NCBI GenBank assembly: GCA_938016515.1
Contig: CALILP010000141.1
Location: 1-48,123 of the forward strand
Direction: 5' to 3'
DNA from: an uncultured Paracoccaceae bacterium
GTDB taxonomy: Bacteria > Pseudomonadota > Alphaproteobacteria > Rhodobacterales > Rhodobacteraceae
Length of the DNA stretch: 48,123 nucleotides
Shown here in pieces: positions 1-48,123 of this stretch (within the stretch, counting starts at the first letter, position 1; each line of letters begins with the position of its first letter). The position numbers were made by a program, and so were the translations under genes. The notes beneath the pieces were generated by a model. That model saw only the letters and a list, made by a program, of their open reading frames with translations. It was not told where the DNA came from and did no database searches.

Positions 1-38
1 TCGTTCAAAAACTCAGCAAGCAGCTGTTCAATCGGCAT
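1..38 (-). CDS. 5' end of an unidentified CDS running off the left edge (MPIEQLLAEFLNE...)
   Basis: ATG at 38 on the minus strand, AAAGG upstream, open to the window edge; too short to identify. Confidence 0.4.
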   Translation of the reverse strand, partial: MPIEQLLAEFLN

Positions 39-81
39 ATGGGGGTCACCTTTCTGTGAATGACCCCCATATAGGGACGAA

Positions 82-1332
82 TTACTGCGTTTTCAATTGA
101 TTGGTGCCTGCAACAGACTGTTGCGTACTGCGATACGCTTCCGCCACAGTGCCGCCAATCAGGTCTGCGGTTGCAGCACTCAACGTCCATCCCAGATGCC
201 CGTGACCCGTGTTGTAGAAGACACGTTCGCTGCGCCCGCGACCCACGCGTGGCATCATGTTCGGCATCATCGGACGCAGGCCCGCCCACGGCACAACGCT
301 CTCGGTGCTGACCTCAGGAAAGTGGGTTTCGCACCACTTCACCAACGGCTGCACGCGGTCATTTCGAATGTCCCGGTTTTCGCCGTTAAATTCTGCGGTT
401 CCCGCAATCCGAAAGCGATCCGCACCCAGCCGAGACGTCACGATCTTCGCCTTATCATCCAGCAAAGACACGGTTGGCGCGTTGGCCTGCGACACCGCAT
501 CGGGCAGGTTCACGGTAATCGAATATCCTTTCACCGGATACACATTCACCCGGTCACCCAACTTCCGCGCAAACCCACGCGATCCAACACCGGCGGCCAC
601 AACCACCCCATCGAACCGGGTCTCATCCTGCGCGGTGATCGTGACCGCATCCCCGTCATCAGCCACATCCGTCACAGCATGACCAAGCCGAAATGTCACG
701 CCCTGACGCTTCAGCCAATCGGCCAAACCAATGGTGAACTTGTGAATGTCACCGGTGCTGTCGCTTTCAGTCCAGAACCCGCCAAGGATATCGCCGCGCA
801 AAGTCGGCTCCTTCGCCAGCACCTCTTCCGGGGTCAGCTCTACCCGCTCCAACCCACCCTGCCTTAGCAAACCGTTCACACGGCGAGCATGGTCCAGATC
901 CTTCTGCGCCTTGTAGAAATGCAAGATCCCTGCGGGCGTAAAATCAAAGTCAACACCAGCGTGATCGGCCATTTCCAGCAGCCCAGAACGGGCGGCGACA
1001 GCCAGCTTCGTCGTGGCAATCGTGTTGGCCTTATAGCGGGGAATGTTCGCCAGAAACTCTGCCATCCACGACACCTTGTGCCACTGCGGGCGCGGGTTCA
1101 CCGACAAAGGCGCATCCTGCTGAAGCATCCACTTGATGCCTTTCAAAACGGTGGACCATTGGTTCCAGACTTCCGCATTCGAAGCACTCAACTGGCCGCC
1201 ATTGGCAAAGCTGGTTTCCATCGCAGCGTACCGCTGACGGTCATAGACGGTCACGTCGAAACCGCGTTTGTGCAGGGAATAGGCTGTTGTGACACCGGTG
1301 ATTCCAGCGCCGAGGATCGCAATATGAGGCAT
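82..1332 (-). CDS. dadA: FAD-dependent D-amino-acid dehydrogenase (DadA family)
   Basis: 416 aa; N-terminal Rossmann FAD motif IAILGAGITGVTTAYSLHKRGFDVTVYDR; DadA-like ETSFANGGQLSASNAEVWN and C-terminal YNTGHGHLGWTLSAATADLI. Confidence 0.9.
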   Translation of the reverse strand: MPHIAILGAGITGVTTAYSLHKRGFDVTVYDRQRYAAMETSFANGGQLSASNAEVWNQWSTVLKGIKWMLQQDAPLSVNPRPQWHKVSWMAEFLANIPRYKANTIATTKLAVAARSGLLEMADHAGVDFDFTPAGILHFYKAQKDLDHARRVNGLLRQGGLERVELTPEEVLAKEPTLRGDILGGFWTESDSTGDIHKFTIGLADWLKRQGVTFRLGHAVTDVADDGDAVTITAQDETRFDGVVVAAGVGSRGFARKLGDRVNVYPVKGYSITVNLPDAVSQANAPTVSLLDDKAKIVTSRLGADRFRIAGTAEFNGENRDIRNDRVQPLVKWCETHFPEVSTESVVPWAGLRPMMPNMMPRVGRGRSERVFYNTGHGHLGWTLSAATADLIGGTVAEAYRSTQQSVAGTNQLKTQ

Positions 1333-1383
1333 GGCATTTTCTCCGCCATAGGACGCTTGCGCGCCGCTGCCCCCGCCGTGCGC

Positions 1384-1540
1384 TTACCTGAGAGATTCGC
1401 CTTTACATCAAAGGCTTGCTCCTCCGGTGGGTCACTGAAGACCACTCTGCGGCGTGTTGCGCCCTGCACCGGTTCGTTTGCCTGAGAGTTCCCGGGGCGG
1501 TTGCTCCTTCGGCGCCGAACTGAACCGGACTCTCCCGGTG
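1384..1540 (-). ncRNA. Tandem glycine riboswitch upstream of dadA
   Basis: Minus strand reads CGGGAGAGTCCGG..GCCGAAGGAGCAACCGCC..AACTCTCAGGCAAA..ACCGG then AGAGTGG..CACCGGAGGAGCAAGCC..CTCTCAGGTA: two glycine aptamer cores (GGAGCAA and CTCTCAGG) in tandem. Confidence 0.9.
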
Positions 1541-1599
1541 CGGACGTGATGGATGTTTCCTATGGGAAACAGGCGAGTCGCGCAAACGAAATCTGATCG

Positions 1600-2040
1600 C
1601 TATTGCGTGTGTGTTGCGTGCCAATCCGCCAACCGTTTCACATATGGCGGATGATGGTTCGGAAGCGCGGCAAATTCCACTTCAGTCATCAAATCCCAGC
1701 GCTGTCCTTCGTCGCCAAAGACGATGTCGTTTTCAGTGCCAACCGGCATTCTTGCGATAAAGAACCAGTTGTGTGTGCCGGGTCGCGTGGCCGACTCATA
1801 TGAATTTCGCCAGATGATCGCAGCCTCTGGCAACACCAAGCCGAATTCTTCATGCACCTCACGGGCCAGCGTCTCAATGGGTGTTTCAGCACCTTCACGC
1901 CCGCCGCCGGGAAAATCCCAAACGTTAGGGTGCGGGATCGTCGGGATATCGTCGCGCAACATCACAAGCAGCTTTTCCCCTATGAACAGGGCCACCTTCG
2001 CGCCATTGAAATCTTCATCCATGCCCGCACCGTCGCCCAT
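1600..2040 (-). CDS. NUDIX hydrolase
   Basis: Complete Nudix box G-GREGA-E-TPIETLA-REVHEEFGL; start MGDGAGMDEDF chosen because the longer ORF overlaps dinB. Confidence 0.85.
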   Translation of the reverse strand: MGDGAGMDEDFNGAKVALFIGEKLLVMLRDDIPTIPHPNVWDFPGGGREGAETPIETLAREVHEEFGLVLPEAAIIWRNSYESATRPGTHNWFFIARMPVGTENDIVFGDEGQRWDLMTEVEFAALPNHHPPYVKRLADWHATHTQ

Positions 2041-2074
2041 TGTGACGGCGCCCTGCAAGGCGTATCTTGGCCCC

Positions 2075-3328
2075 ATGCCCGCACTCTGCCGCGAATGCCT
2101 GACCCAATTCGAAGAGGGCCGCCGTTGCCCGTCTTGCCGATCACCCCGCGTGACCCGGCACGACGAACTGTGGGACCTGACGATTGCGCACATGGATTGC
2201 GACGCCTTCTATGCCTCCGTCGAAAAGCGGGACAAACCAGAACTGGCGGACAAACCCGTCATTATCGGAGGCGGTAGACGCGGCGTGGTTTCGACGGCGT
2301 GCTACGTAGCCCGCATCAAAGGCGTGAAATCCGCGATGCCAATGTTCAAGGCGTTGAAGCTTTGCCCTGACGCGGTTGTCGTCAAACCCCGGTTCGACGC
2401 CTACGTCGAGGCCTCGCGTGCGATCCGCGCCATGATGGATGACCTCACCCCGGTGGTGGAACCACTTTCCCTTGACGAAGCCTTTCTCGACATGACCGGC
2501 ACCGCCCGCCTGCACGGGGCGCCCCCTGCGGTGATGCTGGCGGGATTAGTTAAGCGGATGAAAGATGAAATCGGCCTGACCGGCTCCATCGGTCTTTCAC
2601 ACAACAAGTTCCTCGCCAAAGTCGCTTCTGACCTCGAAAAGCCCCGCGGCTTCTCGATCATCGGCAAGACGGAAACCACCGAATTTCTGCGCCCCAAATC
2701 CGTCCGCCTGATCTGGGGCATCGGCCCGGTCGCGCAAGACAGCCTCAACAAAGCGGGGATCGAAACCTTTGACGACCTCCTCCGCTGGGACCGCCGGGAA
2801 CTGCAAGAACGGTTCGGCGGCACTGGCGAGCGGCTTTATTCCCTCGCGCGGGGCGAAGACGGGCGGCGCATCTCATCACATACCCCGGTGAAGGGCCTCT
2901 CAAACGAGACCACATTCAACGAAGACACCGCCGACATCGACATCCTCGACGGGCACATCTGGCGCATGGCCGAGAAGGTTTCTGCCCGCGCAAAGGCCAA
3001 GAACAAGGCGGGTCGGGTGGTGAATCTAAAGCTGAAGACATCGGACTTCAAACTGATTTCCAAAAGGGTGTCTTTATACCACCCCACCCAAATGGCTGAC
3101 ACGATCTACCGCACCGCACGCGGGCTGTTCGATCAAGTAAGCAGTCGAGGGCCATTCCGTTTGCTGGGCGTCGGGATATCCGAGATCACAAGCGACAGCG
3201 ATGCAGACCGGGAAGGTGATCTACTTGATCCCGACGCTGGAAAACGCGCCGAAGCCGAAAGGGCCGCAGACAAAATCCGCGAGCGGTTCGGAACAGATGC
3301 AATCATCAAAGGGCGCGCGCTGCGATAG
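2075..3328 (+). CDS. dinB: DNA polymerase IV with N-terminal CxxC...CxxC putative zinc ribbon
   Basis: MPALCRECLTQFEEGRRCPSCRSPRV, then Y-family motifs IAHMDCDAFYASVE and LSLDEAFLDMT. The ORF in the track starts upstream at 1724, antisense to the NUDIX gene. Confidence 0.92.
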   Translation: MPALCRECLTQFEEGRRCPSCRSPRVTRHDELWDLTIAHMDCDAFYASVEKRDKPELADKPVIIGGGRRGVVSTACYVARIKGVKSAMPMFKALKLCPDAVVVKPRFDAYVEASRAIRAMMDDLTPVVEPLSLDEAFLDMTGTARLHGAPPAVMLAGLVKRMKDEIGLTGSIGLSHNKFLAKVASDLEKPRGFSIIGKTETTEFLRPKSVRLIWGIGPVAQDSLNKAGIETFDDLLRWDRRELQERFGGTGERLYSLARGEDGRRISSHTPVKGLSNETTFNEDTADIDILDGHIWRMAEKVSARAKAKNKAGRVVNLKLKTSDFKLISKRVSLYHPTQMADTIYRTARGLFDQVSSRGPFRLLGVGISEITSDSDADREGDLLDPDAGKRAEAERAADKIRERFGTDAIIKGRALR

Positions 3329-3371
3329 GCCGCTTTCATTGGGGTAACGTAATCGGCCCCGTTTCATGCCA

Positions 3372-3401
3372 TCTCGTAGGGTGGGTAAACCCCACGCATC
3401 G
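3372..3401. repeat. Short REP-like palindrome (CGTAGGGTGGGTAAACCCCACGCATC)
   Basis: GTGGG-TAAAC-CCCAC stem-loop between convergent dinB and LysR genes; TAGGGTG...CACGCATC edges resemble the element at 45805. Confidence 0.4.
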
Positions 3402-3419
3402 CTGACTCTGCCAAAACGC

Positions 3420-4298
3420 CTAAATCTTGCGATCTTTCAGCAGCTCCGACAAAATTGGGTTCGGAAAACGACGCGACAGCGTGACCGCAAAAAAGGCCTC
3501 ACCGATGTCCGGCAGTCGGTCCGCCTCGACCAGCCTGCCGCTGCTTAACTCGTCCTGAACAACGATTGGGGGCAGCACCGCCAGCCCGAGGCCCTCACGG
3601 GCAAGCAGGCGCATCATGGCCATATCCTCAACTTCAGCGGCAATCTGCGGGCGGATCCCAAGACGTTCCATCAAGGCGTCAAAACCAATCCGCACGCCAG
3701 TGTCTGCTGTTGGCAAAATAATCGGCTGACGGGTCAGGAGGTCATTCAGACCGCTTGCGTCCTGTAAAAGGCGGGGCGTCCCGACAAGACTGACCGGTTG
3801 CTCTGACAATCGGTGCGACACAAAGGGCGTTGCGGCATCGCGCAAAGGCGCGCGGTTGATCAGCACAACATCAAGGTTCAACGCCTCAAGCGATTGTAGC
3901 AAATCAGCGCTGGTGCCGGACCGCAGGATAATTTCAACATCTTGCCGCCCAAGGATTGGACGCAGAAATTCCAGCTGAAAATTGCGCGACAATGTGGCCA
4001 ATGCGCCGATACGCACAGCCTGACGGCTGCGGCCTTTTTCTTGCAACGTCCCCACAAGCTCTCGTCCAGCAGCAAAGATGGCATCTGCATGATCCAGCGC
4101 GATGCGGCCGGCCTCTGTCAGGATCAGCTGGCGGCCGCGCCGTTCGAACAGGGCATGGCCCAAGGACGCTTCAAGCTGCTTGATCTGCACAGACACCGCG
4201 GATTGCGACAGGTTAAGTCGCTCTGCAGTGCGTGTCAGATTGCCATCGTGGGCGACGGCCCAGAAATAGCGCAGGTGGTGATAATTGATCTCTGCCAT
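3420..4298 (-). CDS. LysR-family transcriptional regulator, divergent from dabBA
   Basis: MAEINYHHLRYFWAVAHDGNLTRTAERLNLSQSAVSVQIKQLEASLGHALFER: canonical LysR HTH. Confidence 0.9.
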   Translation of the reverse strand: MAEINYHHLRYFWAVAHDGNLTRTAERLNLSQSAVSVQIKQLEASLGHALFERRGRQLILTEAGRIALDHADAIFAAGRELVGTLQEKGRSRQAVRIGALATLSRNFQLEFLRPILGRQDVEIILRSGTSADLLQSLEALNLDVVLINRAPLRDAATPFVSHRLSEQPVSLVGTPRLLQDASGLNDLLTRQPIILPTADTGVRIGFDALMERLGIRPQIAAEVEDMAMMRLLAREGLGLAVLPPIVVQDELSSGRLVEADRLPDIGEAFFAVTLSRRFPNPILSELLKDRKI

Positions 4299-4406
4299 AT
4301 CGATATATAAATCAGAACGATTTCGCACAAACAATGAATTTTTCAGCACACCCTCAGGCTGCTATCCGACCTCAACACTGCAAATCAGCCAAAGGGATAC
4401 CACGCT

Positions 4407-5981
4407 TTGTACATCGCATTCCTGCCCTTCGTAGCGCCTGCTATCTTCATTACGCTGGCATTCATCGCCTTTCGTGGGCCACAGATGCGGCCTGCCGCAA
4501 TACTGCGTCAGGCACAGATCGGGGCGCTTTGCGCTTTAGCTGTTGCTGTGGTTGCGGCCTTATCCCTGATTGTGGGCGGTCCAGCATCCAGCCCCCTGAT
4601 CGGCACTGACGGTCTTGGGCTTTCAGTCAGGCTTGATGCGGTCAGTGCTGTCATGTTGCTGTTGGTCACTTTCGTCGGCTGGGTCGTGGTGCGCTATGCG
4701 GCAACCTATATGGACGGCGAAGCGCGTCAGGGGGCATTCACTGGTTGGCTCTGCCTGACGCTGGCAGCGGTTATGGTCTTGATCATCTCGGGCAACATTC
4801 TGCAACTCGCATTGGCCTGGATCGCAACCAGCCTGTCACTGCACAAACTCTTACTGCACTACCCTGACCGCGTGGCAGCACAGCGCGCTGCGCGCAAGAA
4901 ATGGGTCACGGCCCGGCTGGGCGACGTGGCGATGCTTGTGGCGATGATCCTGATGTTCAACACATACGAAACAGGCGATCTGACAACGATCCTAGAGGCT
5001 GCGCGGGCAGGTCACGGTGCGGACCTTGGCCCTTGGATCGCTGCAGCTCTTGCGGTTGCAGCCATACTCAAGTCAGCGCAGTTTCCGATGCACGGTTGGC
5101 TGACAGAGGTCATGGAAACCCCAACACCTGTGTCTGCACTTTTGCACGCAGGCGTCATCAACGCAGGTGGCTTTCTGTTAATCCGCTTTGCAGATGTGAT
5201 GCTCCTGTCGCCGGCTGTTTTAGCGGTCTTGGTCATAATTGGTGGATTTACAGCGCTTTTCGGCGGTCTGGTCATGCTGACACAATCGGCAGTAAAGACA
5301 TCGCTGGCTTGGTCTACGGTGGCACAAATGGGCTTTATGATCCTGCAATGCGGCTTGGCACTTTTTCCGCTCGCACTGCTGCATATCGTGGCGCATTCGT
5401 TTTATAAGGCGCACGCCTTCCTGGCCTCTGGCAGTGCTGTGGACACTGTTGCGGCAATCCGGCGGCCCGGCCCCGTCGCCATCCCGAACGGTGTTGCAGT
5501 CGGACGGGCATTTCTTATCGCGCTTGTGATTTACGCGACCGTTGGGTTGATATTCGGCCTGACAGGCAAGTCGCCGCAGGCCATCGCACTTGGCGCAATT
5601 CTCATCTTCGGTGTGGCCTACCTTTTGGCACAGGGGCTTGCCGACGAGGCACCACGCGTTCTGACACAACGCACAGCAGCCTATTCGGTAGCAGCCGCCA
5701 TCGGGTACTTTGCCCTGCAAACCGCAGCCGAGTGGCTGATGGCTGGCACCTTGCCCGCCACACCGGCACCGGGCCCGTTGGAATGGGCGCTGATCGTGCT
5801 GGCACTGCTCAGTTTTGGGCTGGTGGCGGTGGCACAAGCGATGTTCCCACTGTGGGCCCATCACCCGGCCTCGGCAGGGCTGCGCGTACACCTTTCCAAC
5901 GGACTTTACGCCAATGCGATCTTTGACCGGCTCCTCGGCGGTTGGCCCTCCAAGAAATCACCTGAACAAAGCGAAGGATGA
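4407..5981 (+). CDS. dabB: DabB-type NuoL/Mrp-like membrane subunit of the DAB inorganic-carbon transporter
   Basis: 524 aa polytopic protein, proton-pump motif [32 protein letters not shown]; immediately upstream of and overlapping DUF2309/dabA; TTG start. Confidence 0.85.
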
Positions 5982-8392
5982 ACACGATGACACCGACACA
6001 TGACCTTTCGCCAGATCTGGTCTCTGACGCAGCCAGCACAGCAGCGCGTGCGATCCCTCCGGTGTGGCCCTTGGCCGCATCCGTCGCGGTAAACCCGTAT
6101 TTGGGCCAAACGGCAGAGCCTTTGGCTATGGTCGGCGCTCGTTTGGGCCGGATTGGCGGGGTACCGGTGACGATGCCTCGTGCACACTACAACGCCTTGA
6201 TCAACGCCGAGACCATCACAGACGCCGACATCACCGCCGCGATTAATGCGCAGGGCGGATCCGGCTTGCTTGATGTCGCGGACATCAAACGCAGCGCGGC
6301 CATGCCAGCCGAAGCGCCAGCACAGCTTTCCACGGTTGCGGATCTGGCTGCAAAGGTGTCCGGTATCGATTGGCCGGGCATCCTTGCAGATCGGCTTGGG
6401 CATTGGGCGGCGGGGTACTTCGATCAGGGTCAGGCACTATGGGCGGCGCCGCGCAGACGGGGCGCTTATGACGCTTGGCGCCAATATGCGACCCATGATC
6501 TGACCCCTGAAATCGCGGGCCTGACCGGCTTTGCGCAGTTCGTCAGCGAAACGCCAGACATGGCACAGGACGCACAGGCGCACGCCGCCAGCCGGCTGGG
6601 TTTGTCCGACGCTATGCTTGAGACATATTTGCACCAATTGCTGTTCTCACTTGGCGGTTGGGCGCAAATCGGACGGTATCATTTGTGGCAGGCCGAACTG
6701 GCAAACGGCAGCGATCAAACGATCACCGACCTGCTGACAATCCGGCTTTTGTGGGAAGACGCACTTTTTGCGCAGTACGCAGACCAGATCAGCGACGACT
6801 GGACCAAGACCAAAGCAGCACACGCAAACCCTGTCACCCCGGATCAAGACCAAACGATCAACGCGATCCTGCAAGAGGCTTGGGAATACGCGGTGCAACG
6901 TGACCTGATCGAAACCTTGGCCACCCCAGCACAAGATCGGCCCAAAGACCGGCCTATACTGCAGGCGGCCTTTTGTATCGACGTACGCTCCGAAGTATTT
7001 CGCCGCGCGCTGGAGGCCGTGAACCCCGGCATTCAGACGCTCGGTTTCGCTGGTTTTTTTGGACTGACCGCATCGCACAAAAGCTTTGCGTCCGACGTGG
7101 AAGAGTTGCGCCTGCCGGTCCTTCTCAACCCCGGCGTCACCTCGACCTCCACAGGAGACAGCACAGATGCCGCGCAAACCGCAAGGTTCACCGCCCGTGC
7201 CAGCCGGGCATGGGGGCGGTTCAAGCTTGCAGCCGTATCATCCTTCGCCTTCGTTGAAGCGACAGGGCCAATCTACGCGGGCAAACTGGTCAAAGACGCT
7301 TTGAACATCGCGCCTGATGCGGCTGGGCATGGCCCTGCCCCACGTCTTGATCCGCCCTTGCCATTGGACGCGCAGATCGACGCGGCAGAGACGATCCTAC
7401 GGGCGATGTCCCTGACGGCAGACTTTGCAAGGCTGGTCGTGTTGGCAGGGCATGGGGCCAATGTTGTCAACAACCCGTTTGCCAGTGGCCTGCAGTGTGG
7501 CGCTTGCGGTGGTTACGCAGGCGACGTGAATGCGCGGCTTCTGGCAGGACTGCTGAACGCGCCTGACGTCCGCACAGGGCTTAGCGGTCGGGGCATCACA
7601 ATCCCAACGGACACTCTGTTTTTGGGTGCACTGCATGACACAACAACTGATGCGATGACCCTGTTTGACGCAGACCACACATCAGCAGCACATGCGAGCG
7701 ACATCGGCCAAGCGAAGGATTGCTTTGCGCAAGCCGGTGTTGTGACACGCTCGGAACGGGCCCTGCGCCTGCCGCGTGCAGTCGGCGACAGCGACATCCA
7801 CCTGCGAAGCCGCGATTGGGCCGAAACCCGGCCAGAGTGGGCACTTGCCGGCTGCAAGGCCTTCATCGCAGCCCCGCGCCCGCGGACTGCAGGCAAAAGC
7901 CTCGCTGGGCGTGCGTTCCTGCACGACTATGATTGGCACCAAGATAAGGGCTTTGGCGTCTTGGAGCTGATCATGACCGCCCCTGTTGTCGTGGCAAGCT
8001 GGATCAGCCTGCAATACTATGGATCTACTGTCGCCCCCGACACATTTGGCTCTGGCAACAAGCTATTGCATAACGTCACCGGTGGCATCGGCGTGGTGGA
8101 AGGCAACGGTGGCATCTTACGTGCAGGTCTGCCTTGGCAATCGGTGCACGAAGGCGAGGGCTACGCCCACGACCCCCTGCGCCTGTCCGTCTGTATCGAA
8201 GCCCCCCGCGAGGCGATGACCGATATCCTGCGGCGTCATGAGGGCGTGCGGGACTTGTTCGACAATCGGTGGCTGCATCTTTTCGCGCTGAACGACAGCG
8301 GACAAATGGCCTGGCGGTACACTGGCGACTTGGCATGGTCTAAGATGCCGCAGGAGGCTGGGAATAAACCAGCTCTTCAGGACGCTGGCTGA
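5978..8392 (+). CDS. dabA: DabA (DUF2309), beta-carbonic-anhydrase-like subunit of the DAB transporter
   Basis: 804 aa; putative Zn-site motifs [15 protein letters not shown] and [22 protein letters not shown]. Confidence 0.9.
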
Positions 8393-8440
8393 GGAAAAGT
8401 GAAGGGCAGCAATAGGCTGACTATCACTGCCAATCAGCCC

Positions 8441-9430
8441 TTAGTCTGCCTGCAACAGGTAGTCGTTCGTGTACCAAGCCGTCACATCCGGCAGCGACTC
8501 CAGCGGCCTGCCGTCTGCGCCCAGCATGATCCCAGCGTCAAACAGGAACGCCGCGATATTGGCAATCTTGGCGTCGTCGATCAGCCCGGCAGGTTCACCC
8601 GGTTCTTGCAGGTAGTTACCGGCAACCAAAGCCATCATCGAGGCGCGGACCAGATCGGGGTTACTCAGCATCCCGGCGGTTTCGGCGATCAGCATCTCGG
8701 CGGCCTCTTGCGGCTCTGCCGCTGCAAAAGCATAGCCGCGCTGTGCGGCCTGTACAAAAGCCTTGGCCGTCTCGGGGTTGGCTGTAAGCCATGCGCCATT
8801 GCCCCCCAGAAACGTCGTGTGTTGGTCCGGTACGCCGTAGTCAGCATAGCGAAATGCGCGTTGCGGCCGCTTTAGCAGAACCGAATTGACCCCTTCCCAC
8901 GTGCTTACCTCCAGCGTGAAATCCACGCTCCCATTGGCCAACGCCTCATAGGCCGAAGTGCCCAACGTGACCGTATCGAAGGTGCCCGTCCCGCCGTCAT
9001 TGCGGATAATGGTTGAGATCAGCGCCTCTTCCCACGCACTGCCAAAGCCCGCGTAAGTCTTGCCGTCCAGATCAGCGGGCCGTTGGATATCATCCCGCTC
9101 ACCGTTGAAAACCAGCCGCCCGGTTTCGTGCTGCACAACTGCCAGCACAGCCGTCATATCCGCCCCGGTGGCACGCTGCGTATGAAAGCCCACGGCACTG
9201 AGGATACCAAACTCGGCCACACCTGCCGCGACCAATGTCCCAGAGGATGTGTCTGTGTATGGCAGGATATCAACGTCCAGACCGGCCTCTTCGAACCAGC
9301 CCTTAGCTTGCGCCACATAAAGACCGACGTGGTTGGTATTGGGCGTCCAGTCGAGCGCGACGCTCAGCTTTTCCTGTGCCGTAGCAGGCAGTGCCAATGC
9401 AAGGAATGCGGCAGACAAGATATGTTTCAT
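8441..9430 (-). CDS. thiY: ABC transporter substrate-binding protein, ThiY/NMT1-like (HMP or thiamine precursor)
   Basis: Signal peptide; KLSVALDWTPNTNHVGLYVAQAKGWFEEAGLDVDI, typical NMT1/THI5-like opening; operon under TPP riboswitch. Confidence 0.82.
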   Translation of the reverse strand: MKHILSAAFLALALPATAQEKLSVALDWTPNTNHVGLYVAQAKGWFEEAGLDVDILPYTDTSSGTLVAAGVAEFGILSAVGFHTQRATGADMTAVLAVVQHETGRLVFNGERDDIQRPADLDGKTYAGFGSAWEEALISTIIRNDGGTGTFDTVTLGTSAYEALANGSVDFTLEVSTWEGVNSVLLKRPQRAFRYADYGVPDQHTTFLGGNGAWLTANPETAKAFVQAAQRGYAFAAAEPQEAAEMLIAETAGMLSNPDLVRASMMALVAGNYLQEPGEPAGLIDDAKIANIAAFLFDAGIMLGADGRPLESLPDVTAWYTNDYLLQAD

Positions 9431-10182
9431 GGGGTCTCTCCTGTTTGATGTAGTAGGGTTTCAAGAAGGCGGGCTTCGATCGCGTGGGCAGCCGCGCAAG
9501 GTGGCCGACCTAATCGCGGACGAGGGATTGGCACGGTGATCTCAGCGATCACACGCGCCGGGCGGCGGGACAGAACGTAGATACGGTCAGACAGGGCTAC
9601 GGCCTCGCGCACATCGTGGGTCACCAGCACGCTGGTCCAGCGGGCGGTTTGCCAACGGGCTTCGAACCATGTCTGCATTTGGGTTCGGGTCAGCGCATCC
9701 AATGCGCCAAAGGGCTCGTCCAACAACTGCACAGGTCGGCCCTGCACAACCGTCCGCAATAAGGCCGCGCGCTGGCGCATGCCGCCCGACAATTGGGCAG
9801 GGTAGTGTTGTTCAAACCCTTCCAACCCAAAATCCGCCAGCAACGGCAGAACCTGCGCGCGGGCGGCTTTGCGCGTCACACCCTGCACCTCAAGGCCAAG
9901 CGTCAGGTTGTCGATGATCCGCCGCCACGGCATCAGCGCGTCGCGCTGCGGCATGAAGGCAAAGCTGCCATTGCGCGCGCAAAGCGGTTCCCCGGCACAG
10001 GTGATCTGACCACTTTGCAAGGGCAACGCCGCGGTCAGCAGCCGAAAGATCGTGGATTTTCCGGCACCCGACGGCCCAAGGATCGATACGAACTCGCCCT
10101 CCACGACATGCAGGTTGATATCGTCAAGGACACGGGTTTCGCCCAAGGCAACGGACACGTTTTGAAGCTGAAGCAGGCTCAT
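9427..10182 (-). CDS. thiZ: ABC transporter ATP-binding protein (ThiZ-like)
   Basis: Walker A GPSGAGKST, signature LSGGMRQR, Walker B VQLLDEPFGALD. Confidence 0.85.
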   Translation of the reverse strand: MSLLQLQNVSVALGETRVLDDINLHVVEGEFVSILGPSGAGKSTIFRLLTAALPLQSGQITCAGEPLCARNGSFAFMPQRDALMPWRRIIDNLTLGLEVQGVTRKAARAQVLPLLADFGLEGFEQHYPAQLSGGMRQRAALLRTVVQGRPVQLLDEPFGALDALTRTQMQTWFEARWQTARWTSVLVTHDVREAVALSDRIYVLSRRPARVIAEITVPIPRPRLGRPPCAAAHAIEARLLETLLHQTGETP

Positions 10183-10967
10183 CTATGCCCCTCCACATCC
10201 CGCCAGCGCAGGACAATCCGCTGCACCAGCGCAGTGGCCGCAAACAAAACAAGGGTCAGCAGCGAGCTGATCACCACAGCGGCCAACACCAAATCAGGCC
10301 GAAAGCTGTTTTTGGCGTTCAGGATCACGATCCCCAGGCCCGCCCGCGCGCCCACATATTCAGCAAAGATGGCAGCCACGACGGCATAAGTGATAGAAAT
10401 GCGCAGGCCTGCAAAGAAATAGGGCATCGCAGATGGAAGCCGCGCACTGCAAAACACTTGCCCACGCGAGGCCCCCATCGCGCGCATCAGGTCTTCGATT
10501 TCTGGGTCGGTGGCGGCATAGCCGTCGACCAAAGCGACGAGCATAGGAAAGAAGGTGACCAAGGCGACCAGCAGCACTTTGGGCGTCAGATCAAACCCGA
10601 ACCAAAGGACCACCAAGGGTGCTATGGCCACCAAAGGCAGGGTCTGACTGACCACAAAGATCGGAAACAAGGCGCGGCGCACGCGTGGCATGAAATCCAG
10701 CACGACCGATAAGCTGAAGGCGACTGTCAGCGACAAGGCGAAACCCGCAAATGTCGCCTTCATCGTCGGCACCATATTGTCCCACAGCAAGGCGCGGTTC
10801 AGTACGATTTGATGCACCACCCGCGAAGGCGCGGGCAGCATCAGCGGTGAGATGCCCGACAGGCGGACATAAACTTCCCAGATCAAAAAGGCGCTGGCCA
10901 CGCTCAGGACGGCAGGAATGCCGCGGGCCAGACCTCTGCCGGGACGGCGAGGTACGGGGCGCTGCAT
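10179..10967 (-). CDS. thiX: ABC transporter permease (ThiX-like)
   Basis: BPD permease; EAA-loop region LMRAMGASRGQVFCSARLPSAMPYFFAGLRISI; overlaps thiZ. Confidence 0.85.
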   Translation of the reverse strand: MQRPVPRRPGRGLARGIPAVLSVASAFLIWEVYVRLSGISPLMLPAPSRVVHQIVLNRALLWDNMVPTMKATFAGFALSLTVAFSLSVVLDFMPRVRRALFPIFVVSQTLPLVAIAPLVVLWFGFDLTPKVLLVALVTFFPMLVALVDGYAATDPEIEDLMRAMGASRGQVFCSARLPSAMPYFFAGLRISITYAVVAAIFAEYVGARAGLGIVILNAKNSFRPDLVLAAVVISSLLTLVLFAATALVQRIVLRWRDVEGHR

Positions 10968-10971
10968 CAGA

Positions 10972-11580
10972 TCAGCGCTTGGATGGACTGTTGGCAGAGA
11001 CCGTCAGATCAACAGTGACATGGCCGTTTGGCGGACCGAATTGGCAAAAGGCCTGTTGCAAGGTCGCAAAGACCGGGCCTGCGTCGCCGGCCAACCTGGT
11101 GCAGAAGTTTTTGGACCGGTCAAACGTCCCGCTTTGTTTGAGGAAATCAATGCAACCCATAATCTCGGCCATATGATCGCCCGCCCCCATCACATACAGC
11201 GAGAACTGTGCGTCGGCGACCTGTCCAGTCTCTGCGGCGGCGGCAATCGCGGCCAAAGCACTGGCCTGCCGCGATGCGACAGGCTCTTCCGGGTTGGCCA
11301 ATGCGCCAGTTTGGCAAATCGGATCGTCCGGCTCACCGGGGCACCCGCGCGAGAGCGTGCAGCGCAGCACAACATGCCCACCAGTTGCAGCGGCCTGTGC
11401 ATAAAGGTCACGTAAGGCAGGAAACAGAATTTCAGGCGGGCCAACGATCAGGGTCGAGATGTCATCGGTCTCAATGCGCAGCTTGTCGCGCCAAGGGTCG
11501 AGAGCGGTCAGGGATGATAAGATGACGTCAATGAACCCGTCCGTCATCGGGTATAAAGAGACTTGTGCGCCTGCAAACAT
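10972..11580 (-). CDS. YkoF-like thiamine/HMP-binding protein
   Basis: AQVSLYPMTDGFIDVILSSL... and repeated-domain motif AQFSLYVMGAGDHMAEIMGCIDFLKQSG; first gene after TPP riboswitch. Confidence 0.75.
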   Translation of the reverse strand: MFAGAQVSLYPMTDGFIDVILSSLTALDPWRDKLRIETDDISTLIVGPPEILFPALRDLYAQAAATGGHVVLRCTLSRGCPGEPDDPICQTGALANPEEPVASRQASALAAIAAAAETGQVADAQFSLYVMGAGDHMAEIMGCIDFLKQSGTFDRSKNFCTRLAGDAGPVFATLQQAFCQFGPPNGHVTVDLTVSANSPSKR

Positions 11581-11591
11581 AAATATGTCCT

Positions 11592-11690
11592 CCTTGCTAC
11601 GCTGGCATTATCCAGATCAGCTTTGAGGGTCCGGGGGCTTGGCGCCCCACATCTCAGCCGCGGCATGACGCGGCTCCCCTGTGGTAAGGC
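11592..11690 (-). ncRNA. TPP riboswitch (THI element)
   Basis: Minus strand: CACAGGGGAGCCGC...GGCTGAGATG...GACCCTCAAAGCTGATCTGGATAATGCCAGCGTAGCAAGGAGG, matching the conserved GGCTGAGA / CTGATCTGGATAATGCCAGCGTAG core. Confidence 0.93.
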
Positions 11691-11820
11691 GTTGATGGCA
11701 TGAGCGATGGCAGGCTGCAAGCCATCAAGTCTTTTCATGCGGCTACCAATTGCAAAAAGACGTCTGCGGCCTTAGGGTTTGAGCCATAAAGCAACGCCAA
11801 ACCAAAGGAGGACAGCGCTG

Positions 11821-11889
11821 ATGCCAACGATCACTCGTCGACTACAGCATGGTCCCCGCCCCGCCCTGCAGACACGTTTGCAGGGCTGA
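11821..11889 (+). CDS. Candidate 22-aa leader ORF (MPTITRRLQHGPRPALQTRLQG) upstream of ABC-F
   Basis: SD AAAGGAGG (11804-11811) 9 nt before ATG; stop before the ABC-F gene; final codons lie in a perfect 8-bp stem-loop GCCCTGCA..TGCAGGGC. Confidence 0.4.
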   Translation: MPTITRRLQHGPRPALQTRLQG

Positions 11890-11973
11890 TCACCGGGTCA
11901 CGCGCCCACCGGTCTGCCCACTTTGCCCCGCTTGGGGCCACAGCGCATTTGCGCACCAGACCAGAGATCACAC

Positions 11974-13491
11974 ATGAGCATTATCACGATCCGCAACCTT
12001 GGCGTTACGCTGGCGGAGCCCTTATTTACCGACCTCAACATTACGTTATCGAAAGGCGACCGCCTTGGCCTTGTCGCGGCAAACGGTGTGGGAAAATCAA
12101 CCTTGCTGGGCTGTCTGTCGGGCACCCATGACGCCACAACCGGCGAGATCACAACGGCGCGCGGCTGCCGTATCGCATCCGTCGCACAATACGTGCCAGA
12201 GGATCGGTTGGACGAAACGTTATACGCTTTTGTCCTCGACGCCCTCGACCCAGAACAGCAGGATTATGAAAGCTGGCGGGTGGACGTGGCCCTCGACGAC
12301 CTGAAAATCCCAATCGATTTGCATCAATCGCCTTTACGTGAACTTTCGGGTGGCTGGCAACGTCAAGCCATGCTGGCGGCGGCTTGGGTCACAGAACCCG
12401 ATGTTTTGCTGCTGGATGAACCGACAAACCATCTTGATCTGTCGCGCATCGGCCTGCTGCAAACATGGCTGGCAAACCTGCCCCGCGATGTCCCCGTGAT
12501 CATCACCAGTCATGACCGGGCTTTCCTTGACGAAACCACCAATCGCACATTGTTCCTGCGCCGCGATACATCTCGCGACTTCGCCCTGCCCTACACCAAG
12601 GCCCGCGATGCCTTGGACGACGCGGACGCTGCAGATGCGCGTCGGTTCACCAATGAAATGCGGCAGGCCCAGCAATTGCGCAAACAGGCGGCCAAGCTCA
12701 AGAATATCGGGATCAATTCCGGCTCTGACCTGCTGGTGAAAAAAACCAAACAACTTAGCGAGCGGGCCGAAGCGATGGAGACCGCAGCAAAGCCCGCCTA
12801 CCGCGAACAAAGCGCGGGGGATATCAAACTGGGCAATAGCGGAACCCATGCCAAAGCCTTCATTACGTTAGACGACATTCAGGTCGAAACACCTGATTGC
12901 CGGGCGCTGTACAAGACCGGTCAGAAATGGATCAGTAGGGGCGACCGGGTCGTCGTGCTAGGCCACAATGGCGTTGGCAAAACGCAGTTGATCCGCATGG
13001 TCGCAGAGGCGCTGAAGGGAACTGAAAACGGGGTCAAACATGCGCCGACCGTGGTGACCGGATACTCCGATCAAGCGCTCAGCCAATTGGATCTTCAGCA
13101 GTCCCCACTGCACGCAATCACCCACCGTTTTGACGTAGGTGATCAACGGGCGCGGGGCCTTTTGGCTGGGGCTGGTATGACGATTGCGATGCAGGATGCG
13201 CCATCCTCCAAACTATCCGGCGGACAAAAGGCGCGGCTTGCCATGCTGGTCCTGCGGCTGACCCAGCCCAACTTCTATCTGCTCGACGAACCGACCAACC
13301 ATCTGGACATTGACGGACAAGAAGCGCTTGAGGATGAACTGGTGGCCCACGGCGCCGCGTGCCTGCTTGTCAGCCACGATCGCAGTTTTATTCGGGCGGT
13401 TGGAAATCGGTTTTGGCAAGTCGACCGGAACAAATTGATTGAAGTGGACAGCCCAGAGCCCTTCTTTGCCAGTGCCTTGGCAGATCACTAG
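11974..13491 (+). CDS. ABC-F family ATPase (two ABC domains)
   Basis: MSIITIRNLGVTLAEPLFTDLNITLSKGDRLGLVAANGVGKSTLL; two LSGGxxxR..LLDEPTNHLD cassettes; no transmembrane segments. Confidence 0.9.
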   Translation: MSIITIRNLGVTLAEPLFTDLNITLSKGDRLGLVAANGVGKSTLLGCLSGTHDATTGEITTARGCRIASVAQYVPEDRLDETLYAFVLDALDPEQQDYESWRVDVALDDLKIPIDLHQSPLRELSGGWQRQAMLAAAWVTEPDVLLLDEPTNHLDLSRIGLLQTWLANLPRDVPVIITSHDRAFLDETTNRTLFLRRDTSRDFALPYTKARDALDDADAADARRFTNEMRQAQQLRKQAAKLKNIGINSGSDLLVKKTKQLSERAEAMETAAKPAYREQSAGDIKLGNSGTHAKAFITLDDIQVETPDCRALYKTGQKWISRGDRVVVLGHNGVGKTQLIRMVAEALKGTENGVKHAPTVVTGYSDQALSQLDLQQSPLHAITHRFDVGDQRARGLLAGAGMTIAMQDAPSSKLSGGQKARLAMLVLRLTQPNFYLLDEPTNHLDIDGQEALEDELVAHGAACLLVSHDRSFIRAVGNRFWQVDRNKLIEVDSPEPFFASALADH

Positions 13492-13503
13492 GAAAGGAAA
13501 AAC

Positions 13504-13884
13504 ATGCTGTCAGGTGTGTGTATCGGAACCAACGACATAGCCCACAGCACAGCTTTCTATGACGCGGTCCTAAAGACCTTGGGCATGATGCGGGTTCTTA
13601 CCGAAGAATACGAGCGCGGCTATGCAGGCCGGGATGGCAAGATCACCGTCTTCGTCATCAGCCCTTACAACGGGCAAGCGGCCACATTCGGGAATGGCAC
13701 GCAATTCATGTTTCATGCAGCGGACGAAGAAGGTGTGGATGCTTTTCACGCAACGGCGGTGTCGCATGGCGGAACGGACGAAGGTGCACCGGGTCCTCGG
13801 GACTATCACCCAAACTACTACGGTGCCTATGTGCGTGACCCGGACGGCAATAAGCTGAACGTATCGATCAGCTTAGACCGTTGA
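13504..13884 (+). CDS. VOC/glyoxalase-like protein
   Basis: GVCIGTNDIAHSTAFYDAVLKTLGM ... YVRDPDGNKLNVSI, typical VOC fold ends. Confidence 0.85.
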   Translation: MLSGVCIGTNDIAHSTAFYDAVLKTLGMMRVLTEEYERGYAGRDGKITVFVISPYNGQAATFGNGTQFMFHAADEEGVDAFHATAVSHGGTDEGAPGPRDYHPNYYGAYVRDPDGNKLNVSISLDR

Positions 13885-13934
13885 TCTTTGCAGGTTGGAT
13901 CGGGCAAAACTATTCGCCCGATCCAATATCTTCA

Positions 13935-14621
13935 TTACTCTGCAGGTGCGTCCAGCAGACCAGACTTGAACACCACGCCAGCCAGAACAGCCCCGATGAT
14001 TGGTGCCACGATGAACAACCACAGTTGTGCAATCGCTGTACCACCAGCAAACAAAGCAGGCCCAATGGACCTTGCAGGGTTCACGGACACGCCTGTGACA
14101 TTGATGCCAACAAGGTGGATCACCACCAAAGCCAGACCAATCGCCAGACCCGCCATCGCTGCAGGTGCCCCTGCGCCTGTGGCGCCAAGGATCACAACCA
14201 TGAACAGGAACGTCGCAACAACCTCAAAGATGAAGGCAGCAATCATGGAATACTCGCCCAGATAACCAGTGCCCCAACCATTCTGACCCAAACCGTTTTC
14301 AGCCACGCTATAGTCGGCCTTACCGCTTGCAATCAGCAACAAGATCAATGCCGCAGCGATGGCACCCGCGACCTGTGCAATGATGTACTTGATCGCTTCC
14401 GGCATGGTCATCCGACCAGCGGCAACCATCCCCAGCGACACAGCCGGGTTGATGTGGCAGCCAGAAACCGGACCGATCCCGTAGGCCATACCGATCAGTG
14501 CCAGACCAAAGGCAAAGCTGATCCCTGTCAATCCAATATCAGCACCCGCGATCACGGCAGACCCGCACCCCAAAAGCACCAACGTAAATGTCCCAATAAA
14601 TTCTGCGACTTGCTTATTCAT
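13935..14621 (-). CDS. aqpZ: Aquaporin Z-like water channel
   Basis: Two NPA boxes: SGCHINPAVSLG and VSVNPARSIGPA; MNKQVAEFIGTFTLVLLGCGSAVIAG. Confidence 0.92.
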   Translation of the reverse strand: MNKQVAEFIGTFTLVLLGCGSAVIAGADIGLTGISFAFGLALIGMAYGIGPVSGCHINPAVSLGMVAAGRMTMPEAIKYIIAQVAGAIAAALILLLIASGKADYSVAENGLGQNGWGTGYLGEYSMIAAFIFEVVATFLFMVVILGATGAGAPAAMAGLAIGLALVVIHLVGINVTGVSVNPARSIGPALFAGGTAIAQLWLFIVAPIIGAVLAGVVFKSGLLDAPAE

Positions 14622-14833
14622 GAAGTATTCCCTCCTTCTATTTATCAAGCGGAACCATAGTGGTTCCTTGCGCGAATGAGACGGGGAAAAATGACAGGCA
14701 TCAGTCCGTGACCCAAAGGAAGCCCCCCGAAAATCGTCGTTTCCTGAATGATTGAACCGGATGCTACATTCCTGTCCTCGACCAGATTGTCCACATCCGC
14801 TAGGCGTTAGGTGACGCAACAAGGACCCGACAC

Positions 14834-15067
14834 ATGCACCGAAAAACTATTATCACAGTCTGTGAAACGACCGGATCCTTGCTCGCGATGGCTTATGCCT
14901 TGTTGATCGCATCAAACACAGGCAACGAAGTGTTGGGGTTCAGTCTCTTGCTGATCTCGGCACTACTGTTCGCGGGATGGGGCTGGCTGGACAAACGCTG
15001 GGCGTTTCTGGCGTTGCAGTTCTTCTATGCGGCCTCTGCCATCATCGGACTGATCCGCTGGGGCTAA
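14834..15067 (+). CDS. Small membrane protein of unknown function (77 aa)
   Basis: Three predicted hydrophobic segments; intact ORF between aqpZ and the FGase gene. Confidence 0.6.
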   Translation: MHRKTIITVCETTGSLLAMAYALLIASNTGNEVLGFSLLLISALLFAGWGWLDKRWAFLALQFFYAASAIIGLIRWG

Positions 15068-15943
15068 TTATTCCGCGGCAACCTGATCGGTCAAGGGTCG
15101 ACCGATAGCTGCAGCGCCAGCAATCGCCATTCGCAACTGTGCCACGAAATCGTCATAGCCATCGTGGGGCGTCAATGTCGCCTCATCCATATAAAGCGCA
15201 CGATCAATCTCGATCTGTACGGCATGCTGTTTGCGGGAAGGACGGCCGTAGTGCTGCGTAATATAGGCCCCAGCAAAGGGCATATTGCGGGCCACGCGAA
15301 AGCCGGCAGCGGAAAAAGCGGCTTCAACTTCTGCAACGATCCCTTGGGCCGCAGAGGCCCCGAACCGATCACCCAATACGATATGGGGACGCGACGCACC
15401 CGGTGGGCCTACGTTTTCTAGCGCTTCGTGCGGCATGGAATGGCAATCAATCAGGATCGCCTCGCCGAAGGTATTCTGACTTTGGTCGAGAAGGGTCTGC
15501 AGCTGATCATGGTATGGCCGCCAACCATCCGCCAGACGGCGATGCGCTTCGGTCAAGGTCAACTTGCCCCGATAGATGGCCCGCCCGTTGGCCACGACCC
15601 TTGGAATAACGCCAAGGCCGCTGGCAACACGCGGATTATGTGAAACGCGACGGACCCCTTCGATCAGGGCCGGGTCCAGTTCATCAGGGCCACGGTTCAA
15701 GTCGATATAAGCGCGGGGGGCCGTCGCAGTCAGCAGCGGTGCACCGTGATCAGGGGCGGTATCAAACAAACGATCAACAAAAGCGTCTTCAGACGACCGG
15801 ACTTGCTGTTCATTGAGAAGGACGCGCTTGAGAAAGGCAGGCGGATAGGCCCGCCCCGAATGAGGAGAGGCAAAGACAACCGATGTTGTGCGCCGTTTCG
15901 GCATCTGCAATGTAAAGGCATCGCCTGCCCCGATTTGTGACAT
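15068..15943 (-). CDS. N-formylglutamate amidohydrolase family protein
   Basis: VVFASPHSGRAYP...SSEDAFVDRLFD...YIDLNRGPDELD...IDCHSMPHEA...HAVQIEIDRALYMDE: FGase family motifs. Confidence 0.88.
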   Translation of the reverse strand: MSQIGAGDAFTLQMPKRRTTSVVFASPHSGRAYPPAFLKRVLLNEQQVRSSEDAFVDRLFDTAPDHGAPLLTATAPRAYIDLNRGPDELDPALIEGVRRVSHNPRVASGLGVIPRVVANGRAIYRGKLTLTEAHRRLADGWRPYHDQLQTLLDQSQNTFGEAILIDCHSMPHEALENVGPPGASRPHIVLGDRFGASAAQGIVAEVEAAFSAAGFRVARNMPFAGAYITQHYGRPSRKQHAVQIEIDRALYMDEATLTPHDGYDDFVAQLRMAIAGAAAIGRPLTDQVAAE

Positions 15944-16095
15944 TTTATCTCCTCTGCTGCGCAATGTAGCGTAGAAATCGCGAATTGCCAAAACCACTTG
16001 ATCCCCATCACGACTCCTTTTATAGCACGCGGACCTGACGCGGTTCGCCCGCGTCCTGTTTGTTTATGGGACGCAGGTAAGTCACTGATGGGAAT

Positions 16096-16170
16096 GGATG
16101 ATTAGCTCAGCGGTAGAGCACTTCGTTGACATCGAAGGGGTCACTGGTTCGATCCCAGTATCGTCCACCA
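16096..16170 (+). tRNA. tRNA-Val (anticodon GAC), CCA encoded
   Basis: GGATGAT acceptor, AGCTC..GAGC D-arm, CTTCG-TTGACAT-CGAAG anticodon arm, CTGGTTCGATCCCAG T-arm, ATCGTCC+A+CCA. Confidence 0.95.
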
Positions 16171-16255
16171 TGCATTTCTTAGGGCCTTGGCGGTCCTGAA
16201 GGTAACGAAACCCAAGGCGCTAACCGCGCGCCGCGACGATAAGAAGGACACGACC

Positions 16256-16381
16256 ATGAAGGTACGTAACTCCCTCCGCTCGCTGAAGAACCGTCATCGC
16301 GATTGCCGGATCGTGCGCCGCAAAGGCCGCGTCTATGTAATCAACAAGACGCAGCGTCGGTTCAAAGCACGCCAAGGGTAA
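16256..16381 (+). CDS. rpmJ: 50S ribosomal protein L36
   Basis: [41 protein letters not shown], 41-aa L36. Confidence 0.97.
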
Positions 16382-16413
16382 ATCCCTGGCTGAATCAAGC
16401 TGACAGCACATTC

Positions 16414-16443
16414 AAAGGGTCGTCTTCGGGCGGCCCTTTTACT
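16414..16443 (+). terminator. Rho-independent terminator after rpmJ
   Basis: AAAGGGTCG-TCTTCGGG-CGGCCCTTT followed by T-rich tract. Confidence 0.8.
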
Positions 16444-16615
16444 TTTGTCGCGACGCATGGAAGCACCTCAAATAGATGCGCCGAAATCCATTCCCCGCCC
16501 CACGCTTAAGCACTGACCGTACGGACTGCCTGCATAAGCAGCATTTCCAGCATCGTGATCACTGTCACCCGCCGATGTCTCGCATCCCGCCCAAGATTCG
16601 ACATAGGGCGAACAG

Positions 16616-17200
16616 GTGGACGCTGACCTCAAAATAATCGTCGTTGAACCTGATTTAGCGAAAGCCCAAGACATCATTGATGGTCTGCGGGAAAGTGGCT
16701 GGTCCACGGTGACGCTGATTTCGACAATCGCCAAACTGGCAGCGACCCTGAAACAGCAGGACCCGGATATCATCCTGATTGACCTTGCAAACCCTGACCG
16801 CGACACCCTTGAACATCTCAGCCTGATTTCAGACGCCAAGTCCCGCCCGGTCGCCATGTTTGTCGACCACAGCGACGAGGCGATGACGCGGGCCGCAATT
16901 TCTGCAGGCCTCAGCGCTTATGTCGTCAACGGATTGCAGAAAGACAGGATCCGGCCCGTGCTGGAAACGGCAATTGCCCGCTTTCAGGTCCGCCAAAAGA
17001 TGCAGTCGGAACTGGACGCAGCCAAACGGGCCTTATCAGACCGCAAAGTCATCGACCGGGCCAAAGGCCTTTTGATGCGCGCGCGGGGCATCTCAGAGGA
17101 CGAGGCTTACACCTTGTTGCGCAAAACCGCGATGGATCAGGGGCGCAAGGTCATCGACGTGGCGGCGGCCCTTGTGACAGCGGCGGACCTTTTGCAATGA
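16616..17200 (+). CDS. nasT: NasT-type ANTAR response regulator (nitrate antitermination)
   Basis: Receiver-like KIIVVEPDLAKAQDI plus C-terminal ANTAR DRKVIDRAKGLLMRARGISEDEAYTLLRKTAMDQGRKVIDVA; GTG start; adjacent to nasS. Confidence 0.9.
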   Translation: MDADLKIIVVEPDLAKAQDIIDGLRESGWSTVTLISTIAKLAATLKQQDPDIILIDLANPDRDTLEHLSLISDAKSRPVAMFVDHSDEAMTRAAISAGLSAYVVNGLQKDRIRPVLETAIARFQVRQKMQSELDAAKRALSDRKVIDRAKGLLMRARGISEDEAYTLLRKTAMDQGRKVIDVAAALVTAADLLQ

Positions 17201-18387
17201 AACTGACGCCAGTTCACTGCGGCTACCTTCCCTTAGTCGACAGCGCGCCGTTGATCATCGCGCAAGAGTTGAAATTTGCGGCACAAGAAGGCCTTGATCT
17301 GGTGCTGATGCAGCAACCCTCTTGGTCCGCCTTGCGCGACAAGCTGGCCTTCGGGCACGTCGAGATGGCCCACATGCTGTCACCAATGCCCCTTGCGATG
17401 TCGCTGGGCCTGAGCGGCTTGCAGGCGCAAATCGACGCGCTGATGGTGTTGTCAGTTAACGGAACAGTCATCGGGGTTTCTGACGCCTTAAGCGACAAGA
17501 TGCAGGCGACGGGTTGGGTCAACACCTTCGACGACCCGCGCGCAACGGCCAAGGCCATCTTTGCAGCAAACCCTACAGCCCTGCGGATCGGCGTGCCTTT
17601 CCCGTTCTCCATGCATCGTATGTTGTTGGAATATTGGCTGTCGCATGACCCTGGCTTTCAGGCCGACCGGGTCGAGATCATTACAATCCCGCCACCCCAA
17701 ATGGCCAACGCCGTGCGCGACGGTCAACTGGACATGTTCTGCGTCGGCGAGCCGTGGGGCTCTGTGGCGGTGCAGCAGAATGTAGCGGCACTCGTCCTTC
17801 CGGGGGCAGCCATCTGGGCCTTTGCACCCGAAAAGATCCTTGGGGCACGCCACGATTGGGTGACGGAAAATACAAAGACCAGCCACGCTATGATCCGGGC
17901 CATCTATAAGGCAACGGCATGGTTGGATGCCCCCCAAAACACACCGCTGGCTGTCGAAATTCTGGCGCGCAGCCAGCATCTGGACCTGCCGGACGAAACC
18001 ATAGACCCGGCCCTTGGGGGGCGTCTGGTCACCCGTCAAGGCACAGCACCGATCCAGACGCAGCGCCTTTTGAATTTCCACAGCGGTGCTGCCAACTTTC
18101 CTTGGCGCAGTCAGGCTAGCTGGATCACAGACAAGCTGACCGGATGGCATGATCTTGATCGCACCGCAGCACTGACAACAGCGCGACGGTGTTTCCGCTC
18201 TGACATGTACCGCGATGCGCTGGCCCCCCTTGGGGTCGATATGCCCGGCGCATCGGACAAAGTGGAAGGGGCGATGGCGCATCCAACCGCTGTGGCCTCA
18301 ACCAAAGGTCAACTGATTCTCGGGCCCGATCTTTTCTTTGATGGCGCATTAAGCGACTTCGGCCCTGAAACAACGCCTCAAAATTAG
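17197..18387 (+). CDS. nasS: NasS-type nitrate sensor (NrtA-like, no signal peptide)
   Basis: GYLPLVDSAPLIIAQELKFAAQEGLDLVLMQQPSWSALRDKLAFGHVEMAHMLSPMPLAM; ATGA overlap with nasT. Confidence 0.9.
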   Translation: MKLTPVHCGYLPLVDSAPLIIAQELKFAAQEGLDLVLMQQPSWSALRDKLAFGHVEMAHMLSPMPLAMSLGLSGLQAQIDALMVLSVNGTVIGVSDALSDKMQATGWVNTFDDPRATAKAIFAANPTALRIGVPFPFSMHRMLLEYWLSHDPGFQADRVEIITIPPPQMANAVRDGQLDMFCVGEPWGSVAVQQNVAALVLPGAAIWAFAPEKILGARHDWVTENTKTSHAMIRAIYKATAWLDAPQNTPLAVEILARSQHLDLPDETIDPALGGRLVTRQGTAPIQTQRLLNFHSGAANFPWRSQASWITDKLTGWHDLDRTAALTTARRCFRSDMYRDALAPLGVDMPGASDKVEGAMAHPTAVASTKGQLILGPDLFFDGALSDFGPETTPQN

Positions 18388-18526
18388 ACAGAAAGCTGCA
18401 GCGCAGCAAAATTGCTGCAACTGCGAATGACAGGTGTTGAAGCGGATAGCGGAAAACGCGACGCTGATCCCAAGGCGATGACGCCCCATTCGGCCAACGA
18501 CGATGTCGGCCACCGAAATTAAGAGC

Positions 18527-18583
18527 AAAGCCGCTCGATTGTGCATGCACCTCCTCCCGCATGTCCCAATCGTGCGGCTTTTT
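18527..18583 (+). terminator. Long-stem attenuator-like terminator in nrtA leader
   Basis: AAAGCCGC-T-CGATTG ... CAATCG-T-GCGGCTTT then T-run; ends about 22 nt before the nrtA ATG at 18606. Confidence 0.8.
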
Positions 18584-18605
18584 GCGTTTCTACAGGGATA
18601 AAGAG

Positions 18606-19973
18606 ATGAAATCACTGAAATGGCTTCTGGCCTCCACTGCGTTGATCGCCACTCCGGCGATGGCCGAACTGCTGGACCTCGAAAAAGACGAACTGACCTT
18701 GGGCTTTATCAAGCTCACTGACATGGCTCCTTTGGCCGTCGCCTACGAGCTGGGCTATTTCGAAGACGAAGGGCTGTTTGTGACGCTAGAGGCGCAGGCA
18801 AACTGGAAAGTCCTGCTGGACGGCGTCATCGATGGTCAATTGGACGGGGCGCATATGCTGGCAGGCCAACCGCTGGCCGCGACAATCGGCTACGGGACCG
18901 AGGCGCATATCATTACGCCCTTCTCGATGGACCTGAACGGCAACGCCATCACCGTCTCGAACGATATCTGGGATGAAATGAAACCGAATGTGCCACTGAT
19001 GGACGATGGGCGCCCACAACATCCCATCAGCGCAGCGGCGCTTGCACCCGTGGTCGAGGACTACAAGGACCAGGGCATTCCATTCAATATGGGCATGGTC
19101 TTCCCGGTCTCGACCCACAACTACGAGATTCGCTATTGGTTGGCTGCCGGGGGCCTGCAGCCCGGCTATTACTCTCCCGAAGACATCTCGGGTCAGATCG
19201 GGGCTGACGTGCTGCTGTCTGTAACACCGCCGCCACAGATGCCCTCCACGATGGAAGCCGGAACAATCTTTGGCTACGCAGTGGGCGAGCCTTGGAACCA
19301 ACAGGCGGTCTTCAAAGGCATCGGCGTGCCGGTGATCACTGACTACGACATGTGGAAGAACAACCCTGAAAAGGTGTTCGGCCTGACCAAGGAATTCACG
19401 GAAGAAAACCCCAACACAACGATCGCGCTGACCAAGGCGCTCATCCGGGCGGCAATCTGGCTGGACGAAAACGACAACGCTAACCGGCCAGAGGCCGTCG
19501 AAATACTGGCCCGCTCTGAATATGTGGGGGCAGATTACGATGTGATCGCCAACTCGATGACCGGGTTCTTTGAATTCGAAAAAGGCGACGTGCGTCCGGC
19601 CCCCGATTTCAACGTGTTCTTTCGGTACAACGCGACCTACCCGTTCACCTCTGACGCGATCTGGTACCTGACTCAGATGCGGCGCTGGGGTCAGATCGCA
19701 GAGCCAAAGACAGACGCATGGTTCATCGAAACGGCTGAAAGCGTCTACCGCGCTGACATCTACCTAGAGGCCGCGCGCATGCTGGTCGACGACGGACTTG
19801 CGGCAGAGGCTGACTTCCCGTGGGACAGCGATGGCTTCAAGGATCCAACCCCTGCCGCCGATATCATCGACGGGATCGGGTTCGATGGGCGCGCGCCAAA
19901 TGCCTATATCGACAGCCTGCCGATTGGGCTGAAAGGCGACCAGATCGTCGTTGGATCCGAAATCCAAGGTTAA
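18606..19973 (+). CDS. nrtA: Nitrate ABC transporter substrate-binding protein
   Basis: Signal peptide [84 protein letters not shown]: NrtA/CmpA family. Confidence 0.93.
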
Positions 19974-20046
19974 CCTTCCGGGACGGTGGGTGGGGCGTCG
20001 GCGACAGCCGCGCGTCACCCCCGTCTCCCCACAGCAGGACATCACA

Positions 20047-21120
20047 ATGACCGCTATCGACCCAGATACCCTCGCTACCGAAGAACGCCGCGCCCGGTGG
20101 TTCACCCGTATCAACAAGGCAGATGCATGGTTTCAAGTGCTGGGACTGGCATGGATGACTCCGATCCTCAAGGCGGCCGCGGGGGATAATCCCCGCGCCC
20201 AGATGTCTGAAATCTGGCGGCTTCTTGGGGTGCCTTTGCTTGCCATTATGGTCTTCATCGGCGCTTGGGCCACCTTGGCACCAACGGTGCAAACCTCCCT
20301 CGGTGCGGTCCCTGGCCCAGCGCAGGTCTGGGAACAAGCGGTTAACCTCAATGCCGACGCAATCCGCGAAGGCGAGAAGGAAGCAGCCTTTTATGAACGC
20401 CAAGACGCCCGCAACGCAGAACTTATTGCCAACGACCGCGCCGATGACGTCAAACAACGGGTCTACACCGGCAAACCCACATATTACCAACAGATCTGGA
20501 CTTCGATTAAGACCGTTTTCTTCGGCTTTCTGATCGCCTCGATCATTGCCATCCCACTTGGGATCATGGCCGGGCTCTCTGCCACAGCAAACGCGGCAAT
20601 CAATCCCCTGATCCAGATTTTCAAACCGGTCAGCCCATTGGCCTGGCTGCCGATCGTCACGATGGTCGTCTCGGCACTTTATGCGACAAACGACGGGATG
20701 TTCTCCAAGTCATTCCTTGTGTCAGCGATCACCGTGACCCTGTGTTCGCTCTGGCCCACCTTGATCAACACAGCCCTTGGGGTGTCATCCATCGACAAGG
20801 ATCTGGTCAGTGTCTCCAAGGTTTTGAAGATGTCCACCTATTCCAAGATCACCAAACTGGTCCTGCCCTCGGCGCTCCCGCTGATCTTCACCGGATTGCG
20901 CCTGTCACTGGGTGTCGGCTGGATGGTTCTGATCGCCGCAGAGATGCTGGCGCAGAACCCCGGACTTGGGAAATTCGTTTGGGATGAATTCCAGAACGGG
21001 TCGTCCCAATCGCTGGCCAAGATCATGGTCGCCGTCGTCACCATCGGCATCATCGGCTTCCTGCTCGACCGGGTCATGTACGCCCTGCAATCCATGTTCA
21101 CCTTCTCAGAAAACCGGTAA
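20047..21120 (+). CDS. nrtB: Nitrate ABC transporter permease
   Basis: BPD permease with NrtB-type FKPVSPLAWLPIVTMVVSALY and LVLPSALPLIFTGLRLSLGVGWMVLIAAEML. Confidence 0.92.
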   Translation: MTAIDPDTLATEERRARWFTRINKADAWFQVLGLAWMTPILKAAAGDNPRAQMSEIWRLLGVPLLAIMVFIGAWATLAPTVQTSLGAVPGPAQVWEQAVNLNADAIREGEKEAAFYERQDARNAELIANDRADDVKQRVYTGKPTYYQQIWTSIKTVFFGFLIASIIAIPLGIMAGLSATANAAINPLIQIFKPVSPLAWLPIVTMVVSALYATNDGMFSKSFLVSAITVTLCSLWPTLINTALGVSSIDKDLVSVSKVLKMSTYSKITKLVLPSALPLIFTGLRLSLGVGWMVLIAAEMLAQNPGLGKFVWDEFQNGSSQSLAKIMVAVVTIGIIGFLLDRVMYALQSMFTFSENR

Positions 21121-21125
21121 AGCAT

Positions 21126-22805
21126 ATGCCCATTCTTAGCTTCAAAGACGTGAACAAAGGCTTCGGCACTGGGACCCACCGTGCCGATATCCTCAAAAAC
21201 ATCACCCTTGATGTGGCAGAGGGAGAGTTCGTTGCGATCCTTGGGTTTTCCGGCACCGGAAAATCCACACTGATGAACCTTATCGCAGGGCTGGAAAGGC
21301 CCGACAGCGGCAGCGTCACCTTCAAGGACAAACCCATCACCGGACCCGGACCCGACCGGGGGCTGGTGTTTCAAAGCTACTCGTTGATGCCGTGGCTGAC
21401 GGTCGGCGGCAACATCGGGCTGGCGGTCGATGCCGTGTTCCCCCGTTTGTCCAAAACGGAACGTGCCGCAAAGATCGACCACTATGTCGGCATGGTTGGC
21501 TTGTCTCACGCCATATCCCGGCGGCCCGCCGAACTGTCTGGTGGCATGCGACAGCGTGTATCCGTCGCCCGCGCGTTGGCGATGAACCCCGAAATGCTGC
21601 TGCTGGACGAACCGCTGTCAGCTTTGGATGCGCTCACCCGCGCGAACCTGGCCGATGAAATCCTTGATATCTGGGAGCAGGACAAGAAGACCTGCATCCT
21701 GATCACCAATGATGTGGACGAAGCGATCCTGCTGGCCGACCGGATCATCCCCCTGAACCCCGATGGCACCCTGGGGGACGCGGTTTCCGTCAAAATCCCC
21801 CGCCCCCGCGACCGCACCGCGATGAATGATAATGCGACGTTCAAGGCCCTGCGCGCGCAGGTCACCAAGTACTTGATGGACGTGGGCATCGCGGCAAAGG
21901 TCAAGGAAACTCGGACGTTGCCGCAAGTGACCCCAATCCACGGTGTACCTGCGGCTGTCGCCAAAGCGCAGGAAGGCGGGATCGAAGAGCGGTTTTTGAC
22001 CTTTGCAGGATTGCACAAGGTGTATCCAACCCCGAAGGGCCCTCTGACGGTTGTCGAAGACTTCGATCTCAAGATCAACAAAGGCGAATTCATCAGTCTG
22101 ATCGGCCATTCCGGCTGTGGCAAATCCACGGTTCTGACGATGGCCGCCGGTCTGAACCCGATCAGTAAAGGTGCCATCCGCCTTGATGGCTGGAATGTCG
22201 AAGGCGCGGACCCCGAACGCGCTGTCGTATTTCAATCGCCCAACCTGTTTCCGTGGCTCACCGCCAAAGAGAACGTCGCAATCGGGGTGGACAAGGTATA
22301 CCCCAAAGCCTCGCGCGCGGAACGTCAGGACGTCATCGAATACTACCTCGAACGTGTCGGTTTGGCGGACAGCATGGACAAACAGGCTTCGTCCCTGTCG
22401 AACGGCATGAAGCAACGTGTCGGGATTGCCCGCGCCTTTGCTCTCTCCCCTAAATTGCTGTTGCTGGACGAGCCGTTTGGGATGCTCGACAGCCTCACCC
22501 GTTGGGAGTTGCAAGAAGTCCTGATGGAGGTTTGGTCACGCACCAAAGTCACCGCGATCTGCGTCACACACGATGTCGACGAGGCGATCCTTTTGGCGGA
22601 CCGCGTCGTGATGATGACCAACGGACCGCAAGCAACCATCGGCAAGATCACGGGCGTCAACTTGCCCCGGCCGCGCACCCGCAAAACCCTGTTGGAGCAT
22701 CCAGATTACTACAACTACCGCGCCGAGATCCTGAATTTCCTTGAAGAGTATGAGCACGGCGCAAAGCCGAATTCGCAACCCAAACCAGCAGTGGCGGCAG
22801 AATAA
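21126..22805 (+). CDS. Fused tandem nitrate ABC ATPase (NrtC-NrtD-like, two NBDs in one chain)
   Basis: 559 aa with two Walker A sites (GFSGTGKST, GHSGCGKST), two signatures (LSGGMRQR, LSNGMKQR) and two Walker B sites (MLLLDEPLSALD, LLLLDEPFGMLD). Confidence 0.92.
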   Translation: MPILSFKDVNKGFGTGTHRADILKNITLDVAEGEFVAILGFSGTGKSTLMNLIAGLERPDSGSVTFKDKPITGPGPDRGLVFQSYSLMPWLTVGGNIGLAVDAVFPRLSKTERAAKIDHYVGMVGLSHAISRRPAELSGGMRQRVSVARALAMNPEMLLLDEPLSALDALTRANLADEILDIWEQDKKTCILITNDVDEAILLADRIIPLNPDGTLGDAVSVKIPRPRDRTAMNDNATFKALRAQVTKYLMDVGIAAKVKETRTLPQVTPIHGVPAAVAKAQEGGIEERFLTFAGLHKVYPTPKGPLTVVEDFDLKINKGEFISLIGHSGCGKSTVLTMAAGLNPISKGAIRLDGWNVEGADPERAVVFQSPNLFPWLTAKENVAIGVDKVYPKASRAERQDVIEYYLERVGLADSMDKQASSLSNGMKQRVGIARAFALSPKLLLLDEPFGMLDSLTRWELQEVLMEVWSRTKVTAICVTHDVDEAILLADRVVMMTNGPQATIGKITGVNLPRPRTRKTLLEHPDYYNYRAEILNFLEEYEHGAKPNSQPKPAVAAE

Positions 22806-25240
22806 TGACTCAGAAACTGATCATCATCGGTGCAGGCATGGCGACAGGCCGCGCCTTGGAACATTTGCTGGACAGCAACGCTGACTTCGACATCACCCTG
22901 TTCAACGCAGAGCCGCGTGGCAACTACAACCGCATCATGCTGTCCCCTGTTCTGTCGGGCGACAAAACCTACCCCGAAATCGAAACCCACACCGACGCAT
23001 GGTACACCGAGAACAACATCACATGTCGCTTCGGCGAACGGATTGCCGCGATTGACAGGACAGCCAAGACCGTCACCGCCGAAAATGGCGAGGTTCTGCC
23101 CTACGACAAGTTGCTTTTTGGGACTGGGTCAAACCCCTTCATGATCCCCCTGCCCGGACACGACCTTGAAGGCGTCATCGCCTACCGCGATCTCGAAGAC
23201 ACCCAACGCATGATGGACCTTGGCGCAGGCAACAGATGCGTCGTCATTGGCGGCGGTCTTCTTGGCCTTGAAGCAGCAGCAGGCATGGCCGCGCGGGGTG
23301 TCGACGTCACGGTCGTGCACATCATGCCCCACCTGATGGAACGCCAGTTAGACGAAGCCGCAGGATATCTTCTGCGCAAAGCGCTGGTCGACAAAGGCAT
23401 CACCGTCAAATGTGCTGCCAACTCCAAGGAAATCCTTGGCCAAGACGGTCACGTTCGCGCGCTTTTGCTGGATGATGGAACCGAATTGCCCTGCGATCTG
23501 CTGGTCATGGCCGTTGGCATTCGGCCGAATGTCAAACTGGCGCAAGAGGCAGGGTTGGCCGTTGGCAAAGGCATTCATGTGGACGATCAGATGGTCACCT
23601 CGGATGCTGATGTGCTGGCTGTCGGAGAATGCGTTGAACATAACGGCGCAATCTTTGGGCTGGTCGCCCCACTTTACGATCAAGCCAAAGTGGCTGCGGC
23701 TACCCTGTTGGGTCAACCCGCGCAGTTCGTCCAGAAAGAGCTGTCCACCAAACTGAAAGTCACCGGCTGTGATCTGTTCAGCGCAGGCGACTTTGCCGAG
23801 GGCGAAGGCCGCGAAGACATCGTCTTCCGTGACCCGGCCCGCGGCGTGTATCGCCGTCTGGTGATCAAAGATAACGTCATTGTTGGTGCGGTCATGTACG
23901 GCGACACCGCCGACAGCAATTGGTTCTTCGGGCTGATCCGCGACAAGACCGACATCGCAGACATGCGCGACACGCTGATCTTTGGCCCCGCCTATCAGGG
24001 AGGGTCCGCCGCGGACCCGCTCTTAGCCGTTGCAGCCTTACCGCGTGACGCGGAAATCTGTGGGTGCAACGGCATTTGCAAAGGACAGATCGAAGACGCG
24101 ATTGCGGCAGGAGCTACCGATCTCGGCGCTGTACGCAGCGTGACAAAAGCCTCTGGGTCCTGCGGGACTTGCACAGGCTTGGTCGAACAGGTTCTGGCGG
24201 TCACACTTGGCGATGACTTCGTGGTCCCTGCGGCCGCAGGGATTTGTGGCTGCACGGATATGACCCACGAAGACGTGCGGCGCATGATCAAAAGTCAGTC
24301 GTTGAAATCCATGCCAGCGGTCTGGCAAGCCTGCGGCTGGAAAACCTCCTGCGGCTGCCATGTTTGCCGACCCGCGCTCAACTTCTACCTGCTGGCAGAC
24401 TGGCCGCTGGAGTATCAAGACGACCCGCAATCGCGGTTTATCAACGAACGCAAGCACGCAAATATCCAGAAAGACGGCACATTTTCCGTGGTCCCCCGCA
24501 TGTGGGGCGGGATCACCACACCCGACGAGCTGCGCGCGATTGCCGATGCCGCTGATAAGTTCGCGGTGCCGACGGTGAAGGTCACGGGCGGGCAACGTAT
24601 CGACCTGCTGGGTGTGAAGGGCGAGGATTTGCCCGCAATCTGGAAAGACCTCAACGATGCAGGCATGGTCTCTGGTCACGCCTATTCCAAAGGCTTGCGG
24701 ACGGTGAAGACCTGCGTTGGCACCGATCATTGCCGCTTTGGGACCCAAGACAGCACCGGCCTTGGGATCAAGCTGGAAAAGACACTGTGGGGGTCATGGA
24801 CTCCGCACAAACTGAAGCTTGCTGTATCGGGTTGTCCGCGCAACTGCGCCGAGGCGACATGCAAGGACATTGGCGTCGTGTGCGTCGACAGCGGCTACCA
24901 GATCAGCATCGGCGGTGCTGCTGGCATGGACGTGCGCGAGACCGCGTTGATCGCGCAAGTCCCAACCGAAGATGAAGTCATCGACGTCATCAAGGCCATC
25001 ACCCAATCCTACCGCGAGAACGCCAAGTATCTTGATCGGATATACAAATGGATGGGCAAAGTGGGCCTCGATTGGATCAGGGACCAAACCGTCGATGATC
25101 TGGACAATCGCGCCGCCTTGGTCGCCCGGTTCGAGGTCTCGCAATCCATCTATCGGGCCGACCCGTGGGCTGCTCATGTGACGCAAAAGTCCGAAAGCTA
25201 CCAACCCCTTGCTGATCTTTCGCTGGAGGCCGCAGAATGA
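22805..25240 (+). CDS. nirB: Assimilatory NAD(P)H nitrite reductase large subunit
   Basis: 811 aa; FAD motif KLIIIGAGMATGRALEHLL; BFD-type [2Fe-2S] CGCNGICKGQIEDAI; siroheme/4Fe-4S CVGTDHCRFGTQDS and SGCPRNCAEATCKDIGVV. Confidence 0.97.
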   Translation: MTQKLIIIGAGMATGRALEHLLDSNADFDITLFNAEPRGNYNRIMLSPVLSGDKTYPEIETHTDAWYTENNITCRFGERIAAIDRTAKTVTAENGEVLPYDKLLFGTGSNPFMIPLPGHDLEGVIAYRDLEDTQRMMDLGAGNRCVVIGGGLLGLEAAAGMAARGVDVTVVHIMPHLMERQLDEAAGYLLRKALVDKGITVKCAANSKEILGQDGHVRALLLDDGTELPCDLLVMAVGIRPNVKLAQEAGLAVGKGIHVDDQMVTSDADVLAVGECVEHNGAIFGLVAPLYDQAKVAAATLLGQPAQFVQKELSTKLKVTGCDLFSAGDFAEGEGREDIVFRDPARGVYRRLVIKDNVIVGAVMYGDTADSNWFFGLIRDKTDIADMRDTLIFGPAYQGGSAADPLLAVAALPRDAEICGCNGICKGQIEDAIAAGATDLGAVRSVTKASGSCGTCTGLVEQVLAVTLGDDFVVPAAAGICGCTDMTHEDVRRMIKSQSLKSMPAVWQACGWKTSCGCHVCRPALNFYLLADWPLEYQDDPQSRFINERKHANIQKDGTFSVVPRMWGGITTPDELRAIADAADKFAVPTVKVTGGQRIDLLGVKGEDLPAIWKDLNDAGMVSGHAYSKGLRTVKTCVGTDHCRFGTQDSTGLGIKLEKTLWGSWTPHKLKLAVSGCPRNCAEATCKDIGVVCVDSGYQISIGGAAGMDVRETALIAQVPTEDEVIDVIKAITQSYRENAKYLDRIYKWMGKVGLDWIRDQTVDDLDNRAALVARFEVSQSIYRADPWAAHVTQKSESYQPLADLSLEAAE

Positions 25241-25572
25241 GCCATTGGATCGATATCGCAGCCCTCGACAGCATCCCCCAACGCGGTGCCCGGCTGGTCA
25301 AAACCCGTCACGGCTGTGTGGCAGTGTTCCGGACCGGCACAGACGAGGTCTATGCCCTCGACAACGCCTGCCCCCACAAGAACGGACCACTGGCCGAGGG
25401 GATCGTGCATGGATCCGCCGTGACATGCCCGCTGCACAACTGGGTGATTTCACTTGAGACAGGTCAGGTCCAAGGCGCAGACGAGGGTCAGGTAGCGACC
25501 TACCCTGCACGCATCGAAAGTGGTCGTGTCTTACTGGACGCGGCACGCCTGCAACACCGGGCTGTGGCGTGA
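25237..25572 (+). CDS. nirD: Nitrite reductase small subunit (Rieske-like)
   Basis: 111 aa with CPHKNGPLAEGIVHGSAVTCPLHNWVISLETG; ATGA overlap with nirB. Confidence 0.95.
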   Translation: MSHWIDIAALDSIPQRGARLVKTRHGCVAVFRTGTDEVYALDNACPHKNGPLAEGIVHGSAVTCPLHNWVISLETGQVQGADEGQVATYPARIESGRVLLDAARLQHRAVA

Positions 25573-28145
25573 CGGCGACCAAGACAACCTGCCCCTATTG
25601 CGGGGTCGGCTGCGGTGTGCTGGCCCGCGCTGACGGCACCATCAAAGGGGACCCGGATCACCCCGCCAACTTCGGGCGGCTCTGCTCCAAAGGGGCGGCC
25701 TTGGGCGAAACCATTGATCTTGAGGGGCGTTTGCTGAACCCGAAGGTCGACGGGCAAGACGCGAGGTGGGACACAGCCCTTGGCAAAGTTGCCACCGCCT
25801 TCAGCGATGCAATCCGGGATCATGGACCTGACAGTGTGGCTTTCTATGTCTCGGGTCAGTTGCTGACAGAAGACTACTACGTGGCCAATAAGCTGATGAA
25901 AGGTTTCATCGGGTCGGCAAACATCGACACGAATTCAAGGCTTTGCATGGCCTCGTCTGTTGCGGGTCATAAACGGGCCTTCGGGACGGATACTGTGCCC
26001 GGCACCTACCAAGACCTGGAAGAGGCTGATCTGATCGTCCTTGTCGGTTCCAACCTTGCATGGTGTCACCCGGTCCTGCACCAACGCATCGCCGCGGCAA
26101 AGGCCGACCGGCCGGACATGTCAGTCGTCAACATCGACCCGCGCCGCACGGCCACAACTGATCTGGCTGACCTGCATCTGCAAATCGCACCTGACGGAGA
26201 CGTCGCCCTATTCAATGGGTTGCTTGCGCATCTTGCTGACACGCAAGCGCTTGATCTGGGTTACGTCCATGATCATGTACAGGGCTGTCATGATGCGGTT
26301 CACGCGGCCCGCGACAGCGACACAGACGACACAGGTCTGTCCAGCCAAGACCTGCACCAATTCTACCACCTCTGGACCAATACCCAAAAGGTGGTCACGA
26401 TCTATTCCCAAGGCGTCAATCAGTCCGCCTGCGGGACCGACAAGGTCAATGCGATCCTGAATTGCCACCTTGCAACAGGCCGGATCGGTAAGCCGGGCAT
26501 GGGTCCCTTCTCGGTCACGGGCCAACCCAATGCGATGGGCGGACGCGAAGTAGGCGGTTTGGCGAATATGTTGGCCAATCACCTAGATATTGAAAACACA
26601 GATCACCGTGCCGCCGTCCAAAATTTCTGGACCAGCCCAACCATCAGCACAAAACCGGGCCTCAAAGCGGTTGATCTGTTTCAAGCCTGCGCAGACGGCA
26701 AGATCAAAGCGTTGTGGATCATGTCGACCAACCCCGCCGTCAGCATGCCCGAGGCAGATCATGTGGCTGCAGCCATTAGAAATGTGCCCTTTGTCGCGGT
26801 GTCCGACATCATGGCGCGCACGGATACGGGCGATCTGGCAGACGTGTTGCTGCCCGCGACAGGCTGGGGCGAAAAGGACGGCACAGTCACAAATTCAGAG
26901 CGACGGATCTCGCGCCAACGCGCCTTTCTGCCCGCACCCGGCCAAGCTCGGCCCGACTGGCAGATCATGTGCGACGTCGCGACCCGGATGGGATGGGGGG
27001 AAGCGTTCCCCTATGAAACGCCGGCGCAGATCTTTGCCGAATATGTCTCCCTGTCTGCGGCCACCCGCGACTTTGGGCGCGACCTTGACCTAAGCATCTT
27101 TGCGGACGTCGATTATGCCCGGATGATCCCAACACAATGGCCCCGCGATGGACAACGCTTTTTCGCAGATGGGCAGTTCTATCATCCCGACGGCAAAGCG
27201 CGGATGCTTTCCGTCACCGCACCACGGATCAAACAGCACGACATGCTGACACTCAACACAGGCCGCAATCGCGATCAGTGGCATACGATGACACGCACCG
27301 GCAAAGCGCCCCGCCTTGGGGCGCATCTGGCTGAACCTTATGCAGAAATCCACCCCAGTGATGCAGCACATAACGGGATTGAGGCCGGTGATCTGGTCAA
27401 AATCAACAGCCCTCAAGGGCAGGGTATCTTTCGTGCACTGACGACACAGCGTCTGGCGAAAGGGCAGATCTTTGCCCCCATGCACTGGACCCGTCAGCGA
27501 TCCAGCGCCGGGACCGTGAACAGCGTGACCGCGTCACATGTTGACCCGGTGTCAGGGCAACCAGCACTCAAATCCAGCGCAGTGACGATCAGCAGGTTTG
27601 ACGCGGCGTGGTATGCTTTCGCTGCATCCATCCAAGACATGTCAGCTGATGCGGATTACGCCGCTGTGGCCCGCAGCTTGACCGGATGGCAAGGTGAATT
27701 TGCAGGGCTGACGGTGCCACCCGATTGGGCCGACTACGCCCGCAAAATGCTTAAGACAGGCGATGATGTTGCTGCGATGGTCGATACGCAAACCGGACAA
27801 ACCCGGCTTGCGTTTCACGCCAATGGCACCCTGACGGGCCTGTTCTTTGCTGGGGCAAGCCCAGTCGCCTTGGCGCGAAGCCACGCAATTGCGCTGGTCG
27901 GCACCGATACGCCGCCGTTGCAAGCCTTGGCGGGGCGCGCCAGCAAGGATCAACCAGATCCCGGAGCCACCATTTGCGCCTGCATGACCGTCGGGATCAA
28001 CACGCTGCGCGCCGCCATCGCAGGCGGTGCTACGACAGTGGATGCGCTAGGCAAAGCGACGTGTGCAGGAACAAGTTGCGGATCCTGCAGACCGGAGCTG
28101 GCGGCTTTGCTGGCGCAGGCCCCGAACCAGATGGCTGCGGAATGA
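25569..28145 (+). CDS. nasA: Assimilatory nitrate reductase catalytic subunit with C-terminal BFD-like domain
   Basis: TCPYCGVGCGVLA 4Fe-4S motif, molybdopterin oxidoreductase motifs, C-terminal CACMTVGINTLRAAIAGGATTVDALGKATCAGTSCGSCRPEL. Confidence 0.95.
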   Translation: MTATKTTCPYCGVGCGVLARADGTIKGDPDHPANFGRLCSKGAALGETIDLEGRLLNPKVDGQDARWDTALGKVATAFSDAIRDHGPDSVAFYVSGQLLTEDYYVANKLMKGFIGSANIDTNSRLCMASSVAGHKRAFGTDTVPGTYQDLEEADLIVLVGSNLAWCHPVLHQRIAAAKADRPDMSVVNIDPRRTATTDLADLHLQIAPDGDVALFNGLLAHLADTQALDLGYVHDHVQGCHDAVHAARDSDTDDTGLSSQDLHQFYHLWTNTQKVVTIYSQGVNQSACGTDKVNAILNCHLATGRIGKPGMGPFSVTGQPNAMGGREVGGLANMLANHLDIENTDHRAAVQNFWTSPTISTKPGLKAVDLFQACADGKIKALWIMSTNPAVSMPEADHVAAAIRNVPFVAVSDIMARTDTGDLADVLLPATGWGEKDGTVTNSERRISRQRAFLPAPGQARPDWQIMCDVATRMGWGEAFPYETPAQIFAEYVSLSAATRDFGRDLDLSIFADVDYARMIPTQWPRDGQRFFADGQFYHPDGKARMLSVTAPRIKQHDMLTLNTGRNRDQWHTMTRTGKAPRLGAHLAEPYAEIHPSDAAHNGIEAGDLVKINSPQGQGIFRALTTQRLAKGQIFAPMHWTRQRSSAGTVNSVTASHVDPVSGQPALKSSAVTISRFDAAWYAFAASIQDMSADADYAAVARSLTGWQGEFAGLTVPPDWADYARKMLKTGDDVAAMVDTQTGQTRLAFHANGTLTGLFFAGASPVALARSHAIALVGTDTPPLQALAGRASKDQPDPGATICACMTVGINTLRAAIAGGATTVDALGKATCAGTSCGSCRPELAALLAQAPNQMAAE

Positions 28146-29086
28146 CACTGGCCCCTTTCGTGCGCATCGTGGCCCAAGGCAAGGGCCGGGCCCGCGCGCT
28201 TACCCAAGCCGAAGCCTTTGAAGCGATGCAGATCATCCTGTCCGGCCAAGCCGCACCCGAAGCGGTCGGCGCGCTGCTGATGGTGTTGCGCCTGCGTGGC
28301 GAGGAAGACGCGGAAATCGCAGGCTTCACGCAAGCCCTGCGCAGCCACGTCGCAGCAAAACTCCCGCAAGCGGATCTCGATTGGCCGTGTTATGCCGCCG
28401 GGCGCACACGGGGGGCACCTTTGTTCCTGCTGTCGGCGCGATTAGTCGCGCAGGCCGGATACCGCGTGGCGCTGCACGGTTGGAATTCGCATCAAAACAC
28501 TGTCGCCGACCCGCGGGCCGCCTTTGCAGCGTTGGATCTGGATGCGCCAAACCTGCGCTACCACCCGCTTGAAACGCTTAGCCCCACCGCCTTCGCCCTG
28601 CTTGGCCTGCGTGACACGTTCGGATTGCGATCCTGCATCAACACAGTCTTGCGCATGTGGAATCCATCGCAAGCGCCCGCCTCTGTGCAGGGCGTCTTTC
28701 ATCCCACCTACCGGGGTTTACAGACCCGCGCGGCAGAACTCCTGGGCGACCAGACCCTGACCGTGATCAAAGGAGGTGGGGGCGAGTTTGAACGCCACCC
28801 CTCAAAGGACGCCGCCATCTTTGGCCTGCGTAACGGGCAGCCACTGAACACCGTAGCACCAGCCATCCTGACGGACAACCGTCGCCTTCATGATCCGGAT
28901 CAAGCCATTGATATAGCTGGGCTTTGGTTTGGAACCACACATGACCCGTTTGCCCAATCCGTTGTCACCGGCACCGCGGCCCTGGCGCTTTGGACTGTCG
29001 GTGCAGCCCCCACAATGACAACAGCCCACGACCTCGCAGCCTCACTTTGGCAAGAGCGCCATACCCAAGATCGGAGAACGGCATGA
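28142..29086 (+). CDS. TrpD2-like / anthranilate-phosphoribosyltransferase-fold protein (often annotated glycosyl transferase family)
   Basis: Helical N-domain LTQAEAFEAMQIILSGQAAPEAVGALLMVLRLRGEEDAEIAGFTQALR and VIKGGGGEFERHP; ATGA overlaps with nasA and cysG. Confidence 0.78.
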   Translation: MTLAPFVRIVAQGKGRARALTQAEAFEAMQIILSGQAAPEAVGALLMVLRLRGEEDAEIAGFTQALRSHVAAKLPQADLDWPCYAAGRTRGAPLFLLSARLVAQAGYRVALHGWNSHQNTVADPRAAFAALDLDAPNLRYHPLETLSPTAFALLGLRDTFGLRSCINTVLRMWNPSQAPASVQGVFHPTYRGLQTRAAELLGDQTLTVIKGGGGEFERHPSKDAAIFGLRNGQPLNTVAPAILTDNRRLHDPDQAIDIAGLWFGTTHDPFAQSVVTGTAALALWTVGAAPTMTTAHDLAASLWQERHTQDRRTA

Positions 29087-30501
29087 AGACCTTTCCCATG
29101 TTCCTGCAAATGCAAGGCCGCCGTGTGATCATCGCAGGCGGTGGAGAGCAAGCGGCGCAAAAATGCCGCCTGATACTGAAGACCGAAGCCGCGATTAAAA
29201 TCCTTGCCCCAGCATTAGACCCCGAACTGTCCGATCTACATCGGCAAGGCCGCATCACTTGGTGTCCCGACCTGATCACACCCAACGCTTTCGCTGACGC
29301 CGCGCTTGTCTTCATCGCAACAGGATGCCCCGGCGCAGACGCCAGCCTGCACATGCTTGCCAAAGCTGCAGGTGCAACCGTGAACGTGGTCGACCAGCCG
29401 CACCTTTGCGACGCGCTGACCCCCTCTATCGTGGATCGCAGCCCGGTTGTCGTGGCCATCGGTACCGAAGGAACGGCCCCCGTGCTGGCACGGCAGATCA
29501 AGACCCGTTTGGAAGAGATGTTGGAACCGCGCCTCGGCGATCTGGCAGCCCTTGCAGGCCGCCTGCGGGATCGCGCAGCACATCGGCTGCAACCTCGCGA
29601 CCGGCGTGATCTTTGGCGGTGGGTGTTCTCTGGCCCGGTCCGGCAGACCCACGCGAAAGGCTGCGAACGTGAAGCAGCAAAGCTGATCAAAAGCGCCATC
29701 GACACAGCCAGTTTTGGGGCAGATCATACAGGATCGGTCGCATTGGTCGGGGCCGGGCCCGGATCAAAAGACCTGATTACACTGCGCGGTGTGCAACGCC
29801 TGCAAGAAGCTGATGTGATCTACTACGACCGTCTGATCGACCCCGAAGTTCTGGACCTCGCGCGGAGAGATGCAGAGCGGGTTTACGTCGGCAAAGCCCC
29901 CGGTTGCCATCACTGGCCCCAAGACAAAATCACTGGTGTTCTCGTGGCCGCAGCCAAGCAGGGCAAACGTGTGGTGCGTCTCAAATGCGGCGATCCGGGG
30001 ATCTTCGCGCGCGGCGCAGAAGAAGCAGAAGCTTTGCAGGCCGCTGATATCCCTTTCGAAATTGTACCTGGCGTGACAGCGGCAAGTGCTGCGTCAGCGG
30101 CGATGGGTGGTTTCCTGACTGAACGCGGAGCCTGCGACAAGCTGGCCTTAGTCACCGGGCATTCACATGCAGACGCCAGCCCACCAGATTGGCAATCCCT
30201 TCTTCAACCCGGAACGCGGGTTGCGGTCTACATGGGCGTGGCACATGCGCAAGAAATCGAAGATCAAATCCTGAGTACCGGCCATGCCAACAACATTAAG
30301 ATCGACATTGTGTCGCGTGCCCAACAATCCGATCAGGTCATTTCACACTGTCGCCCGCACGAACTGGTGCGGACGATCCAGCGCGACAAGATTACAAACC
30401 CGGCCATCCTCTTTGTCACACGCTATGTGGAAACCGCATCCAGCCAAAAGTACTCACCTCGTATGGACGGCGTCCCGATACGGGTCATGACCGGTCACTG
30501 A
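29083..30501 (+). CDS. cysG: Siroheme synthase (fused precorrin-2 dehydrogenase/ferrochelatase and uroporphyrinogen-III methyltransferase)
   Basis: MKTFPMFLQMQGRRVIIAGGGEQAAQKCRLIL N-domain; VALVGAGPGSKDLITLRGVQRLQEADVIYYDRLI SUMT domain. Confidence 0.95.
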   Translation: MKTFPMFLQMQGRRVIIAGGGEQAAQKCRLILKTEAAIKILAPALDPELSDLHRQGRITWCPDLITPNAFADAALVFIATGCPGADASLHMLAKAAGATVNVVDQPHLCDALTPSIVDRSPVVVAIGTEGTAPVLARQIKTRLEEMLEPRLGDLAALAGRLRDRAAHRLQPRDRRDLWRWVFSGPVRQTHAKGCEREAAKLIKSAIDTASFGADHTGSVALVGAGPGSKDLITLRGVQRLQEADVIYYDRLIDPEVLDLARRDAERVYVGKAPGCHHWPQDKITGVLVAAAKQGKRVVRLKCGDPGIFARGAEEAEALQAADIPFEIVPGVTAASAASAAMGGFLTERGACDKLALVTGHSHADASPPDWQSLLQPGTRVAVYMGVAHAQEIEDQILSTGHANNIKIDIVSRAQQSDQVISHCRPHELVRTIQRDKITNPAILFVTRYVETASSQKYSPRMDGVPIRVMTGH

Positions 30502-30609
30502 AACCACCTACCCGAGGACGGCCACTGCGATAGGGAAATTTGGGGTGTTGGCGACGGAAAGCAACAGCTGGGACGTATAACGCTCAGACGTCACAAAAGG
30601 ACCGGCAAC

Positions 30610-31251
30610 ATGAAACGCATCCTCACAGCATTGGCCGTCCTTACGACCTCTGCCCTTCCCCTCTCAGCTGAAACTTTCTCCGCCGACGTATGGGCCGACA
30701 ATTGGTTCGAAATGCGCATTGACGGCACGCAAGTCGCAGAAGACAGCGTCCCGATCACAACAGAGCGGTCGTTCAACGCCGAAAGTTTTTCCTTTGAAGG
30801 CGAGCGTCCGTTTGTCATTGGCTTGGTCGCCAAGGACTTCAAGGAAAACGACACAGGTCTGGAATACATCGGAACAGGTCGTCAGCAGATGGGAGACGGC
30901 GGTGTCATCGTGCAAATCAAGGACGCGGCGGGGCAAACCGTTGCTGTCAGCAACAAAGACTGGCAGTGCCTTACCATCCATACAGCACCGCTTGATAAAT
31001 CCTGTGAAGGATCATCAGATCCGGTCGCCGGCGAAGGGGCTTGTGCCTTTAATGCCTTAGACGAACCGATCGGGTGGGACAGTGCCGCTTTCGATGCGTC
31101 CGATTGGCCACAAGCAGACGTCTATACCGCAGCAGAGGTCGATCCAAAGATGGGTTATGATCAGATCAGTTGGGTGGATGACGCGGACCTGATCTGGGGT
31201 CCAGATCTAGAGCAAAGCAATACCGTTCTATGCCGTTTGACTGTCGAATGA
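30610..31251 (+). CDS. Secreted/periplasmic protein of unknown function
   Basis: 213 aa with signal peptide MKRILTALAVLTTSALPLSAET; ATGA overlap with the YHYH gene. Confidence 0.75.
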   Translation: MKRILTALAVLTTSALPLSAETFSADVWADNWFEMRIDGTQVAEDSVPITTERSFNAESFSFEGERPFVIGLVAKDFKENDTGLEYIGTGRQQMGDGGVIVQIKDAAGQTVAVSNKDWQCLTIHTAPLDKSCEGSSDPVAGEGACAFNALDEPIGWDSAAFDASDWPQADVYTAAEVDPKMGYDQISWVDDADLIWGPDLEQSNTVLCRLTVE

Positions 31252-32210
31252 TCAATTCCAGAAACGTTATCGTTGCTGCCGTCGCGTGCTTTTGCGTGCC
31301 CATGTTCGCCACAGCACATGAAGACCATTGCGCCGCCGTCGTGGCTTCAGTGGCAGAGGCGGGCTTTGCAGCGGACGTCGCTGTCACTTGCACGGACAGT
31401 CATGCAACCCTGCAGTCTGACACCTACCCGGATCACGACTTGATGACGGGCATTGTCGGAACGAATGAGCAAGTCCCTGTGCCTGCCGAATATGGCGCAC
31501 CCGTCATTCTGGCCCCGGTTCTAGGTACGACACCACTGACCCACGATGCAGCTTTGGGCGTCGCGGTGAATGGCGTGCCAATCTATGACTACACCGGTGG
31601 TGGCGAGATGAGCCAAGCGGACCTGACGCATCATCAGGCGCAGCACGATACGGTCCAGACTGGTCAACTGGACGTTTGCGGCGGGCACGCCGGTCGGGGT
31701 GACGACTACCACTATCATGCGACACCGACTTGTATGATCGCCCAAATGGAAAACGCAGGAGATGACGCAATCATCGGTTGGGCCTTCGACGGGTTCCCGA
31801 TTTACGGCGACGCTAATCCGGATGGGTCTGCCATCACTGACGGGGTCCTAGATGTCTGCAATGGGCAACCAGATGAAACCTTTGGCTACCGCTATCACAC
31901 GTCGCCCGACGCGCCGTACATTATGCAATGCCTCATGGGCAAAGTGCCAGATTTCGATGCGCTGCCCCGCGTCCGACCATTGTCAGCAACGTCTGGCGGC
32001 GGTGCTGAACCTGGTCGTCCACCGCAAGGTGGCGTGGCAGATCTTATTTTCACGCAAAACGAAGATGGGTCCCGCAGTATGGATTACACCTATCAGGGTG
32101 CGACATATTTTATCCGCTACGCACCGACTGGCCGGGACGGGTGCTATGCCTTCACCACACGGACCGTCACCAACGGCGGGGCGCTAATGACCGGTGAATT
32201 CTGTCGGTAA
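31248..32210 (+). CDS. YHYH domain-containing secreted protein
   Basis: GRGDDYHYHATPTCM and GYRYHTSPDAPYIMQCLMG motifs; signal peptide after MINSRNVIVAAVACFCVPMFATA. Confidence 0.85.
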   Translation: MINSRNVIVAAVACFCVPMFATAHEDHCAAVVASVAEAGFAADVAVTCTDSHATLQSDTYPDHDLMTGIVGTNEQVPVPAEYGAPVILAPVLGTTPLTHDAALGVAVNGVPIYDYTGGGEMSQADLTHHQAQHDTVQTGQLDVCGGHAGRGDDYHYHATPTCMIAQMENAGDDAIIGWAFDGFPIYGDANPDGSAITDGVLDVCNGQPDETFGYRYHTSPDAPYIMQCLMGKVPDFDALPRVRPLSATSGGGAEPGRPPQGGVADLIFTQNEDGSRSMDYTYQGATYFIRYAPTGRDGCYAFTTRTVTNGGALMTGEFCR

Positions 32211-32421
32211 GGGCGCTGGTCCACTCAGCTCCATAGCTTCTTGGACAGCCCACAAACACAGTCAGTTGCAAACGCGGCACCTGATCAGCGCGATCAGCTC
32301 ACGAGGCTTTGCGTTTGCAAATCCTGCATCATGAAATGCGCGCAAAGTCCGTTTCTGCCCTAGCCATGCCATGGTTCCAGACCATAAGCTGGCAGGCAGA
32401 TAATACCAAAGGACAAGCATT

Positions 32422-33666
32422 ATGCGACACACGCGTTTCACATCGACAGCCCTTGCAACCGCAACACTTTCCCTCGCCAACCCAGCTTTCGCCCAAGACA
32501 TGTGCGGCGGTTTCGGCGCAGGTGGGCAATGGATTGGTGGCAGCGAAACGGCATCCGATATCGCGACGGCAGCAGGTGTGCAGGAACAGATGGCGCTGGT
32601 GCTTGGCGGTAACGAATATGTCGCACTTTTCAGCGTCTCCGCCCCAACCGACGTGCGGATCGAGGCGCAGGGCCGGGGGGCGGCTGACCCTCAGCTGGAT
32701 GTCTTTGACGCGTCCGGCAGCATTGTCGTCTCTGACGATGACAGCGGCGGTGGCGGCGCGGCGCGCGCCGAGACGCCACTTGATCCGGGAACCTATTGCG
32801 TGGCTGTGCGCAGTTACGACGGGACCCCAATGACATCCTTCGTTCGGGTCGCCCGCACCGATCAAGAGGCCTTGACCGCAGGTGTCGACGCTGAACCCGC
32901 TGCTGACGAAGCACCCGACACGTCATCCCCCGAGTTGCTGGCCAATGCGTCTTGCGCAGATGCCCGCCCCTTGGAAGGCTCTTTGGCCGATGGGGGGCTA
33001 AGCGGGGTCGCATCTGTCAACGATGGCGGCTTCTGGAGCTTCACACTGGACACTGACACGGCCGTCACGCTGCGGGCCGAAAATGCGGACGCCGACCCAG
33101 TGATGACCATCTTTGATGCAGAGGATAACTATCTGCAGGAAAATGACGACTTCGACGGTTTGAATGCACAGATCGACTTTACCAACCCGCTGACCGCCGG
33201 CGATTATTGCATCCAGATTACTGCGGTAAACGACAATACCTTACCGATTACCACATCAGTCGTGGCTTACGACCCTGCCGAAGCACTGCGGGTGCAGGTC
33301 AACAGCGGCGAAGTGGCACCCCCCATGGACGGCAGCTTTGAGATCACAGATCTTGGTGCGCTGGAACGGCGTATGCTGCAGGACATAAACACGACTGCAG
33401 ACGCGCAATGGTTCAAGTTCACCATGCCTGCAGGCCTGCTGCTTGCAGAGGCAGTTGCAGTCACGGACGGTATCGACACTTGGATGGTGCTGTTTGATGA
33501 CCTTGGGCGGCAGGTCAGCCTGAATGACGACTATGGCGAGGGCTTTGACAGCCTGATCGCGGCTCGGGTCTCTGCCGGCACCTATCTTCTTGGGGTCAAG
33601 CAACTGGAAGAAGAAGGAACAGGGCCAGTCCGCATGGTGCTGGAACACTACGTGGCAGCACCCTGA
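32422..33666 (+). CDS. Secreted protein with three PPC-like beta-sandwich repeats, no catalytic domain seen
   Basis: Repeated xDPxLDVFDASGSIVVSDDDSGG / DPVMTIFDAEDNYLQENDDFDG / DTWMVLFDDLGRQVSLNDDYGEG followed by (D/A)GxYx(I/V) segments. Confidence 0.75.
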   Translation: MRHTRFTSTALATATLSLANPAFAQDMCGGFGAGGQWIGGSETASDIATAAGVQEQMALVLGGNEYVALFSVSAPTDVRIEAQGRGAADPQLDVFDASGSIVVSDDDSGGGGAARAETPLDPGTYCVAVRSYDGTPMTSFVRVARTDQEALTAGVDAEPAADEAPDTSSPELLANASCADARPLEGSLADGGLSGVASVNDGGFWSFTLDTDTAVTLRAENADADPVMTIFDAEDNYLQENDDFDGLNAQIDFTNPLTAGDYCIQITAVNDNTLPITTSVVAYDPAEALRVQVNSGEVAPPMDGSFEITDLGALERRMLQDINTTADAQWFKFTMPAGLLLAEAVAVTDGIDTWMVLFDDLGRQVSLNDDYGEGFDSLIAARVSAGTYLLGVKQLEEEGTGPVRMVLEHYVAAP

Positions 33667-33696
33667 CACCCTAACAATCAGGGCCCGCCTGCACTG

Positions 33697-34161
33697 TCAG
33701 GCGGGACCCTTGCGCGCCAAATCAATGGTCCAGACCGACCACGTCCCGGTTTCATCAGTCATTGTACGGACTTTCGACCAGCCCAACCGCTTCATGATCC
33801 CTGCAGCGTCTTTTGTGGTCGAGAATAGGGCGGCTTTGCCTTGTTGGCGGGCAAGACCCATAGCCCATGTAACCAAAGCACTGGCAATCCCCTGCCCACG
33901 ATAGTCCGGCGCGGTACACAGGCCCACCAGCCACGGACCCTCGCCTTTGGATCCAAAGGACATATCCGACAAGGCCACTGTGCCAACAACCGCGTTGTCT
34001 TGCATCGCCACGGCAGCGCGGTCGTCTGCGATCCGGCTCATGACATCGGCCAATGCATCGCCCGCGCCGCTCTGACTGTAATGGCCGGGCCATGTCAGTG
34101 CCATCAAAGCGGCCGTTTCAGAAGCAAGGTCAGGGCGTTGCGCCAGCCGATGTATCGTCAC
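33697..34161 (-). CDS. GNAT family N-acetyltransferase
   Basis: WLVGLCTAPDYRGQGIASALVTWAMGLARQQG acetyl-CoA motif (RGQGIA); GTG start directly after the upstream stop. Confidence 0.82.
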   Translation of the reverse strand: MTIHRLAQRPDLASETAALMALTWPGHYSQSGAGDALADVMSRIADDRAAVAMQDNAVVGTVALSDMSFGSKGEGPWLVGLCTAPDYRGQGIASALVTWAMGLARQQGKAALFSTTKDAAGIMKRLGWSKVRTMTDETGTWSVWTIDLARKGPA

Positions 34162-34162
34162 A

Positions 34163-35818
34163 CTAGTCTCCGCCGAGGGTTTGGAACCCATCGGCCAACA
34201 GGCGAACGATGGTTTCTTCATTCAAAAAGCCGGTGACCTCAAGATCGCGGTCTCCCTGAAAATTACGAATGGCGCGGCGGCTGTCATCATCCAGACCGCC
34301 GTCTACTTCCCCCGGTTCCAACCCGATCTGGGCCAGACGGGCCTCGATCAGACGCAGGGTAATCCCGTCCAGACCAAGCGCTGTTTCAGCCGCGATTGCG
34401 GCATCATTGGACGGCTCTGGGTCCTGTAAGGCGGCAATGCGGGCAGATGCCTCAGCACCAAAAGCACCTTGGGGAAATGAGGTCAGGTAGGTCTGATAGG
34501 CGTCCGCGGTGTTCGCCTCGGTGGCGACATCCCAGGCGGCCTTGTCTTCGGCAGCAGCTTGCTGGCGTTTTGCGTCTTCAATCGCAGCCAGCTTTTCGGT
34601 GGCCTCGCCAGCAAAAACCCCATCCGGGAACGTTTCAAGGTAGGCGCGATATCCCGGCTCGTCGGCTTTCGCGCCGGTCTCGGCCCAGAACGCGCGATCC
34701 TGCCGCTCTTTCTCGGCGCGGGCGCGTTCGGCTTCTGCTTCCAGTTCAGCGGCGCGGCGGGCGGCCTGGGCATCCAGCCGGGTAATCTGCTCGGTCGTCA
34801 GAAAGCTGGTTTGCGAAAACCCGTTTTCCTGCTGCCAGTTGGTCAACGCAGAGCGGGTGCCCGGACCAAATATCCCGTCAATCCCGCGTGGGTCAAAGTT
34901 CAGGATCGTCAGATCGCGCTGAATGTCGCGGCGGGCATCGCGGGACAAGTTCAGCCCCTCTTCGGCCAACCGATCCGCACGGTTTGGTTCCGTCGAGATT
35001 TCAAGGATCAAGGCCTCGGCCTGTTCCGCATATTGGCCTTCAGGATAGCGAGACAGATAATTGCGGTAGGCATCCGCAGTATCCAGCGCCTGCGCACCGT
35101 CCCACAGTGCATTTTCCGCCGCTGCATCCGCTTGGGATGGTGCTGGCGTCTCGGGCGGGTCAACGGGCGTGACATCTGCAGGAACAAGAACCAGTGACAC
35201 TGGCACGTATCCTGTAACCTCTAGGCGGCGGTTGCCCTTCACGGTGGCAATGACGTCTGCCCCCGGCACTGCAATATCGGCCACAAGATCAACCGCATCA
35301 CTGACCCGGCCAGAAACCACCGTCACGCCTTGGGGCACATCAATAGCGCCCAGCCCGGCACGCAACAATGGCCCAAAGTCAGCAGACCCCGAATCCGCGC
35401 CAATCACCAGAACAGCTTGACCGGGTGCAGCTTGCAAAACCCGCAATACGCTGTCCAGCGACACGGCCCCGCCCAGATTGAATAAGCCCGGATCATCGGC
35501 GTCCACGGGCAACAGCCACGTCCTGCGGCCATCAGTGGCAAAGGCACCTGCCAGCCCAACAACAATCCGGTCGGCGTCTTCGACATCTTCCAAGAACGCA
35601 GTCAGGCGTTGTGACAGATCAGTTGCGGCACCGTTTGACAGCGCCTGCACCTCAAATCCCACACCGGTCAGTGCATCTTCCGCGCCAACCATGCCGGCAG
35701 CCCCCGTCACACGATCCAGTGCGCCATATCTTTCAACACCCAGCAGTAAGGCGGCGTCATCTGCGATGGCGGTACTGCCCCAAAGGGTCAAAACAGCTGT
35801 GATCCATATGTTGCGCAT
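34163..35818 (-). CDS. Caspase-like (catalytically degenerate) protein with two peptidoglycan-binding-like domains
   Basis: Signal peptide; ADDAALLLGVERYGAL..., WLLPVDADDPG typical of C14 fold; PGB1-like RDIQRDLTILNFDPRGIDGIFGPGTRSALTNWQQENGF and RLIEARLAQIGLEPGEVDGGLDDDSRRAIRNFQ. Confidence 0.75.
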   Translation of the reverse strand: MRNIWITAVLTLWGSTAIADDAALLLGVERYGALDRVTGAAGMVGAEDALTGVGFEVQALSNGAATDLSQRLTAFLEDVEDADRIVVGLAGAFATDGRRTWLLPVDADDPGLFNLGGAVSLDSVLRVLQAAPGQAVLVIGADSGSADFGPLLRAGLGAIDVPQGVTVVSGRVSDAVDLVADIAVPGADVIATVKGNRRLEVTGYVPVSLVLVPADVTPVDPPETPAPSQADAAAENALWDGAQALDTADAYRNYLSRYPEGQYAEQAEALILEISTEPNRADRLAEEGLNLSRDARRDIQRDLTILNFDPRGIDGIFGPGTRSALTNWQQENGFSQTSFLTTEQITRLDAQAARRAAELEAEAERARAEKERQDRAFWAETGAKADEPGYRAYLETFPDGVFAGEATEKLAAIEDAKRQQAAAEDKAAWDVATEANTADAYQTYLTSFPQGAFGAEASARIAALQDPEPSNDAAIAAETALGLDGITLRLIEARLAQIGLEPGEVDGGLDDDSRRAIRNFQGDRDLEVTGFLNEETIVRLLADGFQTLGGD

Positions 35819-36276
35819 CTTTGGCGCCTCCAATGATTTGTCTTCATGCATTTTCATGCAACGTCCGCCAGTCGACACCCCGGCGCAGAACTTTGCGGTG
35901 TAGGTCAAAACGTTTGAAAAGGTAAAACGGTTGCATTGCAGATCCCGCATTCTCATTCACCTTCTGAAACAGCCCTAACCAGCACGTTTCTGCACCTCTC
36001 ATCTTATAGTTGAACATACTTTGACGCGTTGCACGCAGGAACGCTAGGGGGGATCCGGGCTGATATCCAATAGCGGTCAAAACGCCTGCGCAATTGGTCT
36101 GGAACTCAGCAAGACAGGCCATCTTGCCGGGTCAGATCGTTGCGCGGGGGTGTTGCATCTCAATCGCACAATCAGGGACCCACCAATATTTGCCCAGCGT
36201 TAGCCATGATTTCGTCAAAGCGACCAAGCACCAGAAAACACAACTGATACACGAATGACGTTTGAAAGTGATTTCC

Positions 36277-36906
36277 ATGACCCTACTCCGCTCCTGTGCT
36301 GCCGCTACCTGCCTGATTGCACTATCCGCTTGTGAACTGTCGCAAGAGGCCGCCACGAACTCTGGCTTTCGCACGCCCAGCGCCAGCGGCGTGATCTCTG
36401 GTGGCGTTGACAACGACGGTCAACGCAGCAGCCGCACGGTTTCCGACGGTGCAGGCGGCGGTTTTGCAGTGGTGTCTGGCACAAACGATGACGGCCTTGC
36501 GGCTTACGCGGGCATCATCCCCGGCACAACTGTGGGCGATGTCCAAGCAACGGGCGGGGCCACATTCGATGCCCAGTTCACAACAGCTCAGATCACCGGC
36601 GTGAACCTGACCGAAACCGGTCGCGGAAGCGGCTTTGTCACCGGCCGCCCGTCAATCGTCTCTGGCGATATCACACTCGTCGCTGATTTCGACGGCGGCA
36701 CCCTGACCGGTACAAGCGACGGTGGGACACTGGCAGTGGACGGCGACATTGGCACTGGAACAGCCCTGACCGGATCCGTCACCTATCTTGGTGTGAATGG
36801 TGCCCTGCGCGGCAACGTCGGGACCGATCGCACGATTGGCGTCTTCCACGGCAATGACGAAGATACGATCTTTGCAGGCGGCTTTATCGGCACACCAGCA
36901 GAGTAA
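36277..36906 (+). CDS. Lipoprotein with predicted transferrin-binding-protein-like beta-barrel
   Basis: Lipobox LIALSAC; Gly/Thr-rich strands and C-terminal IGVFHGNDEDTIFAGGFIGTPAE resembling TbpB-type barrels. Confidence 0.6.
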   Translation: MTLLRSCAAATCLIALSACELSQEAATNSGFRTPSASGVISGGVDNDGQRSSRTVSDGAGGGFAVVSGTNDDGLAAYAGIIPGTTVGDVQATGGATFDAQFTTAQITGVNLTETGRGSGFVTGRPSIVSGDITLVADFDGGTLTGTSDGGTLAVDGDIGTGTALTGSVTYLGVNGALRGNVGTDRTIGVFHGNDEDTIFAGGFIGTPAE

Positions 36907-37001
36907 TCTGGGCACCCGTGACGCTTATGCCGCGCAATGCGACAAGGGCGTCATGGCTGCAACCATACTTGATCGAAGCCTCAGACCGACGCCCTTTCAG
37001 G

Positions 37002-39767
37002 TCATTCAGCAGCGATACTGTCATCTGCCTTTTCGACCCGGACTGCCGAAAACTTAAACTCCGGGATTTTTCCAAACGGATCAACCGCCGGGTTTGTCAG
37101 GATATTCGCAGCAGCCTCGACATAGGCAAACGGCAAGAACACCATATCGGGGGCCACAGCCCTGTCTGCCCGTGCCATGATCTGGATAGAGCCACGCTTT
37201 GTAGTCAGGCGCAGCAAACCACCCGGAGCAACCCCAAGTTTCCGCAATGTTGACGGATGCAAAGAACAGTTCGCCTCTGGTTCCACCGCATCCAGCACCT
37301 TCGAGCGCCGGGTCATCGAACCGGTATGCCAATGCTCTAACTGACGACCTGTGGTCAGGATCATCGGATACTCTGCATCCGGCGTATCATCGGGTGCGAT
37401 CACATTGGCGGGTGTGAACCGGGCCCGGCCATCAGGACGCGGGAAGCCATCGGCAAACACAATCGGCTGGCCGGGGTCTTCGGGTGACAGGGACGGATAG
37501 GTCACGACATTCTGCGACTCTAGGCGGTCCCAAGTGATGTTGTTCAGGGACTTCATCAACTGGGCCATCTCATTGAAAATCTCGCTGGGATGGGTGTACG
37601 TCCACCCAAGGCCAAGGCGCTTGGCCAGCTCAACCTCGATCCACCAATCCTCCTTCGCCTCACCCGGAGGCGTGACGGCAGGACGGCCCATCTGGACCTG
37701 ACGGTTGGTGTTGGTCACAGTCCCCGTCTTCTCGGCAAAGGCAGAAGCAGGCAGGATCACATCGGCATAATTCGCGGTTTCCGTGATGAAGATATCCTGC
37801 ACAACCAAATGGTTTAGCTTGGCCAAAGCATCACGGGCGTGTTCCACATCAGGGTCGGACATCGCGGGGTTTTCACCCAGAATATACATCCCTTCAATGT
37901 GACCGGCATGCACAGCATCCAAAATCTCGGTGACGGTCAGACCCTTGTTTGGGTCGATAGTGCCTTCTTCCCAGACCTCCTGAAAGGCCGACCGCACCCC
38001 GTCGTCGCCAACAGGTTGATAATCCGGCAGGAACATCGGGATCAGACCGGCGTCAGAGGCCCCCTGCACGTTGTTCTGTCCGCGCAACGGATGCAGCCCA
38101 GCGCCGGGGCGACCGACCTGACCGGTCATCAGCGCAAGCGAGATCAGACAGCGCGAGTTATCTGTCCCGTGAATATGCTGCGACACACCCATCCCCCAAA
38201 AGATCATCGCGGATTTTGCGCCGGCAAACGTCCGGGCAACATCACGCAGCACCTCTGCTTCAATCCCGCAGATGCCTTCCATCTTCTCGGGGCTAAAGTC
38301 TTTCAGGTGTGCTTTTTCAGCCTCCCAATTCTCGGTGTAGGCGTCGATATATTGCTGATCGTACAGCTTTTCCTCGACAATCGTGTGCATGATGGCGTTC
38401 AGCATCGACACGTCAGCGCCCGGCCGGAACTGCAGCATATGGCTGGAGAACCGCTTGAGGGCCTGACCCCGCGGGTCCATCACAATCAACTTGCCGCCCC
38501 GTTTGGTGAACTGCTTGAAGAAGGTGGCAGCAACAGGGTGGTTCTCAATCGGGTTGGCACCGATGACAATGGCGACATCAGCATTCTCGATCTCATTGAA
38601 CGTGGCGGTGACAGCGCCAGACCCAACGTTTTCCATCAACGCAGCCACTGATGAAGCGTGGCACAGCCGTGTACAGTGGTCGACGTTGTTGTGGCCAAAG
38701 CCTTGGCGGATCATCTTCTGGAAAAGATAGGCCTCTTCATTGGTACACTTGGCCGATCCAAAGCCTGCGACCTTTGTGCCGCCAAGGTCTTTCAACCCTT
38801 TCGCGGCAAAATCCAACGCCTCATCCCAGGAAGCTTCGCGGAACACCTCCTGCCAGTTGCCCGGATCAACGTTCAGGCCTTTGGCAGGGGCGTCATCACG
38901 GCGGATCAGCGGTTTGGTTAGGCGGTGGTCGTGGTGGATATAGTCAAAGCCAAAGCGGCCCTTCACGCACAAACGACCCTCGTTTGCAGGCCCATTAATG
39001 CCTTCAACGAACTTCACCTTGTTGTCTTTGACCTTCAACGACACCTGACAGCCAACGCCACAGAACGGGCAAACGCTTTCAACTTCGCTGTCGTAATCTG
39101 CAGTATCGCCCTGCTGGTTTTCGTCGGTCACAGTGGCAGGCAGCAAGGCCCCGGTCGGGCAGGCCTGCACGCATTCGCCGCACGCCACGCACGAGGACGC
39201 GCCCATCGGATCGTCCATATCAAAAACCGGATAGGCCTGATGACCGCGACCGGCCATGCCGATCACATCATTCACCTGAACTTCACGGCAAGCGCGCACG
39301 CAAAGGCCACAAGAGATACAGGCGTCCAGATTGACGGACATCGCAACATGGCTGTCATCAAGCAGCGGCACGTGGTCGGCTTCCATCGCAGGAAAACGGC
39401 TTTCGCTGATGTCTTGCTTGGCGGCCATGTCCCACAGATGGGAGGATTTATCGTGGGCGACCTCTTGCTCTGGCTGATCGGCGACAAGCATTTCCATCAC
39501 CATCCGACGGGCCTGCACCTCGCGGGGTTGATCTGTGGTCACAACCATCCCTTCAGATGGTTCGCGGATGCAAGAGGCGGCCAAGGTCCGTTCGCCCTCA
39601 ATCGCAACCATACAGGCACGGCAATTCCCGTCAGAACGGTACCCCGGCTGCGGCTTATGGCATAGATGCGGAATCACAAGGCCACGACCATGGGCCACGT
39701 CCCAAATCGTCTCGCCTGCATCCGCAGTGACGGTCTTGCCATCCAGCGTAAAGGTAATCTGCGCCAT
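37002..39767 (-). CDS. Formate dehydrogenase alpha subunit (FdsA/FdhF-like, Cys type)
   Basis: 921 aa: N-terminal [2Fe-2S] CHKPQPGYRSDGNCRACMVAIEG, 4Fe-4S ferredoxin motifs CISCGLCVRACRE and CVACGECVQACP, VCPFCGVGCQVSL, catalytic region DHCTRLCHASSV. Confidence 0.9.
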   Translation of the reverse strand: MAQITFTLDGKTVTADAGETIWDVAHGRGLVIPHLCHKPQPGYRSDGNCRACMVAIEGERTLAASCIREPSEGMVVTTDQPREVQARRMVMEMLVADQPEQEVAHDKSSHLWDMAAKQDISESRFPAMEADHVPLLDDSHVAMSVNLDACISCGLCVRACREVQVNDVIGMAGRGHQAYPVFDMDDPMGASSCVACGECVQACPTGALLPATVTDENQQGDTADYDSEVESVCPFCGVGCQVSLKVKDNKVKFVEGINGPANEGRLCVKGRFGFDYIHHDHRLTKPLIRRDDAPAKGLNVDPGNWQEVFREASWDEALDFAAKGLKDLGGTKVAGFGSAKCTNEEAYLFQKMIRQGFGHNNVDHCTRLCHASSVAALMENVGSGAVTATFNEIENADVAIVIGANPIENHPVAATFFKQFTKRGGKLIVMDPRGQALKRFSSHMLQFRPGADVSMLNAIMHTIVEEKLYDQQYIDAYTENWEAEKAHLKDFSPEKMEGICGIEAEVLRDVARTFAGAKSAMIFWGMGVSQHIHGTDNSRCLISLALMTGQVGRPGAGLHPLRGQNNVQGASDAGLIPMFLPDYQPVGDDGVRSAFQEVWEEGTIDPNKGLTVTEILDAVHAGHIEGMYILGENPAMSDPDVEHARDALAKLNHLVVQDIFITETANYADVILPASAFAEKTGTVTNTNRQVQMGRPAVTPPGEAKEDWWIEVELAKRLGLGWTYTHPSEIFNEMAQLMKSLNNITWDRLESQNVVTYPSLSPEDPGQPIVFADGFPRPDGRARFTPANVIAPDDTPDAEYPMILTTGRQLEHWHTGSMTRRSKVLDAVEPEANCSLHPSTLRKLGVAPGGLLRLTTKRGSIQIMARADRAVAPDMVFLPFAYVEAAANILTNPAVDPFGKIPEFKFSAVRVEKADDSIAAE

Positions 39768-39927
39768 GCCGTATCTCCTGAACTTCAGGCAGACTACAGC
39801 ATTTCCGGGGCCGTGTCAGAAGCCCATCCGCGACCTCAACACACACATTTGCGCCACGCGCTGTCCCCTATCGGAAACCCGCGTTCTTCTTTGTTTCTTT
39901 CTATATCCCAGAGGGAGGCGCAGCCGT

Positions 39928-39943
39928 GGGGGGCTGGCCCCCC
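39928..39943. repeat. Perfect GGGGGG-CTGG-CCCCCC hairpin in yggT-fdh intergenic region
   Basis: 6-bp G:C stem, with a T-run on the + side (CCCCCCGATTTTTCG). Confidence 0.45.
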
Positions 39944-39983
39944 GATTTTTCGCAGAAAAATACCCTGTCCTGGGGTCAGGGCC

Positions 39984-40271
39984 CTAGAAAAACACCGACG
40001 CATTGTTGATCAGAACAATCCGTATGATTTCCAACCCAATCAGGGCGACAATCGGCGACAGATCAATCCCGCCAAGGTCCGGCATAAAGCGTCGGATCGG
40101 CCGGTAGATCGGGTCAAGGATACGCTGCAAGGTGTACCAGATCTGGCCCACCAACGGCTGACGTGCATTCAGAACATCAAAGCTGATGAGCCAACTCATG
40201 ATGAAGTGCGCGAAAATGAAGAACCGTGCGATACCAATCAACAACAGCAGAATTTCAAAAATCGATTGCAT
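39984..40271 (-). CDS. YggT family membrane protein
   Basis: MQSIFEILLLLIGIARFFIFAHFIMSWLISFDVLN...ILDPIYRPIRRFMPDLGGIDLSPIVALIGLEIIR. Confidence 0.88.
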   Translation of the reverse strand: MQSIFEILLLLIGIARFFIFAHFIMSWLISFDVLNARQPLVGQIWYTLQRILDPIYRPIRRFMPDLGGIDLSPIVALIGLEIIRIVLINNASVFF

Positions 40272-40331
40272 GGCACACCTCTGTTCGCTCGGCAGAGAGG
40301 TAAGGCCTTCGCTGCGCCCTCGCAAGCCCTC

Positions 40332-40365
40332 ACCTTCCGTAAGGTTAAGATTGACGTTAACGTCA
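40332..40365. promoter_or_regulatory. Two adjacent palindromes (ACCTTCCGTAAGGT and TGACGTTAACGTCA)
   Basis: 40332-40345 ACCTT-NNNN-AAGGT dyad and 40352-40365 perfect 14-bp palindrome between divergent yggT and thioesterase genes. Confidence 0.55.
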
Positions 40366-40407
40366 CCCAGCCACATGTCTAAGGCATACCCCTTTAGGAC
40401 AGTCGCA

Positions 40408-40947
40408 ATGTACCCCTTTGTTCGCCTCGCCAAAGATATGATTGTCGCCCGCAACGCACCTGAACTCGACACACTTGGCGTGCATGTCTCGTATCATCGC
40501 TGCTGGCCGCAAGACATCGACGGCTTTCTAGAGATGAACAACGGTCGCATTCTCACCATCCTTGACCTTGGCCGCACGGTGCTTGCAAAGCGCGTCGGCC
40601 TGCTGACCGCTTTGCGCCAGAAACGCTGGGGTTTGACAATGGCGGGCGTCTCGGTGCGCTACCGCAAGCGGATCCGCCCCTTCGTGCGCTTCAAAATGGT
40701 CAGCCGGGCAGTCGGCTGGGACGACAAGTTCTTCTACCTCGACCAATCCATCTGGATCGGCGGCGAATGTGCCGTGCAGGCCCTCTATCGGTCAGCGATC
40801 ACAGACAAAGACGGCATCGTGCGGCCCCGCCGCCTGTTTGACCACATCGGCTACGAAGGCGACCGACCTGACCTGCCGGACTGGGTGCAGGCCTGGATCG
40901 ACGCAGATCAAACCCGGCCTTGGCCACCCGAACTGCCCCAAAGCTAG
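40408..40947 (+). CDS. Acyl-CoA thioesterase-like (hotdog fold, 4HBT/THEM-like)
   Basis: DIDGFLEMNNGRILTILDLGRTVLAKRVGL...GLTMAGVSVRYRKRIRPFVRFKMVSRAVGWDDKFFYLDQSIW. Confidence 0.8.
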   Translation: MYPFVRLAKDMIVARNAPELDTLGVHVSYHRCWPQDIDGFLEMNNGRILTILDLGRTVLAKRVGLLTALRQKRWGLTMAGVSVRYRKRIRPFVRFKMVSRAVGWDDKFFYLDQSIWIGGECAVQALYRSAITDKDGIVRPRRLFDHIGYEGDRPDLPDWVQAWIDADQTRPWPPELPQS

Positions 40948-41031
40948 CGCGAGCACCTTGGGACTTGCAGAACAATCCTTGCAATTGCCCAGACCCTTGG
41001 TGTCTTATCCGCCAACGCACGGGGGAAGAGC

Positions 41032-42414
41032 ATGGCAATCACAGCGAAAAAACGCATCTGGGGATGGATGTCGTTTGATTGGGCGACACAGCCCTACTAC
41101 ACCCTCGGCCTGACCTTTATATTCGGCCCCTACTTCGCAGTTGTTGCTGCAAATTACTTCCTTGGCCAAGGGCTTGAAGCAGACGCAGCCAACGCGCAGG
41201 CGCAAAGTACATGGGCCTTCGGGCAAACGGTGGCCGGCCTCGTGATCGCCTTTACGGCACCGTTCCTTGGGGCATTCGCAGATAACACCGGGCGCAAACG
41301 GCCCTGGTTGTTCCTGTTCTCAATCCTCTACGTGATCGGGGCAGCGTCACTTTGGTTTCTGACACCGGACAGCAGCAGCCTGACGCTGTTCCTGATCCTG
41401 TTCTACGTGGGTTTTATCGCGGCAGAATCAGCGCTGAACTTTGTGAACGCCTATCTGCCGTCGCTGGGGACAGAAGACGAGGTCGGCAAAATATCCGGCA
41501 GCGGTGCGTCTTTTGGATATTGGGGCGGCCTTTTGTCCCTGATCATCATGCTGGTGTTCTTCGCGGAAGACGCCGAGACGGGCAAAACGCTTGTCGGTTT
41601 AGACCCATTGTTCGGACTGGACCCACAGTCGCGTGAAGGAACACGAGCGGTCGGGCCATTCATGGCCATCTGGTTCGCCATCTTCATGATCCCCTTCTTT
41701 TTGTGGGTCAAAGACGATCCGGCAGATGCGGGCAATGTCCCGGCCATGTCCAAAGTCTGGGGGGATCTAAAACAAACGCTTCAGAACGTGTGGAAACGCG
41801 AAAGCACACGTTCCTTCCTGCTGGGGTCTATGTTCTACCGAGACGCCCTGAACGCGCTTTATGCCTTTGGCGGTGTCTATGCGACGCTTGTCTTGGGCTG
41901 GCAAACCCTGTGGCTTGGGGTGTTTGGCATTATCAGCGTTATTACAGCGGCGATCTTTACCTACGTGGGCGGCCGCTTTGACGCAAAGCTGGGGCCGAAA
42001 CCAGTCATCATCTTTTGCGTCCTGATGCTGATCCTTGTCAGCGCCATTATCGTCGGCATGTCCCGCGAACAGCTGTTCGGCATTCCACTGCCTGAAGGAT
42101 CGATGCTGCCTGATCTGATCTTCTTCACCTGCGGCTCTGTGATCGGGGGGGCTGGTGGCGCACTTTATGCGGCATCGCGGTCTATGATGGTACGACACAC
42201 CAACCCAGAGCGGCCAACCGAAGCCTTTGGCCTTTTCGCATTGTCCGGCAAAGCGACCGCATTTATCGCACCCCTGATGATCGGCATCTTCACAACATTG
42301 ACTGGGAACGTGCAACTTGGGTTCTTGCCTGTGATCTTCCTCTTCCTTCTCGGTTTGCTCATGCTAAGATGGGTCAACAAAGACGGAGATCGCGCAGTAT
42401 GGTCCGCTTCATAA
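41032..42414 (+). CDS. MFS transporter, UMF1/Atg22-like family
   Basis: GWMSFDWATQPYYTLGLTFIFGPYF..., about 12 hydrophobic segments, GALYAASRSMMVRHTNPERPTEAFGLFALSGKATAF. Confidence 0.88.
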   Translation: MAITAKKRIWGWMSFDWATQPYYTLGLTFIFGPYFAVVAANYFLGQGLEADAANAQAQSTWAFGQTVAGLVIAFTAPFLGAFADNTGRKRPWLFLFSILYVIGAASLWFLTPDSSSLTLFLILFYVGFIAAESALNFVNAYLPSLGTEDEVGKISGSGASFGYWGGLLSLIIMLVFFAEDAETGKTLVGLDPLFGLDPQSREGTRAVGPFMAIWFAIFMIPFFLWVKDDPADAGNVPAMSKVWGDLKQTLQNVWKRESTRSFLLGSMFYRDALNALYAFGGVYATLVLGWQTLWLGVFGIISVITAAIFTYVGGRFDAKLGPKPVIIFCVLMLILVSAIIVGMSREQLFGIPLPEGSMLPDLIFFTCGSVIGGAGGALYAASRSMMVRHTNPERPTEAFGLFALSGKATAFIAPLMIGIFTTLTGNVQLGFLPVIFLFLLGLLMLRWVNKDGDRAVWSAS

Positions 42415-43316
42415 AAATAACAGCATTTGTGGCAGCGCTTGCGGCGTGCCAATCCGAAGACTCGGCAAGTCCATCGATCACACAGGCGGCTATCTCGACG
42501 CAGAACGCAGGGGATAACCGGGTCGCCAAAGACCTGTTCGGCTACATTCCGCGCGGATCAAACCAAACGCCAGAAGCGCACGGCAGCTATGCCCGTGGTT
42601 GTCAGGCAGGTGCCGCAGAGCTGCCAGAAACCGGACCAACGTGGCAGGCCATGCGCCTTAGTCGCAATCGCAACTGGGGCCAGCCAGAGCTGGTCGATTA
42701 TGTGCAAGACCTTAGCCGGTTCGCAGCAACGCAGCCGGGATGGGCCGGCCTTTACGTGGGTGATCTTAGTCAGCCGCGCGGCGGGCCGATGCTTAGCGGT
42801 CATGCCAGTCACCAGATCGGGTTAGACGCAGACATCTGGATGCTACCCCCCGACAGGCTGAACCTGACGCGGCAAGAGCGCGAGAACATTTCGTCAATTT
42901 CGATGCGCCGGGCACAAGGTGCCTACACCAACAACAATTGGACACCACAGCACGAGGCGATCCTGAAAGCTGCCGCCTCTGACCCTCGTGTTGCCCGGAT
43001 ATTTGTGTTCCCCGGTGCCAAGGTTGCGATGTGCAACTCTGCAACCGGCGACAGAAGCTGGCTGCGCAAAATCCGGCCTTGGTGGGGCCATCACTATCAC
43101 TTCCACGTCCGGCTGAATTGCCCGGCGGGCGATGCGACCTGCACGAACCAAGCACCGCCACCTGCGGGCGACGGATGCGCAGACGCGCAGCAGTGGGTGA
43201 ACAACATCCTAAACCCACCGCCCCCTGATCCAAATGCACCGACACGCCCACCTAAAGGGCCGATAACAATGGCAGGCTTGCCGGGGCAGTGCATCGGCGT
43301 GTTGAACGCCAACTAG
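42399..43316 (+). CDS. mepA: Penicillin-insensitive murein endopeptidase
   Basis: LSGHASHQIGLDADIWM and WWGHHYHFHVRLNCP metallopeptidase motifs. Confidence 0.92.
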   Translation: MVRFIKITAFVAALAACQSEDSASPSITQAAISTQNAGDNRVAKDLFGYIPRGSNQTPEAHGSYARGCQAGAAELPETGPTWQAMRLSRNRNWGQPELVDYVQDLSRFAATQPGWAGLYVGDLSQPRGGPMLSGHASHQIGLDADIWMLPPDRLNLTRQERENISSISMRRAQGAYTNNNWTPQHEAILKAAASDPRVARIFVFPGAKVAMCNSATGDRSWLRKIRPWWGHHYHFHVRLNCPAGDATCTNQAPPPAGDGCADAQQWVNNILNPPPPDPNAPTRPPKGPITMAGLPGQCIGVLNAN

Positions 43317-44174
43317 ATGCTACACCTATTGTTCTCAGCCACGATCCTGCTTGCGGGCGGGCCCAGCGGCGCGGAAACCACGCTTGTAGACAGCTTTGTT
43401 TTGCCGTCAGAGAACGCCACTTACGGTGGGTTGTCAGCGCTGCACATCGGCGACACCGGAACGTCTCTGATGGCAGTCAGCGATAGGGGCGGTTTCGTAG
43501 TTGGGACGATCACACGGGACGCCGAGGGCCGGATCGAGACCATCGCGGTTGATCCGCCCATACCGGTCAAAGGCTACCGCCCAGACCCGCCACAAGATGC
43601 GGAAGATGCAGAAGGCCTCGCTGTCGCACCAGACGGTACGATTTTCGTTTCATTCGAGCAGGACCACCGCGTCGGGCAATTTGCATCGCCATCCGCGCAG
43701 GAAGTCACCCTGCCAAAAGACGGCGCCTTTGCTACGTTCACCAATAACAGCGGCCTCGAAGCCCTTGCCATTGATGCTGCGGGTGTCCTTTATGCGATCC
43801 CGGAACGCTCTTTCAGCACGGGCACACCGTTTCCGGTTTACCGCTTTCAAGACGGCCACTGGGACGTGCCCTATGCCATCCCCCGTACCGACGGATACCT
43901 TGCGGTTGGCGCTGATTTTGGCCCCGACGGCCTTCTTTACCTGCTAGAGCGAAAATTCAGTGGCATCAGCTTTTTTACGCGTGTCCGACGGATCGATCTT
44001 TCGTCGCAGACTGCAGAAACCATACTGGAAACCGGGTTCGGGACGCATGGGAATATGGAGGGCATCTCTGTCTGGAAAAATGCCAGAGGTGAGACGATCA
44101 TGAGCCTCATCGCTGACGATAATTTTCAGCGCATCCTGTCCAACGAGATCGCAGAGTATCGCATCGACGGTTGA
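43317..44174 (+). CDS. Esterase-like activity of phytase family protein
   Basis: YGGLSALHI..LMAVSDRGGFVVG...DAEGLAVAPDGTIFVSFEQDHRV...HGNMEGISVW. Confidence 0.82.
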   Translation: MLHLLFSATILLAGGPSGAETTLVDSFVLPSENATYGGLSALHIGDTGTSLMAVSDRGGFVVGTITRDAEGRIETIAVDPPIPVKGYRPDPPQDAEDAEGLAVAPDGTIFVSFEQDHRVGQFASPSAQEVTLPKDGAFATFTNNSGLEALAIDAAGVLYAIPERSFSTGTPFPVYRFQDGHWDVPYAIPRTDGYLAVGADFGPDGLLYLLERKFSGISFFTRVRRIDLSSQTAETILETGFGTHGNMEGISVWKNARGETIMSLIADDNFQRILSNEIAEYRIDG

Positions 44175-44259
44175 CCGGGCCGTTTCATGAGTCTAAGTCG
44201 CGGCGTCCCCTATGATCGGGGGCCAAGTGCCGCACCCTTGTCAAAACGGAAAACCAAAC

Positions 44260-44901
44260 ATGACACGTATCCTTCCCGGCGTTCTCGCCATGGCCATCAT
44301 CGTGGTCGCCTCTAACATCCTTGTGCAATTCCTGATCCTTGATGGTCTGCTGACCTGGGGGGCCTTCACCTATCCGCTGGCGTTTCTGGTAACGGATGTG
44401 ATGAACCGGCTCTATGGCGCAGCACAGGCGCGTAAGGTCGTGCTGGCGGGCTTGGTCACCGGGATCATCTGTTCTTTGATCGGTACACAGATTGTCTTTG
44501 ACAGCGAATTTGGCCCTTATAACGCAGTTGCCCTGCGTGTTGCCCTTGGATCGGCCACTGCGTTCGCAATAGCGCAACTTCTGGACATCACAGTGTTCAA
44601 CAAACTGCGGGACGGATCGTGGTGGAAGGCGCCTCTTGTGTCGACGCTGGTTAGCTCCACAGTCGATACAGCAATCTTCTTCACCATCGCTTTCTCTTCT
44701 GTTTTCAACGGGTTCTCCGGGGCTGCGACCAACGAAATCATCTGGGCCCAAGACCCGGCGCCGTTCTTGCTCACAGGTCCTGAGATGCCACTATGGGTGA
44801 CGTTGGCGGTGGCGGATTGGGGGGTGAAACTGGCGATTGCTTTGATCGCGCTGGTGCCGTTCCGCTTGATTGTTGGGCGATTTGCGGCGCGGGCCGCTTA
44901 A
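44260..44901 (+). CDS. Queuosine precursor transporter (YhhQ/VUT family)
   Basis: WGAFTYPLAFLVTDVMNRLYGAAQARKVVLAGLVTGI, characteristic VUT_1 motif. Confidence 0.88.
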   Translation: MTRILPGVLAMAIIVVASNILVQFLILDGLLTWGAFTYPLAFLVTDVMNRLYGAAQARKVVLAGLVTGIICSLIGTQIVFDSEFGPYNAVALRVALGSATAFAIAQLLDITVFNKLRDGSWWKAPLVSTLVSSTVDTAIFFTIAFSSVFNGFSGAATNEIIWAQDPAPFLLTGPEMPLWVTLAVADWGVKLAIALIALVPFRLIVGRFAARAA

Positions 44902-44991
44902 TTGCGCCTGTCACGGAAAATTATCTTGATTTTAAACTGATCTGTGCGAACCTTCTTTGTATTGGCGAAACATTTGAAAGGAGGTGATCCA

Positions 44992-45048
44992 GTGCATCAT
45001 GAGGTATTGGAGAAGTGTGTCGGGACAACTTGTGGGGGTCTTGTCTAG
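44992..45048 (+). CDS. Candidate 18-aa ORF MHHEVLEKCVGTTCGGLV (GTG start)
   Basis: Extended SD AAAGGAGGTGATCCAG (44977-44992) complementary to 16S 3' tail; 7 nt between GGAGG and GTG. Confidence 0.45.
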   Translation: MHHEVLEKCVGTTCGGLV

Positions 45049-45113
45049 AGCAGCCTTTAGGTAAGACAATCGCAAGGTGGAGATCCTAACCGACCCACCT
45101 CCGTAATTCAGAG

Positions 45114-45146
45114 AAGGGCCATCCCATCGCCGGGGTGGCCCTTTTT
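45114..45146 (+). terminator. Strong Rho-independent terminator
   Basis: AAGGGCCATCCC-ATCGCC-GGGGTGGCCCTT followed by T-run; 12-bp stem with one wobble. Confidence 0.92.
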
Positions 45147-45201
45147 CCGTTGCAGATGCCGAAATTTCGGGCACCGTCCCGATTTGTGGCGGGAAATGCG
45201 T

Positions 45202-45241
45202 GTACACCAGACGTACACCGCGCGTACACGGGACGTACACC
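45202..45241. repeat. Four direct GTACAC repeats at exact 11-bp spacing
   Basis: GTACAC begins at 45202, 45213, 45224 and 45235. Confidence 0.9.
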
Positions 45242-45393
45242 ACGCGGTTTTGGCAACGGGCCCAATCGTGGTGAATGAAGTGTTATGATTGCAGCACGGT
45301 CTGTCAGTATTGGATCACCTGTGCGCGGCCTTTCCCTTCGGTCGACCGCAAAAAGTGCTACATGAGGGTCGCAGGCGAACGGGACAGGCTGAG

Positions 45394-45807
45394 ATGAAGA
45401 TCAACGACCACATCACCCTTGAGGACTGGGAACTGACGGAACAGTTCGCGCGGTCGTCCGGCCCGGGTGGGCAGAACGTCAACAAAGTGTCGACGGCGGT
45501 GGAACTGCGCTTTGAGGCGGAGCGGTCGCCGAATTTGTCCGAGGCCGTGAAGCGGCGGTTGCGCCGGGTGGCGGGGCAGAAGTGGACGAAAGACGGGGCG
45601 GTGGTGCTGTTCGTGCAAGAGACGCGGTCACAGGCGCGGAACAGGGAGATCGCGCGGGAGCGTTTGCGCGCGCTGATCCTGCGGGCGCTCGAGGTCCCCA
45701 AACGGCGGATCGGGACGAAACCGACCTACGGGTCGGTGAAGCGGCGGCTGAAGGCGAAGAAGGTCAGGGGTGAGGTGAAGGCGTTGCGGGGGAAGGTGGA
45801 GGAGTAG
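45394..45807 (+). CDS. arfB: Alternative ribosome-rescue factor / peptidyl-tRNA hydrolase ArfB
   Basis: RF-type GGQ motif SSGPGGQNVNKVSTAVELRF with basic C-terminal tail KPTYGSVKRRLKAKKVRGEVKALRGK. Confidence 0.92.
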   Translation: MKINDHITLEDWELTEQFARSSGPGGQNVNKVSTAVELRFEAERSPNLSEAVKRRLRRVAGQKWTKDGAVVLFVQETRSQARNREIARERLRALILRALEVPKRRIGTKPTYGSVKRRLKAKKVRGEVKALRGKVEE

Positions 45808-45865
45808 GGTGTGTGCTTGCACGCACCTTTTAGGGCGGAATGGTGCGTGACGAGCACGCATCCTA
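45805..45865. repeat. REP/BIME-like inverted-repeat element
   Basis: TAGGGTGTGTGC...GCACGCATCCTA outer inverted repeat (2 mismatches) enclosing two hairpins (GGTGTGTGCTTGCACGCACC and GTGCGTGACGAGCACGCAT). Confidence 0.6.
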
Positions 45866-45872
45866 CAGCTCG

Positions 45873-47300
45873 CTATGAGATTATCTCACGAAACTTGCTA
45901 TCTAGGATTTTCTCGATTGCACCTTCATCCATCATCGCCTTCGCTCTCAACAATTGAACTAGATCATTATCAGTAAGGACCATGATGTAGCCGCGCCGAG
46001 CAACTGCCAGATCCCTACATTTTTTTATTGCCTTCCGTCCCTTACCTAGATCTCTACAAGTCATAACTCCAAGATACCCGCGATTATCGTCAAACCGTCC
46101 AAGAAGTTGATCAATTTCTGGATTATTGATTTCCTTAGAATAATTCTTGCATTCAACAATTACCATTGTAGCCGCGGTATTTTTCGCATCCCTTCGGTGC
46201 GAGAAGAATCCATTCTCTGAAGCGTTCGTATAAACAATGTCGATGCGTTTTCGGCCCTCATTTATTTCCCACTCTTTGTGAGGATTCACTAAGTGTGGAT
46301 AGAAGCAAGTCGTAAGGATGCCCATGGCAATGCTATGATACCTGTTGGCGTTCTTACGTCCTGTTGGGGTTGCGAGCAATTTGCTCTCAAGCTGAGCACA
46401 TACCTCACCAACTGTCGGATCATCGTCATCAAAATTGACAAGCATGTCGGTCTCTTTGGCAATCTTCTTGTACATATCCAGCAAGTCTGGATATTTCGCG
46501 ACCATATCAGCTATGAAGCTCTTCGATTTCTTATTTTTCTTCCTGACCTCCCCTTTAGGAACCCATTTTTTACCGCTCTTAAGCGTTTCTACAAGACTTG
46601 TATTTGCATCGAGGTTCTCAGCGACCAAGAAGTCGGTAATCTGTTTTTTATAGAAGACGTCTGCATCTAATGATAGACGCCGCCGGACGGAAAACTTAGG
46701 AACAAGCATTACCGGAGCGTCGCTAACGCGGGGCAACTTCACCATTTCGCTTATCCAACTCTTCCTATCACTTCTCCAAATAGGTGGTCCGTTGTAGTCA
46801 TGTAACTTAATTCCATATAGCCCACATTGTTGCGCCGTGTACTCTATCAACCTACGTCGAATTACGTTTGTCGTTAAGTCTGATATCTTGTCGCGATCAA
46901 CACCGTCAACATAGAGTGCCATTTCTGAAAGATCACTCAGAATGCCCGTCTGATACGCTTTGCTGTTTCTTATCGCATGAATAAGTTTTGAGGATTGCGC
47001 ACTACCAACACCTTTACCTTTTGGAGGACCCGATGACACTCCAAGAAACGTTTCCATCGGCTCATGCAAGTGCGACATAAGATTTCTCGCCCTTCGCATG
47101 TCACCGTTGCGAATTGCATCAAGCACCTCTTTGAAGAACACTCTTATATCCTGTGAGGCCGCTCCAGACCAAACATCATTTCTGATTTCGATCGCATAAG
47201 GGTCGACATATACAGGTAGGTCTTGGTCAGTATCTACGTCAACAAAGTCTAATTGAGCCTGCGATGCATTAAGCTTAAAGAATTCGGAGAATTTCGGCAT
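45873..47300 (-). CDS. PD-(D/E)xK-like nuclease-domain protein of unknown function (475 aa)
   Basis: C-terminal EWEINEGRKRIDIVYTN...ATMVIVECKNYSKEINNPEIDQLLGRF (D...ECK restriction-endonuclease-like core); SD GGAGG before ATG at 47300; AT-richer than neighbours. Confidence 0.75.
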   Translation of the reverse strand: MPKFSEFFKLNASQAQLDFVDVDTDQDLPVYVDPYAIEIRNDVWSGAASQDIRVFFKEVLDAIRNGDMRRARNLMSHLHEPMETFLGVSSGPPKGKGVGSAQSSKLIHAIRNSKAYQTGILSDLSEMALYVDGVDRDKISDLTTNVIRRRLIEYTAQQCGLYGIKLHDYNGPPIWRSDRKSWISEMVKLPRVSDAPVMLVPKFSVRRRLSLDADVFYKKQITDFLVAENLDANTSLVETLKSGKKWVPKGEVRKKNKKSKSFIADMVAKYPDLLDMYKKIAKETDMLVNFDDDDPTVGEVCAQLESKLLATPTGRKNANRYHSIAMGILTTCFYPHLVNPHKEWEINEGRKRIDIVYTNASENGFFSHRRDAKNTAATMVIVECKNYSKEINNPEIDQLLGRFDDNRGYLGVMTCRDLGKGRKAIKKCRDLAVARRGYIMVLTDNDLVQLLRAKAMMDEGAIEKILDSKFREIIS

Positions 47301-47311
47301 GAATTGCCTCC

Positions 47312-47330
47312 AAAAAGGAATTACCTTTTT
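47312..47330 (-). terminator. AAAAAGG-TAATT-CCTTTTT hairpin, likely pncB terminator
   Basis: Perfect 7-bp stem with T-run on the minus strand, directly upstream of the nuclease gene SD. Confidence 0.6.
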
Positions 47331-47376
47331 AGAGTACGATGAACTACACCCAATACAACCTTTAATTATCGACGCG

Positions 47377-48123
47377 CTAAACCACAACCTCCACCTTCTC
47401 CTGCTCTCCGACCCCAAACACCCGCTTGTACCGTGCGATCTCCGCTTCCGGCCCCATCGCTTTGTTCGGGTTGTCTGACAGTTTCACCGTTGCTTTGCCG
47501 TCCGCCGCGACGGCTTTGCAGACCAGGCTGAACGGTGCCAGCGCGTCTCCGTCCGCCAGCCCTTTGAAGTCGTTGGTCAGCATCGTTCCCCAGCCAAACG
47601 ACACCCGCACCCGGCCTGCGAATTGCGCTTGCAGTGCTGCGATCTTGTCCACGTCCAGACCGTCCGAGAAGATGACCAGTTTCTGGCGCGGGTCTTCCCC
47701 CCGCTCCTGCCACCAGCGGATCGCTTTTTCTGCCCCGGTCGCCGGGTCGCCGCTGTCGATGCGCATGCCGGTCCAGCCCGCCAGCCAGTCGGGTGCTCCG
47801 GCCAGAAACTGATCCGTGCCGTAGGTGTCGGGCAGGATGATGCGCAGGTTGCCGTCGTGTTCCGCGTGCCAGTCCGCCAGCACGTCGTAGGGCGATTGCC
47901 GCAGGGCCGCGTCGTCCTGCGCCAAGGCCGCGTAGACCATGGGGAGTTCGTGGGCGTTTGTCCCGATCGCCTCGATCTCGCGCATCATGGCGATGCGGCA
48001 GTTGGAGGTGCCGGTGAAACTGTCGCCCAGCCCCTCTTTCAGCGCCTGCACGCACCAGTCTTGCCAGAGGTAGGAGTGCCGCCTGCGCGTGCCGAAGTCC
48101 GCGAGGCGCAGGTCGGGGATGTC
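47377..48123 (-). CDS. pncB: Nicotinate phosphoribosyltransferase (C-terminal part; 5' end beyond window)
   Basis: Minus frame open to window edge: [46 protein letters not shown]...[12 protein letters not shown]...[10 protein letters not shown]. Confidence 0.92.

Follow-up and report, generated by a model that had tools for sequence, protein, structure and literature searches.

A 475-amino-acid gene lying alone between arfB and pncB in an uncultured Paracoccaceae bacterium is best explained, at a probability of roughly 0.7, as an immune module of one gene that moves horizontally and occupies a single-slot defence hotspot in the genus Yoonia, where it would act against phages. We consider it a probable single-gene immune system because the same slot in related marine bacteria holds differing genes, often anti-phage ones, and this position in the hotspot is the strongest evidence for the defence reading. 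A role in defence of some kind is the safer claim, and a likely one. The window, the whole 48,123-nucleotide stretch of DNA analysed here, forms one of the 227 contigs of a fragmented, 81% complete assembly, and the features on which the argument draws are listed below.

45394–45807, plus strand: arfB, which with the convergent pncB forms the fixed edges of the hotspot (PDB match to YaeJ/ArfB, 8e-24)
45804–45866, no strand assigned: long palindromic hairpin between arfB and the 475-aa gene (dG −45.9 kcal/mol, z −8.7)
45873–47300, minus strand: 475-aa gene, with an N-terminal domain of unmatched fold and a C-terminal PD-(D/E)xK nuclease domain (ORF, profile matches, alignment, AlphaFold2)
45876–46412, minus strand: C-terminal PD-(D/E)xK domain, about aa 297–475 (Pfam comparison, AlphaFold2, fold search)
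46107–46109, minus strand: codon of Q398, an invariant glutamine after the ExK motif (alignment of 76 homologs)
46146–46154, minus strand: codons of E383-C384-K385, the ExK motif (E383 and K385 invariant in 76 homologs)
46239–46241, minus strand: codon of D354, a predicted metal ligand (invariant in 76 homologs)
46452–47300, minus strand: N-terminal domain, aa 1–283 (alignment, separate model, no PDB fold match)
47307–47311, minus strand: ribosome-binding site GGAGG, 6 nt before the ATG (sequence)
47377–48123, minus strand: pncB, cut off by the end of the contig; it is the hotspot's second fixed edge, with the cargo directly after its stop codon

An intact, horizontally acquired gene with an invariant nuclease core

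The open reading frame is intact on the minus strand, running from an ATG at 47300 to a stop codon that ends at 45873. PDB matches identify both flanking genes (nicotinate phosphoribosyltransferase in the case of pncB, 1e-94), and no other ORF lies between them, as a preliminary description made from the letters of the DNA had read the locus. That description also took the gene to be richer in A and T than its housekeeping neighbours and to have been acquired horizontally, and base composition bears out both points. GC at third codon positions (GC3) is 0.450, compared with 0.83 in arfB and 0.84 in pncB, and overall GC is 0.440 against a window mean of 0.582 (sd 0.025); every 1,428-bp stretch that begins before base 44400 of the window has a GC of at least 0.539. 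Upstream of the gene, a search for sigma-70-like promoters gave none, and no adjacent DNA methyltransferase, the mark of a type II restriction–modification system, was found in the arfB–pncB gap or among conserved neighbours. The hairpin on the arfB side is a dispersed REP-like repeat, a near-perfect 24-bp palindrome with partial copies on contigs C136, C125, C104 and C109.

Two motifs mark the C-terminal part of the protein, RKRIDIVYTN, which contains D354, and VIVECKNY, which contains E383-C384-K385. Across an aligned set of 76 full-length homologs from many phyla, D354, E383, K385 and Q398 never vary, so the D…ECK pattern is not a chance motif. AlphaFold2 with this alignment gave a model (pLDDT 90.6, pTM 0.90) in which the nuclease core spans about residues 315–455 and contains a helix (315–333), strands (337–341, 355–359 and 379–384), a second helix (393–400) and a further strand (410–414), reproducing the α-β-β-β-α-β core of the PD-(D/E)xK superfamily. 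The restriction-endonuclease-like core first proposed from the motifs, for which structure prediction had been named as the check, is confirmed at the level of the model: the C-terminal part is a predicted nuclease of PD-(D/E)xK fold with conserved active-site residues, and the protein as a whole is probably a DNA endonuclease.

Foldseek placed FokI, Nt.BspD6I, EcoT38I and MspJI as the nearest PDB folds, none of them significant over the whole chain, and annotated restriction endonucleases or Mrr as the nearest viral folds (probability 1.0). The best PDB hits, FokI, Nt.BspD6I and MspJI (E 0.004–0.1), follow the same order of a recognition part and then a C-terminal PD-(D/E)xK domain, but their TM-scores are only 0.2–0.28 and they give no significant match over the N-terminal part. 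For the C-terminal domain Pfam's nearest family is Mrr_cat, at 14.9 bits against a cut-off of 21, and it matches 20 of the 76 family members at E values up to 0.1 (best 0.0011); by Pfam's cut-off the protein is not an Mrr. Its likeness to Mrr-type or type IV enzymes consists in this nearest family, in the viral fold matches and in having no need of a methylase, whereas the score below the cut-off and an N-terminal domain that matches no solved structure set it apart. PDB sequence searches with the 475-aa protein returned chance matches only, and a match of Na/K-ATPase beta to the ECK motif was rejected as such.

The N-terminal region, initially described as unassignable to any family, proved to be covered by profiles of two recorded families, although no solved fold corresponds to it: modelled alone, the N-terminal 283 residues reach a pLDDT of 94.3 and have no PDB fold match (best E 3.0). 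Neither Pfam nor NCBIfam returned a significant family for the protein. It is a member of phrog_27295, which matches it over its full length (8.8e-102) and carries no functional annotation in PHROGs, and the PADLOC candidate PDC-M36A (PDLC04597) matches aa 2–452 at 3.9e-43, where true members score about 1e-241. PDC-M36A has the same two-domain layout and shares the acidic residues of the N-terminal domain and the ExK core, at about 23% identity. The PDC-M36 loci of Leptolyngbya and Methylobacterium contain two small M36B genes, whereas the window has none. An M36B hidden-Markov model detected these partners in five PDC-M36-type loci, which served as a positive control, and none in the window's branch, of which 93 loci were covered; in the window and its genome the PADLOC M36B models likewise found nothing. 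Because the partners are missing from this locus and from every one of the 93, the branch is a stand-alone one, which upholds the earlier view of a gene without an adjacent partner. Lacking M36B, the gene falls outside the definition of PDC-M36 and represents a stand-alone variant of a catalogued candidate family previously known only by profile; a literature search found no paper naming PDC-M36.

A tree and a residue table divide proteins with this N-terminal domain into four groups. The window's branch joins the domain to the nuclease without a partner, PDC-M36 proper follows the same fusion with the two small M36B genes, and a third group includes five viral-contig proteins with a related nuclease part. 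The fourth consists of proteins of about 300 aa that have the N-terminal domain only and are encoded on plasmids of Acinetobacter, Bacillus, Rhodococcus, Prescottella, Micrococcus and Lacticaseibacillus (small plasmids at loci L015, L016, L017 and L020–L026). Residues Q14, F19, D27, E80, G87, G95, D137, S140, D141 and P201 are invariant in the full-length homologs, and D27, D33, E80, D137, S140 and D141, of which D33 is the least strict in the family, are also kept in the N-domain-only proteins. A Paenibacillus plasmid protein (L014, 5251–6708) shows the converse exchange, carrying the same C-terminal nuclease behind an unrelated N-terminus. Together these proteins indicate that the two parts are exchangeable modules and that the N-terminal domain can be useful alone. 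In four actinobacterial plasmids examined (L017, L023, L024 and L026), a conserved ORF of 132–138 aa precedes the N-domain-only gene, and the 6.8-kb Lacticaseibacillus plasmid with such a gene otherwise has only replication genes annotated, plus a small ORF.

Gene exchange between arfB and pncB in Yoonia

Both flanks lie on one contig, making the gap readable, in 38 Yoonia genomes, or 39 with the window. A GGDEF (diguanylate cyclase) gene occupies it in 12 genomes, all of one lineage, once as a remnant, and one gap is nearly empty; in the other 26 genomes, the window included, which belong to a sister lineage, about 22 different kinds of cargo occur, in most cases a single gene at 40–50% GC. 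Where the preliminary description had looked to an empty arfB–pncB site in relatives, the comparison thus yields one nearly empty gap and otherwise a GGDEF gene or differing inserts, that is, a genus-wide insertion site. Cargo in 11 of the 26 genomes matches defence profiles, counting the window's PDC-M36A-like gene: DRT2 (2e-131), dCTP deaminase (1.5e-145), HEC-05/GmrSD (2e-177), AbiU/AIPR (3e-33), PDC-S21/SIR2-like (5e-10 for the copy that was scanned, with a near-identical copy in a second genome), PDC-S33/RelA-SpoT (2e-10), dGTPase-like (2e-9), DndB-like (8e-7) and a reverse transcriptase fragment (4e-15). The sole PADLOC control in this set, the GGDEF gene, gave no hit. About half of the inserts have no defence assignment. 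The gap is a one-gene core defence hotspot whose cargo, to judge by its family assignments, would protect against phages, and it is from here that the defence reading of the preliminary description gains its main support, as a continuing inference.

The boundaries of the exchange are sharp. Similarity stops at the pncB stop codon and variation starts at the arfB stop on the other side; a pncB tree shows that close relatives and sister species carry different cargo, and in several species in which arfB is located elsewhere AT-rich inserts still abut pncB. The same assembly contains a second pncB, 94% identical, followed directly after its stop by different sequence (G000:C200:34–777, L117), suggesting that cargo varies even among very close strains. 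This second copy may also point to a mixture of strains in the assembly.

Site-specific insertion with att-like repeats was considered and rejected: the pncB 3′ end is not repeated on the arfB side, and the window's gap contains no integrase. Nor is the arfB-side hairpin a general insertion site, as most congeners do not have it. Most simply, recombination within the core genes on either side would exchange the cargo, a mechanism described for hotspots without an integrase (PMC5635113). Like known core defence hotspots (cDHS1 and cDHS2 of Pseudomonas aeruginosa, PMC10250203; integrase-free hotspots, PMC5635113), the Yoonia slot is bounded by constant core genes, turns over its defence genes rapidly, is low in GC and often contains no integrase. 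It differs in scale, usually measuring 1–2 kb with one or two genes, whereas cDHS1 and cDHS2 have medians of 26 and 6 kb (PMC10250203).

Relatives, mode of action and competing explanations

Relatives of the gene are sporadic and widely scattered. Three of 57 Yoonia genomes carry it, at different loci, and one of these copies (G039/L004) is truncated in the nuclease domain; at most 13 of 385 members of the class have it. A species-wide scan found 108 relatives, of which 80 loci were kept, in Proteobacteria, Bacteroidota, Firmicutes, Actinobacteria, Acidobacteria, Chloroflexi, Planctomycetes and candidate-phyla-radiation bacteria; these stand in unrelated contexts, and the homologs are not syntenic core genes, contrary to the outcome that the preliminary description had named as one to count against it. 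The nearest relatives, in Thalassospira and Bradyrhizobium, are 57% identical. Seven full-length homologs lie on viral contigs, one beside an integrase (L148) and one beside capsid and terminase genes (L149), and tblastn of phage records gave no match. The genome and viral scans used an alignment of close relatives; single-protein patterns were too specific and found nothing, and alignment A1 was too diverse for a pattern search.

No conserved partner gene recurs in 92 homolog neighbourhoods, and a hidden partner was rejected on this ground and by the model search that excluded M36B. PADLOC hits among immediate neighbours amounted to 87 families in 90 proteins, compared with 60 in 90 for genes more than 5 kb away, so that defence enrichment is not clearly seen and neighbourhood alone is weak evidence. 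Association with defence genes, which the preliminary description had set as a check, holds in the arfB–pncB slot and is not clearly found around homologs elsewhere. In four loci (L183, L192, L214 and L222) the homolog follows type I restriction genes encoded on the same strand. Four others (L186, L206, L228 and L238) are near a gene for a MazG-like pyrophosphohydrolase, three of them also near a protein of 575–730 aa that in two cases starts GIY-YIG-like.

In the immune module that we favour, the N-terminal domain (aa 1–283) would recognise either some feature of the DNA of an invading phage or plasmid or a state of infection, and would direct or license the PD-(D/E)xK domain (D354, E383, K385) to cut DNA. 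Self-DNA would most simply be spared by lacking the trigger, not by being masked, much as modification-dependent (type IV-like) enzymes spare it. For the 475-aa protein we infer that it cleaves DNA, that it answers to such a trigger and that the outcome is anti-phage. As no methylase accompanies the gene, either a trigger missing from self-DNA or a conditional, abortive activation is to be preferred. The PD-(D/E)xK superfamily includes suicide effectors besides restriction enzymes. An abortive effector, in which sensing of a phage product or state by the N-terminal domain would lead the nuclease to degrade all DNA so that the infected cell dies or arrests, would suit a gene without a methylase for self-protection, a highly conserved N-terminal domain that is modular enough for the Paenibacillus protein to have replaced it, and hotspot co-residents (SIR2-like, RelA/SpoT-like, AIPR/AbiU) from families known for abortive or toxic action. 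The best fold matches of the nuclease, however, are restriction enzymes, on which ground we lean slightly towards the type IV-like mode; direct restriction of this kind rather than an infection-triggered suicide response is a tentative preference, and the abortive effector a possible but rather doubtful one. The usefulness of the N-terminal domain without a nuclease, on small plasmids, is not explained by a pure sensor role and counts against the favoured module. The plasmid-borne relatives, which keep the same acidic residues, suggest that the domain may have an activity of its own. Because these invariant residues persist where the nuclease is absent, the domain might be an undescribed enzyme fold with an acidic site at D27, D33, E80, D137 and D141, active alone in the one-domain proteins and, when fused to PD-(D/E)xK, forming a single-protein immune system with two catalytic centres in many phyla; we regard this as unlikely.

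Other explanations dispense with host immunity. A selfish or competition gene of mobile elements, serving plasmid maintenance or the exclusion of rival plasmids or phages to the benefit of the element and not the host, would account for homologs on viral contigs and for N-domain-only relatives on small plasmids, one of which has only four annotated genes and one of which is preceded by an ORF annotated as a plasmid addiction protein. The window copy nevertheless lies on the chromosome and has neither a plasmid or integrase gene nor an antitoxin gene next to it, and in prophage genes rival exclusion and defence are hard to tell apart; we hold this explanation to be improbable. Still less can be said for a non-immune repair or housekeeping nuclease gained by transfer: PD-(D/E)xK folds are common in repair, and in Leptolyngbya and Methylobacterium the remote relatives have a UmuC homolog upstream (annotated as UmuC or as DUF4113), yet the sporadic occurrence of the gene and its place in a rapidly exchanging slot with defence-type genes already disfavour a repair role, which is very improbable. 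The truncated Yoonia copy might suggest a decaying insertion without present function, but the window copy is full length, has every family-invariant residue intact and retains a ribosome-binding site, leaving decay the least probable of all.

If the immune module that we favour is correct, this would be a widespread stand-alone defence gene whose N-terminal half matches no solved structure. Independently of that module, with DRT2, dCTP deaminase and GmrSD genes among the residents of the slot, its one-gene inserts that have no assignment become candidates for new immune genes, each small enough to clone. Those seen in the gaps (L079–L098, L119–L146) encode proteins of 556 aa (G051), 422/510 aa (G040/G022), 445 and 148 aa (G016), 407 aa (G031) and 352 aa (G054), a 495-aa ATPase (G008) and a GHKL ATPase of 522 aa (G046/G010).
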